Shown here piece by piece: positions 1 to 64,000 of a stretch of 64,000 nucleotides of DNA (positions are counted from its first letter, which is position 1; each line of letters starts with the position of its first letter). The position numbers were made by a program, and so were the translations under genes. The DNA comes from an uncultured Alphaproteobacteria bacterium (GTDB taxonomy: Bacteria; Pseudomonadota; Alphaproteobacteria; UBA6615). The notes below the pieces were generated by a model. The model searched no databases. It saw only the letters and a list, made by a program, of their open reading frames with translations, and had not been told where the DNA came from. The stretch lies in the NCBI GenBank assembly GCA_943787745.1, contig CALSNJ010000002.1, positions 942,125-1,006,124 of the forward strand. The letters are read 5' to 3'.

Positions 1-825
<825 letters not shown>

Positions 826-1005
826 GAGCGCGTCTTCCGAATTGAATCATTGGGTACACACATTCTAGCGCGAAGCGTTTAGCCCTGCCCAGATTGAGAC
901 GTGAATGGATTTCTCACAGAGACGTCATGCCTCGACGAACCAGCGACCGGGCTTTATCTTCGCTGCTTCAAATACTCTTCATAAAGAATTTTCCGGAGAT
1001 TTCCT

Positions 1006-2217
1006 GTGGCCAACCTCGCGCAAAAAGCACTGAACATCGAAGACCTGCGCAAGATGGCCAAGCGTCGCCTGACCAAGGCCCTTTTCGACTTCTGTGACAA
1101 AGGCAGTGAGGATCAGGTGGCGATGCGGGACAACCGCGCCGCTTTGGACGGGATCAAACTGATGCCGCGGGTCCTCAACAACACCTCGGCACGCCATGCC
1201 GGCATCTCGCTTCTCGGCAAGGAACATGGTCTGCCCCTGCTGATCGGTCCGACGGGTCCTGCAGGCTTTGTCTGGTATCGCGGCGAGACCCATCTCGCGC
1301 GCGCTGCGGCAAAGGCGAATATCCCGTTCACGCTGGCCAGCACGTCGAACACGGACATGGAAAAAGTCTACGCCAATGGCGGCGGCACCCAGTGGTTCCA
1401 GCTTTATGTCTGGCGCGACCCGGAGGCAGCCTTCGTTACGATCCAGCGTGCGCTGGACACCGGGTTTGAGGCGCTGGTCGTCACTGTTGATTCCCCGGTT
1501 TACAACAACCGCGAGATCGATGTGAGAAACGGTCTGGTCTTCCCGCCGAAGATCAACATGCGCACAGCCGTCGACAGCCTGAAGCATCCGCGTTGGCTAC
1601 TCGGCACAGCTGGACAATACTTCCTCAACGAGGGCAAACTGCCCGCGTTCACGAACATCCATATCCCCGAAGAAGCCAAAGCCGAAGCCACGGGCTATGT
1701 CTCAGCGAAATCTACAAGCTTCCTCAATCGCGACGATACGATGGATTGGGACTATATCCGGCGTATCCGGGATGTCTGGCCGCGCAAACTGCTCCTCAAG
1801 GGCATCCTGCACCCCGAAGATGCTGTGAAGGCCGTCGAAGTTGGGGCAGACGGCATTTTCGTCTCCAACCATGCGGGCAACACCAATGACACGGCCATCA
1901 CGCCGTGGGACGCGTTGCCTGCAATCGTGGAAGCGGTCGGTGGCAAACTGACCGTTATTGCTGACAGCGGTGTTCGCCGCGGTAGTGACGTCCTGAAGGG
2001 CCTTGCGCTTGGCGCCGATGTCGTCGCAATCGGACGCTCGACCCTTTGGGGCGTAGGTGCCGCGGGTGAAGCAGGCGCAAGTCGTGCATTGGAAATTCTG
2101 GAATCCGAAATCCTGCGCACCATGGCAGTCCTCGGGGTCACGGATATTCCCTCAATCAGTCGTGAACATATCCGCCTCCCCGCAGAACTCCCGGCCTCCG
2201 GGTTCGGTCAAGCCTAG
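1006..2217 (+). CDS. FMN-dependent alpha-hydroxy-acid oxidizing protein (lactate dehydrogenase/oxidase family)
   Basis: A 403-residue TIM-barrel flavoprotein of the L-lactate dehydrogenase/glycolate oxidase/mandelate dehydrogenase family. Visible features are FDFCDKGSEDQVAMRDNRA at the start, the GPTGPAGFVWYRGE and TSNTDMEKV stretches, QLYVWRDP, the LLKGIL lysine on the barrel, VSNHAG with the catalytic His at about residue 290, and the DSGVRRGSDVLKGLALGADVVAIGR FMN-phosphate site near the end. It oxidises a 2-hydroxy acid to a 2-oxo acid; the exact substrate cannot be read. The start is a GTG preceded by GGAG at 995-998, seven bases upstream, which supports this start. The gene is monocistronic or loosely linked to selO downstream. 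Confidence 0.9.
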   Translation: MANLAQKALNIEDLRKMAKRRLTKALFDFCDKGSEDQVAMRDNRAALDGIKLMPRVLNNTSARHAGISLLGKEHGLPLLIGPTGPAGFVWYRGETHLARAAAKANIPFTLASTSNTDMEKVYANGGGTQWFQLYVWRDPEAAFVTIQRALDTGFEALVVTVDSPVYNNREIDVRNGLVFPPKINMRTAVDSLKHPRWLLGTAGQYFLNEGKLPAFTNIHIPEEAKAEATGYVSAKSTSFLNRDDTMDWDYIRRIRDVWPRKLLLKGILHPEDAVKAVEVGADGIFVSNHAGNTNDTAITPWDALPAIVEAVGGKLTVIADSGVRRGSDVLKGLALGADVVAIGRSTLWGVGAAGEAGASRALEILESEILRTMAVLGVTDIPSISREHIRLPAELPASGFGQA

Positions 2218-2277
2218 GCTGGACAAATTCGTTCACAGAACCATCTTCTAAGATGACAATCACCGGGAATTCAGACC

Positions 2278-3768
2278 ATGGACACCCACAGCCCCACACT
2301 TCCCGAATTCGCGTTCGACAACAGCTTCTCGCGTGATCTCGAGGGCTGTTTCGTCGCGTGGCAGGCCGAGGTCACGGCAGCCCCGAAGCTTTTGCAATTC
2401 AACTTCGATTTGGCTGACGAGCTCGGTCTCGATGGAAACGCCCTGAATTCAGAGGCTGGCACGGCCATCTTCTCCGGGAACCAGGTGCCTGCGGGAGCAG
2501 AGCCGCTCGCACAGGTCTATGCAGGCCACCAGTTTGGTGGCTTTTCACCACAACTTGGTGATGGTCGCGCGTTGTTGCTTGGCGAAGTTATCGATATCAA
2601 CGGACAGCGCCGTGATATTCAGCTCAAGGGGTCCGGACGCACCCCCTATTCCCGCAGTGGCGACGGCAAGTCGGCACTCGGCCCGGTGCTGCGTGAATAT
2701 CTGATCGGCGAAGCCATGCATGCGCTGGGCGTGCCCACAACACGCGCACTTGCTGCTGTATCCACCGGAGAGCACGTCCATCGCGAGACCTCCCTGCCCG
2801 GCGGTGTTCTCACCCGGGTTTCGGCAAGCCACCTGCGGGTTGGCAGCTTCCAGTATTTTGCGGCCCGGCAAGAATTCGACAAGGTACGCCAGCTCGCCGA
2901 CTACGCGATCGCGCGCCATCACCCCGAAGCCGCCAAAGCTGACAATCCTTATCTGGCATTCATGCTGTCGGTCGCGGAGGTTCAGGCAAGGCTCGTGTCA
3001 CATTGGATGAGCATTGGCTTCATCCATGGCGTCATGAACACGGACAACGTCACGATCTCCGGCGAGACCATCGATTATGGTCCCTGCGCCTTCATGGACG
3101 CCTATTCGCCCGGGACTGTCTTCAGCTCAATCGACACCCAGGGCCGCTACGCCTACGGCAACCAGCCCGCCATCATGGCCTGGAATCTTGCACGGCTTGC
3201 CGAAGCCCTGATTCCACTGGTCGATGAAGACCGGGACAAGGCTGTTGAAGTCCTGACCGAGATGATCAACACGGTCCCCGATGACTATGAAGAAAAATCC
3301 ATCGCCCGGATGAGGGCCAAACTCGGCCTCGCCACGGCTGCTGACGACGATGTGGAACTCGTGAACGAGCTTCTTACGGCCATGGAACAGGGCAATGCGG
3401 ATTTCACGATGACGTTCCGCCGCCTTTCGGATGCTATGCGCGGCAATGCAATACCCGTTCAGGGTCAATTTGACGGCCTGCAGGGCATCAACACATGGCT
3501 CGACCGCTGGCGCGGACGTCTGGCACAGGAAGACATTGCGCCAGAGACCCGCGCAGCGCAGATGGATCAGATCAACCCGATCTATATCCCTCGCAATCAC
3601 AAGGTCGAAGAGGCCCTGGCAGCTGCGGTGGACGCCGAAGACATGTCGGCATTCAGCAGTCTTCTTACGGTCATCAGCAATCCCTTCGAGGAAGTTGCTG
3701 GCCAGGAAGACTATGCAGCCCCGGCAGCTCCCGCTGCCTTTCCCTACCAGACCTTCTGTGGCACCTGA
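2278..3768 (+). CDS. selO: SelO-type protein adenylyltransferase (pseudokinase)
   Basis: A 496-residue member of the SelO/YdiU family, pseudokinases known to transfer AMP from ATP to Ser/Thr/Tyr of target proteins in oxidative-stress control. Family blocks are QVYAGHQFGGFSPQLGDGRA, LKGSGRTPYSRSGDGKSALG, REYLIGEAMHALGVPTTRAL, the HGVMNTDN catalytic-loop region and the DYGPCAFMD metal-binding motif. The C-terminus ends in FCGT, the bacterial counterpart of the selenocysteine-containing tail of eukaryotic SelO. Length is normal. The stop codon overlaps by 11 bp a small downstream gene, and two methionine sulfoxide reductase genes converge on the pair, fitting a redox-stress role. Confidence 0.95.
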   Translation: MDTHSPTLPEFAFDNSFSRDLEGCFVAWQAEVTAAPKLLQFNFDLADELGLDGNALNSEAGTAIFSGNQVPAGAEPLAQVYAGHQFGGFSPQLGDGRALLLGEVIDINGQRRDIQLKGSGRTPYSRSGDGKSALGPVLREYLIGEAMHALGVPTTRALAAVSTGEHVHRETSLPGGVLTRVSASHLRVGSFQYFAARQEFDKVRQLADYAIARHHPEAAKADNPYLAFMLSVAEVQARLVSHWMSIGFIHGVMNTDNVTISGETIDYGPCAFMDAYSPGTVFSSIDTQGRYAYGNQPAIMAWNLARLAEALIPLVDEDRDKAVEVLTEMINTVPDDYEEKSIARMRAKLGLATAADDDVELVNELLTAMEQGNADFTMTFRRLSDAMRGNAIPVQGQFDGLQGINTWLDRWRGRLAQEDIAPETRAAQMDQINPIYIPRNHKVEEALAAAVDAEDMSAFSSLLTVISNPFEEVAGQEDYAAPAAPAAFPYQTFCGT

Positions 3769-4057
3769 GGCGCAGCTATTTCTGGAGAAAGTAGCAGCTC
3801 TACCTTCCGGTTACAGCGAAGGTATCTTCAACAATGCGCGCTACGGCGTCACCCTGCAGGTTTCGCAAGATGGCAAACGGATCTGGCTGTTCGGTGAAGA
3901 ACTCGGTGGGCCGGACCGGATCAGCTTCAACCTCTACCACTTGCGCTCGGGCGAACATCGCCTGAAACCGTGCGAGATGTCAGCGACCAAGGTAACAGAC
4001 TTTGTACTGGGCTATGCGCCCTCTCCAGCCACAACGGGTTCTGCAAATTCGGAATAG
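3758..4057 (+). CDS. Small conserved protein overlapping selO
   Basis: A 99-residue soluble protein read from a GTG at 3758 that lies 11 bp inside the end of selO, an arrangement suited to termination-reinitiation. It reads LPSGYSEGIFNNARYGVTLQ, then DGKRIWLFGEELGGPDRISF, then SFNLYHLRSGEHRLKPCEM. I have seen similar short proteins beside alphaproteobacterial selO, where databases often give them vague redox names; I know of no proven function. The single Cys in LKPCEM is a visible candidate functional residue. Its last 46 bp overlap the 3' end of the oppositely oriented MsrA-like gene. Coding status is supported by the overlap, the codon use and the recognisable pattern. Confidence 0.75.
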   Translation: MAPEAQLFLEKVAALPSGYSEGIFNNARYGVTLQVSQDGKRIWLFGEELGGPDRISFNLYHLRSGEHRLKPCEMSATKVTDFVLGYAPSPATTGSANSE

Positions 4058-4527
4058 TTTTGACGGATCAGCTGCAGCTTGGGGTCGATATAGGTCCTGC
4101 AAAACGGGCGTTCAGGGTCCGTTGCGTAATAGTTATGGAAGCGTTCATCCGATGGTTTGAAGTCGGCATGGTCGAGCACCAGTGTGACCAGTGGCTTGGC
4201 AAACTCACTTTGAAGATCGCCCAATACGGCAATGGCCAATCCGGCCTGCGCTGCATTGAACGTGTAGATTGCGCTTCGGTATTTCCCGCGCATCTTGTGA
4301 TGGGACGTGCTGGCATGAGTTCGTGAATGCACTTCGATCAGTGTCCGAAGATCAATCAGCTCAGGGTCAAAGGAAACGATGACCGCCTCGGACCAACTGT
4401 CATGAGGCGGAGGCGCGCACACGAATCCCTGTGCGACATCGACAACCCCGCGCAGGGTCTGAAAGACGGCCTCTGTACACCAGTGGCAGCCCCCGCCGAG
4501 GCCGACCCGGTCAGGCTGCGTCTTCAC
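4012..4527 (-). CDS. MsrA-like peptide methionine sulfoxide reductase, second paralogue
   Basis: A 171-residue MsrA homologue. In place of the usual GCFWG active site it reads [14 protein letters not shown], keeping the nucleophilic Cys and Trp but with His and a second Cys around them. [11 protein letters not shown] and [22 protein letters not shown] match the MsrA core and tail. It should reduce methionine-S-sulfoxide, or be a diverged variant of that activity. I chose the GTG at 4527, overlapping the upstream msrA by 17 bp. A longer frame reaches 4632 but would run deep inside msrA and add residues unlike the family. Weak ribosome-binding signal (GGAAAC). It is probably co-transcribed with msrA. 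Confidence 0.8.
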
Positions 4528-5026
4528 GTCGGGGCAGTTTCCAGCCGGGTCGTACAAAGTGGCATGTATAGCCATTCGGGAAACGCTCCAGATAGTCCTG
4601 ATGCTCGGGTTCGGCGTCCCAGAAATCACCAACTTTCTTGACCTCGGTCACGACTTTCCCTGGCCACAAACCAGAAGCATCCACATCCGCAATGGTGCGC
4701 TCGGCTTCGGCCTTTTGCGCGTCATCCACATAGTAGATGCCGGACCGGTAAGACGGCCCCATGTCGTTGCCCTGGCGATCGGGTGTCGAGGGGTCATGGA
4801 TCTGGAAAAAGAACTCCAGCAGGTCACGAAAACTGATCTTCTCCGGATCGAAGACGATCTCGATGCCTTCAGCATGGGTGCCGTGGTTGCGGTAAGTCGC
4901 ATTCGGCACGTCGCCTCCGGTGTATCCAACACGTGTGGACTGCACGCCCGGCATTTTGCGGATCAGGTCCTGCATGCCCCAGAAACATCCACCGGCAAGA
5001 ACCGCTCGCTCCGTTTTCTCGCTCAT
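4511..5026 (-). CDS. msrA: Peptide-methionine (S)-S-oxide reductase
   Basis: A 171-residue canonical MsrA. The active-site motif [10 protein letters not shown] holds the nucleophilic Cys at about residue 14, followed by [45 protein letters not shown] and [11 protein letters not shown]. It repairs oxidised methionine in proteins using thioredoxin. Its C-terminus [16 protein letters not shown] overlaps the start of a second MsrA-like gene on the same strand, so the pair is likely one transcript. It converges with selO and its small partner. Family and function are certain from the motifs. Confidence 0.95.
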
Positions 5027-5191
5027 TTCCCTACTCCCGTATGTCCACTTTGCCCGTTCCAGCGCAAATGTTGATCCAACATCACACTGGTGCCGTAATA
5101 TAACACGCCTATTATTCAGGATATGGGTCTTGCCACCCGTTTGGACAACAGTTCGTTCCGATACCCATCAGCCAATCGAAAGGCACACTCT

Positions 5192-6582
5192 ATGACACGT
5201 TTAACTGCGAAAGATTTCGATCAGGGTCTGCTCGACCTTTACGACTATTACGCGCATGGCAGAATTACCAAGCGTGAATTTCTTGACCGCGCGGGACGCT
5301 ATACCGTCGGTGGTGTGACAGCCGTTGCGCTGTTCAACATGCTCAAGCCGGACTACGCGATGGCCGAGCAGGTTTCCTTCAATGATCCCGAGATCAAGGC
5401 CACTTTCGAAACCTATGACTCCCCCAATGGCAATGGTGAGGTTCCGGGATAGATCCGGATAGGCTTGATACCGACCCTTGCCAACCAGTCCTGCATCGCT
5501 TCCGCGACGAACTCGGGGCCATTGTCGGAACGGATATATTCTGGAGTGCCGTGGCGCAGGAGTAGCGGGTAGAGCGCCTCAAGGACATCGTCAGCTCCCA
5601 TCCTGGTGCGGACCGCGACCGCTAGAGCCTGACGGGTGTACTCGTCGAGAACTGTCAGCATCTTGTAACTCCGACCGCTGTCGAGCTTGTCGTGTACAAA
5701 GTCGATGCTCCAGACGTGGTTCGGATGGGTCGGCCGCAGCCGTATGATCGAAGCATCCTTGTGGTAGAGCCGTCGGCGCTTCTTGTGCCGTTGCGGCAGT
5801 TGAAGGCCTTCTTCGCGCCAGATCCGCTCAACCTTCTTGTGGTTCACCTTCCAACCTTCGATGCGCAGCAGTTCGGCTATCTTGCGATAGCCGTAGCGTC
5901 CGTATTGCTTGGCCTGCTGGATCAGGGCCAATCGCAGAGCATCATCAAAGGCTATGTCGTGAAACCGGCCAATGCCACGGGCAAACTGCCTGCTGTGCTT
6001 GTCATCCACGAAAATCGTGGCCTGAACCCCTACATCAAGGATGTCGCCCGCCGGGTCGCCAAAGCTGGCTTTATGGCTCTCGCACCAGACGGTCTAACTT
6101 CTGTTGGCGGTTATCCCGGCAATGACGCAGATGGCAAGGCGCTTCAGCAAACAGTCGACCGCACCAAGCTGATGAACGACTTTTTCGCCGGATACGAACA
6201 CCTCGCCGCCCGCGAGGATTCAACCGGCAAGGTGGGCGCCGTCGGTTTTTGCTATGGCGGCGGTGTCTGCAACGCGCTCGCCGTGGCCTATCCCGAACTG
6301 AACGCGTCGGTCCCCTACTATGGGCGCCAGGCCAAAGCCGAGGACGTGCCCAGAATTCAGGCCCCCCTGATGCTTCACTACGGTGCGCTCGACAAACGTA
6401 TCAATGCCGGATGGCCCGACTACGAGGCCGCCCTGAAAGCCAACAACAAAACCTACGAAGCCTATATCTACGAAGACGCCAATCATGGCTTCCACAATGA
6501 CTCCACGCCCCGCTACGACGAGAAAATGGCAGAGCTGTCCTGGGACCGCACCATCGGCTGGTTCAACAAATACCTGACATAG
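5192..6582 (+). pseudogene. Dienelactone hydrolase family gene (YghX-like) split by an IS3 fragment
   Basis: Two parts of one gene. The first, 5192-5443, encodes 84 residues starting MTRLTAKDFDQGLLDLYDYY and containing a Tat-like or secretory segment (DRAGRYTVGGVTAVALFNML). The second, 5947-6582, encodes 211 residues with [40 protein letters not shown], the nucleophile motif GFCYGGG and the terminal catalytic His in ANHGFHND. Between them lie 503 bp of IS sequence. Joining 5443 to 5947 restores a 295-residue frame of normal family length with GEV followed by KGYVV, so nothing was lost. As it stands the first part stops at 5452 inside the IS piece. The enzyme would hydrolyse a carboxyester or lactone. 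Confidence 0.88.
5444..5946 (-). mobile_element. Internal fragment of an IS3-family (IS407-type) transposase orfB
   Basis: A 503-bp piece that matches, with few differences, the inside of orfB of the IS at 48474-49660. On the minus strand it runs from [20 protein letters not shown] through the DDE core ([22 protein letters not shown]) to IRIYPG. It has neither inverted repeat, lacks the last catalytic Glu and lacks orfA, so it cannot have moved by itself. It sits exactly between two codons of the dienelactone hydrolase gene and no target duplication is visible. A recombination or repair product, or an assembly join at a repeat, are the main explanations. Confidence 0.9.
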
Positions 6583-6585
6583 CCG

Positions 6586-8817
6586 CTAAATCCTGACCCC
6601 GCCCGTGATGCTCATCTGTTTCTTGAGTGCGCGGGCGGACAGGATGACCACCAGAACAACAAGAAGCGCACCACCAATATTAGCCGGCAGGTTCAGGGGC
6701 CAATAAGCCCCTGCCGCACCGACAATCAGCATTGGCACCGTCAGGACGTTGAGCGGGCCTTCGGAATAGAACTGGATCAGCGCGTTCGTCGCGTAGATCC
6801 CGAACAATCCAAAGAAGCCGATCTGCATCACCTCGTACCACTCCCCCGATATCAGCGGCGTGTAGGCAAACATCAACGGCACGATGTAGAGACCTTTCGC
6901 GATTTTCCAGGACTGGAACCCGGTCGCCATCGGTTTCGAGCCGGCAATGCCGGCAGCGGTGAACGCCGCCAGACACACTGGCGGTGTGACATTGCTGTCC
7001 TGACTAAGCCAAAACACGATCAAGTGGGCTGTCAGCAAGAACGTGGTCAGCATCGCCGGATCGACCAATGCGGGGCGGATCACAAGCGCAAGCTCGAACG
7101 GCATCGACCCCATTAGGGCCTGAGCCTGATCCCGGGTCATGCCCTCCGCCAACAGCGCCACATGCGGACTATCGACCAAAGCAAACAGCGCCGCTTTCGC
7201 AGGGTCGGTAATCCCCACAACCAACTGGTCCACAATGATCGAGTCAGAAAGGATGCCCGCCAACGCGGGTGCCGTCAGGCTTGCCAGTATGATGTAAGCC
7301 GCCGTGACGGGAAGTCCCATGCCCAGTATGAGCGAGGCCAATCCAATCAGGACAATTGCGATGATGACCGAACCCTGAGACCATTGCGCGATCATGATCG
7401 AAATCGAATTGCCCACGCCACTGGTCACAACAGCGTTGTTCACGACCCCGATCGCGACCAGCAGGATACCCGTCATGATGGATGTCTGTATGCCGCTCAC
7501 AAGCGCTTCGCTGATGCGTTTTGGTCCCATTGAGACAGGCTCAAAGAGATTGCTTCCGAGGACTTTGGCCAAGAGGGTGGTCGTCCAGGACACAAGGATC
7601 AGTGCGGCGATAGCCCAGGAGGCCGCAAAACTCGGTGTGACACCGCTCATCAACAGCCAGATCATCACCGCAAGCGGCAATACAAAGACAAGTGCGCCAG
7701 AGAGCAATTTTCCGCGGTTGACCACGAGATCCATCTCATTGCCGACCTGATGCTTGACCGCCTCAATCCGCACAATAAATGCGACGGAGAGGAAGTATAA
7801 AAGCGCGGGGACAACTGAGACTGCAACGATGGTTCCATATGGGATGGATGTGTAGCTGGCCATGACAAAGGCGCCAGCACCCATGATCGGTGGCATCAAC
7901 TGACCGCCGGTCGAAGCTGCAGCTTCCACGCCAGCCGCAAACTTCCCCCGAAACCCATTTGATTTCATTAGGGGAATGGTGATCACGCCGGTGGAGGCCG
8001 TGTTCGCAACTGCCGAACCACTGATCGTCCCCGTCAACGCCGAGGAAATCACAGCGACAAACGCCGCCCCGCCCCGGGTTTTACCGGCAACAACCTTGGA
8101 TATCTCGATGACGAAACCGCCCGCGCCCGAAACAACCAGAAACCCGCCGAAAATCATGAACAGCGTGATGCTGGAGGACGAAATGCTCGCCAGAATGCCG
8201 AGCATGCCCTCATCATTATAAAGTGTACGAAACAGCACATCATCGATCGGCAAACTCGCGGCGCGAAACACACCGGGAAGATAGGAACCGAGGAACAGAA
8301 TGTAGGACAGCGACAGCACGATCAGAGTCGGAATCACCCAGCCAGAAACGCGGCGCGAAAAATCCAGTGCAGAGAAGATCAGAATCAATCCCGCAACCCA
8401 GTCGACCGCCGTCAACTGAATGGGTTGTCCGGTCACGGCAAGAGAGCGCGCATAAATTCCGGATTCTGCCGATGCCACCCAAAGCGCGGAGGCCGCAACG
8501 ATCAATCCATAGGTAATATCAAAAGCGAGTGCCCAACGTGTATGGGTCCGCTTTCCGAACAGGCTAAAAGTAATGGAGGCGAGAAATGCAAACCCGCCAT
8601 AGTGGATCGCATTCTGCCAAAAGCCCGGCTCAACCAGCCAGATATTCGTCAGAATATGCCAAATCGCGAAACAGACGGCGAACGTGACCACAAGCCACCG
8701 CAGAGGATCTTTGCCCATACCCTCAAGCAAGAACAGATATTGACGACTACCATTTGAAGATTGTGATTTATCCGCTACGCCATCTGCAATGGCGGCACTG
8801 CCACTCACATCCACCAT
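6586..8817 (-). CDS. TRAP transporter fused permease (4TM + 12TM), TAXI type
   Basis: A 743-residue inner-membrane protein with many hydrophobic helices. It joins the small DctQ-like and large DctM-like permease functions of TRAP transporters. Diagnostic stretches of the DctM part are GSAVANTASTGVITIPLMKS, GGQLMPPIMGAGAFVMASYT, GMGLPVTAAYIILA and PPVCLAAFTAAGIAGSKPMA. It imports an organic acid or related solute using the sodium or proton gradient, with the binding protein encoded just upstream (8892-9890). The start ATG at 8817 lies only a few bases beyond the T-run of an intercistronic hairpin, so its expression relative to the binding protein is probably reduced. Substrate unknown. Confidence 0.93.
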   Translation of the reverse strand: MVDVSGSAAIADGVADKSQSSNGSRQYLFLLEGMGKDPLRWLVVTFAVCFAIWHILTNIWLVEPGFWQNAIHYGGFAFLASITFSLFGKRTHTRWALAFDITYGLIVAASALWVASAESGIYARSLAVTGQPIQLTAVDWVAGLILIFSALDFSRRVSGWVIPTLIVLSLSYILFLGSYLPGVFRAASLPIDDVLFRTLYNDEGMLGILASISSSSITLFMIFGGFLVVSGAGGFVIEISKVVAGKTRGGAAFVAVISSALTGTISGSAVANTASTGVITIPLMKSNGFRGKFAAGVEAAASTGGQLMPPIMGAGAFVMASYTSIPYGTIVAVSVVPALLYFLSVAFIVRIEAVKHQVGNEMDLVVNRGKLLSGALVFVLPLAVMIWLLMSGVTPSFAASWAIAALILVSWTTTLLAKVLGSNLFEPVSMGPKRISEALVSGIQTSIMTGILLVAIGVVNNAVVTSGVGNSISIMIAQWSQGSVIIAIVLIGLASLILGMGLPVTAAYIILASLTAPALAGILSDSIIVDQLVVGITDPAKAALFALVDSPHVALLAEGMTRDQAQALMGSMPFELALVIRPALVDPAMLTTFLLTAHLIVFWLSQDSNVTPPVCLAAFTAAGIAGSKPMATGFQSWKIAKGLYIVPLMFAYTPLISGEWYEVMQIGFFGLFGIYATNALIQFYSEGPLNVLTVPMLIVGAAGAYWPLNLPANIGGALLVVLVVILSARALKKQMSITGGVRI

Positions 8818-8831
8818 GAACTATCCCCCAC

Positions 8832-8865
8832 AAAAAAAGGAGCGGAAGACAAAGTCTTCCGCTCC
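8832..8865 (-). terminator. Intercistronic hairpin with T-run (attenuator) between TAXI binding protein and permease
   Basis: On the minus strand a perfect 12-bp stem, GGAGCGGAAGAC paired with GTCTTCCGCTCC around a 3-base loop, is followed at once by seven T residues (A-run at 8832-8838 on the plus strand). This is a textbook rho-independent terminator between the binding-protein stop and the permease start. It would let the soluble binding protein be made in excess over the permease. Confidence 0.85.
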
Positions 8866-8891
8866 CTACTTTTACCTACATGCGTGAAAGC

Positions 8892-9890
8892 CTACTGAGC
8901 CATCAGGCGAGCCGGCACATCAAGACCGACTTCCTTGTAATAGCGCGCAGCACCCGGATGCAGCGGCACCGGCAGACCTGCCATGGCGTTTTCAACAGCC
9001 ATGACCTTCGTTGCCGGATGGATTGCTGACAAGAACCCGAGGTTTTCATACATGGCCTTGGTCAGCTGATAGACATGCTCTTCGTCCACATCCGCGTTCA
9101 CCGCCAGGAAGTTGGGCTGCGCAATGGTCTGTACAGCTTTGTCCTGCCCCGGGTAGGTACCCGCTGCAATGGTGTAGGGAACCCAAAGATTGCGACCGCC
9201 ATCCATGGCCTTACCCTGCTCCGGCGTCACATCAAGGATAGTGAACTTGCCGGCATTCGAAGCCATCAGCTTCGTGATGGCACCTGTTGGCGGGCCAGCA
9301 CCCAGACCGGCGCCAACGGCCTGCCCGTTTGCCATTGCGTCAGCCGTCGGGCCATAGCCCGCGTAAACCAGTTTGAAATCCTTGTTGATATCGAGCCCGA
9401 GCCCGGCAAGCAGGACCGTGTTCGATCCGATCGTGCCAGAGTTCTGTTTGCCCATGCCCATGGACATGCCCTTGAGAGCCACCAGATCACCGACCGTACC
9501 GGTCTTGACCTGGTCGTTGTTGAGTACGAACTGCTCGACGTTCTGCCACAGCATGGTGACCGAACGAATGTTCTTCTGCGGGGCTGTCACCGGACCAGTG
9601 CCGGTTGCCGCGTAAGAGCCAAAAAGGCCCTGCAAGATGGCAAAGTCAGCCGTACCGGCACCCAGTGCCTGCACATTCGCGCCCGAACCGGCCGAGTTAA
9701 CGGCAGTCAAACTAAATTTTTTCTTCGGCAGGAGCTTCACTTTCGACAATGTCGAAATCGCGGTGCCAACCGGATGATAGGTGCCACCTGTTGAGGCGGT
9801 ATTGAGGACATAGTCCTTGGACTGCGCGTGCGCCATGGTGGCCGAAAGGGCAAGCACGGCACCAGCAGCGAGTGCTGTAAACTTCTTCAT
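8892..9890 (-). CDS. TAXI-family TRAP transporter solute-binding protein
   Basis: A 332-residue periplasmic binding protein. Signal peptide MKKFTALAAGAVLALSATMA with cleavage near AHAQ. The mature part starts KDYVLNTASTGGTYHPVGTA, typical of TAXI proteins, and has TADFAILQGLFGSYAATGTG and LDVTPEQGKAMDGG later. I chose the ATG at 9890: GGAGG lies eight bases before it, whereas the ATG six bases earlier would be almost on top of the Shine-Dalgarno sequence. It binds a solute and hands it to the fused permease downstream. A dctB/dctD-like two-component system is encoded just upstream and is the likely regulator. Confidence 0.92.
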   Translation of the reverse strand: MKKFTALAAGAVLALSATMAHAQSKDYVLNTASTGGTYHPVGTAISTLSKVKLLPKKKFSLTAVNSAGSGANVQALGAGTADFAILQGLFGSYAATGTGPVTAPQKNIRSVTMLWQNVEQFVLNNDQVKTGTVGDLVALKGMSMGMGKQNSGTIGSNTVLLAGLGLDINKDFKLVYAGYGPTADAMANGQAVGAGLGAGPPTGAITKLMASNAGKFTILDVTPEQGKAMDGGRNLWVPYTIAAGTYPGQDKAVQTIAQPNFLAVNADVDEEHVYQLTKAMYENLGFLSAIHPATKVMAVENAMAGLPVPLHPGAARYYKEVGLDVPARLMAQ

Positions 9891-9999
9891 ATTCATTTCC
9901 TCCAGAATTAACTCAACCGATTGCACGGCTTGGGATAAGTGGTAACGGTGCCACCATAGTCCGACCATGAAGAAAATTGCCATCTAACGTGGCCCAGCC

Positions 10000-10015
10000 C
10001 TGCGGATTTCCGCAG
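10000..10015. repeat. Short inverted repeat after the dctD-like gene
   Basis: CTGCGGA and TCCGCAG form a perfect 7-bp stem around two bases, 9 bp beyond the dctD stop codon and about 110 bp upstream of the TAXI gene. It lacks a clear T-run, so it could be a weak terminator or an operator for the binding-protein promoter. I cannot choose between these. Confidence 0.45.
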
Positions 10016-10023
10016 AGCCGAGA

Positions 10024-11370
10024 TTAGACCTCGCCCTGTAAAACCTCGTCCTTGTTCAGGCCCAGCTTTACGATCTTCTCATTCAGGGTACGTCGTCCGA
10101 TGCCAAGGGCTTCGGCCACCGCATCCATCCGCCCCTGATGGGTGGTCAGAGCCCGTGCGATCAACTGACGTTCAAATCCAGCGACCGCTTCACGCAGCGT
10201 ATCGGGAACATCATCATCTCCGCTGTCGAGTTGCAACGCAGAGGCCACTGACCCCACGCCTCTTCGTGCCGCCAGGATGCGTCTCTCGGCGACGCTTCTC
10301 AGTTCTCTCACATTGCCCGGCCAAGGATGCGCCAGAAGCGTGGCAAGATCATCGGAAGTTATTCCCGGCGACGTTATCTCGTAAATCACCGCAAATTGGT
10401 CCAGGAAATTGGCATAGAGCAAGGGAATGTCATCACGACGTTCGCGCAGCGCCGGTATCGTCAACACGACGGTGTTGAGGCGGAAAAAGAAGTCCTCCCG
10501 CAGCGCGCCAGCCTTCAGGGCGTCTTCCAGCTTCTCGTTGCCTGCAGACACGACCCGAAACCCCGATTGCCGAACCTGCGTTGAACCGACCGGCGTGTAA
10601 TGGCGCGTTTCAATCACGCGCAGCAAAGCCGCCTGCGCCTCGGTGGGAATTGCCCCCAATTCATCGAGAAATAATGTGCCCCCGTCAGCCTGCGCCAACA
10701 GGCCATCGGGCATATCCGGACTGCCAAACAGTGTCTCCTCAAACGTCATGAGCGGGATCGCAGCACAATTGATTGGCACAAAGGGTCCGCCCGCCCGCGC
10801 ACCGAGATCATGCAAGGCTCTTGCAACGAGTTCCTTGCCGCTCCCGGTTTCACCGCGCAACATGACGTTTGCGTCGCTTTCGCTCAGATCGAGTATCTCT
10901 TCCCGCAACGACACAATGTTTTTGGTGGCGCCCAGCAGCACACGATCCAAGCCGGTCAGATCGGCAAGGCGGGCTTTCAGGCGCTCTGAATCACGTGACA
11001 ATCGATAGAGTGTCGCCGCATCCTCAAGCAGCTTGAGCAGGTGCCTTGGATCGAACGGCTTCTCAACAAAACTATAGGCCCCGTCCTGCATGGCACTTAC
11101 CGCCATTGAAATATCGCCATGGGCGGACATCAGCACCATCGGTACAGATGTCTTCCCTTGCAACATTTCCAACAGTTCAATCCCGGTCACACCCGGCATG
11201 CGCACATCACACAGAATGACGTCTGGCCCATATGACGCCAGTTTCTCGAGAACGCCACTGGCCCTTGGCAGGGCTTCAACGTCGAACCCTCCGCTTTCGA
11301 GCAGATCGCAAAGGGAGTCCCGCAACCCACGGTCGTCATCAATCACCAGCACACGGTAGTCGTTGACCAT
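10024..11370 (-). CDS. DctD-like NtrC-family response regulator lacking the GAFTGA loop
   Basis: A 448-residue regulator. Receiver domain residues 1-120 with the phospho-acceptor Asp in VILCDVRMPGVTG. AAA+ domain with Walker A GETGSGKELVARAL, Walker B GGTLFLDELGAIP, the arginine-finger region LREDFFFRLN and PALRERRDDIP. The C-terminal Fis-type helix-turn-helix is QGRMDAVAEALGIGRRTLNE. Between ETLFG and LLAQADGG, where activators of sigma-54 carry GAFTGA, the sequence reads SPDMPDG: the loop is missing. Members with that loop deleted generally cannot engage sigma-54, so this one may work with sigma-70. The sensor kinase gene lies 2 bp upstream; the likely target is the TAXI transporter operon. 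Confidence 0.9.
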   Translation of the reverse strand: MVNDYRVLVIDDDRGLRDSLCDLLESGGFDVEALPRASGVLEKLASYGPDVILCDVRMPGVTGIELLEMLQGKTSVPMVLMSAHGDISMAVSAMQDGAYSFVEKPFDPRHLLKLLEDAATLYRLSRDSERLKARLADLTGLDRVLLGATKNIVSLREEILDLSESDANVMLRGETGSGKELVARALHDLGARAGGPFVPINCAAIPLMTFEETLFGSPDMPDGLLAQADGGTLFLDELGAIPTEAQAALLRVIETRHYTPVGSTQVRQSGFRVVSAGNEKLEDALKAGALREDFFFRLNTVVLTIPALRERRDDIPLLYANFLDQFAVIYEITSPGITSDDLATLLAHPWPGNVRELRSVAERRILAARRGVGSVASALQLDSGDDDVPDTLREAVAGFERQLIARALTTHQGRMDAVAEALGIGRRTLNEKIVKLGLNKDEVLQGEV

Positions 11371-11372
11371 TT

Positions 11373-13088
11373 TCAGGCAATCTCCTCAGCCAGTGGGATC
11401 GACACTTCAAAGTCGGCCCCACCTTTCTCATTCTGATGCGCTGTCAGGAAACCACTATGTTCCTTCACGATTTCCGCTGTGATGGACAGACCCAACCCCA
11501 TGCCATCTCCCGATGCACGTGTGGTGTGAAACGGCTCCTGCATTTGCTGCAACTCACGCCCCCCGAAACCGATGCCATTGTCACTAATGCGCAATATAGC
11601 CCGACCGGCATCTTCACGGATTGAGACAGACAACACAGGCGCCTCAATCGTCTCCAGTGCGGCAAGTGCGTTACGCATCAGGTTCACCAAAACCTGTTCC
11701 AGCCGCAATCGATTCCCGAACACCCGCACCGGCCTGGCCGCAATATCCTGTTCGAGATGCACCTGTGCCTCCTCGACATCATGCTCCATCAAGGTCATCA
11801 CACCCGCCAGAACGTCCTGTAGCGAAACAATCTCGAGCGCTTCATCTCCGGGCTTGGTGAAGAATCTCAGCTGCCGGGTGATGTTTTCCATACGACTGAC
11901 AACGGCACTCAGCTTGTCCAGGGTCTTGCCGGACATCCGGTCACCGTCCAGCTCTGCTGCGGTCAAATAGTTGCGCATGGCTGAAATCGGTTGGCCCAAC
12001 TCGTGGGTCACAGATGCGGACAACTGACCAAGTGCAGCGAGTTTACTTCTCCGCGCCAGTTCCTTTTGTGCCAGATTGATCTCAGCATTCGCCGCCAGGA
12101 GCTGCGCGCGGTCTGCCTGTGAGGCCCGCAACGCTGCCTTGATCCGCACAGAACGTTGGAAGGTCGCGAACGCCAGCAACACCGACAAAACCCCTCCGAA
12201 AATAATCGTGGTGAGAGCGGCGCGTTCATATCCACGGCGATTGTCGAGCAGGTAATGGACGTTCCAGCCCAAGCGTTTGGCGCGGGTTGAAGCATAGATG
12301 AATTCCTGATCACCGACGGACACCGTTGTCGGGGAGGCCTGTTCCCAATCGAACGCCAGCAGGGGTTCATTGCCAAACTGTTTTCCCGCTGCGATCGCCG
12401 CCTGCTGGTTTGCAGAAAGCTCCGAAAGTGTCTGATAGAGCCATTCGGGATTCGAGGAGAGCACGATCACACCGTCACGGTTGGAAACGAACACGCGCTC
12501 CCCGCCCTCTTCCCACGCTTTCTGCAGCTCGCTCATATCGAGTTTTATCGCGATCACCCCGGTCACTTCACCAAGCGGGGTCCTCACCGCCTCAGACACG
12601 AAATAGCCCGGTCGCCCCGTGGTGGCCCCAATCCCGAAGAACTGCCCGCGTTCCCCCTCCAGAGCATTCTTGAAGTACGGGCGGAAGCCATAGTTCTGAC
12701 CGACGAATGTTTGCGGCGCGTTAAAATTCGAAGCCGCAAGAACGAGCCCGGTACGATCCATCAGATAGATCGCCTCCAGCCCGGCTTCTTCCGAAAAACT
12801 GGCGAGTTGCTCGTTCAGGCGCCTGTTGGAGGTTGCCGCTGCGCCCGCAATGACAATCGGATAGCGCGACAGCACGGAAGGCAGGTGCTGAAATCGCTCA
12901 ATCGTTTCATTGAGAGATCGCGCATAGAGAGAAAGTCGACTCTCGGCTTCCTCGATCTCGACCGATTTGAAATAAGACAGGGAAACAAAAAACAGGCTGG
13001 ATACGGCGACCACCGCAATAGCGATCAAAACGACCACAACGCTACGACGCGCCGTTTCCGGAATTGTAGTGTCCAGTTCAGCAGACAA
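11373..13088 (-). CDS. DctB-like sensor histidine kinase
   Basis: A 571-residue membrane kinase. A first transmembrane segment at about residues 17-38 and a second near 285-305 enclose a periplasmic double-Cache sensor (EGERGQFFGIGATTGRPGYF is typical of DctB sensors). A short coiled linker leads to the HisKA box ALGQLSASVTHELGQPISAM with the phospho-acceptor His, then N-box LMRNALAAL, G1 box DNGIGFGG and G2 GDGMGLGLSI. It probably senses an organic acid outside the cytoplasm and phosphorylates the adjacent DctD-like regulator. Spacing of 2 bp indicates a shared transcript. It differs from classical dctB in regulating, by context, a TAXI rather than a DctP transporter. Confidence 0.92.
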   Translation of the reverse strand: MSAELDTTIPETARRSVVVVLIAIAVVAVSSLFFVSLSYFKSVEIEEAESRLSLYARSLNETIERFQHLPSVLSRYPIVIAGAAATSNRRLNEQLASFSEEAGLEAIYLMDRTGLVLAASNFNAPQTFVGQNYGFRPYFKNALEGERGQFFGIGATTGRPGYFVSEAVRTPLGEVTGVIAIKLDMSELQKAWEEGGERVFVSNRDGVIVLSSNPEWLYQTLSELSANQQAAIAAGKQFGNEPLLAFDWEQASPTTVSVGDQEFIYASTRAKRLGWNVHYLLDNRRGYERAALTTIIFGGVLSVLLAFATFQRSVRIKAALRASQADRAQLLAANAEINLAQKELARRSKLAALGQLSASVTHELGQPISAMRNYLTAAELDGDRMSGKTLDKLSAVVSRMENITRQLRFFTKPGDEALEIVSLQDVLAGVMTLMEHDVEEAQVHLEQDIAARPVRVFGNRLRLEQVLVNLMRNALAALETIEAPVLSVSIREDAGRAILRISDNGIGFGGRELQQMQEPFHTTRASGDGMGLGLSITAEIVKEHSGFLTAHQNEKGGADFEVSIPLAEEIA

Positions 13089-13225
13089 TTGTCCGGCCTC
13101 TCCCGTTTCCGCAGATGCCTCGGATGCGAGGAGAAACTCTAGCGCGCAATGTCACACATGCGCCAATACAACCGATTGTCGCCCGCTCGAATCCAACACC
13201 TGGACCCACTCACTTCTGCAATGGA

Positions 13226-14644
13226 CTAACGCGGCAGTTCCGATGACCCCATCAGGAACTTGTCGACAGCATGCGCCGCCTGACGGCCTTCCCGAATCGC
13301 CCAGACGACAAGCGACTGGCCACGACGCATATCACCAGCGGTGAACACCTTGTCACGTGTGGTGATATATTCACGCGTATCAGCCTTCACATTCCCGCGC
13401 GCATCCAGCTCCACTCCAAGCTCAGCGAGCATGCCTTCCGCGATCGGATGCACAAAACCCATTGCCAGAAGAACAAGGTCGGCCTTCAGTTCGAATTCGG
13501 TTCCTGCAATTGGCTGGAACTTCTCGTCAACGCGCTGACAGTTGATATGGGTCACGTGACCATCCGCACCACCAATGCTGTTGGTCGTCACGGAGAAGTC
13601 CCGCTCCGCGCCTTCGGCCTGGCTGGAAGAGGTCCGCATTTTCAGCGGCCAGTGCGGCCAGGTCAGGCCCTTGTCTTCCTTCTCGGGCGGCTCCGGCATG
13701 ATTTCAAGCTGGGTCACGGAAAGTGCACCCTGACGGATCGATGTACCAATGCAATCAGAACCGGTATCGCCGCCGCCAATCACGACGACATGCTTCTGGG
13801 CTGCAAGAATGGGTTCCACATCACCCAGGTTACTGCCCGCAACGCGGCGGTTCTGCTGGGGCAGGAAATCCATCGCAAAATGAACCCCGTCCATCTCACG
13901 TCCTTCAACCGGAAGGTCACGGGGTTTCTCCGAACCACCACACAACAACACGGCGTCATGGCTGGCTTCCAGCTCTTCCGCGGTAATATCGACACCAATA
14001 TGAACGCCACAATGAAGTGTGACGCCTTCGGCAATCATCTGATCCATGCGCCGATCAATGAGGTGCTTTTCCATCTTGAAGTCCGGAATGCCCAAACGCA
14101 GCAATCCGCCTGGTGTCTCGTTCTTTTCATAGAGATGCACGTCATGACCCACACGGGCGAGCTGCTGTGCAGCCGCCATACCCGCCGGTCCAGACCCGAC
14201 CACGGCAATCTTCTTTCCTGTTCGGGTCTCAGGGATCTGCGGGGTGACCCAGCCCTCGTCCCAGGCCCGGTCGACAATGGCGCACTCGATGGTCTTGATG
14301 GTCACCGGGTTGTCGTCAATGTTCAGCGTGCAAGCCGCCTCACAGGGTGCCGGGCAGATGCGTCCGGTGAACTCGGGGAAATTGTTGGTCGAGTGCAGAT
14401 TGCGCGATGCCTCTTCCCAATCCGAATTGTAGACAAGATCGTTCCAGTCCGGGATCTGGTTGTTGACCGGACAGCCGTTGTGACAGAACGGAATCCCGCA
14501 ATCCATGCAGCGTGCGGCCTGACGTTCGAGGTCGCGTTCCTCCAGCGGAATCACAAACTCATTGTAATTGCGAATACGATCGCTGGCCGGTTTATAGGTG
14601 CGGTCGTGCCGCTCGATTTCGATAAATCCAGTAACCTTGCCCAT
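13226..14644 (-). CDS. gltD: Glutamate synthase (NADPH) small subunit
   Basis: A 472-residue GOGAT beta subunit. The N-terminal 4Fe-4S region has [20 protein letters not shown] and a second cluster region with CPAPCEAAC. The FAD site is [20 protein letters not shown] and the NADPH site is [20 protein letters not shown]. It supplies electrons from NADPH to the large subunit, which makes two glutamates from glutamine and 2-oxoglutarate. Its ATG overlaps the gltB stop codon by one base (TAATG), so the two subunits are translationally coupled. Length and motifs are normal. Confidence 0.96.
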
Positions 14645-17600
14645 TAGTTCCTCCGCATACCGATATTCATTTCACCGGTTTGCTCGACCTGCATTTCCTG
14701 AAGTGCCCGTCGATACTCAACCGGCATAACCTTCACAAACTTCGGCAGGTACTCACTCCAGTTGTCCAGGATGTGCTGTCCCCGCGTCGAAGCGGTGTAC
14801 CGCACATGGTTTTGGATCAGCTGACGCAAACGCTCGGCATCAAAACGGGTCATGTCCGATTGTACGTCGACCATCCCGTGAGATTCGATATCCGAACGAT
14901 GCAGCTTCTCCATCTCTTCTTCTTCACCTTCAACAGGCTCGAGATCGACCATCGCCAGATTGCAGCGGCCCTCGAAGTCTCCGGCCTCGTCAAGCACATA
15001 GGCAATCCCGCCTGACATGCCTGCCGCGAAGTTGCGTCCGGTTTCGCCCAGCACCACAACAACGCCGCCAGTCATGTACTCGCAACCGTGATCCCCGGCC
15101 CCTTCGACAACAGCGATGGCACCCGAGTTGCGGACAGCGAAACGTTCGCCCGCAATACCGCGGAAGTAACACTCGCCCGTCACTGCGCCATACAGCACCG
15201 TGTTGCCGACAATCATGCTCTCATCAGGATTGATGCCGCTGGCGGGATCAGGCCGGACAATCAGCTTCCCGCCGGAAAGACCTTTGCCAACATAATCGTT
15301 GGCCTCACCCACAAGGTCGAGCGTCACGCCTCGCGCCACCCATGCCCCGAAGCTCTGTCCGGCCACACCTTTCAGCGTGATCCAGATGCTGTCCTCGGGT
15401 AGCCCGGCATGCCCATGTTTTTTTGCTATCTCACCCGACAGCATCGCACCAGCCGTCCGGTCGGTGTTTCCGATCGGCAATTCGATTTGAACGGGCGTGC
15501 CGTCTTCGAGCGTCGGCTTGGCAAGCTCGATGAGCTTGCGATCCAGAATGTCATGGATCGGATGGTCCTGGTCTGTCGTCCGATGGATGTCGACACGGTC
15601 CGCCTCTTCCGGCTTGAAGAACAGTTTGCTGAAATCCAGACCCTGCGCCTTCCAATGTTCGATTGCCGCCTTTGTGTCGAGCATATCGGTCTGGCCGATC
15701 ATCTCATTCACCGTCCGGAAGCCCATTTCGGCCATCAATCCACGCACCTCTTCGGCAACGAAGAAGAAGAAATTGACCACATGTTCCGGCGCACCCGTGA
15801 ACTTCTTGCGAAGTTCCGGGTCCTGCGTGGCGATGCCCACCGGGCAGGTGTTGAGGTGGCATTTGCGCATCATGATGCAGCCGGTGGCAATCAGAGGAGC
15901 GGTCGCAAAGCCGAACTCATCGGCCCCGAGAAGCGCACCCACGACCACATCCCGCCCGGTCCGCAACCCGCCATCGACCTGAACTGAAATACGACCGCGA
16001 AGATCGTTCATCACCAAAGTCTGCTGGGTTTCGGCCAGACCGATCTCCCATGGAGAACCGGCATGCTTGATCGATGTGAGCGGCGAGGCACCCGTACCCC
16101 CCTCAAACCCGGAAATCGTCACATGATCAGCCCGCGCCTTCGACACGCCGGCTGCAACCGTTCCAACGCCAATTTCAGAGACCAGTTTTACGCTGATATC
16201 GGCCGCTGAATTCACGTTCTTCAGGTCGTAGATAAGCTGCGCCAGATCCTCAATCGAGTAGATGTCATGATGCGGCGGCGGCGAAATCAGACCAACGCCC
16301 TGTGTTGAGTGACGTACTTTGGCAATCACCGCATCGACCTTGTGACCGGGCAGCTGTCCGCCTTCACCAGGCTTGGCACCCTGCGCCATCTTGATCTGAA
16401 TCATGTCCGAATTGACGAGATACTCGGTGGTCACACCAAAGCGGCCAGAAGCGACCTGCTTGATGGCAGAACGCATGGAATCGCCATTCTCCATCGGTGT
16501 GAAGCGATCAACTTCCTCACCACCCTCACCGGTATTGGACTTGCCACCAATACGGTTCATGGCAATGGCCAGCGTCGTGTGTGCTTCCCGGCTAATCGAG
16601 CCGAAGGACATCGCACCTGTGGCGAAGCGTTTAACAATGTCTTCGGCTGGCTCCACTTCTGCAAGCGGAACAGGATTGCGACCGGCCTCATCGGCGCTCC
16701 GCAAACGGAACAACCCACGCAACGTCATCAGGTCTTCGTCCTGCTGATTGATCGCGGCCGCATAGGAGCGATACTTGTCCGGCAACTCACCACGCACCGC
16801 ATGCTGCAGGTCTGCAACGGTCTGCGGGCCCCATGAATGCTTTTCACCCCGGATCCGGAAAGCATACTCACCTCCCACATCGAGCGCGCCATCATAAACC
16901 GGATTGTTGCCGAAGGCAGTCGCATGCCGTCGCATCGTTTCTTCTGCGATTTCCGGCAGCCCCACGCCTTCAACGGCCGTGTGGGTTCCTGTGAAATACT
17001 TCTCGACAAAGGATGACTTCAGCCCGACAGCATCGAATATCTGCGCGCCGCAATAAGACTGATAGGTCGAGATGCCCATCTTGGACATCACCTTCAGCAG
17101 ACCTTTGTCGATCGCCTTGATGTAACGCCGGATGACATGGTCCTCACCAAGATCCTCATCCATTTTTTCCCGCAGGTCCAGCAAGGTCTCAAATGCAAGC
17201 CACGGGTTGATCGCTTCAGCGCCAAACCCTGCCAGGGTCGCAAAGTGATGCACTTCGCGCGCTTCGCCGGTTTCGACAACCAGTCCAACCGAAGTCCGCA
17301 AGCCCTTGCGGATCAGGTGATGGTGCACCGCCGACGTCGCCAGCAGAGACGGAATAGCTATGCGATCGGGCCCCAACAGTCGGTCCGACAGGATGATGAT
17401 GTTGTAGCCCTGCCCAACGCTTTCCTCGGCGCGCGCACATACGTCTTCAATGGCCTGTTCCATATAGGAAACGCCGCGATCCACACTGTAAGTGATATCG
17501 AGGGTCTGGGTCTGAAACTGGTTGTCAGCGATATCACCGATCGCACGAATCTTCTCCAGACCGGCATTGGAGATAATCGGCTGACGCACCTCAAGGCGCT

Positions 17601-19356
17601 TGAGCGTCGATGTCCCCTCAAGGTCCAGCAAATTTGGGCGCGGCCCAATAAAGGACACCAGCGACATCACGATCTCTTCACGGATCGGATCAATTGGCGG
17701 GTTCGTCACCTGCGCAAAGAGCTGCTTAAAATAGGACGCCAGATGCTTGGACTTGGACGAAAGCGCCGATAGCGGTGTATCCGTGCCCATGGCCCCTGTC
17801 GCCTCCTGGCCAGTATGGGCCATCGGCATCATCAGGAATTTGAGGTCTTCTTCGGAATATCCGAAGGCTTGCTGACGCTTGAGCAGCGGCACCGACGAAA
17901 CAGCCGGCGCGCGCCCTACATCGGGAAGATCCTTCACGCGAATCTGCGTATGCGCGAGCCACTCCTTGTAAGGATGACTGTTGGCCAACTCGGTCTTCAG
18001 ATCATGATCGGAAACAGTCTTGCCCTTTTCCAGATCAATGAGCAGCATTTTGCCCGGCTGCAAACGCCATTTGCGCGCAATATTCTCTTCCGGAATATCC
18101 AGAACACCCATTTCCGAAGCCAGCAGGACAAAGCCGTCTTTCGTCTCCAGATACCGCGCGGGGCGCAGACCATTTCGGTCAAGTGTTGCACCAACAACCT
18201 TGCCGTCGGTGAAAGCAATGGCGGCCGGACCATCCCAGGGCTCCATCAAGGCGGCGTTGTATTCGTAGAAAGCCCGGAAGGTTTCATCCATCAGCGGGTT
18301 GCCGGCCCAGGCTTCGGGGATCAGCATCATCATTGCGTGTGGCAGCGAATACCCACCCTGAAAGAGCAGTTCCAGCGCATTGTCGAAACACGCCGAATCC
18401 GACTGCCCTTCATAGGAGATCGGCCACAGCTTCTGCATATCATCGCCGAATGTCGGTGAGGACATCGTCGCCTGACGTGCGGCCATCCAGTTCGCGTTGC
18501 CACGCAACGTATTGATCTCACCATTGTGGCAGATCATCCGGTAGGGATGCGCAAGCGGCCAGGACGGGAAGGTGTTTGTGGAAAAGCGCTGATGCACAAG
18601 TGCAACGGCCGAAATGACACGCTCGTCCTGAAGGTCCTTGTAGTACTGGGCCACACCATCAGCAAGCACCAGTCCCTTGTAGACAATGGTCCGAGACGAG
18701 CAGGAAACCGGATAGTACCCCGGGATTCCATCCTGATGCTCCGAACGCAACTGGTTCGAAGCCACTTTGCGCGCCACAAACAGCTTGCGCTCAAAGGTGT
18801 CATCATCGGTGATGTCGTCACCTCGTCCGATGAAGACCTGGCGGTGAATGGGCTCTGTCGGCTTGACGCTTTCGCCCAGGATCGAAGAATCGACCGGCAC
18901 ATCGCGCCACCCCAGAATCTTGAGGCCTTCCTGCTGCGTGGCCGCCTCATAGGCCTCCTCAATTCCGGCATGCAGGCTCGTATCACGCGGCATGAACAAC
19001 TGCGCCACGCCATAGTGATTGGGTTCAGGCAATGTGAAGCCGAGCTTCTCAACTTCAGCCGCAAAGAATTCATGAGGCAGCTGAATCAGAATACCGGCGC
19101 CGTCCCCCGCTTTGGGGTCGGCACCCACCGCGCCACGATGTTCCAGATTGCAAAGAATTTTGAGACCGTCTTCGACGATTTTACGACTGCGTTCATTCCG
19201 GATCGAACAGATCATTCCGATGCCGCAGGCATCATGCTCGTTTGCAGGGTTGTATAGGCCCTGCGCCGACGGCGTACCTTCATACAGCGCCGGTTTCGCA
19301 ATGCCTGACCCGGCTGTGTCCTCTGAATTACGCAATATTTTCGTTCCGTTGGTCAT
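14644..19356 (-). CDS. gltB: Glutamate synthase (NADPH) large subunit
   Basis: A 1,570-residue GOGAT alpha subunit. After a propeptide of about 40 residues comes [11 protein letters not shown], whose Cys becomes the N-terminal nucleophile of the glutaminase domain. The FMN/synthase domain contains [40 protein letters not shown], and the 3Fe-4S cysteines in [19 protein letters not shown]. The C-terminal beta-helix has [14 protein letters not shown] and the [20 protein letters not shown] repeat region. I chose ATG 19356 ([10 protein letters not shown]); the open frame reaches 19395 but the extra residues look non-conserved. Translationally coupled to gltD. Confidence 0.95.
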
Positions 19357-19448
19357 GGTCGGCTTCACTTCCCGAATTCCTAGAGCTGTCCGCACATCTG
19401 TCTGACGTACCGGCTTGTCCGATCATCCGCCCCGGGCACTCCATTCCC

Positions 19449-19475
19449 GGTTTTTGGGTCAAGACGCCAAAAACC
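19449..19475. repeat. Inverted repeat in the gltB upstream region
   Basis: GGTTTTTGG and CCAAAAACC form a 9-bp inverted repeat with a 9-base spacer, about 95 bp upstream of the gltB start. It could be an operator or a terminator. The rest of the 488-bp gap from 19357 to 19844 shows no gene; only this repeat stands out, and promoter boxes cannot be placed with confidence. Confidence 0.45.
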
Positions 19476-19844
19476 CGCCCGGCAATCTGGCCGGCGAATG
19501 TCTGTAACCCGCATAGTGGTTTTTCGAACGGCCGGATATTACCGAAAACGCGCTGGAAACCCACCCTTTACACGCATTTAATTATCTTGTTTTCCCGACA
19601 CGCTTGCGCATAGGAATTTCATAATTACAGCCCGAATCTAGGACCTTTCAGACTGAAGTCCAGACAGGGTGATCCGTGACCAACTTGCAGAAACCTCAAG
19701 AATGTCGGCACCCAACTAAGTCATCGACATCCGGGAACAATGTTCTCGAAAGTTCATCAGCATAAAGACACTGCGAGACAGCGCGGCTGTCCACTCCACG
19801 AGCCAGCAGACAAACGCGATAGGCGGCCTACAAACACCTGTCCA

Positions 19845-20159
19845 CTAGGCGCATTTGATGCACTTGGTGGCGTAAGGCACGGCCGCGAGGCGCTTGGGAT
19901 CAATCATTTCGCCGCATTTGGTGCATTCACCATATGTTCCGGCATCAATTCGAGACAGAGCGAGCTTGATGTCACGAATTTCTGCGAGCGCCAGATTACC
20001 AACCCCCTCCAGAACCTCGTCATTTTCGGATTCCGCCGCGTTCTCCGACCAATCGGGATCGGGAGCCTCGCTGAGCTCATCGTCAATTTCCTCGGAACGT
20101 TCGTCCAACTCCTTGAGCCGCTGCTCGAGAGAAGCCCTGACTTTTGCAATGTCGTGCAT
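19845..20159 (-). CDS. DksA/TraR-family C4 zinc-finger protein
   Basis: A 104-residue protein with a highly charged helical N-terminal half (ERSEEIDDELSEAPDPDWSE, then ESENDEVLEGVG) and a C-terminal C4 zinc finger: CTKCGEMI followed 17 residues later by CIKC. This is the TraR/DksA class that enters the RNA polymerase secondary channel to adjust transcription, although short alphaproteobacterial members have not all been tested. It stands alone on the minus strand between gltB and a cytochrome gene. The family is clear; the regulon is not. Confidence 0.88.
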   Translation of the reverse strand: MHDIAKVRASLEQRLKELDERSEEIDDELSEAPDPDWSENAAESENDEVLEGVGNLALAEIRDIKLALSRIDAGTYGECTKCGEMIDPKRLAAVPYATKCIKCA

Positions 20160-20276
20160 TATTCCCTCTGGATGTCATTAAGGTTCATCAACTGGGTAAA
20201 TGCATACCACGCCGCGAATTGGTTCCTTCATTCGGAATTTTAATCAGAGGTAGTCCTTTTCCGAGCAGGTCGAACA

Positions 20277-23234
20277 TCAATTCGCTTGCAGTCCGACCTT
20301 CCCACTGTCTGCGATTAGCAGCTTCCAGCCCTCTGCGGGCGTGTCGAGCAGATCAAGATGACCGGCGAGATAATATAATCGCGCTGCATCGGGACCCGTC
20401 GCTGTGCAGAATCGATCTTGCAAATAGAATGGCGGGGTCGCCTGATAGTAGAGACGCGCACGCACAGACGCCGGGGTTCCGGCGATTTCAGCACGATCCA
20501 CCACATATTTCAGCGTATCACCGCCGCCGTCGCGATAGTCGGGATCATTGCCGATGGCAGTTGATCCGGCATCTTCCGCCAGATCATCACCTGCACCCAG
20601 CGCCCGGGAAATTTCCTTGCGCTCTTCAAGCGGCAGATACCCCTCCGGCAACAACCGGTTGTCCTTCACCTCTGCGCAAATCGACAGGAAGCTCGTCGTC
20701 AGTTCGCCCTCCGCCTTGGCATCATGTCCGCACGTGACATCCGCACGATCGGGCGGTGTTGAAACCAGCTCCTGATAGATCTGCACCTGGTTCTGGGCCG
20801 ACACTGTCTGGAAATGCGGCTGATGCGCCCGGCTGGCACGATCTTCAGGAACCTTACAGCTCGGGCCCCACCAGACCTCGCCTGCCACGGGTTCGCCCTT
20901 CTGATCGATCAGCCGTCCCACATTGTCCGTCCGTCCCGACGCCCAGAGAATTTTGCCGTCTTCATCGAGCACTTCAAAAGTCACAAAGCTCCGCCGGAAG
21001 CCAACCCCGGAAGGAAATTTGTGGCCAACTTTGTTCCTGATCGCCACAGAAGCGCTCAGTTGTGAACCATCCAGATCCACATCATCCACAGCGATCGTCG
21101 CAACGAAGTTCTTCGCGTTGTCATAAATCTGATTTTCGGTCTGAACGACGGGCGGCACACCTTTGCTGACAAGCATCGGGTCCAGAGTTCGCAAACCGAG
21201 AATATCAGGGAACTGCCGCGCCATGCGAACCAGGAACATGTTCAGGCCGACAAATACATGAGGTGCGTAACCATCACGCTCCTCCAGGTTGATCTGGTCG
21301 GGCGCAGCCGTGAAGTCCGCCGCCGGAAATCCGGTATGTTCCTGAATGCTGGCGATCTTGCTTTGCGCCGGGTTGCCCGAAGGCATGTGACAATCATTGC
21401 ACTCCCCAGCCTGTGCACCAGGCCCACTCGGGAGTTCACCGCCATAAAGAGTCTGACCCGAGCGATGGGCACTGAAGGCCCATTCAGCATAGGTCGTCTG
21501 CTCATAAACTTGGGCAACCGTCTTGCCACGATGGAGAACGGGCAAATGCACTGTGTGGCAGCTGCCGCAGACTTCCGAAGACGTGATCGACGGGTCCGCA
21601 TGAGGGCTGATTCCAATGGCCGCCTGCATCGGCAGCGTCTTGGGATCCTCAAAAGGTCCGATGATTTTGTTACCATCCCCAACAAGGAAGGAGCCGGTGA
21701 AGGTCTTCGCAAAGCCCGACATGCCGGGATTGAGGGCCTCCTGTCGTTCGACGGCACAGGCATTGCGCTCACTTCCCGCATGCTGCTTCGTTGCTTCAGT
21801 GCCAAGCGCCATCTGATGACAAGCCATGCACGAAATGCCGTCTCGCGCCAAAGCGCCATATCCCGCCTTGTCGACATGAGGGTTATTGGCGGGCCAGGGC
21901 ACCGCATCAACATCCGTACGGCTGAATATTCCGCATTCGCCCGTCTCGGCATGATTTTCCATCTGCGCCTGACGTTGCCCGAGCACGCCATGGCAACCCA
22001 AACATGTTGTTTCAACCATGTCCCGGCTTTCCGGGTGGAAGGTCTGGGTTTCACTTGCCAGCTGGGCAAAGAAGATCGGGTCACGCCCGGCCAGTCCCAT
22101 CGGGGACGTTCTCCATGTGGCGTAAGGCGACATGTTGATCAGCTTGTCGCTGTTCGGATCGGGCACGGTCATATCGAAATGCAAACCGGTACTGCCCGCA
22201 TCATGACAGCCCACGCACTGATCCGAGGTCAGGAAGGGCCCATGATCTTCGGGCGGGTCGGCCGGCATGACGACGTTGTCATAGGTCTCCGACGGCATTG
22301 AGACAACGGTCTTGCGGGTCGGTGCAATGTCAGGCCATGGAAAGGCTTCGCGGAACCCTTCGAGCCAATCCTTCAGCGGCATATCGCCGTTCGGTTTGGG
22401 CGGCGTTGGCTTTACTTTTGCCACATGGTGGGAAGGAAGCGGCGTAAACAGCGCCTCGTTCTGGCTCAGATAGGCGATTGGTTCACCGGGCTCACCCTGA
22501 ATATTCCGGGTCGAGGAAAATGTCAGATTGTCGCGCGCGGAGGCATGGCAGTTCACGCAATACTGACCGAACCCCATCAGCGGGTAGCCGTTGCTCGCCT
22601 GATCCGCCGGGTAGTCTGGTTTCCAGCCGCTCCAGCCAAACCAGCCCCAGAACCAACCATCATGGGAGGCCTTGCTGTCTCGCACCATGACGGCGGCACC
22701 GCTTGTGGGCAGCAATTCGAGCGGGTTGACCGCATCACACCGCGCAGCGGGTGCAGGATACATCTCCTTGATGATCATGGCGCCGTCGGGCACCGGACTC
22801 GCATCGGGTCCATAACCCTCATCTTCGGCCGACCGGTTTTCGCGAATCCATTTGATTGCCTCCGGCGAGTACCAGATCACAACGGGCGCATGGACCCCAT
22901 GGTCTGCGCCAATCCACTGACCATCGACCAGCGTGGAGGTAAACGGACCGGTATCGCGCAGACGTTTATCCCGCACCCAGCCAGCTTCCGAATCACGGTG
23001 GCAAAAATTTCTGAGATAATCGCCGAGTTTGGCTTCGTACGCCGCCAAAGGCAGAGCACCTGGAGCGCGCACGGCATCGTGCAAAAGCGCGCACATCGCG
23101 GGATCTTTTGGCACAAGGGGCTCAGATTGCCGGGCCGGACAGGCCTCCTGCGCATGGGCGACGCCCGATACGGCGAACAACGACACCAGAAACACAAATG
23201 TCCTGAAAAACTCTCGAGCCAAACCCCAACGCAT
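20277..23234 (-). CDS. Large secreted multiheme (six CXXCH) cytochrome c
   Basis: A 985-residue exported protein with signal peptide FFRTFVFLVSLFAVSGVAHA. Six covalent heme-attachment motifs are visible: CVNCH (about residue 230), CVGCH, CLGCH, CMACH, CGSCH and CNDCH. Pro/Trp-rich stretches such as WFWGWFGWSGW lie between. The C-terminal third has no heme motif and contains VAIRNKVGHKFPSGVGFRRS, a segment common in periplasmic multiheme cytochromes of the octaheme or c554-like type. It should carry electrons in the periplasm, perhaps as part of an oxidoreductase. No partner gene is adjacent. Catalytic role unknown. Confidence 0.85.
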   Translation of the reverse strand: MRWGLAREFFRTFVFLVSLFAVSGVAHAQEACPARQSEPLVPKDPAMCALLHDAVRAPGALPLAAYEAKLGDYLRNFCHRDSEAGWVRDKRLRDTGPFTSTLVDGQWIGADHGVHAPVVIWYSPEAIKWIRENRSAEDEGYGPDASPVPDGAMIIKEMYPAPAARCDAVNPLELLPTSGAAVMVRDSKASHDGWFWGWFGWSGWKPDYPADQASNGYPLMGFGQYCVNCHASARDNLTFSSTRNIQGEPGEPIAYLSQNEALFTPLPSHHVAKVKPTPPKPNGDMPLKDWLEGFREAFPWPDIAPTRKTVVSMPSETYDNVVMPADPPEDHGPFLTSDQCVGCHDAGSTGLHFDMTVPDPNSDKLINMSPYATWRTSPMGLAGRDPIFFAQLASETQTFHPESRDMVETTCLGCHGVLGQRQAQMENHAETGECGIFSRTDVDAVPWPANNPHVDKAGYGALARDGISCMACHQMALGTEATKQHAGSERNACAVERQEALNPGMSGFAKTFTGSFLVGDGNKIIGPFEDPKTLPMQAAIGISPHADPSITSSEVCGSCHTVHLPVLHRGKTVAQVYEQTTYAEWAFSAHRSGQTLYGGELPSGPGAQAGECNDCHMPSGNPAQSKIASIQEHTGFPAADFTAAPDQINLEERDGYAPHVFVGLNMFLVRMARQFPDILGLRTLDPMLVSKGVPPVVQTENQIYDNAKNFVATIAVDDVDLDGSQLSASVAIRNKVGHKFPSGVGFRRSFVTFEVLDEDGKILWASGRTDNVGRLIDQKGEPVAGEVWWGPSCKVPEDRASRAHQPHFQTVSAQNQVQIYQELVSTPPDRADVTCGHDAKAEGELTTSFLSICAEVKDNRLLPEGYLPLEERKEISRALGAGDDLAEDAGSTAIGNDPDYRDGGGDTLKYVVDRAEIAGTPASVRARLYYQATPPFYLQDRFCTATGPDAARLYYLAGHLDLLDTPAEGWKLLIADSGKVGLQAN

Positions 23235-23271
23235 AGATGACCCCCCCTGTTCACGGAAAGGTTATCACTGT

Positions 23272-24168
23272 TTATTCAGCAGCGGAACGCCTGTCAGGCC
23301 CTGCCCGCATGATCAGCCACAACCCAACCAGAACAATCGCAACGCCTGAGAGATGCCGCACCGTCAACTCACCCTCACCTGCCAGCGCCGCGACAACCAC
23401 GCCGAGCGGCGGAACAAGAAAAGCATAAAGTGAGGTGAAGGCTGCGCCAGCTCTGGCGATCAGCAGATAATACAGCAGGTAGGCAAGGCCGGTGCCCAAG
23501 AGCCCCGAAAAGGCAACACCGAGCAAATCGGATCGTGCCGGCATGCCTTTGGGCATTCCATCAAAGACAAGTGCCGCAACCGCCAGCCCGATGCTCGAGA
23601 ACGCGACAATCCAGAAGGTCAGCGCATACTGATCAAGGTCGGCGGTCCGGCGCGCGGCATAGAGACCGTTGGCCACGAAGACGACGCCGCCCGCTAGCAT
23701 AATCGCGATCCCTTTGAGTTCGGATTGATTCTGCATCAGCTTGTCCGGGTCCGCGAACACTACGATACCAGCCACCGCGATCCCGACACCGAGAAAATTC
23801 AGCACACTTGCTGGCGTGGTCCGAAATACACACGCCGCCACCAGAAATGTCAGAATCGGCACCGCGGTTCCGATAACTGTTGCCATATCCGGTGAGATCG
23901 AATTCTCGGCCATGACCGTGCTGAGCTGCGGCAATCCAACGGCTGTAAGCGCCATGATCAATGGCACGACGGGATTCGCACGGAGAGTGGGCAGCAATTC
24001 GCGTCGCATACACAGACGAATGCCGACAAAAAGGAACAATGCAGCCACGAGCGTGATCGCAGCTGATGCCGTCAACGCCTCCAGCCCGGCATCCGCCGAA
24101 GCAATGCCGAGGTAATTGGACGCCCAGGCAAAAGACAATGCCAAGAGGATCGCAATGTTGATTTTCAT
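23272..24168 (-). CDS. EamA/DMT-family transporter
   Basis: A 298-residue integral membrane protein with ten predicted helices in two EamA repeats. The first begins ILLALSFAWASNYLGIASAD. The second carries the family signature YLLYYLLIARAGAAFTSLYA followed by LVPPLGVVVAALAGEGELTV. Such proteins usually export small metabolites or amino acids from the cytoplasm. Substrate cannot be inferred. It lies in a run of minus-strand genes between the multiheme cytochrome and two glutathione S-transferases, without a shared operon signal that I can see. Confidence 0.9.
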   Translation of the reverse strand: MKINIAILLALSFAWASNYLGIASADAGLEALTASAAITLVAALFLFVGIRLCMRRELLPTLRANPVVPLIMALTAVGLPQLSTVMAENSISPDMATVIGTAVPILTFLVAACVFRTTPASVLNFLGVGIAVAGIVVFADPDKLMQNQSELKGIAIMLAGGVVFVANGLYAARRTADLDQYALTFWIVAFSSIGLAVAALVFDGMPKGMPARSDLLGVAFSGLLGTGLAYLLYYLLIARAGAAFTSLYAFLVPPLGVVVAALAGEGELTVRHLSGVAIVLVGLWLIMRAGPDRRSAAE

Positions 24169-24210
24169 TTAGGCCCGCCCCCGCGAAACTCAATTCTGCC
24201 GAACGAATTG

Positions 24211-24819
24211 TTAGGCCAACAGCACCGTTTTCGTACTGTCCATCGCCATCATCCGCAAGAGCCAGCTGTTTATGTTTTTTGTGTCAGACAACAACACTTC
24301 GCTCTCGGGCGTCTGCGAAAGGTAATCAAGCGTTGGAACGAGAAAGAAGTCTGCCAGCGTGACGCGGTTACCCGCAAGGAATTCAGACCCCGCCAAACCC
24401 TTTTCCAGCATAGTGAGACACTTCTCTGCTTCGGGCATCGCGGCGGCAATCTTCTCCTCGTTGGAAGGTTTGCGCAGCATCCGTTCGATCGCGATCGAAG
24501 ATCCCAATATCGGGTTCAGATAGGCGTTGTAGACAGAAAGCCACTGATCCATCCGCGCCCTGTCTTCGATGGTCGGAGGCTGCAATGCCGGACCATCGAA
24601 CGCGGCATCAATATACCGCGTGATGGCCAGTGTTTCGTAGAGCGCGAGATCACCATGTGTCATCGCCGGGACCTTTCCCCAGGGATGTCGGGCCAACTGC
24701 TCCAGCGTCTGCGGCATGACCGGGTCATAGGTATAGGCGACGCCCTTCTCGGCCAGCACAATCTGGCAGGTGCGGACATAATTGCTCCGCGGACTGCCGT
24801 GCAAAATCAGCTCTGACAA
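24211..24819 (-). CDS. Glutathione S-transferase family protein
   Basis: A 202-residue GST. N-terminal thioredoxin fold MSELILHGSPRSNYVRTCQI, then HPWGKVPAMTHGDLALYETL with the cis-Pro and Glu/Thr glutathione contacts, and ITRYIDAAFDG. The C-terminal helical domain contains FLAGNRVTLADFFLVPTLDY, the conserved N-capping box and Asp. The SPRSN serine region is the likely catalytic site. Cytoplasmic detoxification or isomerisation is expected. Its neighbour on the same strand is a YghU-type GST. Confidence 0.9.
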   Translation of the reverse strand: MSELILHGSPRSNYVRTCQIVLAEKGVAYTYDPVMPQTLEQLARHPWGKVPAMTHGDLALYETLAITRYIDAAFDGPALQPPTIEDRARMDQWLSVYNAYLNPILGSSIAIERMLRKPSNEEKIAAAMPEAEKCLTMLEKGLAGSEFLAGNRVTLADFFLVPTLDYLSQTPESEVLLSDTKNINSWLLRMMAMDSTKTVLLA

Positions 24820-24857
24820 AATGCCCTCCTGAACCGGGATGGGTTCACGCGCTCAGA

Positions 24858-25700
24858 TCAACTGATGTCGCTGGCATCGTGACGGTTGTGCACCTGTAGC
24901 TCTTCGGGGCCCGAGGTCTTGTTAACCCGACGGCCTCTCTGGACGGCCGGGCGTTCCTCAATCTGTTCGGCCCATCGCACCACGTTCTTGTAGGAGGCGA
25001 CATCCAGGAATTCGGCAGCTTCATACTGATTGTGCAGTACGAGGTTTCCGTACCAGGCGTAGGTCGCAATATCAGCGATGTTGTAGTCGTCACCGCTCAG
25101 ATAGGCCCGCTTTGCCAAATTTTGGTCCAGAACATCGAGCTGACGCTTAACTTCCATGGCAAAGCGATCAATCGGGTATTCGAAATGCTCGGGCGCATAG
25201 TGATAGAAATGCCCGAAGCCGCCACCGAGATAAGGCGCGCTGCCCATCTGCCAGAACAGCCATGACATGCACTCCGCGCGCGCAGAGGGATCTTTGGGCA
25301 GGAACGCATCAAACTTCTCAGCCAGATAGAACAGGATCGCACCGGACTCGAACACTCGCGTGGGCGTCGGTGTGCTGACATCCAGCAGGGCCGGAATTTT
25401 TGAATTCGGATTCACATCGACAAAACCGCTGCCGAACTGCTCACCCTCACCAATGCGGATCAGCCACGCGTCGTACTCGGCCTCTTCCTTTCCGAGGGCA
25501 AGAAGCTCCTCGAACATCACCGTCACTTTGACGCCGTTTGGTGTTGCGAGCGAATAGAGCTGATGCGGATGCTTCCCGACAGGAAGTTCCTTTTCCTGCA
25601 TGGCGCCGGCGATCGGCCGGTTGGTGCTGGCCCACTTGCCACCAGATTCCTTGTCCCATTCCCAGACTTTCGGCGGTGTGTATTTCGATGAATCGCTCAT
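24858..25700 (-). CDS. yghU: YghU-like glutathione-dependent disulfide-bond oxidoreductase
   Basis: A 280-residue Nu-class GST. It shows the YghU-type N-terminal extension (YTPPKVWEWDKESGGKWAST then NRPIAGAMQEKELPVGKHPH) ahead of the thioredoxin fold (LYSLATPNGVKVTVMFEELL). NPNSKIPALLD, FESGAILFYLAEKF and SWLFWQMGSAPYLGGGFGHF follow. These enzymes bind two glutathiones and reduce disulfides. I chose ATG 25700 because the product then matches the family; the longer frame to 25817 adds residues with no family resemblance. Function is inferred from close similarity to the known family. Confidence 0.9.
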   Translation of the reverse strand: MSDSSKYTPPKVWEWDKESGGKWASTNRPIAGAMQEKELPVGKHPHQLYSLATPNGVKVTVMFEELLALGKEEAEYDAWLIRIGEGEQFGSGFVDVNPNSKIPALLDVSTPTPTRVFESGAILFYLAEKFDAFLPKDPSARAECMSWLFWQMGSAPYLGGGFGHFYHYAPEHFEYPIDRFAMEVKRQLDVLDQNLAKRAYLSGDDYNIADIATYAWYGNLVLHNQYEAAEFLDVASYKNVVRWAEQIEERPAVQRGRRVNKTSGPEELQVHNRHDASDIS

Positions 25701-25854
25701 GGGAGTCACTTTCTTGATTTGGTCAGAGGGGCTTGGCAAAGCACAAGCTGTTTGGTCCGTGCATGAAATTGTATCTGGGACCCGGTTTAGATCAAAGCAA
25801 GGCCCGAAACCACGCACATCCGCTCTAAACTGGTCCGCTAACTGGACACGGGTC

Positions 25855-26850
25855 CTATTCCGGACGGATCAAAATCTTGCCGTCACGCGATTCGCGGGCC
25901 GCGTGAGCCGCGGCGTCTCCGATATCTGCAAAACTGTATTCGCCCGCGACAGCCATATGCAGCACACCCGCATCCATCTGCTGCGCAAATCCCGAATACA
26001 GTTCCTGAATGGCTTCAGGCGTCGCCTGCTGCAGCCACTGAGAAACCCAGAAACCACGCATGACGATGTTTCGGAAATGCAAATGTCCGCCGTAAATCTG
26101 GCACGGCTCTTTGCTGAGGACACCATAATTTACCAGCGTCGCGCCATTCGCCAGACATTGGGCCAACGCATCGGTTGCCGGACCGGCAATGGCATCAAGG
26201 GCGAGCCGAACCGGTTCTCCTGCGGTCGCCTCTTCCACCTTCTGCTTTAGTTCGGGCGATGGGCCACCGCTATGTTCGATAACCACAGCACCGGGGATAT
26301 CGAGGAGATGGGCACCAGAGTCCTTGCGCCGGACGATGTTCAAGGTGTGAATACCCCTGCTCCCGGCCAATTGGGCGAAACAAGTGCCCACAGCTGAGTT
26401 GGCAACATTCTGGATCGCCCAGTCACCGGCGACCAAATCCACATAGTCGCGCAGCATCAGGCCTGCTGTTGCCGGCCCGGAGCGCAGCATGGCGGCCTGC
26501 TGCAGATCAATACTGGCAGGAACGGGAATCAGAGTTTCGGTTTTCCGGACAATTTTGGACTGCCACGTCGGCCCGGTAATCGGCACCACCAGATCCCCCA
26601 CATCAAAGCCGGAAACCCCGTTCCCCATTTCGACGATACGGCCAACACCCTCACGTCCCATATCGCAGGGAAGCGGTGGAATTGTGCCGTATATGCCCTC
26701 GGTTAGCATGATGTCCGAGGGGTTGAGAGGCATCAAGATCATCTCGATGGCAACTTCGCCCGTACCCGGCTCTTGCGGATCGGGTGCCTCAACGCATTCA
26801 AGAACCTCAGCGGCGGGGCCGAAACGGCTAAACTGTATCTTCTTCATCAT
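25855..26850 (-). CDS. Zinc-independent MDR-family alcohol dehydrogenase / trans-2-enoyl-CoA reductase-like
   Basis: A 331-residue medium-chain dehydrogenase/reductase. N-terminal GroES-like domain: KKIQFSRFGPAAEVLECVEA, MPLNPSDIMLTEGIYGTIPP, PCDMGREGVGRIVEMGNGVS. Coenzyme domain: GDWAIQNVANSAVGTCFAQL replacing the usual GxGxxG, as in mitochondrial enoyl-CoA reductases and their bacterial relatives. No structural zinc cysteines are visible. It probably reduces a double bond with NADPH. Start at ATG 26850 (MMKKIQ), with GAG six bases upstream; the next codon ATG 26847 is equally possible. The longer frame to 26949 is not family-like. Confidence 0.85.
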   Translation of the reverse strand: MMKKIQFSRFGPAAEVLECVEAPDPQEPGTGEVAIEMILMPLNPSDIMLTEGIYGTIPPLPCDMGREGVGRIVEMGNGVSGFDVGDLVVPITGPTWQSKIVRKTETLIPVPASIDLQQAAMLRSGPATAGLMLRDYVDLVAGDWAIQNVANSAVGTCFAQLAGSRGIHTLNIVRRKDSGAHLLDIPGAVVIEHSGGPSPELKQKVEEATAGEPVRLALDAIAGPATDALAQCLANGATLVNYGVLSKEPCQIYGGHLHFRNIVMRGFWVSQWLQQATPEAIQELYSGFAQQMDAGVLHMAVAGEYSFADIGDAAAHAARESRDGKILIRPE

Positions 26851-27044
26851 GAATTTCTCGGAACCGTTGGGGCGCTTGCGGGTCAGGACCCTGGATTGGA
26901 CACACTTACAGAAAACCGCTCGCCCCAAACAGTCTTGACCGTTGCCCAATTAAAGTCCGGTCAAGCCACTTCAAAAAGGTAAAGTGCGTGGACTTCCCGC
27001 CACTGCGCACCCTAGAGTTTCAAAAAATAAACAGAGGAGCCGCC

Positions 27045-27911
27045 ATGACCGCCCAACCTCAAGACGTGATGTTGCAGCCGCAAGTTGAGGCCGAGCTCAA
27101 CTACCTCGACAATCTCGATGAGATTCCTGTGTTTGCCCAGTCGGAGAAGATTGGTGAATCCATACGGGTGAACGACAACCGTGCGCCACGCGAAATGTCG
27201 ATCTCAAATGCCCGGCTCATGCCCAACACATTCTCTCTTGATGTCGAGGGGTTCACGCTCGCTGAGCAGGTTACGAACGTGACCGATTTCAACGACGACG
27301 ACCAACTCGCCAACATTTATACGACAGAGGTTGAAAACCTGATTGCTGAAGCGACGGGCGGTTCCGTTGCGATCGTGTTTGATCACACCCGGCGCTCCAC
27401 AGATGTCGCGCACCGTGAGAAATATGCCTCTCGCGATCCGGTCCCCGCGCCTCATAGCGATTACACCGATGCTTCGGCCTTTCAACGCATGCGCGACAAG
27501 TTTGGCAACAAGGAAGCCGAGGACCGGCTGCAGCGCCGTTTCTCGATCATCAACGCCTGGAGGTCGATGTCCGGCACCTTGGAACAATGGCCGCTGACTG
27601 TGTGCGATGCGCGCACCATTGACGATTCCAGGTTGACCCAAACACGACGAGAGGCCCCCGTGCGGCCCGACCCATCCTTTGAATACAACCGGCCCAGCGA
27701 GACTCGCCATGCGATCTTTGACCCTAACCACAAATGGTTCTGGTACCCGCGCATGACCGCGGACGAGGTTCTGCTTTTCAAGAATTACGACACGCTGACC
27801 GACGGCACCGCGCGCTATGCGCTGCATTCAGCATTCAAAGATCCCAACACACCATCCAATGCTGCGCCTCGCGAAACCATCGAAACCCGGGCGTTCGTGT
27901 TCTACGACTAG
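27045..27911 (+). CDS. CmcJ/NvfI-family oxidoreductase
   Basis: A 288-residue protein starting MTAQPQDVMLQPQVEAELNY. Family blocks are YTTEVENLIAEATGGSVAIV, FDHTRRS, VPAPHSDYTDASAFQRM (with His and Asp as likely metal ligands), RRFSIINAWRSMSGTLEQWP, LTVCDARTI, and near the end WFWYPRMTADEVLLFKNYDT followed by RYALHSAFKDP. Members act in secondary metabolism as 2-oxoglutarate/iron-type oxygenases or related enzymes; the reaction here is unknown. The ATG at 27045 is preceded by GAGGAG at 27034-27039, which decides the start against the longer frame from 26988. Confidence 0.88.
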   Translation: MTAQPQDVMLQPQVEAELNYLDNLDEIPVFAQSEKIGESIRVNDNRAPREMSISNARLMPNTFSLDVEGFTLAEQVTNVTDFNDDDQLANIYTTEVENLIAEATGGSVAIVFDHTRRSTDVAHREKYASRDPVPAPHSDYTDASAFQRMRDKFGNKEAEDRLQRRFSIINAWRSMSGTLEQWPLTVCDARTIDDSRLTQTRREAPVRPDPSFEYNRPSETRHAIFDPNHKWFWYPRMTADEVLLFKNYDTLTDGTARYALHSAFKDPNTPSNAAPRETIETRAFVFYD

Positions 27912-28026
27912 AGCATATCCGAAAGCCGCTTGAATTCCTGATGCAAGGCCTTAGGTTCATCTGATCATTGCCCCACGCATACGAACCTGGATTGGCCGGG
28001 TTGATGTCAGGAGGGAAGGATCGATT

Positions 28027-28815
28027 ATGCTGACGCTACTCTCGCCTGCAAAAAAAATGGATATGGCCCCCGTCGAACCGGGCGTCCCCGTCACACAACC
28101 GGTTTTGCTCGATGATATGAACGAGCTTGCGACCGTCGCCAAAACCCAGAGCGCGGAAGACCTCAAGCGACTGATGCATATCAGCGACAACCTCGCGACC
28201 ATGAATTTCGAGCGCTTTCAGGCCTTCAACCTCGACAACCGCAGCAATTCGACCAAGCCGGCGGGTTTGGCCTTTGACGGCGATGTTTATTGGGGACTGG
28301 AGGCGGACAGCCTGTCCGAAGATACGCTTGTGTATGCGCAGGATCATTTACGCATCCTCTCTGGCCTTTATGGGGTTTTACGTCCGATGGACGCAATCCA
28401 GCCCTATCGCCTCGAGATGGGCACCAAAATGGCCAATAGCCGCGGCAAATCCCTTTATGAATTCTGGGGCGTGCGCATCGCCGATCAACTAAATACAGAG
28501 CTTGCTGATCACTCTGATACAACCGTGGTCAACCTCGCATCAAACGAGTATTTTAAGGCGGTAGACACCAAGGTGCTTGGGCGAAAAGTGATCGCAGCCA
28601 AGTTCCTGAATGTGAAGGATGGCGAGGCCCGATCCCTCATGTATTACGCCAAGCATGCGCGTGGGAGCATGGCACGCTGGATTATGGAACACCGCGTCGA
28701 TCGGGTTGATGGCTTGAAAGACTTCAATGCCGGTGGCTATTCCCTCGACACAGATGCCTCAACGGAGAATGAGCTGGTCTTTAGCCGGCCTCAGCCGCCC
28801 AAAAAAGGTAAGTGA
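28027..28815 (+). CDS. yaaA: Peroxide stress protein YaaA
   Basis: A 262-residue YaaA/DUF328 protein. It starts MLTLLSPAKKMDM and has the family blocks FDGDVYWGLEADSLSEDTLV, LRILSGLYGVLRPMDAIQPY, RLEMGTKMA and NLASNEYFKAVD. YaaA limits free iron and DNA damage during hydrogen peroxide stress in Escherichia coli; it binds DNA through a cantaloupe fold. Length is normal. It converges with rsgA downstream. Assignment is secure. Confidence 0.95.
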   Translation: MLTLLSPAKKMDMAPVEPGVPVTQPVLLDDMNELATVAKTQSAEDLKRLMHISDNLATMNFERFQAFNLDNRSNSTKPAGLAFDGDVYWGLEADSLSEDTLVYAQDHLRILSGLYGVLRPMDAIQPYRLEMGTKMANSRGKSLYEFWGVRIADQLNTELADHSDTTVVNLASNEYFKAVDTKVLGRKVIAAKFLNVKDGEARSLMYYAKHARGSMARWIMEHRVDRVDGLKDFNAGGYSLDTDASTENELVFSRPQPPKKGK

Positions 28816-28902
28816 GGCTGGTGTCCGGCGCATCCGGACAAGTCTCAGAAGAACTGCGCTGGCTGGTCCAGCACTATGCTCCGGTTCAAGGGCGACTCGC
28901 CC

Positions 28903-30012
28903 CTAGTCATTCCTCTGGTTCCTGCCAGTCTTTTGCTTTGTGACCCGGCGAACCATCTTGCCAAACGCTTTATCTTTGGACCGACGTTCAGCGAGGCTCG
29001 CAGAGTTAAAGACTTCTTCCGCCAGCAGCTTGCGCCATCGATCCAGCCGCGCCGTTTCGATCTCACCGTTTCCGATTGCCTGTCTCACAGCACATCCCGG
29101 TTCCGTCATGTGCCGGCAATCGTTAAACCGGCATTGAGTCGCAAGACTGCGAAGATCAGCGAAGACACCATCAATACCAAATGCAGCATCGTCCAACTGC
29201 AATTCGCGCATCCCGGGTGTGTCCAACACGATGCAACCATTCGGCACGAAATATAACTGTCGGCGTGTTGTCGTATGACGACCCTTGGCATCATCTTCAC
29301 GGATAGCTTGGGTTTCAATCGACTGCGTGCCCATCAGGGCGTTGGTCAGGGTCGATTTACCCACGCCAGATGACCCAAGAAACGCAACGGTTTCGCCTGG
29401 CTTGCACCATTCCGCCAACTTCACCTTTGGCTCATCACCCCGTGCATCAAGGGTGACAACGGAAACCTGCTCGGAAATCGCTTGCGCATCATCGACGTAG
29501 TTTTGCGTGCCAGAAACCAGATCAGCCTTTGTCAAAACGATGACCGGAGTGATGTCGGCATCAAACGCCAAGGCGATGTAACGCTCCAGCCGGGCGATAT
29601 TGAAATCCTGATTACAGGACGTCACGATAAACGCGGTATCGATGTTGGCCGCGATCAGCTGCACTTGGCGATCGGTTCCCGAAGCGCGGCGTTTCAAAAG
29701 GCTCTTTCGGTCCAAAATACGGCTTGATTGTGGATGTTCACGATCAAATAGCAGCCAATCGCCTACAGTTGCACCGGAATGCGTTGCGATTGTCTCGTTG
29801 ATGCCTTCACCGATGATATGCAGCGTATTGCGAAGGACCTCAACGATGCGGACCGGCGGCGTCTCTGCCAATTCGTCCACACTGATTTGATTGGCAAAAT
29901 AGGGTTCCCACCCAAGCGTTGCGAGCGTTGATCGCTGGCATGACGATGCCCCGCTTGTCACATCGGACGGAAGGATTTTGGAATAATCCCCGGTCATTGG
30001 GTCAACTTTCAT
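28903..30012 (-). CDS. rsgA: Ribosome small subunit-dependent GTPase A
   Basis: A circularly permuted GTPase that helps mature the 30S subunit. An OB-fold occupies the first 110 residues. Motifs appear in permuted order: G4 LTKADL, then G1 GSSGVGKSTL, G2 region RHTTTRRQLYF and G3 DTPGMREL. A C-terminal zinc knuckle has CRFNDCRHMTEPGCAV. With the ATG at 30012 the product is 369 residues. An ATG at 29997 (MTGDYSK) would also match relatives, and a TTG at 30102 opens a longer frame; no start has a strong ribosome-binding site, so the N-terminus is uncertain by up to 30 residues. Confidence 0.92.
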   Translation of the reverse strand: MKVDPMTGDYSKILPSDVTSGASSCQRSTLATLGWEPYFANQISVDELAETPPVRIVEVLRNTLHIIGEGINETIATHSGATVGDWLLFDREHPQSSRILDRKSLLKRRASGTDRQVQLIAANIDTAFIVTSCNQDFNIARLERYIALAFDADITPVIVLTKADLVSGTQNYVDDAQAISEQVSVVTLDARGDEPKVKLAEWCKPGETVAFLGSSGVGKSTLTNALMGTQSIETQAIREDDAKGRHTTTRRQLYFVPNGCIVLDTPGMRELQLDDAAFGIDGVFADLRSLATQCRFNDCRHMTEPGCAVRQAIGNGEIETARLDRWRKLLAEEVFNSASLAERRSKDKAFGKMVRRVTKQKTGRNQRND

Positions 30013-30129
30013 GTCTAAGCCACAGGCATTGCGTAGGGCTAAAATATCAGTGGTGTCTAAAATCCGGAATCTAGCAACCCGCCGAACAGATGCTGGCAGC
30101 AAATCACCGTTTTTTTTTGAATTAGCTTC

Positions 30130-30148
30130 GGGCGGATTGTAGCCGCCC
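30130..30148. repeat. Inverted repeat upstream of rsgA
   Basis: GGGCGG and CCGCCC form a 6-bp GC-only stem around ATTGTAG, about 120 bp upstream of the rsgA start, next to an A/T-run. It may be a terminator for leftward transcription or an operator. Confidence 0.35.
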
Positions 30149-30188
30149 TACTTTACCATGACAGCAAACCTACACCCTGATGATATTG

Positions 30189-30211
30189 AAGTAAGTTCGA
30201 CTTGCTTACTT
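30189..30211. repeat. Inverted repeat near the left tRNA-like repeat
   Basis: AAGTAAG and CTTACTT form a 7-bp AT-rich inverted repeat with a 9-base spacer, 70 bp left of the initiator-tRNA-like repeat. It could be a binding site for a dimeric protein. Nothing else is recognised between rsgA and that repeat. Confidence 0.35.
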
Positions 30212-30244
30212 TTAGAGCTTCGCAAGATCTTAATCTAAACACGA

Positions 30245-30278
30245 AAAAACTCTAACCCACTGGATTATTAGCGAAACA
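30245..30278 (-). terminator. Terminator-like hairpin beside the left tRNA-like repeat
   Basis: On the minus strand an imperfect hairpin (TAATCC loop GGGTTA, within CTAA...TTAG) is followed by six T residues. It is the counterpart of the perfect hairpin at 39247-39278 and sits in the same position relative to the same 16-bp repeat, so both look like terminators that once followed an initiator tRNA gene. Confidence 0.55.
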
Positions 30279-30294
30279 CTTGGTTGCGGGGGCT
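30279..30294 (-). repeat. Initiator-tRNA 3'-end repeat, left copy (attachment-site candidate)
   Basis: Minus-strand AGCCCCCGCAACCAAG contains the last bases of an initiator tRNA acceptor arm plus the CCA end, without the rest of the tRNA. An identical 16-bp copy is at 39286-39301. Short tRNA 3'-end duplications of this kind are left by tyrosine-recombinase integration. Confidence 0.6.
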
Positions 30295-30354
30295 GGACAT
30301 CTTCAAGCTCCTACCAACTCAGTATCGGCACAGTTAAAATGCTGCGGTGCGCCA

Positions 30355-30693
30355 TCAAAATAGCACCAACGCCCAAATCACAACGACGACGAGTAACGCT
30401 ACAAACACAGCCGCGGAGCCCATATCCTTGGCCTGTTTTGAGAGCGGATGAATCTCGGGTCCAATTCTATCGACTGTCGCCTCAATAGCGCTGTTAAGAA
30501 GCTCCACGATCAGCACCAAAAAGACCGGGGCTATCAAAACAGCACGCTCGAGGCCACTTTCTCCTGCCCAGAAGGCTACTGGAACGAGAACGATGGACAG
30601 CACGCACTCCAGACGAAAAGCAACAGAGGTTTTCCACGCCGCAACTAGGCCTGCGATTGAGTACAGCAATGCCGTAATGCGTCCTTCCAACAT
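30355..30693 (-). CDS. dgkA: Diacylglycerol kinase
   Basis: A 112-residue integral membrane enzyme with three hydrophobic helices. The family pattern is clear: AFRLECVLSIVLVPVAFWAG, then VFLVLIVELLNSAIEATVDR with the catalytic Glu and Asn, IHPLSKQAKDMGSAAVFVAL. It phosphorylates diacylglycerol with ATP for phospholipid recycling. Size is normal. It lies just inside the left tRNA-like repeat. No ribosome-binding site stands out. Confidence 0.93.
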   Translation of the reverse strand: MLEGRITALLYSIAGLVAAWKTSVAFRLECVLSIVLVPVAFWAGESGLERAVLIAPVFLVLIVELLNSAIEATVDRIGPEIHPLSKQAKDMGSAAVFVALLVVVVIWALVLF

Positions 30694-31052
30694 TGCGCTA
30701 TCGCCGGTGATGGTTTCGGGGCAACATGGTCCGGATCAAATCTCTTGCTATCAAAATCAATTGTTCTCGATTTGCGCCAATAGGCGCAACACCAAAATGC
30801 GCCGCGATAAGATCTTTACCGATACGGACAAACCTTTGGCTTTCGGACTGCAACCACCCTTGCCCGCATCTTAGCTTGCCCGATTTTAAAACGCCCATCG
30901 TGAATGTTGGCACAACTTTTGGTAAAGAATTTATACACCTTAGCTGAATGTATTACTGGCACTTGGCACAAGCTATCAAAGACTTCAGGTGACTGAAATT
31001 ATAGGAATTGCCCTGGCCTTGAGATACATGAGGTAAAGCACCACCTGTTTGT
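30694..31052. other. Gap between dgkA and the tandem repeat
   Basis: No recognised gene. A minus-strand open frame (30698-30913, 71 codons, with RFVRIGKDLIAAHFGVAPIG) could be a gene remnant, but there is no ribosome-binding site and I do not recognise it. The stretch is AT-richer than the flanks. Confidence 0.4.
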
Positions 31053-31388
31053 GCAGTGTATCATTCGTCATTCTTCAACCACCATTTTCAGCCTCAAGCG
31101 GGACATAGCTGTCATCCAGCAGTCGCTTCGCTTAAAGACTGAGCGCGCATATCCAAACAAAAAGAGCCTCCTCTATAATGAGCTATCTAGAAAATGGGCT
31201 GATCAAGTAATCTCATGTCTGCAGTGTATCATTCGTCATTCTTCAACCACCATTTTCACCCTCAAGCGGGACATAGCTGTCATCCAGCAGTCGCTTCGCT
31301 TAAAGACTGAGCGCGCATATCCAAACAAAAAGAGCCTCCTCTATAATGAGCTATCTAGAAAATGGGCTGATCAAGTAATCTCATGTCT
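31053..31388. repeat. Tandem duplication, two 168-bp units
   Basis: The unit at 31053-31220 is repeated directly at 31221-31388. I find one difference (TTTTCAGCC versus TTTTCACCC), so the duplication is recent or conserved. The unit begins GCAGTGTATCATTCG and ends TCTCATGTCT; the final ATG of the second copy is the start of the methyltransferase gene. 168 is a multiple of three, so one frame stays open through both units (56 codons each), but without a ribosome-binding site. Each unit contains a TATAAT hexamer, so the promoter region of the downstream operon is duplicated. Confidence 0.95.
31342..31347 (+). promoter_or_regulatory. Candidate -10 box for the methyltransferase/folB operon
   Basis: A perfect TATAAT lies 36 bp upstream of the methyltransferase start, with a twin copy 168 bp earlier (31174-31179). 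No good -35 hexamer is found at 16-18 bp spacing, so an activator may be needed. Confidence 0.45.
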
Positions 31389-32171
31389 TACGAAAACACC
31401 TCCGAGTATGAAAGATTCGCCGAGATCTACAAGGTCTGGACTTCTACGGCGGCCTCTACCAATCAAAATCTTGCATTTTACATCGACACATATCTGGCGG
31501 CTCAGGGTACCATTGTCGAATTGGGGATTGGCGATGGGAGGATCGCCATCGAGGCGGCACGCCGGGGATGTAGTCTGACGGGGGTTGACCTGTCGCCGGC
31601 AATGCTTGATAGGTGCCGCAAGCTTTCTGCGGAAGCAGGTGTCGCCGATCGACTGACATTAATTGAGTCAGATTTCCGTCACTTCGATATACCGGCTCCA
31701 GCAACCTTGATTACTTTGCCATACCACAGCATCGGTCATCTTCCGAGCATCGAAGACAAGCGTGAGGCGATCCAACACATTTTTGAGAATCTAAGCCCAG
31801 GCGGGCTTTTCGTGTTCGATGACTTCTTCATGACCCCGCAACTTATGAGCCACATGCGTGCGGTACAGTTGCGCGCGGCGTATCAGAATACAGAGGGCAA
31901 CGACTGCCTGCTGTGGGTGACATCCCTGATCGATGAGTTGAAACAATCGATATCCGTGGTCACCTGGGAGGATATCCTCGACGATAATGGGGAAATGCAA
32001 AAGCGTCACTACCGCCGCCTGAGCCTGAGCTGGCTGGAACCCGATCAGATCAGCGCACTGTTGATTGACACCGGATTCACTATCGAAGCGTGTTATGGCG
32101 ATTTTCAACGCACGCCATTCGAGACAGCAAGGGCACGCGAACAGGTGTGGGTCGCGCGCAAGCCTGACTAA
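31383..32171 (+). CDS. Class I SAM-dependent methyltransferase
   Basis: A 262-residue methyltransferase. Motif I is VELGIGDGRIAIEAARRG (about residues 37-54), followed by LTGVDLSPAML with the acidic ribose-binding residue, and LITLPYHSIGHLPSIEDKRE and LSPGGLFVFDDFF as post motifs. The C-terminal half (EDILDDNGEMQKRHYRRLSL) resembles small-molecule methyltransferases. The substrate is unknown. It heads an apparent operon with folB (27 bp downstream), an SDR reductase and a phospholipase-D-like gene, so a pterin is a reasonable guess. Its ATG is the last base group of the duplicated 168-bp unit; the ribosome-binding site is weak. Confidence 0.85.
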   Translation: MSYENTSEYERFAEIYKVWTSTAASTNQNLAFYIDTYLAAQGTIVELGIGDGRIAIEAARRGCSLTGVDLSPAMLDRCRKLSAEAGVADRLTLIESDFRHFDIPAPATLITLPYHSIGHLPSIEDKREAIQHIFENLSPGGLFVFDDFFMTPQLMSHMRAVQLRAAYQNTEGNDCLLWVTSLIDELKQSISVVTWEDILDDNGEMQKRHYRRLSLSWLEPDQISALLIDTGFTIEACYGDFQRTPFETARAREQVWVARKPD

Positions 32172-32198
32172 CGCGATTAACAAGGGAGACTAACAGTT

Positions 32199-32558
32199 TT
32201 GATAGCGACTACAGGACTCAATAGTTTGCACATTGACTGCATCGTAGGTGTCTATGCATTCGAACGCGAACGAACCCAGCCAATCATAATAAACATCGAG
32301 CTGGACTACGATTTTGCCGCAGCGGCGGCCTCTGACGCCATCGGGGACGCCGTCGACTATGACCTGATCGCACGCGGCGTGACGGAGTTACTTCATGAGC
32401 GAAAGTTCGTGTTGCTCGAGGCGATGGCCGAAGAGACAGCAGCATTGCTGTTCGAGCAGCACGCGTTGGCGCAAACCGTCAGACTTGAAATCCGTAAACC
32501 CGAAGCCGTACCGGCCGCTGAGTGCTCATTTGTGCGCCTGGAGCGCAACCGCGTATGA
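32199..32558 (+). CDS. folB: Dihydroneopterin aldolase-family protein (FolB/FolX type)
   Basis: A 119-residue protein of the dihydroneopterin aldolase/epimerase family: LHIDCIVGVYAFERERTQPI at the start, DAVDYDLIARGVTELLHERK, LLEAMAEETAALLF and the conserved LEIRKPEAVPAAE near the end. The family cleaves or epimerises 7,8-dihydroneopterin in folate or monapterin synthesis. The start is a TTG with GGGAG about ten bases upstream; no ATG is available. Its stop overlaps the SDR start (ATGA). Being away from folE/folK/folP and next to a methyltransferase and an SDR, it may serve a specialised pterin pathway rather than housekeeping folate. Confidence 0.85.
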   Translation: MIATTGLNSLHIDCIVGVYAFERERTQPIIINIELDYDFAAAAASDAIGDAVDYDLIARGVTELLHERKFVLLEAMAEETAALLFEQHALAQTVRLEIRKPEAVPAAECSFVRLERNRV

Positions 32559-33286
32559 GTGCGCTACGCCCGGTAGCAGTGGTTACGGGAGGCGCGCGCC
32601 GGCTTGGCCGTCAACTATGCATGACATTGGCTGCACGAGGGTTTGACCTGGTCATTCTGTACCGTGAGTCGCGTCGTGATGCGCAATCGCTTGAACAGGA
32701 GATCGCTGCCCTGAGACTGGGGGGGCACACTCGTTCCCTGTCTGTCGATGTATCCGACAAGATTCAGGTGGAGACGTTATTCAACGACGTCGCCAGCACT
32801 GAGGGCCGGCTGGACCTGCTGATTAACAATGTCGGCAACTACAACCCGCAACATGTCACCCAGCTTGATCCAACGGTCTGGGATGCGACCCTTTCGGCCA
32901 ATCTATCCGGCGCCTATTACTGCTGTTATCACGCGCTGAAGTTGATGTCCGCTGGCAGCAACATCATCAATATCGGCATGGCTGGACTCGAAGGGGCCCG
33001 CGCCGATGTTAAAGGAACCGATTATTTCGTCAGCAAATCGGGACTTCTGGTGCTGACCCGATCTCTGGCTGCTGCCTACGGTGAGCGACAGATCAGGGTC
33101 AATATGGTGTCTCCGGGGCAGCTCGATAACTCGATTGATCTGCCGCCACCTGATGAGATCGAGGCATGGGTGCCGCTGGGCAGGGCCGGCAGCCTGCAGG
33201 AGATCACTCAGGCGGTCGAGTATCTGCTCGAAGCGAACTATGTTACCGGTGCAAATATCGATGTTTCCGGTGGTTACCGTCTCTGA
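32555..33286 (+). CDS. SDR-family reductase, pteridine reductase (FolM)-like
   Basis: A 243-residue short-chain dehydrogenase. The cofactor motif is VVTGGARRLGRQL, the TGxxRRxG form that favours NADPH and is typical of pteridine reductases/FolM. LLINNVGNYNP is the NNAG-type motif. The catalytic YxxxK is in GTDYFVSKSG; the position usually held by Ser before it reads NIGMAG. The end LEANYVTGANIDVSGGYRL is classical. It overlaps folB by 4 bp and has GGAG at 32540-32543. With folB beside it, reduction of a dihydropterin to tetrahydropterin is the favoured role; other SDR substrates cannot be excluded. Confidence 0.82.
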   Translation: MSALRPVAVVTGGARRLGRQLCMTLAARGFDLVILYRESRRDAQSLEQEIAALRLGGHTRSLSVDVSDKIQVETLFNDVASTEGRLDLLINNVGNYNPQHVTQLDPTVWDATLSANLSGAYYCCYHALKLMSAGSNIINIGMAGLEGARADVKGTDYFVSKSGLLVLTRSLAAAYGERQIRVNMVSPGQLDNSIDLPPPDEIEAWVPLGRAGSLQEITQAVEYLLEANYVTGANIDVSGGYRL

Positions 33287-33304
33287 CATTATCATCTTTG
33301 GCGG

Positions 33305-34465
33305 ATGGTGAGCGCATCCCGGGCACGGCCGCTTTGGGACCGCGTCGCCGAATGGAACTGCCGTCTCGAGATGATCGAAACTGCCAGGCAGTTCCTATAC
33401 CTGTCGACCTTCTATATCGAATACGACCGCTTTGGTGTCGCAGCACTGGAGGCTCTCCTGCGAGCCCAGCGTCGCGGCGTCGAGATCAATCTGTTGATAG
33501 ATGGATTCGGTCAGATGCTGGGTAATGTGGTGATGTCGAAACAGGACAGGCAAGCGCTGGCCATCGGGTTGCAGGAACTGCAGGCGGCCGGGGCAACAGT
33601 AACGATTTATCGACCGAAACACTTCATGCAACGACGACTTGGTGGAGGCCAGCATGTCAAGCTGCAGGTATCCGAGGCTGGCGAGGCGATATTCGGCAGC
33701 AGCAACCTGACCCGATCCTCTTTCGAGGGATGGAACGAATACTCAGTTGCCCTCCGCGGTTCGGTAGTTACTGCGTTGCTGCAAAGCTACCGGCAAATTG
33801 GCGGTACAGTACGGACAGCTCACCTTCGTCAGCTTGAAGACGCCGCCCAGTCAACTGTCGTGGAGCAACCAGCCATTGAGCTTGAATACTGGTTCTGCAA
33901 CCCAAACCTTGCCCAGGGCGCCTTTGGTCCCTTGGGCTGGCGCGGCCCCAACTCCGTGACGGAAAGATTACTGGAGATGGTGCATGAAGCCCGTGAAACC
34001 ATCGAGATCACCAGTTTCTACTTCAAGCCGGTGCCGGCGTTGATGGATGCTTTGGTCGAGGCGGCCACGCGGGGGGTACTTGTCGACGTGTATCATTCAC
34101 ACCGAGAGGCTTTGCCCGCAACCGACCTCGCCTGGATAGCCTCAGCGGCTGGCTTTGAGCAGTTGCTCAGCTCGGGAGTTCGAATCTTCGAGAACCGGCA
34201 CGGTGAGCACTCCAAGATTATACTGGTGGATCGCACTCGTGTAGCCTTTGGTAGCTACAACTTCGAGGATGCTGCCCATGACCGATTGGCCGAAGCGATG
34301 CTGGCCTCGCGTGATCACCACCTGGTCACTCCGGCAGCCTCGATCTTCGATGGGCTGCAGCAAGACCCCGACAACGTAATCGTGACTCCAGCGACTATGG
34401 CAGCCCTGCCAGGGTCTTTGCGGCGGCGCCTCGCCTTGTACGGTCGTTTCAAAAGATGGATGTAG
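33305..34465 (+). CDS. Phospholipase D-like (cardiolipin synthase family) protein
   Basis: A 386-residue protein with two PLD half-domains. The first HKD-like motif is HVKLQVSE (about residue 116), in which the usual Asp is Glu, followed by FGSSNLTRSS. The second is HSKIILVD followed by FGSYNFED (about residue 300). Cardiolipin synthases and phosphatidyltransferases share this layout, but no transmembrane helices are visible, so it acts in the cytoplasm or at the membrane surface. It starts 18 bp after the SDR gene and is likely the last gene of the methyltransferase/folB/SDR operon. Why a PLD enzyme goes with pterin genes is unclear. Confidence 0.82.
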   Translation: MVSASRARPLWDRVAEWNCRLEMIETARQFLYLSTFYIEYDRFGVAALEALLRAQRRGVEINLLIDGFGQMLGNVVMSKQDRQALAIGLQELQAAGATVTIYRPKHFMQRRLGGGQHVKLQVSEAGEAIFGSSNLTRSSFEGWNEYSVALRGSVVTALLQSYRQIGGTVRTAHLRQLEDAAQSTVVEQPAIELEYWFCNPNLAQGAFGPLGWRGPNSVTERLLEMVHEARETIEITSFYFKPVPALMDALVEAATRGVLVDVYHSHREALPATDLAWIASAAGFEQLLSSGVRIFENRHGEHSKIILVDRTRVAFGSYNFEDAAHDRLAEAMLASRDHHLVTPAASIFDGLQQDPDNVIVTPATMAALPGSLRRRLALYGRFKRWM

Positions 34466-34489
34466 CTACGAACACCTGAGGCCAAGTTA

Positions 34490-34664
34490 AACGGATTTCG
34501 GCAACAAACATCGGGCCGAACCGGTTCGACCAAAAACGAACCGTTTCATCGTAGATATCGATCCCACGCTCGAACAACAGATCCTCGACTTGGCGCAGCG
34601 ATCGATGATATCGAATACAAATTATCACAGTCAGGGCAATGGCCTGAATGGAAGCGGCAGCCAT
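34490..34664 (-). mobile_element. Remnant of an IS6-family transposase (N-terminal part)
   Basis: The minus strand encodes IRYHRSLRQVEDLLFERG and YDETVRFWSNRFGPMF, the N-terminal helix-turn-helix region of IS6-family transposases. No catalytic core and no clear inverted repeats remain. Other pieces of the same family are at 39378-39446, 41290-41697, 46788-46838 and 61716-61790. Confidence 0.8.
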
Positions 34665-34705
34665 CTAGGCTAATCGTGAAAATGGGAGATTCTAAGGAAC
34701 TTGAA

Positions 34706-35653
34706 ATGACAAAGCCGAGCGTTGCGATTGTTGGCGCTGGAATGGCCGGTATTGCATGCGGCTGCGCACTAAAAGAAGCGGGCTATGCACCTGTAATATT
34801 CGAAAAAAGTCGAGGCGCAGGCGGAAGGATGGCAACTCGCAGAACGGCAGATGACCTCCAATTCGATCATGGTGCTCAATATTTGACGGCACGAAGCGAC
34901 GGTTTCAAGCGCTTTATCAGAAAAGCGGTAAGCACGGGGTCAGTGGTCAACTGGCAGGCAGCCAACAAGTCGATTTTTGTCGGGAACCCGACGATGAACG
35001 CAATAGTCAAGGCAGCTGCTGAGGGCCTTGAAGTTAGGGCAAACGAAAAAATCGAGATGCTTAATACAATTGATGGACAGTGGACCCTCTCCTCAGAAAA
35101 CCCGCTGGATACATTTGATGTCGGAGTGTTGACCATGCCCGCGCCGCAGATCATTGAATTGCTCGGCGAGCAGCATTCGCTCAGCCGTGAGATCGCTGAT
35201 GTATGTATGGCGCCATGCTTGACAGTGCTAGCGGCGTTTCCGCCCCATCAACCTGTACCGTTCGTGAGCCGCCGCATTCCCAATGACCCGCTTGCATGGA
35301 TTGCGCAGGACAGCTCAAAGCCCGGACGCCCTCGAAGCAAGACATGCTGGGTTGCCCAAGCATCGCCCGACTGGAGCGCAGAGCATCTTGAATGCCGTCC
35401 GGAAGAAATCGTGTCATTGATGTTGCCAATGCTCTGCGAAGCATTGGGCACTGATCCAGAGATGGCAACGCATGTCAGCGCTCATCGCTGGCGATACGCG
35501 TTAGTGACCGCGCCACTTGGCCGTCCTTTTGTTTGCGATGATAGTGCGAGTCTCTATCTGGGTGGTGACTGGACGCTTGGAGCGCGCGTGGAAGCTGCCT
35601 GGCAAAGCGGGTCGGCAATTGCAGCCGACATCCTCGCTCGCAATGGGACATAG
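34706..35653 (+). CDS. Renalase-like FAD-dependent oxidoreductase
   Basis: A 315-residue flavoprotein. It begins with the FAD motif VAIVGAGMAGIACGCALKEA, then VIFEKSRGAGGRMATRR and FDHGAQYLTARS, the signature of the renalase/amine-oxidase-like family. The end has YLGGDWTLGARVEAAWQSG, the second FAD-contact segment. Such proteins are often encoded next to photolyase genes, as here. The physiological substrate is unknown, perhaps an aberrant dihydronicotinamide. I chose ATG 34706 with AAGGAA upstream; a GTG at 34676 would add ten residues. It may be co-transcribed with the photolyase gene 49 bp downstream. Confidence 0.88.
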   Translation: MTKPSVAIVGAGMAGIACGCALKEAGYAPVIFEKSRGAGGRMATRRTADDLQFDHGAQYLTARSDGFKRFIRKAVSTGSVVNWQAANKSIFVGNPTMNAIVKAAAEGLEVRANEKIEMLNTIDGQWTLSSENPLDTFDVGVLTMPAPQIIELLGEQHSLSREIADVCMAPCLTVLAAFPPHQPVPFVSRRIPNDPLAWIAQDSSKPGRPRSKTCWVAQASPDWSAEHLECRPEEIVSLMLPMLCEALGTDPEMATHVSAHRWRYALVTAPLGRPFVCDDSASLYLGGDWTLGARVEAAWQSGSAIAADILARNGT

Positions 35654-35702
35654 GACTTTTGGGAAGACTTAGACTGATGTCTTCAATGCGGAAAAATTCA
35701 AA

Positions 35703-37238
35703 ATGAGGTTGCAGACGCCAGAGAGGATCGTTCTCGTTTTGGGAGACCAACTGTCTCCCGATATCTCATCTCTGCAAACAGCTAACAAAAATAAAGATCT
35801 AATCCTGATGGCGGAAGTGGCAGATGAAGCCAACTATGTTCCTCACCACAAAAAGAAGATCGGGTTTTTACTATCAGCAATGCGCCATTTCGCCGGTGAA
35901 CTTTCTGATGAAGGATGGACCGTCCGATACATCAAGCTGGATGCCCCGGACAATACAGGAAGCCTAGAGGGCGAGCTTGAGCGCGCGCTTAATGAGGTTG
36001 GAACACGATCTGCGGTCATGACAGAAGCGGGTGAACACAGACTGATAGAAGCCATGTCGTCCTGGGCGCGGAACAATAGCATTCATCTTGAGGTTCTGGA
36101 GGACCACCGTTTCATATGCACGCATGCGGAGTTTCGCGAATGGACAAAGGACCGCAAGCAACTGCGGATGGAATACTTCTACCGAGACATGCGTCGCAAA
36201 ACCGAACTTCTCATGGATGGTGATAAGCCAGAGGGTGGCCAGTGGAACTTTGATGCAGAGAACCGAAAACCAGCCAAAAACTCGTCCTTGATGCAACAAC
36301 CCGTTCGCACGGAGACCGATACGATCACGAATGAGGTGCTGGAACTGGTTGAAGAACGCTTTCCGGAAAATTTCGGGACCCTTCGCCCATTCTGGTTCGC
36401 GGTGACCCGAGAAGGCGCGCTAGAAGCTCTCGATGCATTCATTGAACACTGCCTTCCCTGCTTCGGCGATTTTCAAGATGCTATGCTTGAAAACCAGAAG
36501 TTCCTATTCCACTCCGTCCTTTCTCAGTACATCAATGCTGGCCTGCTTCAACCTTTAGAAGTCTGTCGTAAGGCTGAAGCTGCTTGGTATTCAGGTCATG
36601 CACCACTGAATGCCGTAGAAGGCTACATTCGCCAGATCATTGGCTGGCGTGAATATGTACGCGGCATCTACTGGTTAAAAATGCCTGGCTATACGGAAGA
36701 GAACTTCTTTAACGCCACACGGGAGCTTCCCGCTTTCTACTGGACGGGCGAAACGGAGATGGCATGCATGGCCGCTGCCATCGGACAAACGCGAGATGAA
36801 GCCTACGCGCACCATATCCAGCGCCTCATGGTGACTGGAAATTTTGCGATGTTGGCCGGCGTCGACCCACAGCAGGTGCACGAATGGTATCTCGCGGTTT
36901 ATGCCGATGCCTATGAATGGGTCGAAGCCCCCAATGTAATCGGGATGAGCCAGTTTGCAGATGGCGGATTTCTCGGGTCAAAGCCCTATGCGGCCAGCGG
37001 AAACTATATCAACAAAATGTCTGATCATTGCAGGTCCTGCCGGTATGACGTGAAACAGAAAACCGGCCCCGATGCCTGCCCGTTCAATCCACTTTACTGG
37101 GATTTTCTCGTCCGCAATGAAGGACAACTTCGCAGCAACCCGCGACTGGGCCAAACCTATCGGACCTGGTACAAAATGAGTGACACGAAGCGGCAAGCCT
37201 ATCTGGAAAGTGCGAAGGCCATTCTTGATGCGATGTAA
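35703..37238 (+). CDS. Iron-sulfur bacterial cryptochrome/photolyase (PhrB/CryB type)
   Basis: A 511-residue FeS-BCP protein. The N-terminal alpha/beta domain starts RIVLVLGDQLSPDISSL, with VPHHKKKIGFLLSAMRHFA. FAD-domain segments are WYSGHAPLNAVEGYIRQIIG and EYVRGIYWLKMPGY, followed by VTGNFAMLAGVDPQQVHEWY and DAYEWVEAPNVIGMSQFADG. Cluster cysteines are visible in CRSCRYDV and, 13 residues on, ACPF; the 3/13 spacing matches the known 4Fe-4S proteins PhrB. Relatives repair (6-4) photoproducts or signal blue light with a lumazine antenna. The upstream flavoprotein and the pterin genes suggest a light/UV-related islet. Confidence 0.93.
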   Translation: MRLQTPERIVLVLGDQLSPDISSLQTANKNKDLILMAEVADEANYVPHHKKKIGFLLSAMRHFAGELSDEGWTVRYIKLDAPDNTGSLEGELERALNEVGTRSAVMTEAGEHRLIEAMSSWARNNSIHLEVLEDHRFICTHAEFREWTKDRKQLRMEYFYRDMRRKTELLMDGDKPEGGQWNFDAENRKPAKNSSLMQQPVRTETDTITNEVLELVEERFPENFGTLRPFWFAVTREGALEALDAFIEHCLPCFGDFQDAMLENQKFLFHSVLSQYINAGLLQPLEVCRKAEAAWYSGHAPLNAVEGYIRQIIGWREYVRGIYWLKMPGYTEENFFNATRELPAFYWTGETEMACMAAAIGQTRDEAYAHHIQRLMVTGNFAMLAGVDPQQVHEWYLAVYADAYEWVEAPNVIGMSQFADGGFLGSKPYAASGNYINKMSDHCRSCRYDVKQKTGPDACPFNPLYWDFLVRNEGQLRSNPRLGQTYRTWYKMSDTKRQAYLESAKAILDAM

Positions 37239-37279
37239 CGAAAAGAACCGATAACCAATTGAATTAAAAGTAAAGTACC

Positions 37280-37354
37280 TGGTTACGGGGGCAGTATTTG
37301 AACCTGCGAACTTCAGGTTATGAGCCTGACGAGCTACCCGGCTGCTCTCCCGTG
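37280..37354 (-). tRNA. Degenerate initiator tRNA-Met-like sequence (CAU anticodon)
   Basis: On the minus strand a 75-base sequence resembles initiator tRNA: D-arm GAGCAGCCGGGTAGCTC, anticodon loop CTCATAA (anticodon at 37320-37322), T-arm GCAGGTTCAAATACTGC, and 3' CCCCCGTAACCA with encoded CCA. The C1-A72 mismatch of initiators is kept. However, relative to a normal initiator two bases are missing at the acceptor/D-arm junction (ACGGGA then GAGC), and the anticodon stem has only two of the three consecutive G-C pairs. It is probably a tRNA pseudogene or a mobile-element copy. Confidence 0.6.
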
Positions 37355-37585
37355 CCTTAAAATAAAGTACCATTTCCCATAACATCAACCCGGGAAATCC
37401 GGGTGCGTATGCGTGGCTTTGTGACATTAGATCGATGGCGCATTGCGTCCATAAAACAAGCCTTTGAAGCCCAAATAATGTTTGCAGGCCATGTCGTCGA
37501 ATAAACGGACTTTTGAAGTCCTCGACGTTCCCCTGGTGATCGACGCAGAGCGCGACCACGGCAAACCGTTACAGTCAGAGGGCGG

Positions 37586-38296
37586 TCAGCACCGCTTGAA
37601 TTTCCTCTTCACACAGTCACGGACGAGTTTCTGTACCGCCTTGATTTGGTCGGGACTCAGCAGCTCGGCGATGCGATCCTTGTCTCCAGAGGTTGGGTGG
37701 TTGGCCCCAGGTGACTCGGCAAAATTGAACCACATATAGGCATAGAGGTTGTCCTGTTTCACACCTTGTCCATTGGCGTACATCCAACCCAGATTGTACT
37801 GAGCGCCGGTATGCCGTTGTTCAGCAGCACTCTGATACCACTTCGCTGCGGCCTCAAAATCCTTTGGAACCCCTAATCCTCGTCGATACATCTCACCCAT
37901 ACTGTACTGGGCATCGGCCCGCCCTTGCTCGGCTGCAAGTCGGTACCATTTCACGGCGTCCCTGTAATCCGGTGTGACCCCTTGTCCGTTGGCGTACATT
38001 TCAGCCAAATCGAACTGGGCAGAGGTCACGCCTTGTTTGGCAGCAAGTTCGTACCACTTCGCCGCCGCCTCAATATCTCTGCGCACACCTCTTCCGCGTC
38101 GATACATATGGCCCAGACTGGTCTGGGCCTCGGCATCCCCTTGTTCTGCTAATTGTCCCCACTCTCGCAGCGCCGTTTCGAAGTCACCACTTTTGTATGC
38201 GGATAATCCCTTCTGGAAATCAGCACTCCAACTTGTCCCCGCTCCCCCTAGAAGCACAGCAATTGTCAGGCAGAAAATGGCAGCAATATTTCTCAT
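37586..38296 (-). CDS. Secreted Sel1-repeat protein
   Basis: A 236-residue exported protein. Signal peptide IAAIFCLTIAVLLGGAGTSW with cleavage near WSA, then about five Sel1-like (TPR-related) repeats of 36 residues, for example AEAQTSLGHMYRRGRGVRRD and AQFDLAEMYANGQGVTPDYR. The tail LLSPDQIKAVQKLVRDCVKR is a common end for these proteins. Sel1 proteins are protein-protein adaptors in the periplasm or outside; the partner is unknown. The intergenic region 37239-37585 to its right holds only the degenerate tRNA and a non-recognised minus-strand frame. A decayed paralogue tail lies at 38440-38493. Confidence 0.88.
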   Translation of the reverse strand: MRNIAAIFCLTIAVLLGGAGTSWSADFQKGLSAYKSGDFETALREWGQLAEQGDAEAQTSLGHMYRRGRGVRRDIEAAAKWYELAAKQGVTSAQFDLAEMYANGQGVTPDYRDAVKWYRLAAEQGRADAQYSMGEMYRRGLGVPKDFEAAAKWYQSAAEQRHTGAQYNLGWMYANGQGVKQDNLYAYMWFNFAESPGANHPTSGDKDRIAELLSPDQIKAVQKLVRDCVKRKFKRC

Positions 38297-38385
38297 TGGC
38301 TCTCCCTGTACACGCCTAGGTCATTTTATTGATACATGTGCTCAGGGTAAAATGCTCGATCAAGTCGTCTTTGTTTTTGCGCATG

Positions 38386-38420
38386 TGTCTAGCCCCCAAG
38401 TTCTGTGCCATTCCTGATTG
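38386..38420 (-). mobile_element. Terminal scrap of the IS3-family element
   Basis: TGTCTAGCCCCCAAGTTC and CATTCCTGATTG match, with one change, the right end of the IS found complete at 48474-49660. Only the last 35 bp are left. It marks a past insertion or a recombination end between the Sel1 gene and a Sel1 paralogue tail. Confidence 0.85.
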
Positions 38421-38439
38421 GATGACGGACGACTGAGCC

Positions 38440-38493
38440 TCAACAGCCCTTGTGGTTCCGCTCTACACAGCGACGGACGAGTTTCTGGGCCGC
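38440..38493 (-). pseudogene. C-terminal tail of a lost Sel1-repeat paralogue
   Basis: The minus strand encodes AAQKLVRRCVERNHKGC and a stop, clearly related to AVQKLVRDCVKRKFKRC at the end of the intact Sel1 protein. The upstream repeats are gone. Together with the IS end 20 bp away this shows deletion of a neighbouring paralogue. The rest of 38494-38658 contains nothing recognised. Confidence 0.7.
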
Positions 38494-38658
38494 TCCAAAG
38501 AAAACGGGCCAGCAAGAAATCTTACCGGCCCGGTTACGTTTAATTGGTATCGCGAAGAAGTAGCGCGTGCCGCCCCGTGCATGGTTTGCGCATATAAGTA
38601 AAAGCAAACAGCCTGTGCCGGCCAAGTAGTTGGTATCAGCGGACGGGCGGTCGAGCTG

Positions 38659-38931
38659 CTAGTCGTGCGAACGCGCGCAGTTACCTATGCACACGCCTAA
38701 CCCAATCGTGCAAGTCAAGGCATGTGAGTGCGGCACTTCGAGGGCTTCATCGCTGATGCCGCAAGCGCATGGGCCGCAAAAGATGCAAGCGGCTGCTTCA
38801 TGAGCGGGTGCCGCGTCGAGCGCTTCGTCGCTGATGCCGCATAACCACGCGCAGTTCAATGCCTGCTTTATCGGCACGTTTAGCGCTTCGTCGCTCAGTC
38901 CTGTGATGCGTTCGTCTGATGTGTTCATCAT
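38659..38931 (-). CDS. Three-repeat Cys-rich small protein, candidate peptide precursor
   Basis: A 90-residue protein. A GGGAG ribosome-binding site lies eight bases before the first ATG (38931), which supports translation. It consists of three tandem units, each opening with G(L/I)SDEAL(N/D/E) followed by a Cys-containing segment: NVPIKQALNCAWLC; DAAPAHEAAACIFCGPCAC; EVPHSHALTCTIGLGVCIGN. Cysteines number two, four and three per unit. The repeated acidic 'SDEAL' box followed by small hydrophobic and Cys residues recalls leader-core arrangements of ribosomally made peptides, but no modification enzyme, transporter or protease is adjacent. Metal binding is an alternative. No family recognised. 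Confidence 0.7.
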   Translation of the reverse strand: MMNTSDERITGLSDEALNVPIKQALNCAWLCGISDEALDAAPAHEAAACIFCGPCACGISDEALEVPHSHALTCTIGLGVCIGNCARSHD

Positions 38932-39246
38932 ATCTGAAACTCCCTATTTGTTTCTGCGATTACCCTAAGCTTGTGTTGAGCATAACAGACGCCGCTGGAC
39001 GGGCCTGGAGCGCGCACACGCGGGCGGTGCGTTTGAGTCCAACAGGATGCCCATGGAACACCACTCAGCAACCGAGAATCTTTTTCTTATGCGGACTAAC
39101 AGAACACCACGAGAACATGGGGCGCTTGCATGTGCCGTCCATGCGCCCAAGACAGAACCAGACAGGAAAAGACATAATGGGAAACCCTAATAATTCAGGG
39201 GATTAGCCCAACCTCCCCAAAACCAGCTAACCTGGAAAATTCTGAC

Positions 39247-39278
39247 AACAAAAAACCGCTAACCCTCTGGATTAGCGG
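39247..39278 (-). terminator. Rho-independent terminator beside the right tRNA-like repeat
   Basis: On the minus strand a perfect 7-bp stem CCGCTAA/TTAGCGG with a 9-base loop is followed by TTTTTTGTTG. It directly follows the CCA end of the tRNA-like repeat, as a terminator of an initiator tRNA gene would. The rest of 38932-39246 has no recognised gene. Confidence 0.75.
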
Positions 39279-39285
39279 CGATATT

Positions 39286-39301
39286 CTTGGTTGCGGGGGC
39301 T
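39286..39301 (-). repeat. Initiator-tRNA 3'-end repeat, right copy (attachment-site candidate)
   Basis: Identical to 30279-30294 (minus-strand AGCCCCCGCAACCAAG). Upstream on the minus strand the bases no longer match a tRNA, so only the acceptor 3' end is present. With the left copy it brackets about 9 kb of accessory genes. Confidence 0.6.
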
Positions 39302-39377
39302 CGCAACCGCCGTTACTTGCACCTTAATTATGCAAAGATTTAAAAGTTCCGCCGTTCGCACCAATACCTCATCTTCC

Positions 39378-39446
39378 ACAGATCTCAGCGGCGAACATAG
39401 GACCAAAACGATTCCACCAGAACCGCACCGTCTCGTGGCAGATGTC
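39378..39446 (-). mobile_element. IS6-family transposase remnant
   Basis: The minus strand encodes DICHETVRFWWNRFGPMFAA, the same N-terminal block as at 34490-34664. Only about 23 codons remain, cut off at 39446 next to an IS5-family remnant. Confidence 0.75.
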
Positions 39447-39450
39447 TAGG

Positions 39451-39660
39451 TCATGTTGACAAACTCCTGACCCAGATGCGTGCGGCTGCGATGTGAATGA
39501 ACCCGAGATAGCTGTCGGCTGTTTTGTCATAGCGGGTAGCCAGGCGGCGGGAGCACTTGAGCTTGTTGAAGCAGCGTTCCACCCGGTTTCTGAGGGCGTA
39601 GGTGATGCCGTCGACGAGGATTGGTTCTTTCCGGTTGGCCCTTCCGGGGATGAAGTTGGT
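39451..39660 (-). mobile_element. IS5-family (IS427-type) transposase C-terminal remnant
   Basis: The minus strand reads NFIPGRANRKEPILVDGITY then RNRVERCFNKLKCSRRLATR and YDKTADSYLGFIHIAAARIW to a stop at 39451, the conserved C-terminal part of IS427-group transposases with the catalytic Glu region (NRVERCFN). The N-terminal half is missing. Its edge coincides with the stop codon of the OmpA-like gene, so the insertion may have trimmed that gene's last codons. Confidence 0.85.
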
Positions 39661-40556
39661 TATCGGACAGCCGTCTCAATAGAGGGATACTCAGGCTTTA
39701 TGGTGAGCGTGACCTCAGCCTCTGTACGACGGTTTCGAACATCTGGAACACCATCAGATGTGGCGACAGCAGGAGTAGTTTCACCCAGACCCTCTATGCT
39801 GAAAGTGTATTCACCCGGCCAAGTGGACTTAATGGCATTAACGACAGCCAATGCGCGGGATACGGAGAGCTTTTTATTGTGCTCATCTGTTCCGGAGCGG
39901 TCGGTATGCCCGACGACATGAACATGCAGCTGAAGATCATCCCAGCCTTTCGAAGCGAAGGACTGAATGAGGACAAAGTCCTCTGCGCGTGGTTGCGGCT
40001 GATCTAACTCGTGAAAGACGACAAACTTTGCCTTGGCCTCACCCGCATCGGTGATCTTGATGTCCTTCTGCTGCTCTAACTCGCCAAGAGCATCATTGAA
40101 TGACGTCTGACAGGCAGCAATATGATCGATCTGCCAACCTTCCTCAGCCTGTTCGACCCAGCAATCGAAGCTGGTGATGGCTTTGGCCAGGTTCACCGCC
40201 CCCTCCTCCGGAGGAATCAGCCGCATAGCAATTCTGAGCCGTCCCTGAGCAACCTCGAGGTCATCAACGAACTGCTGGTCAATATTCCAGTCTTTATAGT
40301 TTTCGGGCTGTGCGGCAGCTGGGTCATCGAGAACCTTCAACGCCTTGGCTGCGAAGTAACCGGCGTCCTGCCAGTCCATCATCTGATCAGCCTCAGAGGT
40401 TACGAATTTGCGGTACTCTTCAGCAACAGCTCCACTGTAGCTGGTCGTATCAATGGTCTTTTCCTTCAGCTCTGCAACGTCATAGGCCCCACACGCAGTG
40501 AGAGCTGTGATGAGCCCAAGGAAAAATGTGGCTTTTAACAATGAGGGGGAATTCAT
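39660..40556 (-). CDS. OmpA-family lipoprotein
   Basis: A 298-residue lipoprotein. Signal ATFFLGLITALTACGAYD with lipobox LTAC (lipidated Cys about residue 22). A helical middle region, then an OmpA-like peptidoglycan-binding domain: LHVHVVGHTDRSGTDEHNKK, LSVSRALAVVNAIKS, and GLGETTPAV...NRRTEAEVTL at the end. It would anchor the outer membrane to peptidoglycan. The final codons may derive from the adjoining IS5 remnant. Upstream, 40557-40742 is a divergent region with the bactofilin gene and shows no clear promoter to me. Confidence 0.85.
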   Translation of the reverse strand: MNSPSLLKATFFLGLITALTACGAYDVAELKEKTIDTTSYSGAVAEEYRKFVTSEADQMMDWQDAGYFAAKALKVLDDPAAAQPENYKDWNIDQQFVDDLEVAQGRLRIAMRLIPPEEGAVNLAKAITSFDCWVEQAEEGWQIDHIAACQTSFNDALGELEQQKDIKITDAGEAKAKFVVFHELDQPQPRAEDFVLIQSFASKGWDDLQLHVHVVGHTDRSGTDEHNKKLSVSRALAVVNAIKSTWPGEYTFSIEGLGETTPAVATSDGVPDVRNRRTEAEVTLTIKPEYPSIETAVR

Positions 40557-40742
40557 GCGGGGCTCCGTATCGATGATGGAGCTTGAGTAACCGGCTAACT
40601 TGTCAGGACTGTGTGGTGATTAGGGCAATAGAGAGACGAAAAAACTCACATGCCTTGGCATTAGCAGAATTCAAACAATAACCAGCCTTATTGGTCGGAC
40701 ATATCTAGCCCACCAATCACCCTCACTTAGGAAAACGTCCCA

Positions 40743-41252
40743 ATGAGTCTGAAAGATGCTCTCTCCAAACGCCCACAAATCGCTCCAGAAGTAGCACCGA
40801 ACCAGCCCCAACCTCTTCCCTCACTCAACAACCATATTCAGCCCTATGGGGATCCAAGCCGACCTGTATCAAATTCAGATCTCGAGAAACGGGCATTTGC
40901 GACCAAACAAGCGGAAAGGGTTGTGACGATTGGGGAGAGCGTGATCCTCAAGGGCGACATCTCTGACTGCGACAAAGCAGAGATTTGTGGTCAGTTCGAG
41001 GGGACGATCGTAGCGAGTTCAATCCAGATATCCGAAGGCGGCAGTGTCAAAGGAACAATCGAATGTGAAGAGCTATCAATAGCTGGTTCTGTAGATGGCA
41101 AGGTCACATCAACTAAGACCCTCGAAATCAAGGCAACGGGAAAACTTACCGGCGAGATCCTCTACGAAGAATTTCTAGTCACTGCAGGAGGAGAAATCTC
41201 TGGGACGATGGAGAAAAATCATCCGACCACCCCAGGGGTGGTGTCAGGCTAA
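40743..41252 (+). CDS. Bactofilin (polymer-forming cytoskeletal protein)
   Basis: A 169-residue bactofilin. A disordered Pro/Gln-rich N-terminus (EVAPNQPQPLPSLNNHIQPY) precedes the beta-helical core: VTIGESVILKGDISDCDKAE, ICGQFEGTIVASSIQISEGG, SVKGTIECEELSIAGSVDGK, EIKATGKLTGEILYEEFLVT. Bactofilins self-assemble into filaments that organise cell-shape or stalk-building enzymes. Its stop lies at the edge of an IS6 remnant. Family certain. Confidence 0.92.
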   Translation: MSLKDALSKRPQIAPEVAPNQPQPLPSLNNHIQPYGDPSRPVSNSDLEKRAFATKQAERVVTIGESVILKGDISDCDKAEICGQFEGTIVASSIQISEGGSVKGTIECEELSIAGSVDGKVTSTKTLEIKATGKLTGEILYEEFLVTAGGEISGTMEKNHPTTPGVVSG

Positions 41253-41289
41253 TGCGAACCAGTCTCCAATATGTCAGCAAACGACGGGT

Positions 41290-41697
41290 TCATGCCGCCA
41301 GTTGACGCCACTCGGCCAGCGCGTGGGAGCGGTTCTGCTTGAAGACGGAGCGGCTGTTGAGATGGCAGTCGAGATTGGAATGATTGTGGATCGAAGCGTG
41401 TATTGAACCGAACTTTTGACGGGTCTTCACGTCTCTGAATTTCGACATCGCCCCTTCCCGCCTTCGAAACGGCTGGTGTGGATTTTCCACCCGGTTGTTC
41501 AGCCAACGGCCACACTCCTGGTCGCCGGCATTCCCGATCACGTTCATCGCTGCCCGGTACGACCGCAGTCGGTCGGTCACGACCACCTTTGGCCGACCGT
41601 ACCGCTTCATCGCACGCTTGAGAAACTCTATGCGATCCCGCCGTTTCGTCGCAAAGACCACGAGCACCTCACCTTCGTGATCGACCGCTCGCCGCAA
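41290..41697 (-). mobile_element. IS6-family transposase, C-terminal two-thirds (remnant)
   Basis: The minus strand encodes RRAVDHEGEVLVVFATKRRD, GRPKVVVTDRLRSYRAAM with the second catalytic Asp, and RVENPHQPFRRREGAMSKFR with the catalytic Glu, ending AEWRQLAA. The first third and the left inverted repeat are missing; upstream bases 41698-41750 still contain a mutated VDGACMDR. A related 3' end, with an internal deletion, is at 61716-61790 and shares the flank TAATGCGAACCAGTCTC. Confidence 0.85.
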
Positions 41698-41755
41698 GTG
41701 GTGTCATGCACTGGAGCTACCTATCCATGCACGCTCCGTCCACCGCCTTAACGTG

Positions 41756-42388
41756 TCAATGCCAATCAAGTTCAATGCCTTCTTGATCAGATGGCTCCAC
41801 GGATTCTGTAAAAACGACATAGCGAAGCGGACCACTCGTATCGAGTGCGTCAAACGGATAACACGTAACAAGTGTCAGCGTGGACCGGTCAGGGGTGTCG
41901 GTGAACGTAGCCAGACGCGCGTCCACTACCTGATGACCTGTGACGCGGTAGATAACGATTTTACCATCGCTTCGCTGGATATGCACCTCATCGTCGGGGA
42001 TCAGGTCCCGCAAGAACGTAAAATGTGTATCCCTATGACCAGATACGATGCTGTGGCCGCGGCTTCCGGGTAAGGCTGTGCCGCTCAAATGGCCGGGACC
42101 GAAGGCCAATGTTCGCCCGCTTGCACCTGCTAGAATGACCTGGTTGATTTTCAGACGTGGGACATGCAGTCGCCCGATCGGGGCAGTGTCCGCCCACGGC
42201 CAGGGTTTGGCGGCGTTTTCATCCTGCCCGGCAAGACGAGCGTTCCAACCGCGCTCCAGAAGCATCTGCGCCACCAAAGCTTTCCCGTGTATCCAGACAG
42301 CGCCGCCAACTTGCCAGGCTCCGAAAGCCAGCAAAAACGCAACAGCGACGATATATGCATGGCGTCGCCCTACGCCACGCCACCTCAC
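41756..42388 (-). CDS. Class GN sortase
   Basis: A 210-residue membrane-anchored sortase. N-terminal transmembrane helix YIVAVAFLLAFGAWQVGGAV; catalytic His in SGHRDTHFTFLRDL; catalytic Cys in LTLVTCYPFDA; Arg in SGPLRYVVF. This class occurs in Gram-negative marine proteobacteria with a single dedicated substrate, encoded immediately upstream here (42385-44676, overlapping by 4 bp). It would cleave the substrate's LPVTA sorting signal; the attachment target is unknown. The 3' end borders an IS6 remnant but the gene appears complete. Confidence 0.92.
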   Translation of the reverse strand: MRWRGVGRRHAYIVAVAFLLAFGAWQVGGAVWIHGKALVAQMLLERGWNARLAGQDENAAKPWPWADTAPIGRLHVPRLKINQVILAGASGRTLAFGPGHLSGTALPGSRGHSIVSGHRDTHFTFLRDLIPDDEVHIQRSDGKIVIYRVTGHQVVDARLATFTDTPDRSTLTLVTCYPFDALDTSGPLRYVVFTESVEPSDQEGIELDWH

Positions 42389-44676
42389 GCTGTGTGCCTG
42401 CCGATACGATACCGACGAAGTATGAGCAGTAGTAGCGCCAGCGCAATTGCGAGACCGCCAGAAATCGCCATCTGGGTCGCGGGGGTTGCAGTAACCGGCA
42501 GCCCGACGGCCTGACGAAAGGCGGTATTCTGAAACATGCTGTCCTGAACAGGCGTCATGCCACCTTTGCCGAAGGCTTTTGTACCGAACACCTTGTCCAT
42601 ACTCATGCCTGCGGGAAGGTTTCGCTTGATTTCAGTCTGCGCCAGCGGCGCCCCCCGCGGGCGCGCGACCTCGGCGTCGTCCACGGCAACAAGGCTCGTA
42701 AACTTCGTAACGAGTTGATAGGCCAACGCAGTCTTCACCATTTGATCGCGGGCACGGTCCCGTTCGGCTTCTGTCTGGCCTTGCTGTGCCTCTAGGTCAG
42801 CAATTTTGGAGCGTGCCCACACGGCAGCAACTCCTTCTGCAGTTCGCGATGCCGCAAGGTCGAGATCCACCGTCCAATCCTCCTGGCCACGGCGTCCTTT
42901 GATTTTTAGTGTTCCCGAAAGACTTGCCACATTCGTCCCGGCAAGCTTCGTCGAAAAGGTGATGGGTTCCCCGTAATAGAGATCAGGAATGCGGACAGGA
43001 TAGGTCTCCGGGACCTCCTCTCCGGGCAGGTCCCAGGTCAAGCTCAGATCCGTGAGTGCGGGACGTTCCAATTTTCGAAGCAGGGAAGAAACGCGATCGT
43101 CAAGCTCTAGCGGGTCGTCAATATAGGTGAAGGTGCCACGTCCTGCTTCAGCCGCGCGACGCATGAAGAAGCCGTTGGGGGCCGGTCCGATGCCTACCGT
43201 AAAGAGCCGGGCGTCGCCCAGTCGACGATTTATCAGGTCCAACAATTCGCGTTCATTGCTGACCGCACCATCTGTCAGGAAGACGATCTGCATCAGGCGC
43301 CCGGACTGGCGCGGGCTACCCAACGCGAGATCGAGTGCCTCGCGCATCTCTGTCCCGCCATCAGCCTCGAGCCGGTCGAGTGCCTCGAAAGCCCTAGTGA
43401 TGAACTTCTCATTCGCTGGCTGCAAGCCATTGAAAACCGGGCGTGCGACATTGTCGAAGGCGATAAGGTTGAAGCGCGCGTCTTTAGGAAGCCGTGAAAT
43501 CGCCAGCCGAATAGCCTGTTTTGCCTGTGTGATAGCTGTTCCGTGCATTGAGCCGGATTTATCAAGAATGAGCACGATGTCGCGCGGGATCATAGTGATG
43601 GTCGGGTCGATGTTCTGCGGCGGCAGGACGGTGGTCACCAGATGTGATGAGCCGTCGACAGTTTCCGTAAACAGACCCGCCATTGGCATGCTGTTACTTA
43701 CTGGCGTCCAGTTAAGAACAAAATCCTGAGCAGCTGGAACGCTGCCAGCTGCCAATGTGACAATCGCCCGTGTTTCGCCGTCTCGGTTAATCGTGATGTC
43801 GTGGTTCGGCGCGCCGATCTCTGCGAGCCCAAATCCGGCGTCCAACAGGACCGCTAGGGACACCAAATTGATAGAACCGTCCTCAGTGTTACGTACCGGC
43901 CCGAAGATGTCTCGGGGAGAAGTTTTCGGCTGATCAGATCTACCTACTCCGAACTTAATTGTTTCCATCTCTGGCCATTTGTCCTCGCGCGGGGCGGGTG
44001 GAACCACCACAAGGTCGGGCGTTGTCCCAGGCGTGTAGCGCGGGGTAACAACAAGGGGAAATCGGTAGCTGTAAGCACCATCGTCAAAGCGAATGCGATC
44101 CTGATATTCAATCTCGATAACGATTTCCTCGCCCGGACCAATATTTGCCACGCGCGTCGAAAAGACGTTCGGGCGGGCGCTAGACAGAAGAGACGCCTGT
44201 CGACCGGCATCAGCCGCTTCACGATAAACACGCTCCGCTTCTTTCTTCTCGAAGATCTCGCCTTCGGTCTCACGTGCACCAATGCGCAGGGTAAGCCGGT
44301 CAACGGCTGCGCGTTCAGGCAAGGGGAAGACGTAAACACCTTCGAGCCACACTTCTGATGGATTGCGGAACCTCTGCCGGATGTTCACCCGAGCAATCTC
44401 GCCAGAAATGTCGATCACGACATCCGAGGACAACGTTGGTGCGGCAAAGATGTCCGTTGTTAGATCTGACTGAAAGAACAACCCGACAGGCCCCTTCTCT
44501 GGGGTTGGTGCGGTCTGCGCGACCGCTACACTGCTCAGTGAGGCAAAGATCGCGACCGTCACAGTCAGGCCGGCAATAATCGTTGTCAGGCGAATGCCGC
44601 GCGCTAATTTTCGATGGGGGCCGGACAGATCTGGTCGGCTGAGAACCGAAGGGCGGAAGGCGGTGTAATTCAACAT
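42385..44676 (-). CDS. Sortase target protein with VIT and VWA domains
   Basis: A 763-residue surface protein. After an N-terminal hydrophobic segment (TIIAGLTVTVAIFASLSSVA) comes a VIT domain (VDRLTLRIGARETEGEIFEK, KKEAERVYREAADAGRQASL). Then a VWA domain with MIDAS motif DIVLILDKSGSMHGTAI and FLTDGAVSNE. The C-terminus has a sorting signal: GLPVTATPATQ, a hydrophobic helix (ISGGLAIALALLLLIL) and a basic tail RRYRIGRHTA. This is the architecture of the marine proteobacterial sortase target family. It is probably displayed in the envelope and binds a ligand with metal dependence. Co-transcribed with its sortase. Confidence 0.93.
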   Translation of the reverse strand: MLNYTAFRPSVLSRPDLSGPHRKLARGIRLTTIIAGLTVTVAIFASLSSVAVAQTAPTPEKGPVGLFFQSDLTTDIFAAPTLSSDVVIDISGEIARVNIRQRFRNPSEVWLEGVYVFPLPERAAVDRLTLRIGARETEGEIFEKKEAERVYREAADAGRQASLLSSARPNVFSTRVANIGPGEEIVIEIEYQDRIRFDDGAYSYRFPLVVTPRYTPGTTPDLVVVPPAPREDKWPEMETIKFGVGRSDQPKTSPRDIFGPVRNTEDGSINLVSLAVLLDAGFGLAEIGAPNHDITINRDGETRAIVTLAAGSVPAAQDFVLNWTPVSNSMPMAGLFTETVDGSSHLVTTVLPPQNIDPTITMIPRDIVLILDKSGSMHGTAITQAKQAIRLAISRLPKDARFNLIAFDNVARPVFNGLQPANEKFITRAFEALDRLEADGGTEMREALDLALGSPRQSGRLMQIVFLTDGAVSNERELLDLINRRLGDARLFTVGIGPAPNGFFMRRAAEAGRGTFTYIDDPLELDDRVSSLLRKLERPALTDLSLTWDLPGEEVPETYPVRIPDLYYGEPITFSTKLAGTNVASLSGTLKIKGRRGQEDWTVDLDLAASRTAEGVAAVWARSKIADLEAQQGQTEAERDRARDQMVKTALAYQLVTKFTSLVAVDDAEVARPRGAPLAQTEIKRNLPAGMSMDKVFGTKAFGKGGMTPVQDSMFQNTAFRQAVGLPVTATPATQMAISGGLAIALALLLLILRRYRIGRHTA

Positions 44677-44859
44677 GCAATGTCCTCTAATGTGAGGACG
44701 TCATAAAACTTCCAAAGCTGGGCAAACTTAGTTCGCAATCAGGGCGATTTGAGGGTGTCTAGTGAATAGCCCCTGGATTCGCAGAGCCCTTCTTCCCTAA
44801 TTTTAAGGAAAGGAGGCCATCCTAGCGTGCTGTCAGTCTGCGGATGTACATCATCACTG

Positions 44860-45873
44860 TTAGGCGGATGATCTCGGGCGAAGTACTAAGGAAAAAATCC
44901 GATAGCGTTGCTCAGTCCAGTGCTGCTTGTACTCCATTGCAGGCCCCTTAAGTGGACCTAGGTCATAGCGATTGGCGCCCTCTTCGCAGAGCCATTTGAT
45001 TTGTTCGGCCTGAAGCGTGTTTCCAATAGAGCCTGCTGCCCAGTCATCGACGAAGCTGAATTGCTGACCGCGATAGATCTTGCCCAGCATTCCCCCAAAG
45101 ATAAAACCGATGTCACGATCCTCAAAACGAGCCATGATCACACGGGCATCCGCAGTCTCAGAAAGTTCGCGCAGCATCAGGCGGTAGAAATCGGCGACCC
45201 CGGGTTGCTCCATGCCCCGTCCCGCAATGCCTTTCCAGCTTTGTAACTCTACGGCCAACATTCGATCGAAAAGATGATCAGCCTCTAGAGGGATAGGACA
45301 GTGCCGTTCATAGGCGACACCAGCCTCGTCCACCCTGCGTAACTGTTTACGAATATTTCGGCGCGTGTTTGAGGATCGCCTGCTGAGGTAGCCGTCCCAT
45401 CCGCCCTCCAAGGAGGCAGCACACTGAACGCCTCTGGCTCTGCCGCCCATCTCAACAATTTCAAAATCAGCCTTGAAATACCGCTGCAAATCGCGACGCA
45501 GTCGGCCCGTTGGCGAAAGGCCGCTCACTGTAATCGCGAGCGACTGAGAGGCGAACTGTCTTTCAATATCCGGTAATGAATTCCTAAGAAATTCGGCCCC
45601 ATTTCGACCCAATACGTTGCATCCAAAAAACCACATGTTTTCAGGTGGATCGAGGGCGAATGTGTTCGGAGCGGCTCTGTAACCCTTTAATAACAGTAGG
45701 TTTTCGTCAGTTTGCTTGATGAAAAGCTCACCGTTGGACATTTGCGACCGCCAAAAGGGCAGTTGCCAAGCCGGGGAAGAAGCAAAGGGGTCCGGCGCTC
45801 TCGAACGCACGGCGAGTTGGCGCCACCTGACCTTATCAACTTCATCAGGTGTTCTAACGGTCACTTTTATCAC
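44860..45873 (-). CDS. CelD/FemAB-like GNAT acyltransferase
   Basis: A 337-residue protein of the CelD/BcsL-like acetyltransferase group. The C-terminal fold carries YLSRRSSNTRRNIRKQLRRV, then LELQSWKG-type LAVELQSWKGIAGRG, ARFEDRDIGFIFGGMLGKIY and NRYDLGPLKGPAMEYKQHWT. Such enzymes modify exopolysaccharide or peptidoglycan precursors. The start GTG (45873) overlaps the end of a 54-codon gene, implying coupling. The 183 bp between its stop and the sortase target gene contain no gene, only a weak hairpin around 44790-44815. Confidence 0.8.
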   Translation of the reverse strand: MIKVTVRTPDEVDKVRWRQLAVRSRAPDPFASSPAWQLPFWRSQMSNGELFIKQTDENLLLLKGYRAAPNTFALDPPENMWFFGCNVLGRNGAEFLRNSLPDIERQFASQSLAITVSGLSPTGRLRRDLQRYFKADFEIVEMGGRARGVQCAASLEGGWDGYLSRRSSNTRRNIRKQLRRVDEAGVAYERHCPIPLEADHLFDRMLAVELQSWKGIAGRGMEQPGVADFYRLMLRELSETADARVIMARFEDRDIGFIFGGMLGKIYRGQQFSFVDDWAAGSIGNTLQAEQIKWLCEEGANRYDLGPLKGPAMEYKQHWTEQRYRIFSLVLRPRSSA

Positions 45874-46018
45874 CCCGAAACGGTTGATCTACATCGCACT
45901 GAGCAGCCTCTGCTGATTTCTCTTTGTCTTTTGATGGCTGCGGCAACCTCTTGGGCGGCTTGATCCCTGACAGCACGATACCCTTGCCTAGCCACTCCCG
46001 CACTTCCTGCTGGGTCAT
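45854..46018 (-). CDS. Small acidic/basic hypothetical protein coupled to the acyltransferase
   Basis: A 54-residue frame, MTQQEVREWLGKGIVLSGIK then PPKRLPQPSKDKEKSAEAAQ, ending 20 bp inside the acyltransferase gene. A GAGGAG stands upstream but aligns better with an ATG in another frame, so the real start is unsure. The helical start and Lys/Pro-rich tail look protein-like. No family recognised. Confidence 0.45.
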   Translation of the reverse strand: MTQQEVREWLGKGIVLSGIKPPKRLPQPSKDKEKSAEAAQCDVDQPFRGDKSDR

Positions 46019-46139
46019 TTTCTCACTGGCATAACGTATTCTCCTCTCTTTAGTGCTTTAGGCGGAATGCCACGGCGCACAATCTGAAGTTCAAATACCG
46101 TTGACCCGTCAGGTGGGTCAGTCCGTCACGTAGACGTAC

Positions 46140-46579
46140 TTAAACCTTGGTTGGTAATCGGAGCGTGAAATTGTTGCGACGATTGCTTCCTTGCCCGGTA
46201 AACCCCGAGACAACGATATCTGCGCCTCGGTCCTCCGGCATTTGATCCGGACTGGCTAGGTGTGTTGATGAAGCCAACGCAGAGCCATCCTCACCATTCG
46301 CATATGCCAAGGCGTCCGGCAGATTGTCGAAGTCGGCATTAAGGCTGCGGTCTTCGGGCAACCAAGGTGCACCCGGACGTAATACCGCTTCTGCTTTTTC
46401 CCATCGACTTCCTGCCGTCCAAGCTGGACCATCACGTAGAGGAAGCGCCCCTCTTTTGTCAGCCCGATCGCCCTCTTGCGCCAGTTCTTCGGAGTTAGGT
46501 GGGAAACGATGTTGCTGCTGCTAATACCGAACATCGGATCATGCGGCGGTGCCAAGCCAAGATCGATAATTGTTCCCAT
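46140..46579 (-). pseudogene. Hypothetical gene with one frameshift
   Basis: Two minus-strand frames join into one plausible protein of about 145 residues: MGTIIDLGLAPPHDPMFGIS ... VQLGRQEVDGKKQKRYYVRP then PWLPEDRSLNADFDNLPDAL ... TLRLPTKV. The change of frame is near 46375-46382, in TACGTCCGGGTGC. I do not recognise the family. The break fits the general decay, or poor sequence quality, of the area to the right. Confidence 0.55.
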
Positions 46580-47012
46580 AATAAAAACCTTCCTGCGGTT
46601 GTTCCGAGGAAGGCTGACATTCTGAATGGCTTTAGACCCTTTAGTTGCCGTCTATGGCCACATCCTCCTTTCGGAGCACCACCTTGCCGGGTAGGCAGGT
46701 TGGCGAGGGCGTCAGCCCTACTCTTGATGTTCGATCATTATGCGCGCGAGGGGATGACTTAGCTAGGAAAAATACGATGGATGATGGACCCCCGCGCCTC
46801 CTGATTTCAGCCGCAAACATAGGGCCGGACCGGTGCAATCGACATATAGCTGAGCTTCAGCAGGGACTTCAGAAAAGCCCTCGTACTCTTCAGTGAAACT
46901 TTCATAGGTACCTCCAGCATATGAGCCTTGTTGCTCTACTAAGGAGACGCGTGAGGGAGCGGATTGTTCCCTCACCTCATGTTTTTTTTAAAAAAACTAT
47001 AAAAGCCCCGGA
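46580..47012. other. Degenerate stretch without intact genes
   Basis: Holds the IS6 scrap at 46788-46838, a short minus-strand remnant (SFTEEYEGFSEVPAEAQLYV near 46850-46915) that I do not recognise, and AT-rich sequence. No complete gene is visible. Confidence 0.5.
46788..46838 (-). mobile_element. IS6-family transposase scrap
   Basis: The minus strand encodes MHRSGPMFAAEIRRRG, related to RFGPMFAAEI of the IS6 remnants at 34490 and 39378. About 17 codons only. Confidence 0.6.
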
Positions 47013-47022
47013 TTAGCGGGCT
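46989..47022 (-). terminator. Terminator overlapping the CHAT gene stop
   Basis: Minus-strand AGCCC/GGGCT stem with a 9-base loop followed by TTTTATAGTTTTTTT. The loop contains the TAA stop codon of the CHAT fragment (47013-47015). Confidence 0.55.
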
Positions 47023-47746
47023 CCAGCGCCCTCACCCACGAGTGAGAACGGCGCCCAATATGCCGGATGGGACGTATTGTCATTCGCTGCAAGCACCATC
47101 ATCGAGCGACGTAGCGCTTCTGAGCGGCCCATGCCCGGAGCTCTGCGCCAGCTCTTCAAACATAACCGTCGTTAGCTGCTTGGCCGCATTCGTCTCAATC
47201 GCCCAATGCGAGACCAGCAATGACTGGCTGCCGGCATAAAAGAACGCTTTAGCAAGACCAGATAATCCCTCCGCACCAGGCTTCCCATCAGCGGCTGCCG
47301 TATTGCACGCACTCAAGATCACCAGGCCCGGGTACAAGCTTGAGTTGCGCGACCTCGCTCGCCGTCAGCACACCGTCATCTGTCGATGAGGCAGCACTAG
47401 GCGGAGAGAGCACAAGACCCGGCTCGGCATAACCACGAAGCTCGCCAGCGACGAGACCATGGGTGGCAAACGCCAATACCTTCGTGCTGGAAAGATCGAG
47501 AGACTTAACCTTCCCCTCCGTCGCCTTCTCGCCAAGATAAACATTGTCGTTACTCGCACCCAGGCTGCGCGCTATCGAGCGAAGCTCGTCTGCTGTATCG
47601 GGAAGAGCTGCAAGACGTGCGAAGCGCATCGCCATCCGCCTCCTGCCCACCACTGAACAGCGGGACAATCGAGATCCCCCGGCGATCAGAGGGGTCTCCC
47701 TTCAGGACCGGATCACCAAAGCCCGTAAACGGATCTGATCCAACCC
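47013..47746 (-). pseudogene. C-terminal half of a CHAT-domain (caspase-like) protease gene, frameshifted
   Basis: The minus strand reads PFTGFGDPVLKGDPSDRRGI, then, after a frame change near 47610, LAALPDTADELRSIARSLGA, KVLAFATHGLVAGELRGYAE with the catalytic His. After another change near 47330 comes PGLVILSACNTAAADGKPGA with the catalytic Cys and AFFYAGSQSLLVSHWAIETN. Later the frame changes again to SHPAYWAPFSLVGEG, the usual CHAT end. It is the missing C-terminal part of the TPR-CHAT gene at 58732-61536, cut off at 47746 by the left end of an IS3-family element. About 55-60 residues between the two parts are absent, judged by usual family spacing. Confidence 0.85.
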
Positions 47747-47800
47747 TGTCCTTCCCCCCTAAAACTGGGCCACTATTTTTAGAGACTGAAGGGGGATGTG

Positions 47801-48088
47801 ATGGCTCGGAAACGTTATTCGGATGAGGACATACTCAAGCTGCTGCGTGAGATTGAGGTGAAGCTGTCGACTGGCAGTGACGTGCCGTCGGCCTGTCGTG
47901 GCGTGGGTATTAGTGATGCCACTTACTACAACTGGCGCAAGCGGTTTGGCGGGATGGGGAAGTCTCAACTGTCGGAACTTCGCGCTCTTGAGAAAGAGAA
48001 TGTGCGGCTGAAGAAGATCGTCGCGGAACTCGAACTCGATAAGCTGATCCTCAAGGAAAGCTTGACCCACCTAAAGCCCAGGGCCTGA
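47801..48088 (+). CDS. IS3-family transposase OrfA (copy A)
   Basis: A 95-residue helix-turn-helix protein: RYSDEDILKLLREIEVKLST, CRGVGISDATYYNWRKRFGG, then a leucine-zipper-like tail (LRALEKENVRLKKIVAELEL). It binds the IS ends; in IS3 elements a -1 frameshift near its end yields the OrfAB transposase. Complete here, but orfB downstream is truncated, so this copy cannot make an active transposase. Confidence 0.92.
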   Translation: MARKRYSDEDILKLLREIEVKLSTGSDVPSACRGVGISDATYYNWRKRFGGMGKSQLSELRALEKENVRLKKIVAELELDKLILKESLTHLKPRA

Positions 48089-48111
48089 CGACAGAGCAGG
48101 TCCGTCAGGCC

Positions 48112-48473
48112 GTGATCCATACGCGTCAGAAGCTCGCGACGTCAGAGAGACGGACATGCCGGGTGATCGGACTGGCGCGCAGTTCTCTGCAATACCGACC
48201 GGCCCGGCGAGATGATGATGCTCTGCGATTGGCCCTGATCCGGCTGGCCAAGCAATACGGGCGCTACGGCTATCGCAAGATAGCCGAACTGCTGCGCATC
48301 GAAGGTTGGAAGGTGAACCACAAGAAGGTTGAGCGGATCTGGCGCGAAGAAGGCCTTCAACTGCCGCAACGGCACAAGAAGCGCCGACGGCTCTACCACA
48401 AGGATGCTTCGATCATACGGCTGCGGCCGACTCATCCGAACCACGTCTGGAGCATCGACTTTGTACACGACAA
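48112..48473 (+). pseudogene. IS3-family transposase OrfB (copy A), truncated
   Basis: Codes for the HTH_21 region and the first catalytic Asp ([11 protein letters not shown]) and then ends because copy B starts. The second Asp and the Glu of the DDE triad are absent. Confidence 0.9.
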
Positions 48474-48476
48474 TGT

Positions 48477-49295
48477 CTAGCCCCCAAGTTCTGGGCCATT
48501 CCTGATTAGAGTTTCTGGAACAGGAGGGCGCATGTTGAGGGCCTGATGTGGGCGGATGTGATTGTACTGTCTGAGCCACTGGTTGATGACGACCTGAGCC
48601 TGCTTTGTTGTGGTGAACCATTCGGCGTTGAGCACCTCGCGGCGCAGAGTTCCGTTAAATCGTTCGTTGTATCCATTCTCCCAGGGTGACCCGGGATAGA
48701 TCCGGATAGGCTTGATCCCGACCCTTGCCAACCAGTCCTGCATCGCTTCCGCGACGAACTCGGGGCCATTGTCGGAACGGATATATTCTGGAGTGCCGTG
48801 GCGCAGGAGTAGCGGGTAGAGCGCCTCAAGGACATCCTCAGCTCCCATCCTGGTGCGAACCGCGACCGCTAGAGCCTGACGGGTGTACTCGTCGAGAACT
48901 GTCAGCATCTTGTAACTCCGACCGCTGTCGAGCTTGTCGTGTACAAAGTCGATGCTCCAGACGTGGTTCGGATGAGTCGGCCGCAGCCGTATGATCGAAG
49001 CATCCTTGTGGTAGAGCCGTCGGCGCTTCTTGTGCCGTTGCGGCAGTTGAAGGCCTTCTTCGCGCCAGATCCGCTCAACCTTCTTGTGGTTCACCTTCCA
49101 ACCGTCGATGCGCAGCAGTTCGGCTATCTTGCGATAGCCGTAGCGCCCGTATTGCTTGGCCAACTGGATCAGGGCCAATCGCAGAGCATCATCATCTCGC
49201 CGGGCCGGTCGGTATTGCAGAGAACTGCGCGCCAGTCCGATCACCCGGCATGTCCGTCTCTCTGACGTCGCGAGCTTCTGACGCGTATGGATCAC
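48477..49295 (-). CDS. IS3-family transposase OrfB (copy B), complete DDE integrase
   Basis: A 272-residue DDE recombinase. HTH_21 region [20 protein letters not shown]; first Asp in [10 protein letters not shown]; second Asp in YIRSDNGPEF; Glu in NGYNERFNGTLRREVL, the D-D-(35)-E triad. The end reads RPHQALNMRPPVPETL. The frame is open upstream into orfA (AEGLTTEQLRQAV), as expected for production as an OrfAB fusion by -1 frameshifting. Apparently functional. Confidence 0.93.
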   Translation of the reverse strand: MIHTRQKLATSERRTCRVIGLARSSLQYRPARRDDDALRLALIQLAKQYGRYGYRKIAELLRIDGWKVNHKKVERIWREEGLQLPQRHKKRRRLYHKDASIIRLRPTHPNHVWSIDFVHDKLDSGRSYKMLTVLDEYTRQALAVAVRTRMGAEDVLEALYPLLLRHGTPEYIRSDNGPEFVAEAMQDWLARVGIKPIRIYPGSPWENGYNERFNGTLRREVLNAEWFTTTKQAQVVINQWLRQYNHIRPHQALNMRPPVPETLIRNGPELGG

Positions 49296-49318
49296 GGCCT
49301 GACGAAGCTGTTCGGTCG

Positions 49319-49606
49319 TCAGGCCCTCGGCTTTAGGTGGCTCAGGCTTTCCTTGAGAATGAGCTTGTCCAGTTCGAGTTCCGCGACAATCTTCTTTAGC
49401 CTGGCATTCTCCTTCTCCAGACTACGCAGCTCCGACAACTGCGACTTCCCCATCCCGCCGAACCGCTTGCGCCAGTTGTAGTAAGTGGCATCACTAATAC
49501 CCACGCCACGACAGGCCGACGGCACGTCACTGCCAGTCGATAGCTTCACCTCAATCTCACGCAGCAGCTTGAGTATGTCCTCATCCGAATAGCGTTTCCG
49601 AGCCAT
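49319..49606 (-). CDS. IS3-family transposase OrfA (copy B)
   Basis: A 95-residue helix-turn-helix protein, nearly identical to copy A; the visible differences are in LRSLEKENARLKK and SLSHLKPRA. It begins MARKRYSDEDIL. A second ATG directly before it could also start the protein. Confidence 0.93.
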   Translation of the reverse strand: MARKRYSDEDILKLLREIEVKLSTGSDVPSACRGVGISDATYYNWRKRFGGMGKSQLSELRSLEKENARLKKIVAELELDKLILKESLSHLKPRA

Positions 49607-49699
49607 CACATCCCCCTTCAGTCTCTAAAAATAGTGGCCCAGTTTTAGGGGGGAAGGACAAACCAACGAGCTATCCATCATGTACAAGGACGCTTGTTG

Positions 49700-49809
49700 C
49701 GCAGCCAGGCAAGAGCAGGCTCTTAGAAGCTAGGCACGAACTCAAGGAGCTGGCTAAGGCTACTGGTGCGTCGGAAGAGACCATCACCAAGTTGCAAGCA
49801 TCGCTATGA
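49700..49809 (+). pseudogene. C-terminal scrap of an unknown gene
   Basis: The plus strand encodes LLEARHELKELAKATGASEE then TITKLQASL and a stop at 49809, followed by a terminator. It looks like the end of a real gene truncated by the IS at 49660, but the family is not recognisable. Confidence 0.5.
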
Positions 49810-49815
49810 CCAAAT

Positions 49816-49840
49816 AGGGGCCTCCGGGCCTCTATTTTCT
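49816..49840 (+). terminator. Rho-independent terminator
   Basis: AGGGGCC and GGCCTCT pair (one G-T wobble) around TCCG, followed by ATTTTCTT. It closes the truncated gene ending at 49809. Confidence 0.65.
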
Positions 49841-50256
49841 TACCACACTAACGCATGGTGAGTTGGTCTAGAGCACCATGATCAACACCGGATCGTTTCG
49901 AGTAGGTGACGAAGTTCAGGGACGTAAAAAACCCTGCAAAAGTTTGGCTCAATACGCGCTTCGTTCTACAATCATTTCAATCTCGACCGTCATCTCTACA
50001 ACCGCGAAATAGCCGCTCATCTGCCATGGTAGAATAGCGCCAACTAGGGGCGTGAATCCGTGGTGAACGGCAATTCGGAGACTGGCCCCCATTAGACTGA
50101 CACCACCGCTAGTAATACCAATCCGCACGGACAAAATCCGAATTGGGCTAGCAAGCTACTCATGCAACCAGTTACTCTACAGCGGTGGATCTTGGATATT
50201 CAGTAAGAAAGATAATGAGAAAACGCATCTCCGAGCAAAAGGAAAAACCGTAAACA
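49841..50256. other. Gap upstream of the defence-like cluster
   Basis: About 415 bp with no recognised gene. A minus-strand frame at 49949-50134 has no ribosome-binding site and no resemblance to anything I know. The region presumably holds the promoter of the methyltransferase gene, but no clear -10/-35 pair stands out. Confidence 0.4.
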
Positions 50257-51213
50257 ATGAGTATTGTAGGAAAATTGACCAAGAAAGCTGCCTTTTTTAA
50301 GGGGCATTATGGTCAGATATTTCACGGCGACTCTCTAGAATATATGCGGTCGCTAGATGATGACTCTATTAATCTGATTGTCACGAGCCCCCCCATTTGG
50401 TCTTTTGAGAGAAAAAGAATACGGCAACGTAAAGGCTGAAAATTATAATGATTGGCTGAGGCCATTTGGGGAGCAATTTCATAGAGTTCTAAGAGAAGAC
50501 GGTAGTCTAGTAATTGATCTAGGCGGAAGTTGGGAAAAAAGGACAGCCGACCCGATCACTCTATCAGTTCGAAGTTTTAATCATGCTGTGTCGCGAACTT
50601 GGGTTTCACTTGGCTCAAGATTTCTATTGGTGGAACCCGTCCAAGCTTCCTACGCCTGCTGAATGGGTTACTGTGCGGCGAGTTCGAGTCAAGGATGCTG
50701 TAAATCAAATCTGGTGGCTATCAAAAACGCCATGGCCAAAGGCCTCAAATACTCGTGTTTTGCAGCCTTACAGTAGCAGCATGAAGACTCTTCTGCGCGA
50801 TGGATACACGCCAAATATGCGCCCATCAGGTCATGATATCAGCGACCAATTTCAGAAAAACAATGGCGCCGCTATCCCCCCAAACTTAATCGCTGTTGCC
50901 AACACAGAGAGCAATAGTCCTTACATCAGCTACTGCAAATCACACGACATAAAACCTCACCCTGCTCGGTTTTCCCTCAGAGATTCCGGAATATTTCATA
51001 AGGATGCTTACCGACGAAGGCGATACCGTAATGGACCCATTTGCCGGCAGTTGCTCTTCAGGAGCAGTTAGCGAGAGCTTATGCCGCAAATGGATATGTA
51101 TAGATCTCGAGCTTAGATACTTGGAAGGAGCGATAGGTCGTTTTGGGGAGATGAGAGACAAAAAAACTAAAAATGTCTCTCAGAAAAAATCCTATCGAGT
51201 ACAGAATTCCTAA
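50257..51213 (+). pseudogene. N4/N6-type DNA methyltransferase, three frameshifts
   Basis: Read across three frame changes this is a complete beta-class-like DNA methyltransferase of about 318 residues. It begins KLTKKAAFFKGHYGQIFHGD and MRSLDDDSINLIVTSPP with catalytic motif IV (TSPPFGL after correction). Then QDFYWWNPSKLPTPAEWVTV, INQIWWLSKTPWPK-like VNQIWWLSKTPWPKASN, RPSGHDISDQF, and motif I DPFAGSCSSGAVSESL near the end. Frame changes are at a C7 run (50388-50394), near 50555-50566, and at a T4 run (50970-50973). It would modify cytosine-N4 or adenine-N6. First gene of the cluster; as read, inactive. Confidence 0.85.
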
Positions 51214-51278
51214 AGCCGGAAGCCTATGGAGTGACGACACCTATTCACAAGGACAACTCCGAAGAGGAAAGTCTCGCG

Positions 51279-53386
51279 ATGAATAGTGCTACAAGTCCCG
51301 CTGTCGAGGTGAGCGATCTAGACCTAAGTACCTTAGACCTGGATACCGAGTACCGTTCAAGCAGGGAAGAAGCTGTAGGCCACTTCTTCGCTCCATGCTT
51401 GAGAAGATCTGCAATATACCGACGTGCGGTGGGATATTTTAAGTCATCAGTATTCGGCGTTATTGGCCGCGACGTGGCTGAGTTTGCTTTACGTGGGGGA
51501 AAGATCAGGCTAATTTGTTCGCCTAACCTGTCTCCTGAAGATATCGATAGTATCGCTCTAGGCCATGCGCAGAAAAGTTCGATCATACCTCAGCGCTTAA
51601 AACAGGAGATCGAAGAGTTATTCTCATCTCCAACATCTCGGTTCAATTTGCAGCTTCTAGCGTTGTTAGTCAGCACAGGCGCGATAGAAATCAAGATCGC
51701 AATGCGTTCTGACTCGAAAGGTTTGTATCACGAGAAAATCGGTATTTTTGAGGACGCACTGGAGAACCTCGTAACGTTCAAAGGTTCCTCTAACGAGACT
51801 TGGAATGGCTGGCATCAATCCGGAAATTTCGAGTCAATTGAAGTCTTTTGTGGTTGGCGCGAGAGAGGTGAAGCTATTCGCGTGCAGAAGCATCTCAAGC
51901 ATTTTGAAGGTCTTTGGAGCGAACGCGACGAAGATGTCGAGGTTTTTCCGTTTCCAGTCGATGCGAAAGAAACACTCAAGAGGTTTGCGATGGCAGAGCC
52001 TGAATTGAAGTCATTCCTAGAAGGGTCTCATTCTTCCAGTAAGAGGAAGCCGATGCCCCATCAATTACAAGCGATAGAGTCATGGAAAAAGCAGGGAAAA
52101 AAGGGCGTACTGCAGCACGCTACCGGCAGCGGAAAGACATTCACAGCAATTATAGCTCTGAAGGAACATGTTCAGCTAGGTAAACCCGCATTAATCCTCG
52201 TTCCAAGCCGTCTCCTGTTGGAACAATGGCTGGATGAGGTACGGTCTGAACTTCCGTCATCTGCGATCCTAGCAGCCGGGGGAGGGCATAATCGCTGGCG
52301 AACCAGGGATAAACTAGCAAGTTTTACTAACAATAATGTTGAAAGCGGGCAGCGGGTAATAGTTGCAACTATGCAGACCGCAAGTAGCGCTGAATTTAAA
52401 AGTTCGCTAAATGCGGGTGAACACCTGATGGTAATCGCGGATGAAGTTCATCAAATAGGAAGCCCACAGAACTCGAAGTTTTTTGACGTCGACTGCGGGA
52501 CCTCGTTTGGGATTGAGCGCTACACCAGAGCGATACGGTGACCCAGAGGGAACATTTAATATTTTAGATTATTTTGGGCCTGTGGTGGAACCGATAAATC
52601 ACTCTCGAAGACGCAATTGATGCCGGACGCCTAGTCAAATATGAGCACTTCCCTCATACGGTAAATCTAACCGCCGACGAAGCCGAAGACTGGAGATTCC
52701 GTGTCGAATCAGATCAAGCGAGAGATCGCAAGATCGAGCAAACCCCAACCAGCCTGTTGTTCTTACCGAAAGAGCAAAAATTACTACTCATTCAACGTTC
52801 GCGAATAGCTAAAAAAGCGGTCAACAAAGTAGGGCTCGCTGTCGATGTGATCAAAGAAAACTTCCTTTGCTGGTGAATCTTGGCTCGTTTATTGTGAAGA
52901 TAGTGAACAGATGTACGAGGTTGTTTCCGCGTTAAATGCAGCAAGCTTTGACACCATTGTTTACCACTCAGATATGGAAGGTGACCGCGACGCAACAATG
53001 TCGTGGTTTCGCGAATTTGGAGGAATACTTGTCTCGATTCGCTGTCTCGATGAAGGTGTTGATATTCCAGACGTCTCACACGCCCTGATACTTGCATCCT
53101 CTCAAAACCCCCGGCAGTTCATCCAACGAAGAGGCCGTGTTCTTCGAAAAGCACCGCACAAACACATCGCCAACCATTCATGACGCAATCGTTGTCCCCC
53201 GTTAAAGGCGATGACGAAGACGATCAAATGAGCTTACTAAAGTCAGAACTGGCGAGAGCAATTGAGTTTGCTGATCACGCAATTAATCAAACTGCAAATG
53301 CCCAACTAAGAGAAATTGCAATCGATATGGGTATTGAAATTTCAGAATTAACCGATGTAGGCGTCGAGGATGAAGATGATGACTAG
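51279..53386 (+). pseudogene. PLD-nuclease/SF2 helicase fusion, several frameshifts
   Basis: The first 421 codons are intact. ATG 51279 follows GAGGAA. Residues 1-200 resemble a phospholipase-D-type nuclease domain (YRRAVGYFKSSVFGVIGRDV and GLYHEKIGIFED with HxK). The helicase core has HATGSGKTFTAIIAL (Walker A) and VIADEVHQIGS (DEVH box). At about 52500 the frame changes into LGLSATPERYGDPEGTFNIL (motif III), then near 52600 into TLEDAIDAGRLVKYEHFPHT, near 52875 into the YHSDMEGDRDATMSWFREFG and SIRCLDEGVDIPDVSHAL motifs, with QFIQRRGRVLRKA (motif VI) and a last change at a C5 run near 53198. About 700 residues if repaired. It fits a DNA-targeting defence effector. Confidence 0.85.
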
Positions 53387-53579
53387 AACTGACAATGACC
53401 AAGATCTTGGTTTGTCTACGTTGCTTGAGGTCCGAGACGAACTTGGTTTGCACGTCTCGGATGAACTCGTACGGAAAATACATGCAATTCAAAAAAAATA
53501 TCAGTTCGAGCAAGACCGAACGCTGTCACATCAAGCTACAGAACGCTTGATCGATGAGACGCTCGATCAGTCTGCTTAG
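53370..53579 (+). CDS. DNA modification system-associated small protein
   Basis: A 69-residue (or 66-67 from the next in-frame ATGs) acidic helical protein: LSTLLEVRDELGLHVSDELV, RKIHAIQKKYQFEQDRTLSH, QATERLIDETLDQ. Short proteins of this pattern accompany DndD-like ATPases and helicases in DNA-modification or defence loci; no activity is known to me. It overlaps the helicase end by 17 bp and the ATPase gene follows 16 bp later. It is one of the few intact frames of the cluster. Confidence 0.7.
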   Translation: MKMMTRTDNDQDLGLSTLLEVRDELGLHVSDELVRKIHAIQKKYQFEQDRTLSHQATERLIDETLDQSA

Positions 53580-53594
53580 GGGACGTTCAAAACA

Positions 53595-55586
53595 ATGATG
53601 AAACTAGTGAGTGTGACACTCCCCGGAATTTTATGCCTTACAAGGGCGAACACAGTCTGCAGTTTCCTATGGACGGACGACCGCAATGTTCTGATTGTCA
53701 TCGGCGATAACATGCGCGGGGAAAACCAGTCTTCTAAACAGCGTCCGATGGGCTCTGTATGGCCGCGCAATGGGAAGGCACTCCAGAGAAATACCCGTCA
53801 TCAACATTGTTAACAAAGAGGCTGTCAAGATTGATGACTGGCGTGTCGAAGTGCACCTCAAGTTCGATGCAAACGGACATTCCTACGACCTTAGGCGAGT
53901 TGCAGATCGAAAGACCCCAGACCGCTCGCCAGTCACCTCCGATGACTTTTCGATGAGCGTATATCTTAGGAAAGATGGCGCCCCTCTCCAGGGCGATATG
54001 ATCGACATAGAAATCAACAATATCGCGCCCGAGGCAGTTTCGCGGTTTTTCTTGTTTGATGGCGAGTTATTGCAGGAGTACGAATCGCTGCTAAGCGACG
54101 ACAGCACTCAAGGGAAACAAATAAAGGACTCCATTGAAAAAGTTCTAGGGGGTGCCCACGCTTGTGAATGGTCGTAGTGATGTCAGAACTATTTCAAAGA
54201 AAGCGCAAAAACAGCAGTCTCAAGATTTAACAGCCATATTGAAGGCTTAGAGGCACAAGCCGAACGTAGTGATGCCCTGATTGCAGCGATCGATAGCTTG
54301 GAAAAGGATATTGCCGAACTTGAGGACTAGGATTGAATCCGTAAAGACCGAACGCATTGCGTTGGAAGATGAGATCGAATCTGCGCAAAGCGTTTTTGGA
54401 AGCTCAAGCGAAACTTACGGCAAAGAAAGAGAGAAAAAGACGAGCTGATATCAGAGAGCGAGGCAAAGGAGTCAGAAAAGCTAAAATCTGCTGTCGTTAG
54501 CTTGGAAGGACCTCCTCTTTGTCAAAGTCGATGTACTTAAGACACAATTAGTCGAGAGGCAGCAGACGCTACTAGACCAGATTAAGGGCAACGCTACGCT
54601 CGAGAACGAAGCGCATAATCTCCAAACCTTGCTTGATAAGAAGTGAATGCCCAACATGTGGAATGGAATTATCGCAAGAGCGGAGAAATGAGATCGCTCA
54701 GCGCCTAGTCTCCGCCGAAGAGCGGCTAGCAAGTGTTGCGCAGTTATCAGCCTCTCAAGCAGATATTGCTGGCGAATTATCTCGTTTATCAACTTTCAGA
54801 AATCATGGAGTTCTCGAGCAATTGCAATCCATAACTAAGGATATTGCAAAAAATGAGGTTGCCCTCACCCCAAGTCGAAAATGACATTGAGACACTCAGA
54901 GAGGAGATCGAGGGACACGATACGGCCGAACTAGCGCGAAAACGCTCAAGGATGAGGGAGCTTGGCCGCGAAGAAGGACGCATTGACGTTTCGCTGAACC
55001 AGCAAAAAGACAAACCTCAAAATCAAATCTGATGAACAAGCATTAGCGCAAAAAGCCAATTCAGGGCCTTACGGAAGATAGGACCCAACGTAGCACACAG
55101 AAAGTAGCTATATGTTCTGACCTGGAAACTCTTTTTGATCAGAGTATAGACAAATTGCGTGACAAGCTGAGAGTAGAGGTAGAGCGCATTGCCAATGCCG
55201 CTTTCTCAGAAATGACCACTCAAGAAGCGTATAGCGGCCTTGAGATAAATCACAACTACGGGCTTAATATTCTAGATAGCGCCGGACGAAAAGTAAACAG
55301 TGCGCAGCGCAGGGGCTGAGCAAAATTGTCGCCTTGTCTCTCATCGATGGTTTGAACCGAACAGGACGGCAAGCCGGCCCAGTTCTGATGGATACGCCAT
55401 TTGGTCGCTTAGACCAAAAACACCGAGACAATGTGCTTACATATCTGCCTAGCGTGACTAGTCAGTTCATTCTTCTCGTGCACAGCGGAGAAAATACGCC
55501 GGGAAACTGACTTAGATGTTATCTCGCATAAGATAGGAGGCGTCTACGAGATCATCGAAATTAGTGAAAACAGAGTCCAAGCTTGA
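53595..55586 (+). pseudogene. DndD/Rad50-like SMC-type ATPase, many frameshifts
   Basis: Repairing single-base shifts gives an SMC-like protein of about 650 residues. N-terminal head: NFMPYKGEHSLQFPMDG then VLIVIGDNMRGKTSLLNSVR with Walker A GDNMRGKTS, WALYGRAMGRHSREIPVINI, and FFLFDGELLQEYESLLSDDS. Coiled-coil arms follow, with a CPTCGMELSQERRNE motif near 54650 that resembles the Rad50 zinc hook. C-terminal head: GLEINHNYGLNILDSAGRKV, signature region LSKIVALSLIDGL, Walker B PVLMDTPFGRLD and LLVHSGE. At least six frame changes are visible. DndD-type ATPases couple DNA sensing to restriction; no DndC or cysteine desulfurase is present here. Confidence 0.8.
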
Positions 55587-55598
55587 GAGGGTTACCTT

Positions 55599-55990
55599 AT
55601 GACGATCCAAGAACCGAGCACCGTCGGTCTCACAAAAGCAGCACACGACAAGCTGAAACGTTTCAAAGACGACGGCTGTTTTGGTGAACTCCAAGACGCA
55701 TATCGTTTTGCTATCTCATTAGCGGTCGCCCAGGGAATTGATCCCTCATCAGTCCCCAAGCGAAGGAAGTCGCACCACAATTTTTAACGTCGGCACCTTA
55801 GACCCAGATCAGTCTTTAAAAATCGCTATAAACGCCACTTATTTCAGAAGCCTGCAAAACCGAAGCGGCATACAAAATTGCAGAACGGCTCGCTGAGTGG
55901 GGCGTAAACGAACTAGCAATGGAGGCTACGCGCGGAGAAATAAACTTTGTAAAGCTGCTTCAACAAGCAAACGATAAACAAAATAGTTAG
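55599..55990 (+). pseudogene. Small cluster protein (about 130 residues), two frameshifts
   Basis: Starts MTIQEPSTVGLTKAAHDKLK with GAGAGG upstream, then GELQDAYRFAISLAVAQGID. The frame changes at a T5 run (55781-55785) into NVGTLDPDQSLKIAI and again near 55832 into LISEACKTEAAYKIAERLAE, WGVNELAMEATRGEINFVKL to a stop at 55990. The N-terminal part resembles short ribbon-helix-helix or DndE-sized proteins in size only. Not recognised. The conserved-looking LDPDQSLK and AERLAEWGVNEL suggest a genuine family. Confidence 0.65.
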
Positions 55991-55995
55991 ATATC

Positions 55996-56241
55996 ATGGG
56001 GTTCGTCGTTCGAGCATACTTAATGTTCCTTGGTCCGGACCATGGGTGGGAGGTGACGGTTCATCGAACACTTGAAGACGCGGTCTCAAAATGGACGGCT
56101 CTTCACACTGAGAATCCAAATTCTAGCGCTGTTTTTCATATCGGCTTCGACCGCCCTAAAAGCAGATACTTTGATGAAATTGCACCTGCAAATAACGGCA
56201 ACGTCATCTTAACGGGCATCTGCAAAATTCGGGATGCCTGA
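55996..56241 (+). CDS. Small cluster protein of unknown function
   Basis: An 81-residue intact frame: MGFVVRAYLMFLGPDHGWEV, TVHRTLEDAVSKWTALHTEN, RYFDEIAPANNGNVILTGIC. It starts 6 bp after the previous gene's stop and overlaps the next start by 8 bp, so it belongs to the same transcript. No ribosome-binding site is obvious, suggesting translational coupling. Family not recognised. Confidence 0.6.
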   Translation: MGFVVRAYLMFLGPDHGWEVTVHRTLEDAVSKWTALHTENPNSSAVFHIGFDRPKSRYFDEIAPANNGNVILTGICKIRDA

Positions 56242-58489
56242 CACTTACAAATCATCCAAGTATCCTATCGCATACGTAAATGAGGAACCTGTCTACTTAG
56301 CAATGGCTGGCTGGGGTTACGAGGTCAAACTAGATCTATCTCGCCCCCAAAACGGCAGCAATACGCCCGAACACAAGGCAAACAAGCCCGTTGGCCGAAT
56401 CGCGGACTTTATTTCGGAAAACCCGGAGAGCGAATTAAATCTCTCACGAGAAATGATTTTTGACGAAAACAGCTATTTTGATAACGAGTCAGCACTACCG
56501 ATTGATTTGCGGATATCTTTGGGTCGCTACCTTATCGCGCCTGTAACAAATCAAGGCAAATTTGACATCTGTGAGTTTGCTAGGAAATGCCCACCATGGA
56601 TCGCAAACCGCGACCTTGACAGCATTGAATTATCTGTTCGCGCACAAAACGTCTATCGCATGCAAGGATTTGAGATTGTCCGAGACCTTGGAAAGCTTCA
56701 TCTTCCGAGACCAGCCTATTATCTCTCCAAAACTTTGGTCGAAAATCGATTAGAGATACGCGGGAAGCATTTCTTTCTGCACTATCCGAGGGACCAGTTG
56801 GCCTAGCTGAAGAAGCAAGTAATAGTTCAAACCTGATTGGGTCTCTCCGTTCCGCCATTGAAGACCTAGCTGAAAGGCAAAAAGACATTATATTGCGACG
56901 GATGGGTATCGTTCGACACTCCTCAAACACTAGAGGAGATTGGCGAACTCTATGGCGTCACCCGAGAGCGTATTCGCCAAATTGAAAAGAAGGCCGTTCT
57001 TAAGCTCATCGATAAATACTATTGGGACGACATGCTTGAGGAGAAGTTGGATAAAATGCTCACGTCTCCGCCATTCCCAATCGCGGTGACGGGTATTGAA
57101 GCATTGGATAGTTGGTTTGACGGCGTAAGTGAAAACGTACCTTTGTTTAAATATATCGTAAACGCAAAGCTCGGTAAGAAGTATAGTGTAATTAAGGTAG
57201 AAAACTTACCTTATGTGTGTTGCCTCAGCCAAGATGAATGGGATGCTATTTTAGCTAAATCCAGAGGTTTACTCCGCAACGGCACGCTGAATGGCGAATC
57301 AGAATCTTACGTTAAAACGATTATTACAGGGCAACTGCCGGTACACGCACGTGAGTTTTTCGAGCCTGCTTTGGGATATCTGCTCCAAAAACTGTCGATT
57401 TGTTGAGAATGAATCAGGTAACCCCAATTCTCATTGGATCGGGTCGGGGCGCAGAGGTGCACGTTCAGGCCTTACTTGCAGAATCGGATCAACCCTTACA
57501 CTTCTCCCAGATTCAAAAACGTCTCAATAGTACTGACAATAATGATTTTGATGTGAGGCGTATTCACAATGCAGCAGCCGAGATTGGGCTACTCTTCGGT
57601 AGAGGCACATATGGTTTAGCGAAGCATATTCCTTTTGATGATGAGACCCTTAGAGATATCTCAGGTCAGATAGTAAGCTTCATTGAGCAAAGTGATGAGG
57701 ACCGACAGTGGCACAGTCAAGAATTTGTGGAGCTAATTGAACTAGAAAGCGGACTAGATCCTAAGCCTCTGAATAAATACATCGTAGATATTGCTCTAAA
57801 AAAGCATTCAGAGCTAATAAATTTGGGTCGAATGTCGTGGCGCAGGCCCTCGGAAAAGAATGGCAACGCTGATCGTGTCGAAGTTTACGACCTTATCGTT
57901 GAAGCTATTGAAATCAGCTGGAAAGCCTCTTAAGACTAGAGAAATAGAAGAAGAAATCCGTAAAAAACGAGGCCTATCGAGCACACTTCAAATTTCCGAT
58001 TTCGATCCAATTATCCGAGTCGCACCTGGACTTTGGGGGCTGAATGACCGGGACATTAGCAATCAAGCGCTTTCGGCAGCCCGAATTCATTGACAATATA
58101 TACTCAAAAACTCTCCGCAAGAGGGGATGGCGTACATCTTACTGAGACACATGATTTGGTTGACCCAGGTCAAATATCACCATGGACACTATTCTCACTC
58201 TGCAGGACAGACCCTCGGTTCAGTACCGATATAGTGACAACACCTTTACCTAATTGAATGGGGTGATTCGCGGCGTCAATCTGCTTCTAGAGCCATAACA
58301 GAGGTGCTCAATCGCACTGGACGCGGACTATCATTAGACGAAATACAATATGAATCTGAACTTGCGTTAGGGCGTCCTATTGAGCAAAGGAGAATTTCAA
58401 CTTTGCTGAGTAATATTGGAGCAACTTTCAATTCAACTTATGGAACGTGGTCGATAGCCGAGCAAGCTGCTGAAGATGATGAAGTATGA
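56234..58489 (+). pseudogene. RNA-polymerase-mimic protein: alpha-CTD-like, sigma region 4-like and HARE/winged-helix domains; several frameshifts
   Basis: The first 190 codons are intact (YKSSKYPIAYVNEEPVYLAM to HYPRDQLA), including SIELSVRAQNVYRMQGFEIV, closely like the RNA polymerase alpha-CTD helix-hairpin-helix. The frame changes near 56745 to IEDLAERQKDIILRR and near 56905 to TLEEIGELYGVTRERIRQIE and KKAVLKL, a sigma-70 region 4.2-type helix-turn-helix. After YVCCLSQDEWDAILAKSRGL and a change near 57400 come several winged-helix-like units: AEVHVQALLAESDQPLHFSQ, LKTREIEEEIRKKRG with RVAPGLWGLND (HARE-HTH-like), and GRGLSLDEIQYESELALGRP at the end. About 750 residues when repaired. Likely a DNA-binding regulator or decoy for transcription; function unknown. 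Confidence 0.7.
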
Positions 58490-58510
58490 AAGCCCCAATT
58501 AAAGGGGCTT
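58490..58510 (+). terminator. Terminator after the defence-like cluster
   Basis: AAGCCCC and GGGGCTT form a perfect 7-bp stem with a 7-base loop directly after the last stop codon. A T-rich stretch (ATTTTCT) follows after nine bases rather than at once. Confidence 0.6.
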
Positions 58511-58544
58511 CCTGTTAGATTTTCTAAACTAAAGTGATGGTTCA

Positions 58545-58738
58545 AAAACGTCGTACGGCACCCTGCGCCACGAGGTGCTTAACGCCGAATGGTTTAATCA
58601 CGAAAAAGCAGGCTCAAGGTCGTCATCAACCAGTGGCTCAGGCAATACAATCATACCTACCCACATCAGGCCCTGGACATGCGCCCACCTGTTCCAGAAA
58701 CTCTAATCAGAAATGGCCCAGAACTTGGGGGCTAGACA
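58545..58738 (+). mobile_element. IS3-family element, copy C, diverged right-end remnant
   Basis: The plus strand resembles the end of orfB (GTLRHEVLNAEWF, RPPVPETLIRNGPELGG-type sequence) and finishes with the right end GGGGGCTAGACA at 58738. It differs from copies A and B at many bases, so it is an older copy. Its terminal bases supply the stop codon of the TPR-CHAT fragment on the other strand. Confidence 0.88.
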
Positions 58739-61536
58739 CCCGCAAGGTCACTCTCTAATGGTTCAAAGATCCGCTCATAAAGGTCATGTGCCACGTCATG
58801 TGGAAAGGACGGTAACTTGCCCTGCTCGGGTACAAACGAAGCTCGAAGACGCGACACTGCCTCCTCGAGCGCCGGCGCCTCAATATCCAGCTTCACCATC
58901 CGAAGACCATCCCTACGCACGACCCAGGCATAGCTGTCTGCATAAACCACCAATGCTTCGTCTGAACCTAGAAGGCTCTGTACACCCTTCACCTTTAACG
59001 GTTGAGGGTTCGAGAGCTCTACATATTGCGGGAACTTCTCGCGCAGCTCCCTATCTAGCGCATCAAGACCAACGCCCGTCTTCTCAATAGATGCGCGCAG
59101 GCTCGATTCGCGGTCAGGGCTTCGTTTATCCTTCGCATTAGAAAGCCCAGCGATTAGGGCCTTATCAAGTGAACGCCAAGAAACGCTAAGATCTTGGCGA
59201 CGCCGAACTGCTGTTGCCAGAGCTTGATCACCCGCACCAAGCCGCGCCGACATCTGCGAGAGCGCAGATGATGCAGAGCTTGTCTGTGCCAGCTGGATCA
59301 CCTCAAACGCCTCAGCATGCAGCGAGGCTGACTGTGTTGGTACCTGCTCGCTCAACGAGAAGGCAATTTGCGAATGCTCCCTGAAGTACCCCCTATTACC
59401 CTTGCGCTCGCTCTCTGCTCCAATGGACTTAACGCTCGCGCCCTCAATCCCACGCTTCCGAAGAAGTGCTGTCGATCGGCGAATATAATCCAGAGCTTCC
59501 GCATATCGGCCTTGGTTCTTGTTAAACCGCGCTAGATTGCCAAGGCCTAGGGCAACATCGGGGTGATCCGGGCCAAGCGCCTTCTCTCTAATCTCCAGCG
59601 AACGCCTGTAGAGCGGCTCTGCTTCTGAGTAGCGGCCCAGACCGTTGTATAGAAATGCCAAGTTGTTGAGGCTCAGGGCAACAGTCCGATGTTCAGGTCC
59701 AAATGCCACCTCATGAATTTCCAGCGTGCGCTTGTAGAGAGATTCGGCTTCAGTATAGCGGCCCTGCGTGTTGAAAACTGAGGCTAGGTTGTTAAGGTCC
59801 GTTGCAACATAGGGATGGTCCGGGCCGAGTACCTTCTCATCAATCGCCAGCGAACGCTTGAAGAGCGGCTCGGCGTCCGCGTAACGACCCCGCTTCTCAT
59901 AAAACACCCCCAGATTACCGAGTCCCTCGGCAACATCGGGATGGTCCGGGCCCAGCGCCGCCTCCCTGATCGCAAGGGATCGGTTATAAAGTGGCTCGGC
60001 ATCCGCGTAGCGGCCCTGTTTGTCGTATAGCGCGGCCAGATTGTTGAGGCTCGCAGCTACAGACGGATGGTTCGAACCGAGCGCCTTCTCATCAATCGCC
60101 AGCGAACGCTTGAATAGCGGCTCGGCGTCCGCGTAACGGGCTTGTTGGTCGTACAGCAAGCCCAGATTGTTGAGCACCTCTGCAACATCGGGATGGTCCG
60201 GGCCAAGCGACTTCTCTCGGATAGCAAGCGCGCGCTTGTAGAGCGGCTCGGCTTCCGCGTAACGGCCCAGGTTATCGTACAGCAGGCCCAGATTGTTGAG
60301 GCCCCCGGCCACAGACGGATGGCCCGGGCCCAATGATGCCTCATAGATCGCAAGGGATCGCTTGAGGAGAGGCTCTGCTTCCGCGTAGCGGCCTTGGTCG
60401 TTGTACAGCGACCCGAGATTACTCAGAGCCGGGGCAATATCGGGATGGTCAGGGCCGAGCGCCCCTTCATAGATCGCAAGGGAGCGCTTGAGGAGAGGCT
60501 CGGCATCCGAATAGCGGACTTGGTCGTCGTACAGCGACCCGAGATTATTGAGACCCAGGGCAACATCAGGATGGTCAGGGCCGAAGACCTTCTCCTTAAT
60601 AGCCAGCGAGCGCTTGTAGAGTGGCTCTGCATCCGCGTAGCGGCCCTGGTCTTTGTACAGCGACCCGAGATTACTCAGAGCCGTTGCCACATCAGGATGG
60701 TCAGGGCCGAGCGCCTTCTCATGAATCGCAAGCGAGCGCTTGTAAAGCGGTTCGGCATCCGCGTAGCGGCCCTGATTGTTATACAGCAAGCCGAGATTAT
60801 TGAGGCTCGCAGCCAGAGACGGATGCTCCGGGCCCAATGCCGCTTCATGGATCGCAAGGGAGCGCTTGTAGAGCGGCCCTGCTTCCGCATAGCGGCCTTG
60901 GTTGTTGTATAGCAGGGCAAGATTGTTGAGGCCGGTGGCGACTTCGGGGTGGTCCGGGCCGAGGACCTTCTCCTTAATGGCCAGCGAACGCTTGAAGAGC
61001 GGCTCGGCGTCCGCATAGCGGGCCTGATCACGGTATAGAAAACCAAGAATGGCGAGTCGTAGGGCAACATCCACATGGTCCGGGCCGAGCGCCGTGTCAT
61101 GGATCGCCAGCGAGCGCTTGTAGAGCGGCTCGGCCTCCACGTAACGACCCTGTGTCTTATAAAAGAGGCCTAGGCTATCAAGTACGACTGCGACAAGGGG
61201 ATGATCCGGGCCGAATACCATCTCATTAATCGCCAGCGCGCGCTTAAAAAGCGGCTCGGCTTCCGCATAGCGGGCCTGATCGCGGTATAGAAATCCAAGA
61301 ATGGTAAGACCTGATGCATAGATAGAATGAGTTTCGCCAAACTCCGTTTTAGCTAGCTCGAGGAACGCTTGAGCAAAGGGAACGGCCTCCCCATATTTTC
61401 CTTGTTCGTTTAACGCCTGGTATCGATTAAAGGCTTCGTCTAACTCCGCCGACTGCGCCCAGGCCGGCAGAGTGTGAGTGGCGACTGCCAGCAACACTAC
61501 CGCCATCAGGAATATTTTGGTTATGCTCTTAGCCAT
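58732..61536 (-). pseudogene. Secreted TPR-CHAT protein, truncated before the catalytic residues
   Basis: A 934-residue reading frame. Signal peptide ITKIFLMAVVLLAVATHTLP with cleavage near AWAQ. About sixteen 42-residue kinesin-light-chain-type TPR repeats follow (for example YAEAEPLFKRALAINEMVFG), then the start of a CHAT domain (LYERIFEPLESDLAG). The frame stops at 58732 in the end of IS copy C. The catalytic His and Cys are on the other fragment at 47013-47746. The start ATG 61536 overlaps an upstream remnant (ATGGCTAA). CHAT enzymes are caspase-like proteases; TPR arrays act as sensors or scaffolds. The gene as it stands cannot give an active protease. Confidence 0.88.
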
Positions 61537-61705
61537 CCATAACCTGCTTGAGACGAATAAAGGTTTCCTCGGGACGCCTCCCAAGCATATTTACGAGCAT
61601 AACGTCTCCAGGCTCCAATGAGGCCCTCAAATTAGCTAGCTCGAGAAACGTTTCAACAAAAGGTGTTACTTCCGCATAGTTACCTTCCGCGTCCAAGGCC
61701 CGATA
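61529..61705 (-). pseudogene. TPR-gene remnant upstream of the TPR-CHAT gene
   Basis: The minus strand encodes YRALDAEGNYAEVTPFVETF then LELANLRASLEPGDVMLVNM and RPEETFIRLKQVMDG with a stop overlapping the TPR-CHAT start. The first 25 residues match the N-terminal repeat of that protein (YQALNEQGKYGEAVPFAQAF); the rest is different. Its own start is lost next to an IS6 remnant. Confidence 0.55.
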
Positions 61706-61715
61706 TTAATTAATG

Positions 61716-61790
61716 CGAACCAGTCTCGAAAATCGCCGGCGGCGCGGTTCTGCTTGTAGACGGAGCGGCTGTTCAAATACCTGTCTAGCT
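61716..61790 (-). mobile_element. IS6-family 3'-end remnant with internal deletion
   Basis: Shares GCGAACCAGTCTC and CGGTTCTGCTTG with AGACGGAGCGGCTGTT with the IS6 element at 41250-41350, but about 35 bp between these blocks are missing. It marks an old insertion at the edge of the TPR remnant. Confidence 0.7.
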
Positions 61791-61811
61791 CCAAGCTCTC
61801 GGCCAACTTAA

Positions 61812-61882
61812 AGTTTCTGGAACGGGCGGTCGCATCTCCAAGGCTTGATACAGATGGACACGATATTGATACGGCCCACCTT
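61812..61882 (-). mobile_element. Diverged IS3-family orfB remnant
   Basis: The minus strand reads PYQYRVHLYQALEMRPPVPE, aligned with the orfB end NHIRPHQALNMRPPVPETL of the IS at 48474. Only about 70 bp remain. It is a fifth trace of this IS family in the window. Confidence 0.6.
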
Positions 61883-61924
61883 CTATCTCTAGTTTAATGA
61901 GAATGCTTACTAAAGAGGTTGGCC

Positions 61925-62503
61925 GTGCAATTTGGCTTTGAAGCAAAATACTGGAACCTTGCTATGGCAGCAGCCTGGGTAAAGTTTCGTAAACGGGAAA
62001 TCGTAGAGAAATTTGACGGCTCATCTCCGGAAAGCTGGGCGGCATATAATATGTACCCGACCATGTGGGACGCTAAGCCTGTTGAGGCTTTCCTCACCCT
62101 TCAAAGCGCCCTGGTTTCAGGAAAACTGAAGGCTTCCGGCCTGCGCAGCGCTCCGGGGGAAAGTATGGAGACGATCCCCTCGTTGGAGTGGGAGACACTA
62201 ACCCTGGATCCACCAGCAGCTTATCGCCGTTTGCCGAACAACGTGAAAGAGGAGCCCTGGATCAATATCCGGCTCGAGGGTTCAGACGTTCAAAAAATGT
62301 GGCGGGGCCGAACCGAAACCGACGCCCGAACACGGTTCAACTGGCCTGTAATCAAGGAAATTCACAAGAAGATAATTCAGAACAACCCGGACATGGGTAA
62401 AAATGAAATTATCGCCGAAGTGCAGCTGGAGTTCCAAAACCTCCTCCACAAAGAGCCTCCTTCGCGAACCAGCCTTCAAACCAAGATCAAGACCTGGCGG
62501 TAG
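61925..62503 (+). CDS. Hypothetical protein, mobile-element associated
   Basis: A 192-residue soluble protein: FEAKYWNLAMAAAWVKFRKR, MYPTMWDAKPVEAFLTLQSA, and a C-terminal helical part NWPVIKEIHKKIIQNNPDMG with PSRTSLQTKIKTWR. I chose GTG 61925, six bases after GAGG; the TTG at 61919 would touch that site. Similar proteins occur beside integrase modules of alphaproteobacterial islands, in my recollection; the function is unknown. Its terminal region looks like a small helix-turn-helix, but this is a guess. Confidence 0.65.
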   Translation: MQFGFEAKYWNLAMAAAWVKFRKREIVEKFDGSSPESWAAYNMYPTMWDAKPVEAFLTLQSALVSGKLKASGLRSAPGESMETIPSLEWETLTLDPPAAYRRLPNNVKEEPWINIRLEGSDVQKMWRGRTETDARTRFNWPVIKEIHKKIIQNNPDMGKNEIIAEVQLEFQNLLHKEPPSRTSLQTKIKTWR

Positions 62504-62576
62504 CCACATTTCCGCCAAAGACTGAGTGGCCAATCACTGGCTGACTGGCCAGCACACGATCTGTCTTCCTGAAAGC

Positions 62577-62762
62577 ATGAAACGCCTGCAGGAGCCAGAG
62601 GTGTCGGCCAATTCTCCCGACAATCAAAAACCAGAACGGGCATCTACGGATGTCCTGCAACAGCTTGCGCGCCTTTTGGCCCGCCAGGCTGCCCAAGACT
62701 GGGCTTCTGCGCATATCTCCACCTCTACTACGGAGCCTAACCATGCAGAAGACCAGACCTGA
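62577..62762 (+). CDS. Small hypothetical protein before the excisionase-like gene
   Basis: A 61-residue frame, MKRLQEPEVSANSPDNQKPE then VLQQLARLLARQAAQDWASA. Its end overlaps the next gene's start by 20 bp. Polar with one amphipathic helix. It fits the small accessory genes of integrase modules; no family recognised. Confidence 0.5.
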   Translation: MKRLQEPEVSANSPDNQKPERASTDVLQQLARLLARQAAQDWASAHISTSTTEPNHAEDQT

Positions 62763-62929
62763 ACAACTCCTGACTATCGACGACGTGGCGGCTCTCTGCA
62801 GTGTCTCCAGCAAGACTGTCCGGCGCTGGATTAAGACCCGAGAACTGACCGCGGCGACAGCTCGGTGCCCAGTGGCGCATCCGTCCCCGCGACGTCGATC
62901 TGTTCATCCATGAACGCATGGAACGGTGA
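62743..62929 (+). pseudogene. Excisionase/MerR-like helix-turn-helix gene with a frameshift
   Basis: MQKTRPEQLLTIDDVAALCS then VSSKTVRRWIKTRELTAA is the HTH_17/excisionase pattern. Near 62853-62862 the frame changes to GAQWRIRPRDVDLFIHERME, the usual C-terminal part (x-W-R-I-x-x-x-D-x-x-x-F-I). Repaired length about 62 residues. Such proteins direct excision of integrated elements; the integrase gene follows 165 bp downstream. The shift may be real or a sequencing error. Confidence 0.75.
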
Positions 62930-63094
62930 CCAGGCTGTCCAGTATTTTCCAACATATTCATGCACTTACGCCCCTATCGGGAGAACGGTGTCCAGCAATT
63001 CGTGACCGTTTTCTCTGCTACGGTTTCCCGAACTGGCCACCGTTTGCTCCCGTGTCCTCCCGTGTCCAACCTTGGCTAATAAGGAGTTATCCCG

Positions 63095-64000
63095 ATGCCA
63101 AAGCCTGATCAAAAGCACCCCACCTTCGCCGATGCTATCGCGACGATCGAACACCTGCAGGACCTGACGCCGACACGGCGCCGTGACCTGATATCCGCGC
63201 TCAAGACGATGGCACGATTTATCGGCCGGGAGGTGGATCACGTGCCCGCTAATACCGAATGGCTGCGCCAGCGTTTGCGTCAGGTGCATCCCCGACAATT
63301 ACAGGTAAGCGACAAGCACTTTCAAAACGTAACGAGTGCCGTCCTGTCTGCGCTGCGTATGACGGTCAGCAATAACAAGCGTCACGCTGCCTTCCCGGAT
63401 ATGAGTGAAGCCTTCCAGGCTTTGTTTGAGTCCATCCCGGATCGGATGCAGAGCTACAAGCTGTCGCGGCTGTTTCGGTTCTGCAGTGCTGGCGGCGTTT
63501 CACCTGAAGAAGTGTGTGATCAGACGATCGCCGACTTCAAAGGCCGGTTGATCGCAGAGACCCTGCATAAAGAACCGGACAAAGTGGTCCGCGAAGCCGT
63601 GCTGACCTGGAACAAGATGCAGAGCATCGTGCCTGATTGGCCGGATCAGCCTCTTGCGCCAGTCCGCAAACGCAAAGCCTGGACTATTCCTCTGGAGCAA
63701 TTTCCGGCCTCATTCGTCAGCGACGTTGATCTGTGGTGCGCCCGCCTTGGTCACCAGGACCTCTTCGATGCAGATGCACCGGTTAAGCCCTGCCGACCGG
63801 CAACCATAAAACATCGGCGATTCCAGATCCGGATGATGGCTTCAGCCATTGTGCTAAGCGGCGTCGACATTCTGTCCGTCCAGTCTCTCGCCGACCTTGT
63901 TGAACTCGATAATTTTCAGCGCGGCATCACCTACATGCTGGATCGCCAGGACGGTGCGGTGAAGGAAGCGAACTTCACCCTCGCCTCCGCCATCAAGGCC
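63095..64000 (+). CDS. Site-specific integrase (tyrosine-recombinase type), N-terminal part
   Basis: An open frame of 302 codons continuing past the window. AAGGAG lies eight bases before the ATG at 63095. It begins KPDQKHPTFADAIATIEHLQ, then DLTPTRRRDLISALKTMARF and HVPANTEWLRQRLRQVHPRQ, the N-terminal SAM-like pattern of a group of alphaproteobacterial island integrases. MMASAIVLSGVDILSVQSLA lies further on. The catalytic R-H-R-Y residues would lie beyond the window, so activity cannot be judged. With the excisionase-like gene it marks the edge of a mobile element. Confidence 0.78.
   Translation, partial: MPKPDQKHPTFADAIATIEHLQDLTPTRRRDLISALKTMARFIGREVDHVPANTEWLRQRLRQVHPRQLQVSDKHFQNVTSAVLSALRMTVSNNKRHAAFPDMSEAFQALFESIPDRMQSYKLSRLFRFCSAGGVSPEEVCDQTIADFKGRLIAETLHKEPDKVVREAVLTWNKMQSIVPDWPDQPLAPVRKRKAWTIPLEQFPASFVSDVDLWCARLGHQDLFDADAPVKPCRPATIKHRRFQIRMMASAIVLSGVDILSVQSLADLVELDNFQRGITYMLDRQDGAVKEANFTLASAIKA

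Follow-up and report, generated by a model that had tools for sequence, protein, structure and literature searches.

The window, a stretch of 64,000 nucleotides from an uncultured alphaproteobacterium, contains on its minus strand an intact open reading frame that runs from an ATG at position 38931 to 38659 and encodes 90 amino acids. Its sequence and its paralogues mark it as a precursor gene with three tandem head-plus-core units, in which a head of the form [LIV]-S-D-E-A-L is followed by a spacer and a segment with two to four cysteines. The first head is preceded by only 11 residues (MMNTSDERITG, 38899-38931, minus strand), which are related to the MSNTQDxLTG of the paralogues, so that a separate leader is nearly absent. 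Unit 1 (38836-38898) begins with the docking-like motif LSDEAL (LSDEALN) and carries two cysteines in its core, unit 2 (38758-38835) begins with ISDEALD and carries four, and unit 3 (38662-38757) begins with ISDEALE, carries three and ends in a C-terminal tail, giving nine cysteines in 90 residues. Since a 5-mer present three times in the protein was matched in only one of 20,000 shuffled versions, the repeat is not due to chance, and the three SDEAL-headed, cysteine-bearing units that an earlier note described without naming the strand are confirmed. The same note had reported a good ribosome-binding site; a Shine-Dalgarno-like AGGGAG is indeed present at 38940-38945 on the minus strand, and three paralogues are likewise purine-rich at the aligned position (AAGGAG, AAGGAG, and AAGGAA). 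The window protein has no usable Pfam or NCBIfam match, and the precursor could not be assigned to any family of Pfam, NCBIfam or PHROGs. The gene is solitary and lies amid insertion-sequence fragments recognized by eye, with transposase fragments at 34449-34664, 39369-39679, 41290-41697, and 48112-49295 of the window. Inspection of the window's open reading frames by eye identified no maturation gene near it.

The window gene belongs to a family with several copies in its genome. Two further precursors lie at C6:77384-78924, one frameshifted and the other open with four units, and another four-unit copy is located at C2:406531. A metagenome-assembled genome of the same genus (G005) yielded 27 unit matches and encodes two precursors, one of 11 units and one of at least 16, the latter count being a lower bound because the precursor runs off the contig edge. 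An identical unit occurs in both of these precursors, and one gene contains three identical tandem copies, which makes the units look modular. A third genome (G015) carries a short, partly degenerate precursor-like gene. It has two similar halves (L041:9506-9802) and a parE-like gene nearby, and no YcaO could be detected in G015. Profile searches detected units in three of the 24 genomes of the bacterial family and in none outside it among 385 genomes of the class and 398 of the phylum, and a translated search found no relatives in plasmids or viral contigs. The first unit alignments were too variable for a pattern search. A contig scan with C[RYGT][VI][ES]DEALD returned the same-genus genome alone, although it requires this exact unit-junction pattern and divergent members would escape it. 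The lone PDB match of the unit profile, to CuvA (E 0.11), was weak and taken as chance, and no description of such precursors was found in the open literature searched.

The units share a conserved head and a fixed distance between this head and the first cysteine. Among the 47 DE sites in six precursors, 43 have V, I, L or M two positions before the D and L or I two positions after the E, and as far as the 16th unit, hardly any lacks these two hydrophobic residues. At the codon level, the heads differ mostly in third positions (0.50, against 0.09 for second positions), indicating conservation of the protein sequence. The first cysteine lies 10-11 residues past the second Leu of the head in nearly all units. 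No cysteine occurs within the first 12 residues of any of the 41 full units, and in 38 of them the first one is at index 15-16; the lack of cysteine conservation that the earlier note had named as an argument against its proposal was thus not observed. The cores, in contrast to the head and the motif-to-cysteine distance, vary strongly in the number and spacing of their cysteines; Cys, Pro, Val, Ala, and Gly abound in them, and Ser and Thr are scarce. In sequence, the unit head ([LIVM]-x-D-E-x-L) conforms to the L(X)4L motif of the cyanobactin leader. In the LynD structure, the PatE leader binds the recognition domain (RRE) of the enzyme through this motif, and in the related MprC system, the replacement of both motif leucines by alanine abolishes the product, which is restored by Val or Phe (PMC12455567).

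A GC-rich hairpin of one design lies 3' of all seven precursor genes examined, from three genomes; in the window it resembles an intrinsic terminator and occupies 38505-38532 on the minus strand. All 84 cells of the hairpin alignment pair and six of its 12 pairs covary, changing on both sides, but the hairpins were chosen by eye as such, and the full pairing is therefore partly by construction. The features independent of this selection are the shared GGGCCG...GGCCC stem and its position. The start region is also alike among the four copies in the window's own genome. Taken together, the shared hairpin design and the matching start region show that the window copy and the other precursor genes form one cassette family.

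The only YcaO protein found in this genome adjoins the C6 paralogues. It is of the fused, azoline-forming cyclodehydratase kind, and its best sequence relatives in the PDB are LynD, TruD, and MusD. These matches span the recognition, leader-binding, and YcaO domains, with a LynD match of 1.8e-54 for the YcaO part and a TruD match of 2.4e-4 for the RRE. The enzyme scores above the cut-off of TIGR03882, while its match to TIGR03604 (2e-59) falls below the cut-off owing to the fragmentation of the gene. The neighboring genes encode an ABC transporter, a Band-7 protein, and three DUF697-like proteins, and the locus ends with an RND pump. In G005, the corresponding gene set is in frame and matches the order of the C6 locus, spread over two contigs. 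One contig (C458) carries the ABC transporter, which is 73% identical to that of C6 and passes the cut-off of TIGR01194 (cyclic peptide export), the Band-7 gene, and the end of the YcaO gene (last 254 residues, 66% identical to the copy in the window's genome). The other contig (C15) carries the precursors, two DUF697-like genes, a GNAT acetyltransferase gene, and then the same RND pump (76% identical). Since this arrangement is syntenic with the C6 locus, the two contigs are probably adjacent in G005, and the linkage of enzyme and precursors in that genome is a matter of synteny across both. The maturation genes that the earlier note had suggested looking for beside homologues thus accompany the paralogues and the same-genus relatives, as a YcaO and a TIGR01194 exporter, but none lies near the window gene. 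Precursors and enzyme co-occur in two genomes (p = 0.011, phylogeny ignored); four other genomes of the genus have neither a precursor match nor a YcaO. The YcaO proteins of G013 and of contig C58 of G007 are only 26-28% identical to the C6 enzyme and were not counted as members of this system, and a further one, on contig C60 of G007, was left aside, as it lies with NHLP precursors.

Several accessory functions were also considered. No dehydrogenase was seen within the cluster; a stand-alone SagB-family dehydrogenase is encoded at C5:172026 of the window's genome (L080:8015-9385), with no YcaO or precursor beside it, and is a possible partner in trans that might oxidize thiazolines to thiazoles. 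The searches revealed no dedicated protease to separate the cores. The PatA/PatG proteases (TIGR03895) were detected in neither the window's genome (G000) nor G005, the latter being 87% complete; G005 encodes a C39 peptidase away from the locus, and G000 has none. In both genomes, small DUF697-like helical proteins are interleaved with the precursors (9432-9972, 10559-11128, and 11303-11812 of the stretch C6:68500-88000; L040:1242-1913 and 3006-3524). They are possible immunity or membrane partners, and a structural model (pLDDT 70, built from four sequences) gave no significant structural match.

Considering these findings, the gene is probably, at odds of roughly three in four, a multi-core precursor of an azoline-containing RiPP of the linear azol(in)e or TOMM kind with one recognition motif per core. 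A TOMM precursor places a recognition element before a Cys/Ser/Thr-rich core, to which the L(X)4L head and a mean of 3.1 cysteines per unit correspond; a cyclodehydratase is encoded beside the precursors on C6 and, judging from the synteny of two contigs, in G005, but not locally for the window gene. The proposed chemistry is as follows. Each [LIVM]xDEAL head may serve as a separate L(X)4L docking site, adding a β-strand to the RRE domain of the fused LynD/TruD-like cyclodehydratase and thereby bringing the core, which follows at a distance of 10-11 residues, into the active site. The core cysteines would be converted to thiazolines, after which the enzyme would re-dock on the next unit. Separation of the cores and their export through the TIGR01194 ABC transporter would come last. 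Because this exporter belongs to the locus, the product is presumably an extracellular peptide. The window copy is an orphan in this genome, and its processing would depend in trans on the C6 locus, provided that this locus is still functional. The repeated recognition/core arrangement that the earlier note had suggested is therefore supported at the family level as repeats of head plus core, although a separate leader is hardly present, and the idea is largely right.

Whether the pathway is active in this particular genome is a separate matter. The enzyme locus on C6 is frameshifted in this assembly. There are two frameshifts in the enzyme gene, several in the Band-7 gene, and a single one in each of a DUF697-like gene and a precursor. 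Those inspected are single-base indels clustered at 4709-9980 of the stretch C6:68500-88000, and outside this locus the examined part of the contig is intact and well covered by long open reading frames. The frameshifts may reflect either pathway decay or a local assembly error. In the former case, the window copy would be the unprocessed leftover of an azoline system that is active in relatives. The confinement of the frameshifts to this locus, the isolation of the window copy amid insertion-sequence fragments, and the related genome that retains a precursor-like gene without a YcaO are all consistent with such a relic. The window gene, the C2 copy, and one C6 copy are nevertheless intact and have kept their start region and terminator, and single-base indels could also be sequencing errors; we consider decay a serious prospect with slightly less than even odds. 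As it concerns activity in this genome, it is compatible with the azoline reading of the family.

Two other explanations bear on the family itself. An unmodified, metallothionein-like protein, in which CxxC-type segments bind metal or act in redox chemistry and the acidic heads are linkers, would explain the many CxxC-like pairs in the cores and the high cysteine content of the window copy. However, the variable number and spacing of the cysteines beside a fixed head and motif-to-cysteine distance, and the genes linked to the paralogues, for a cyclodehydratase and an exporter of cyclic peptides, render this explanation highly improbable. Furthermore, neither a metal-domain match in Pfam or NCBIfam nor the fusion to a metal-binding domain that the earlier note had regarded as contrary evidence was found. 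The precursors may also be RiPP substrates that dock once per chain, as in the cyanobactins, which use one RSI for several cores (PMC4663559), with the later heads being chiefly spacers or sites for a protease. A spacing function would not require the two hydrophobic motif positions, which are retained almost throughout the 16 units of the longest chain, and docking once per chain is accordingly the unlikely alternative to docking at every core.

The azoline reading with a motif before each core was compared with the known systems. Cyanobactin precursors contain RSI in the leader and one to four cores, every one of them bordered by RSII and RSIII, and are processed by A and G proteases (review PMC4663559). 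The present system resembles them in its fused recognition/C/YcaO enzyme, its L(X)4L motif, and its several hypervariable cores per precursor (PMC4663559). In contrast to cyanobactins, an RSI-like motif stands ahead of every core rather than in the leader only, the cores number from three to at least 16, and PatA/PatG proteases were not found. The enzyme is a LynD/TruD-like heterocyclase but about equally similar to NHLP-linked enzymes, and since two cyanobactin features are also missing, we assigned the system to the TOMM kind rather than to the cyanobactins. It likewise resembles the TOMMs with NHLP or Nif11 leaders (MprE/MprC), whose NHLP-linked fused cyclodehydratases are about 38-42% identical and whose precursors have an LSDE(D/Q)L-type motif before the core. 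These precursors, however, consist of a long folded leader and one core, whereas the units here are short and tandem; no NHLP or Nif11 domain was detected with Pfam and NCBIfam in the window protein up to E = 10 or in the 11-unit precursor up to E = 0.1. Single pre-core motifs in other systems include LSEEEL in a cyanobactin precursor, LSDEQL in a thiocillin-type precursor of Thalassospira, and LSDEDL or close variants in the NHLP precursors of G007. Heterocycloanthracin-type TOMMs also have precursors encoded distally from the maturation genes (PMC4603692), but their enzyme depends on a separate F protein; the likeness to the window gene is one of gene placement. The microviridin precursor AMdnA similarly carries several cores per chain, each processed independently (PMC5934393), but it differs in its ATP-grasp macrolactone chemistry and has three cores.

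The handling of several cores per chain by heterocyclases is known mainly from cyanobactins, in which one leader motif serves all cores. We lean towards the view that the present family represents a new precursor architecture for YcaO enzymes, in which each core has its own docking motif and a chain of up to 16 or more units would constitute a string of independent substrates, giving a shufflable library of polythiazoline peptides. The relatives with an adjoining enzyme point to a previously undescribed route to many modified peptides from one chain. A docking motif before each core offers a natural test of whether docking at each core is sufficient and of whether modification is processive or distributive, and the modular-looking units are attractive for peptide engineering. 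Automated RiPP mining would probably miss these precursors because they are absent from the profile libraries tested.

Two further gene sets were noted during the comparisons. One, a separate RiPP cluster within this bacterial family, comprises a row of about a dozen NHLP-leader precursors followed by a fused cyclodehydratase (5125-11150 of G007:C60:28000-47500). In the other, on plasmid pHY1 of Methylovirgula sp. HY1, a Gly/Cys-rich precursor-like open reading frame missing from the gene table (L072:6826-7299) directly precedes the genes for a fused cyclodehydratase and a SagB dehydrogenase.

What the first reader, a model, noticed from the sequence alone, without database searches (positions are those of the whole stretch)
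50257..58489. Methylase / PLD-helicase / DndD-like ATPase cluster with small partners: a defence-type system
Seven consecutive same-strand genes encode a DNA methyltransferase, a PLD-nuclease fused to an SF2 helicase, a small acidic protein, an SMC/DndD-like ATPase with a CPTCG hook motif, two small unknown proteins and an RNA-polymerase-mimic protein. Helicase-methylase-ATPase loci are known as anti-phage systems (described, to my recollection, as 'Hma'). The three extra genes would be new parts or a variant. No DndC/DndA or DISARM DrmB is present, which excludes those systems. The cluster is AT-richer than its surroundings and flanked by IS copies, fitting transfer.
Basis: partly seen in the sequence, partly recalled or inferred. 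Interest (0 to 1): 0.85.

Follow-up and report, generated by a model that had tools for sequence, protein, structure and literature searches.

The report
Methylase-coupled Pbe defence with sigma-like reader
A damaged copy of a known type of bacterial anti-phage system (a DNA methylase plus the PbeABCD nuclease-helicase/ATPase set) whose sixth gene encodes a protein built from promoter-reading parts of RNA polymerase, a component that recurs in such systems and that I did not find described.

Summary
The cluster is real, but it has six genes, not seven. In order it encodes a circularly permuted TSPP-type DNA methylase, PbeA (HKD/PLD nuclease + SF2 helicase), the small protein PbeB/SP, PbeC (CxC-hook ABC ATPase), PbeD, and one ~830-aa protein that I call SigL. 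It is a methylase-coupled PbeABCD (CxC-ATPase/DndE) system, a kind already in print; it is not Hma. Unbroken copies with the same core order occur in other Proteobacteria. All genes here except the small one are frame-broken.

What looks new is SigL: an N-terminal alpha/beta domain, an RNA-polymerase alpha-CTD, sigma region 4 with an invariant -35-reading helix, and a row of winged helices. SigL-type or sigma proteins occur in 21 of 86 Pbe loci, each on the same strand and at most 906 bp from a Pbe gene. The window's clade has SigL and mostly lacks MTaX1, which its sister clade carries. My preferred reading: SigL is a DNA-reading subunit that recognises promoter-like DNA for the PbeCD/PbeA machine. 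Family and gene order are shown; the mechanism is inferred. New variant of a known kind.

The parts
50218..51213 (+). DNA methylase gene, circularly permuted (motif IV TSPP before motif I DPFAG), frame-broken
   Evidence: Pfam N6_N4_Mtase E 8.4e-13 for 50953-51213 and 1.8e-4 for 50583-51068; PADLOC MTase_II 201 bits for 50583-51068; 3 frame changes; homologue P0005 N6_N4_Mtase E 2.4e-31
51231..53386 (+). pbeA: HKD/PLD nuclease domain + SF2 helicase, frame-broken
   Evidence: PADLOC PbeA 388 bits for 51231-52538 and 118 bits for 52911-53180; Pfam ResIII and Helicase_C above cut-off, PLDc_2 E 1.2e-5, just under its cut-off
53370..53579 (+). pbeB/SP small acidic protein, the only unbroken gene of the six
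   Evidence: Pfam Sp-DndD PF20306 E 1.7e-9; 0 frame changes
53618..55599 (+). pbeC: DndD-like CxC (CPTC hook) ABC ATPase, heavily frame-broken
   Evidence: PADLOC PbeC 216 bits for the fragment 53695-54174; 13 frame changes; CPTC in the translation
55599..55990 (+). pbeD: small protein in the place of the DndE cognate, frame-broken
   Evidence: matches PbeD of L002, L008, L009; 2 frame changes
   Evidence: SigL profile pieces; Sigma70_r4 E 2e-11; HARE-HTH E 7.5e-4, below its cut-off; the alpha-CTD match is weak in the broken window copy (E 0.019) and clear in L008 (E 2.3e-11); domain order from the model of L008 SigL
47747..48473 (+). left part of an IS3-type element
   Evidence: 95.6% identical to the complete copy
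48474..49660 (-). complete IS3-type element (orfA, orfB)
   Evidence: HTH_Tnp_1 and rve domains
58555..58738 (+). right-end remnant of the same IS
   Evidence: 89% identity to the complete copy

Best explanation
This is a frame-broken copy of a methylase-coupled PbeABCD (CxC-ATPase/DndE-anchored) anti-invader system, of a mainly proteobacterial subtype whose sixth gene is SigL. Proposed working: the methylase marks host DNA. The hooked ATPase PbeC with PbeD scans DNA. SigL acts as a reading subunit of the complex; its alpha-CTD and sigma-region-4 helix recognise UP/-35-like promoter DNA, its winged-helix row grips the flanking DNA, and it takes the discrimination role proposed for MTaX1 in sister systems. 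On unmarked DNA the complex licenses the PbeA helicase-nuclease to act. Shown: gene identities, order, conservation, the split between methylase-linked and dndC-linked Pbe, and SigL's domains and conserved reading residues. Inferred: that SigL is part of the complex, what it reads, and the licensing of PbeA.
For: Identity: PADLOC/Pfam scores. MTase-PbeA-SP-PbeC-PbeD-SigL in L008 and L009 (unbroken), L002 (sigL split by an IS) and L039 (pbeA in two frames); the same core with the methylase downstream in L010, L011, L013, L014, L015 and L061 (pbeA cut by the contig end). PbeA tree of 86 rows: two halves at SH-aLRT 99; the window lies in a starred 6-row set of SigL-bearing rows. dndC in 21 of 37 loci of one half and 0 of 49 of the other. 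SigL/sigma matches in 21 of 86 loci, all same-strand: 18 overlap or lie within 30 bp of a Pbe gene, 3 at 197-906 bp; apart from the split second half of the L002 gene none elsewhere in 1.48 Mb. MTaX1 (PF20296) and SigL: of 49 methylase-half rows 12 have SigL only, 28 MTaX1 only, 2 both, 7 neither. The most conserved 12-column window of SigL is GVTRERIRQIEA, 3.77 bits against mean 2.47, sd 0.32; T, R, E, R, R, Q invariant in 10 of 10, as are alpha-CTD R211, G242, S245. Models: alpha-CTD Z up to 9.7 and 10.2; sigma-region-4/beta-flap-tip chimeras match over nearly their whole length (94 of 97, Z 10.0; 94 of 96, Z 9.4), plain sigma70 over 76 and 75 residues.
Against: The SigL/MTaX1 exclusion is clade-structured: only 4 independent pairs, sign test p 1. 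L036, inside the SigL clade, has an MTaX1-type protein some way upstream (its contig ends before the SigL site); L031 and L043 have both MTaX1 and a true sigma factor. MTaX1 genes lie mostly just before pbeA, so SigL does not hold the same position. No binding or defence data. Sigma-region-4 conservation could serve transcription control. hhalign did not confirm PbeD as a DndE relative (probability 1.1). In this genome the genes are broken, so the system may be dead here. Wider SigL-like proteins occur on plasmids whose displayed annotation shows no Pbe genes.
Confidence: 0.5

Rival explanations
1. SigL is an ordinary regulator of the operon: an RNAP-derived DNA-binding protein that binds the cluster's promoter and sets its expression, and takes no part in restriction.
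For: Alpha-CTD and sigma region 4 are transcription modules; L031 and L043 carry real sigma factors with regions 2 and 4 right after pbeD.
Against: It follows pbeD in the methylase half but lies just before pbeA in L006, L070, L081 and L087. Complete SigL-type proteins here are 651-1017 aa, and the L008 model has a long winged-helix row, large for a regulator. L008 and L009 SigL lack sigma region 2 by Pfam. Its sigma-R4 is predicted to be capped by its own flap-tip-like helix.
Confidence: 0.27
2. SigL is a modification-state reader (MTaX1 substitute) that works through its HARE-like winged helices; the sigma/alpha parts only give general DNA affinity, with no promoter preference.
For: 12 of 14 SigL-bearing rows in the methylase half lack MTaX1; HARE-HTH E 7.5e-4, below its cut-off, in window 57860-58090; HARE-HTH is said to recognise DNA with modified bases (PMC10853773, passages).
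Against: The most constrained stretch is the sigma reading helix, not the winged helices.
Confidence: 0.3
3. The frame breaks are base-calling or assembly indels and the system is intact and active in this organism.
For: 32 frame changes against 3 in-frame stops; 16 of 32 lie within 8 bases of a run of 4 or more, against 6.8 +/- 2.3 at random; functional motifs readable in the pieces.
Against: The neighbouring sequence has long open frames, so errors would have to be local; the window row has a long end branch (0.55, against 0.26-0.34 for its five nearest rows), as expected of decay; slippage in a true pseudogene also favours runs.
Confidence: 0.45
4. It is an Hma system with extra genes.
For: Same three functional words: helicase, methylase, ATPase.
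Against: PbeA 388 bits against HmaA 29 bits; methylase N6_N4 type, not m5C; ATPase is PbeC/DndD type.
Confidence: 0.02

Closest known systems
PbeABCD with a methylase (PbeAC without dndCD, Xiong et al. 2019, PMC6459918)
   Same: PbeA, PbeB, PbeC, PbeD; methylase in place of DndCD. The paper reports base-modifying proteins within 10 kb of 155 of 320 solitary PbeAC (section 10 read whole, other passages).
   Different: No sigma-like sixth gene in the passages and section I read; the system tested there is linked to phosphorothioation.
CxC ABC-ATPase/DndE-anchored systems with cytosine methylases and MTaX1 (PMC10853773; section 16 read whole, other passages)
   Same: HKD+SF2, SP, CxC ATPase and DndE cognate with circularly permuted N4-type methylases.
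   Different: Window and most of its clade have SigL and no MTaX1; SigL is not in the section read (figures and supplements not seen). The one 'sigma' passage in that paper concerns a DndH variant.
MzaA of MZA systems (NCBIfam NF041931)
   Same: A sigma-70-related protein in an anti-phage system; 59.5 bits to L008 SigL over the region-4 stretch.
   Different: Match covers 63 residues of 878 and is far below the curated cut-off of 800.
PglW of BREX (PMC12839542, passages)
   Same: An alpha-CTD-like domain followed by three winged helices, as that paper describes.
   Different: PglW has a kinase and, in the passage seen, no sigma region 4; homology was not tested here.
Hma (PMC8565338, passages)
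   Same: Helicase, methylase, ATPase.
   Different: Helicase and methylase belong to other families; the ATPase is PbeC type.

Membership tests
PbeABCD / CxC-DndE system | PbeA: HKD nuclease fused to SF2 helicase | tested here: met
   PDLC02707 388 bits (window fragment), 719 bits (P0001); HKD residues H172, K174, D180, G190, S191, N193 invariant among 4 rows
PbeABCD / CxC-DndE system | small disordered protein (PbeB/SP) | tested here: met
   Sp-DndD E 1.7e-9; disorder itself not tested
PbeABCD / CxC-DndE system | PbeC: DndD-like ATPase with CxC hook | tested here: met
   PDLC02725 216 bits (fragment), 1004 bits (P0004); CPTC in window translation
PbeABCD / CxC-DndE system | PbeD, DndE cognate with two ribbon-helix-helix domains | tested here: inconclusive
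   Right size and place, conserved in the loci; no PADLOC match for the window piece or P0003; hhalign to a small mixed DndE/dpa4 alignment, probability 1.1
PbeABCD / CxC-DndE system | antiviral activity | not testable with these tools
   No experiment possible; window copy is frame-broken
Methylase-linked subtype | DNA methylase instead of DndC | tested here: met
   Methylase present; no dndC found in the genome
Methylase-linked subtype | MTaX1 gene | tested here: not met
   No MTaX1 profile match among the window's ORFs; described as 'often', not always, present
Hma | HmaA helicase, m5C methylase HmaB, HmaC ATPase | tested here: not met
   HmaA only 29 bits against PbeA 388; methylase N6_N4 type
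Dnd phosphorothioation | DndC sulfurtransferase | tested here: not met
   0 of 1 genome; none among the window's ORFs
sigma-70 factor | region 2 (core binding, -10 melting) plus region 4 | tested here: not met
   L008 and L009 SigL: Sigma70_r4 and RNA_pol_A_CTD, no region 2

The most novel reading that the evidence does not exclude
SigL-type Pbe systems find invader DNA by its promoters. A sigma/alpha-derived subunit freed from RNA polymerase, with its flap pocket filled by its own helix, reads UP and -35 elements and steers a methylation-licensed helicase-nuclease to transcription start regions of incoming phage or plasmid DNA.
Probability: 0.2. Interest if true: 0.85.

Novelty: new variant of a known kind. 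Interest (0 to 1): 0.5.

Why it matters
Methylase-coupled Pbe systems are known only from genome surveys in what I read, and how they choose targets is open. A recurrent subunit that keeps the DNA-reading parts of sigma and alpha but not the core-binding part gives a concrete, testable idea: promoter sequences may be used as targets or as reference points in restriction. It also separates two subtypes (SigL and MTaX1) that could be compared directly.

Tried and rejected
Hma: rejected on scores. DISARM, Dpd, BREX: only weak helicase hits. Housekeeping helicase/methylase: rejected; the PbeA and PbeC profiles dominate.

PbeD as DndE: tried by profile comparison, not confirmed; the comparison alignment mixed DndE and dpa4 and was poor.

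SigL outside Pbe: the full SigL profile rings in 383 of 385 genomes; the matches listed outside the window's own genome (a capped list) cover the sigma stretch, so that search says little. The SigL C-terminal profile A3 matched 1 of 398 Pseudomonadota genomes, the window's own, and 1 of 24 in the order, again its own. In 72,556 plasmids the L008 C-terminal and N-terminal pieces match one record, the Pbe-bearing A. atlanticus plasmid. The L006 C-terminal piece matches 2 plasmids, its own and a Ruegeria one, both with dnd and Pbe genes. Against an exclusive link: the L081 piece matches 16 plasmids. Of the 4 of these that I opened, two annotated ones (Microbacterium H53, Mycolicibacterium H59) show no Pbe genes in the annotation displayed; two have no annotation, of which the Arthrobacter one has a PbeA match right beside it (H4). 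The other 12 were not opened.

Independent-pairs test of SigL against MTaX1: too few pairs. Genus-level PbeA search: the other 5 genomes give only weak helicase-region matches (best 49 bits, against 386 in the window's genome); the family also rings in 14 of 14 control genomes, so only strong scores count. Viral contigs: one scan with close-relative patterns found no relative of P0001. Phage records: 8 with a match, 2 of them over at least 80% of P0001. Near-identical DNA in plasmids: none. Viral fold library: one match at E <= 0.001, without a name; many weaker rows are named sigma factors. PDB Foldseek: two matches at E <= 0.001, winged-helix arrays of UFL1/DDRGK1 and SelB (that these are winged-helix arrays is recalled); the sigma/alpha matches quoted come from the second look by VIA-align, where Z near 8-10 is modest.

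Clean IS insertion into the TPR-CHAT gene: a 3-base CCC lies at both outer IS ends (read), but the CHAT model's first ~94 positions are covered by neither listed piece, so a simple insertion is not shown.

Literature limits: Krishnan et al. 2020 (gkaa726) is not held, so SigL may be described there or in figures and supplements I could not see. Searches behind 'not found described': (listings), with passages or sections read.
Full report
1. What is there. The window lies in a 3.27-Mb genome. Between 50218 and 58489, on the + strand, six genes can be traced. The methylase, pbeA, pbeC, pbeD and sigL are broken by frame changes; pbeB/SP is not. A frame-aware alignment to the proteins of L009 needs 32 frame changes and meets 3 in-frame stops; with those of L008 it needs 35 and meets 2. 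Half of the 32 lie beside base runs of four or more, against 6.8 +/- 2.3 at random, and runs of five or more are denser in the cluster than in shuffles of it. The preceding 46 kb has many long open frames. Whether this is decay by slippage or a local base-calling problem cannot be settled from the sequence; I put it near even.

2. Identity. PADLOC profiles give PbeA 388 bits (fragment), PbeC 216 bits (fragment) and MTase_II 201 bits (fragment); the homologues in the Aurantiacibacter atlanticus plasmid score 719 (PbeA) and 1004 (PbeC). Two methylase pieces match N6_N4_Mtase, at E 8.4e-13 and 1.8e-4. The small acidic protein is Sp-DndD, that is PbeB/SP. The methylase has TSPP before the DPFAG motif in the window translation, a circularly permuted order; that TSPP[FY] suggests N4-cytosine is recalled, not tested. 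So the order is MTase, PbeA, PbeB/SP, PbeC, PbeD, SigL.

3. Relatives. With 6 plasmid loci, 86 loci were examined with iterated profiles. The six genes are unbroken and in the window's order in L008 (Devosia) and L009 (Hyphomicrobium); in L002 sigL is split by an IS and in L039 pbeA is in two frames; in L010, L011, L013, L014 and L015 the methylase lies downstream of sigL. A PbeA tree of 86 rows (85 loci, L061 left out because its PbeA is cut, plus the window fragment) splits in two at SH-aLRT 99. dndC is found in 21 of 37 loci of one half and in 0 of 49 of the other, counting L061 in the latter. The window sits in the second, methylase-linked half, in a starred set of six with Aurantiacibacter, Salipiger, Bradyrhizobium, Devosia and Hyphomicrobium. 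That Pbe without dnd pairs with methylases fits Xiong et al. 2019 (PMC6459918, section 10) and PMC10853773 (section 16): this kind of system is already known.

4. The sixth gene. SigL (878 aa in L008, 832 in L009) has RNA_pol_A_CTD and Sigma70_r4 but no Sigma70_r2 by Pfam. An AlphaFold model of L008 SigL from 10 aligned sequences (pLDDT 81, pTM 0.45) shows an alpha/beta domain (1-105), a helical part, the alpha-CTD (187-259), a disordered linker, sigma region 4 (305-383), then a row of winged-helix units, about six or seven by my reading of the secondary structure. The best-conserved twelve columns of the whole protein are the sigma recognition helix; the residues that in sigma-70 and alpha contact the -35 and UP elements (assignment recalled) are kept: R351, E352, R355, Q356, R211, G242, S245 in 10 of 10 and N214 in 9 of 10. 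Structural comparison ranks sigma-region-4/beta-flap-tip chimeras first (8d5v, Z 10.0, 94 of 97 residues, model 305-423), while plain E. coli sigma-70 aligns over 76 residues only (303-378); a separate model of the fragment gives the same picture (7kug 94 of 96; sigma-70 75 residues), though it rests on the same sequences. I read this as a helix of SigL sitting where the RNA-polymerase flap tip docks; without coordinates I could not check contacts, and Z near 10 is modest.

5. How regular it is. Matches to the SigL profiles at E < 1e-3 occur in 21 of 86 loci; all are on the same strand as, and near, Pbe genes: 18 overlap or lie within 30 bp, three lie at 197, 623 and 906 bp; one further match is the second half of the L002 gene, which an IS splits. 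None lies elsewhere in 1.48 Mb. Two of the 21 (L031, L043) are true sigma factors with regions 2 and 4; L012 is cut by the contig end before region 4. Seven of the 21 lie in the half where dndC occurs (dndC itself in 3 of these 7 loci); region 4 was found in all six scanned and in L006. The least number of changes of this trait on the tree is 11, so it was gained or lost repeatedly. In the methylase half SigL and MTaX1 hardly overlap: of 49 rows 12 have SigL only, 28 MTaX1 only, 2 both and 7 neither. This follows a few deep branches, and the pair test has no power. MTaX1 genes lie mostly just before pbeA, some after pbeD, so the swap, if it is one, is of role and not of position. L036, in the SigL clade, has an MTaX1-type 607-aa protein upstream and a contig that ends before the SigL site.

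6. Against an exclusive link. The L081 winged-helix piece matches 16 plasmids. Two annotated ones of the four that I opened show no Pbe genes in the displayed annotation, but helicase, nuclease or DUF499/DUF1156 genes. So the wider family may serve several systems.

7. Mechanism. Best reading: methylation marks self; PbeC/PbeD scan; SigL reads promoter-like DNA and provides discrimination; PbeA acts on unmarked DNA. Only the parts list, order and conserved residues are shown. The rivals are an operon regulator and a modification reader without promoter preference.

8. Setting. IS3-type pieces bracket the cluster (47747-48473, 48474-49660, 58555-58738). On the minus strand a TPR gene ends at the right side (58739-61584) and CHAT-domain pieces lie at the left (47080-47668), the CHAT model's first ~94 positions covered by neither. 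This suggests that the island lies in a former TPR-CHAT gene, with loss of sequence. The other 5 genomes of the genus show only weak helicase matches to PbeA, consistent with gain by transfer.

9. Verdict. A known kind of system, with an apparently undescribed, recurrent sigma-like component: new variant of a known kind, interest 0.5.

Noticed in passing
47080-47668 (-) and 58739-61584 (-): CHAT-domain pieces on the left and a long TPR protein (15 TPR_12 stretches) on the right of the island look like one TPR-CHAT gene split by the IS-bracketed insert.
   Followed up: partly
L002:16588-20108: In the Aurantiacibacter plasmid the sigL gene is itself interrupted by an IS3 element.
   Followed up: partly
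L031:14659-16359 and L043:14647-15885: True sigma factors with regions 2 and 4 stand directly after pbeD in a Sporolactobacillus and a Diaminobutyricibacter Pbe locus.
   Followed up: partly
L136 (Microbacterium plasmid) and L138 (Mycolicibacterium plasmid): Relatives of the actinobacterial SigL winged-helix part lie beside UvrD/DUF4011 genes or near DUF499/DUF1156 genes, possibly other defence systems.
   Followed up: partly
phage records MT835493.1 and MT835506.1: Two faecal phage records encode PbeA-like proteins over 87-91% of the query at 32-34% identity.
   Followed up: no
50220-58480: Runs of five or more equal bases are denser than in the rest of the window and than in shuffles; this goes with the frame changes.
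   Followed up: partly
L008:14633-14935 (SigL residues 2-101): The N-terminal alpha/beta domain aligns to an adenylyl cyclase (4wp9, Z 8.2, 96 residues); near the noise level, but its GVLHIGFSRPPS stretch is the second most conserved of SigL.
   Followed up: no
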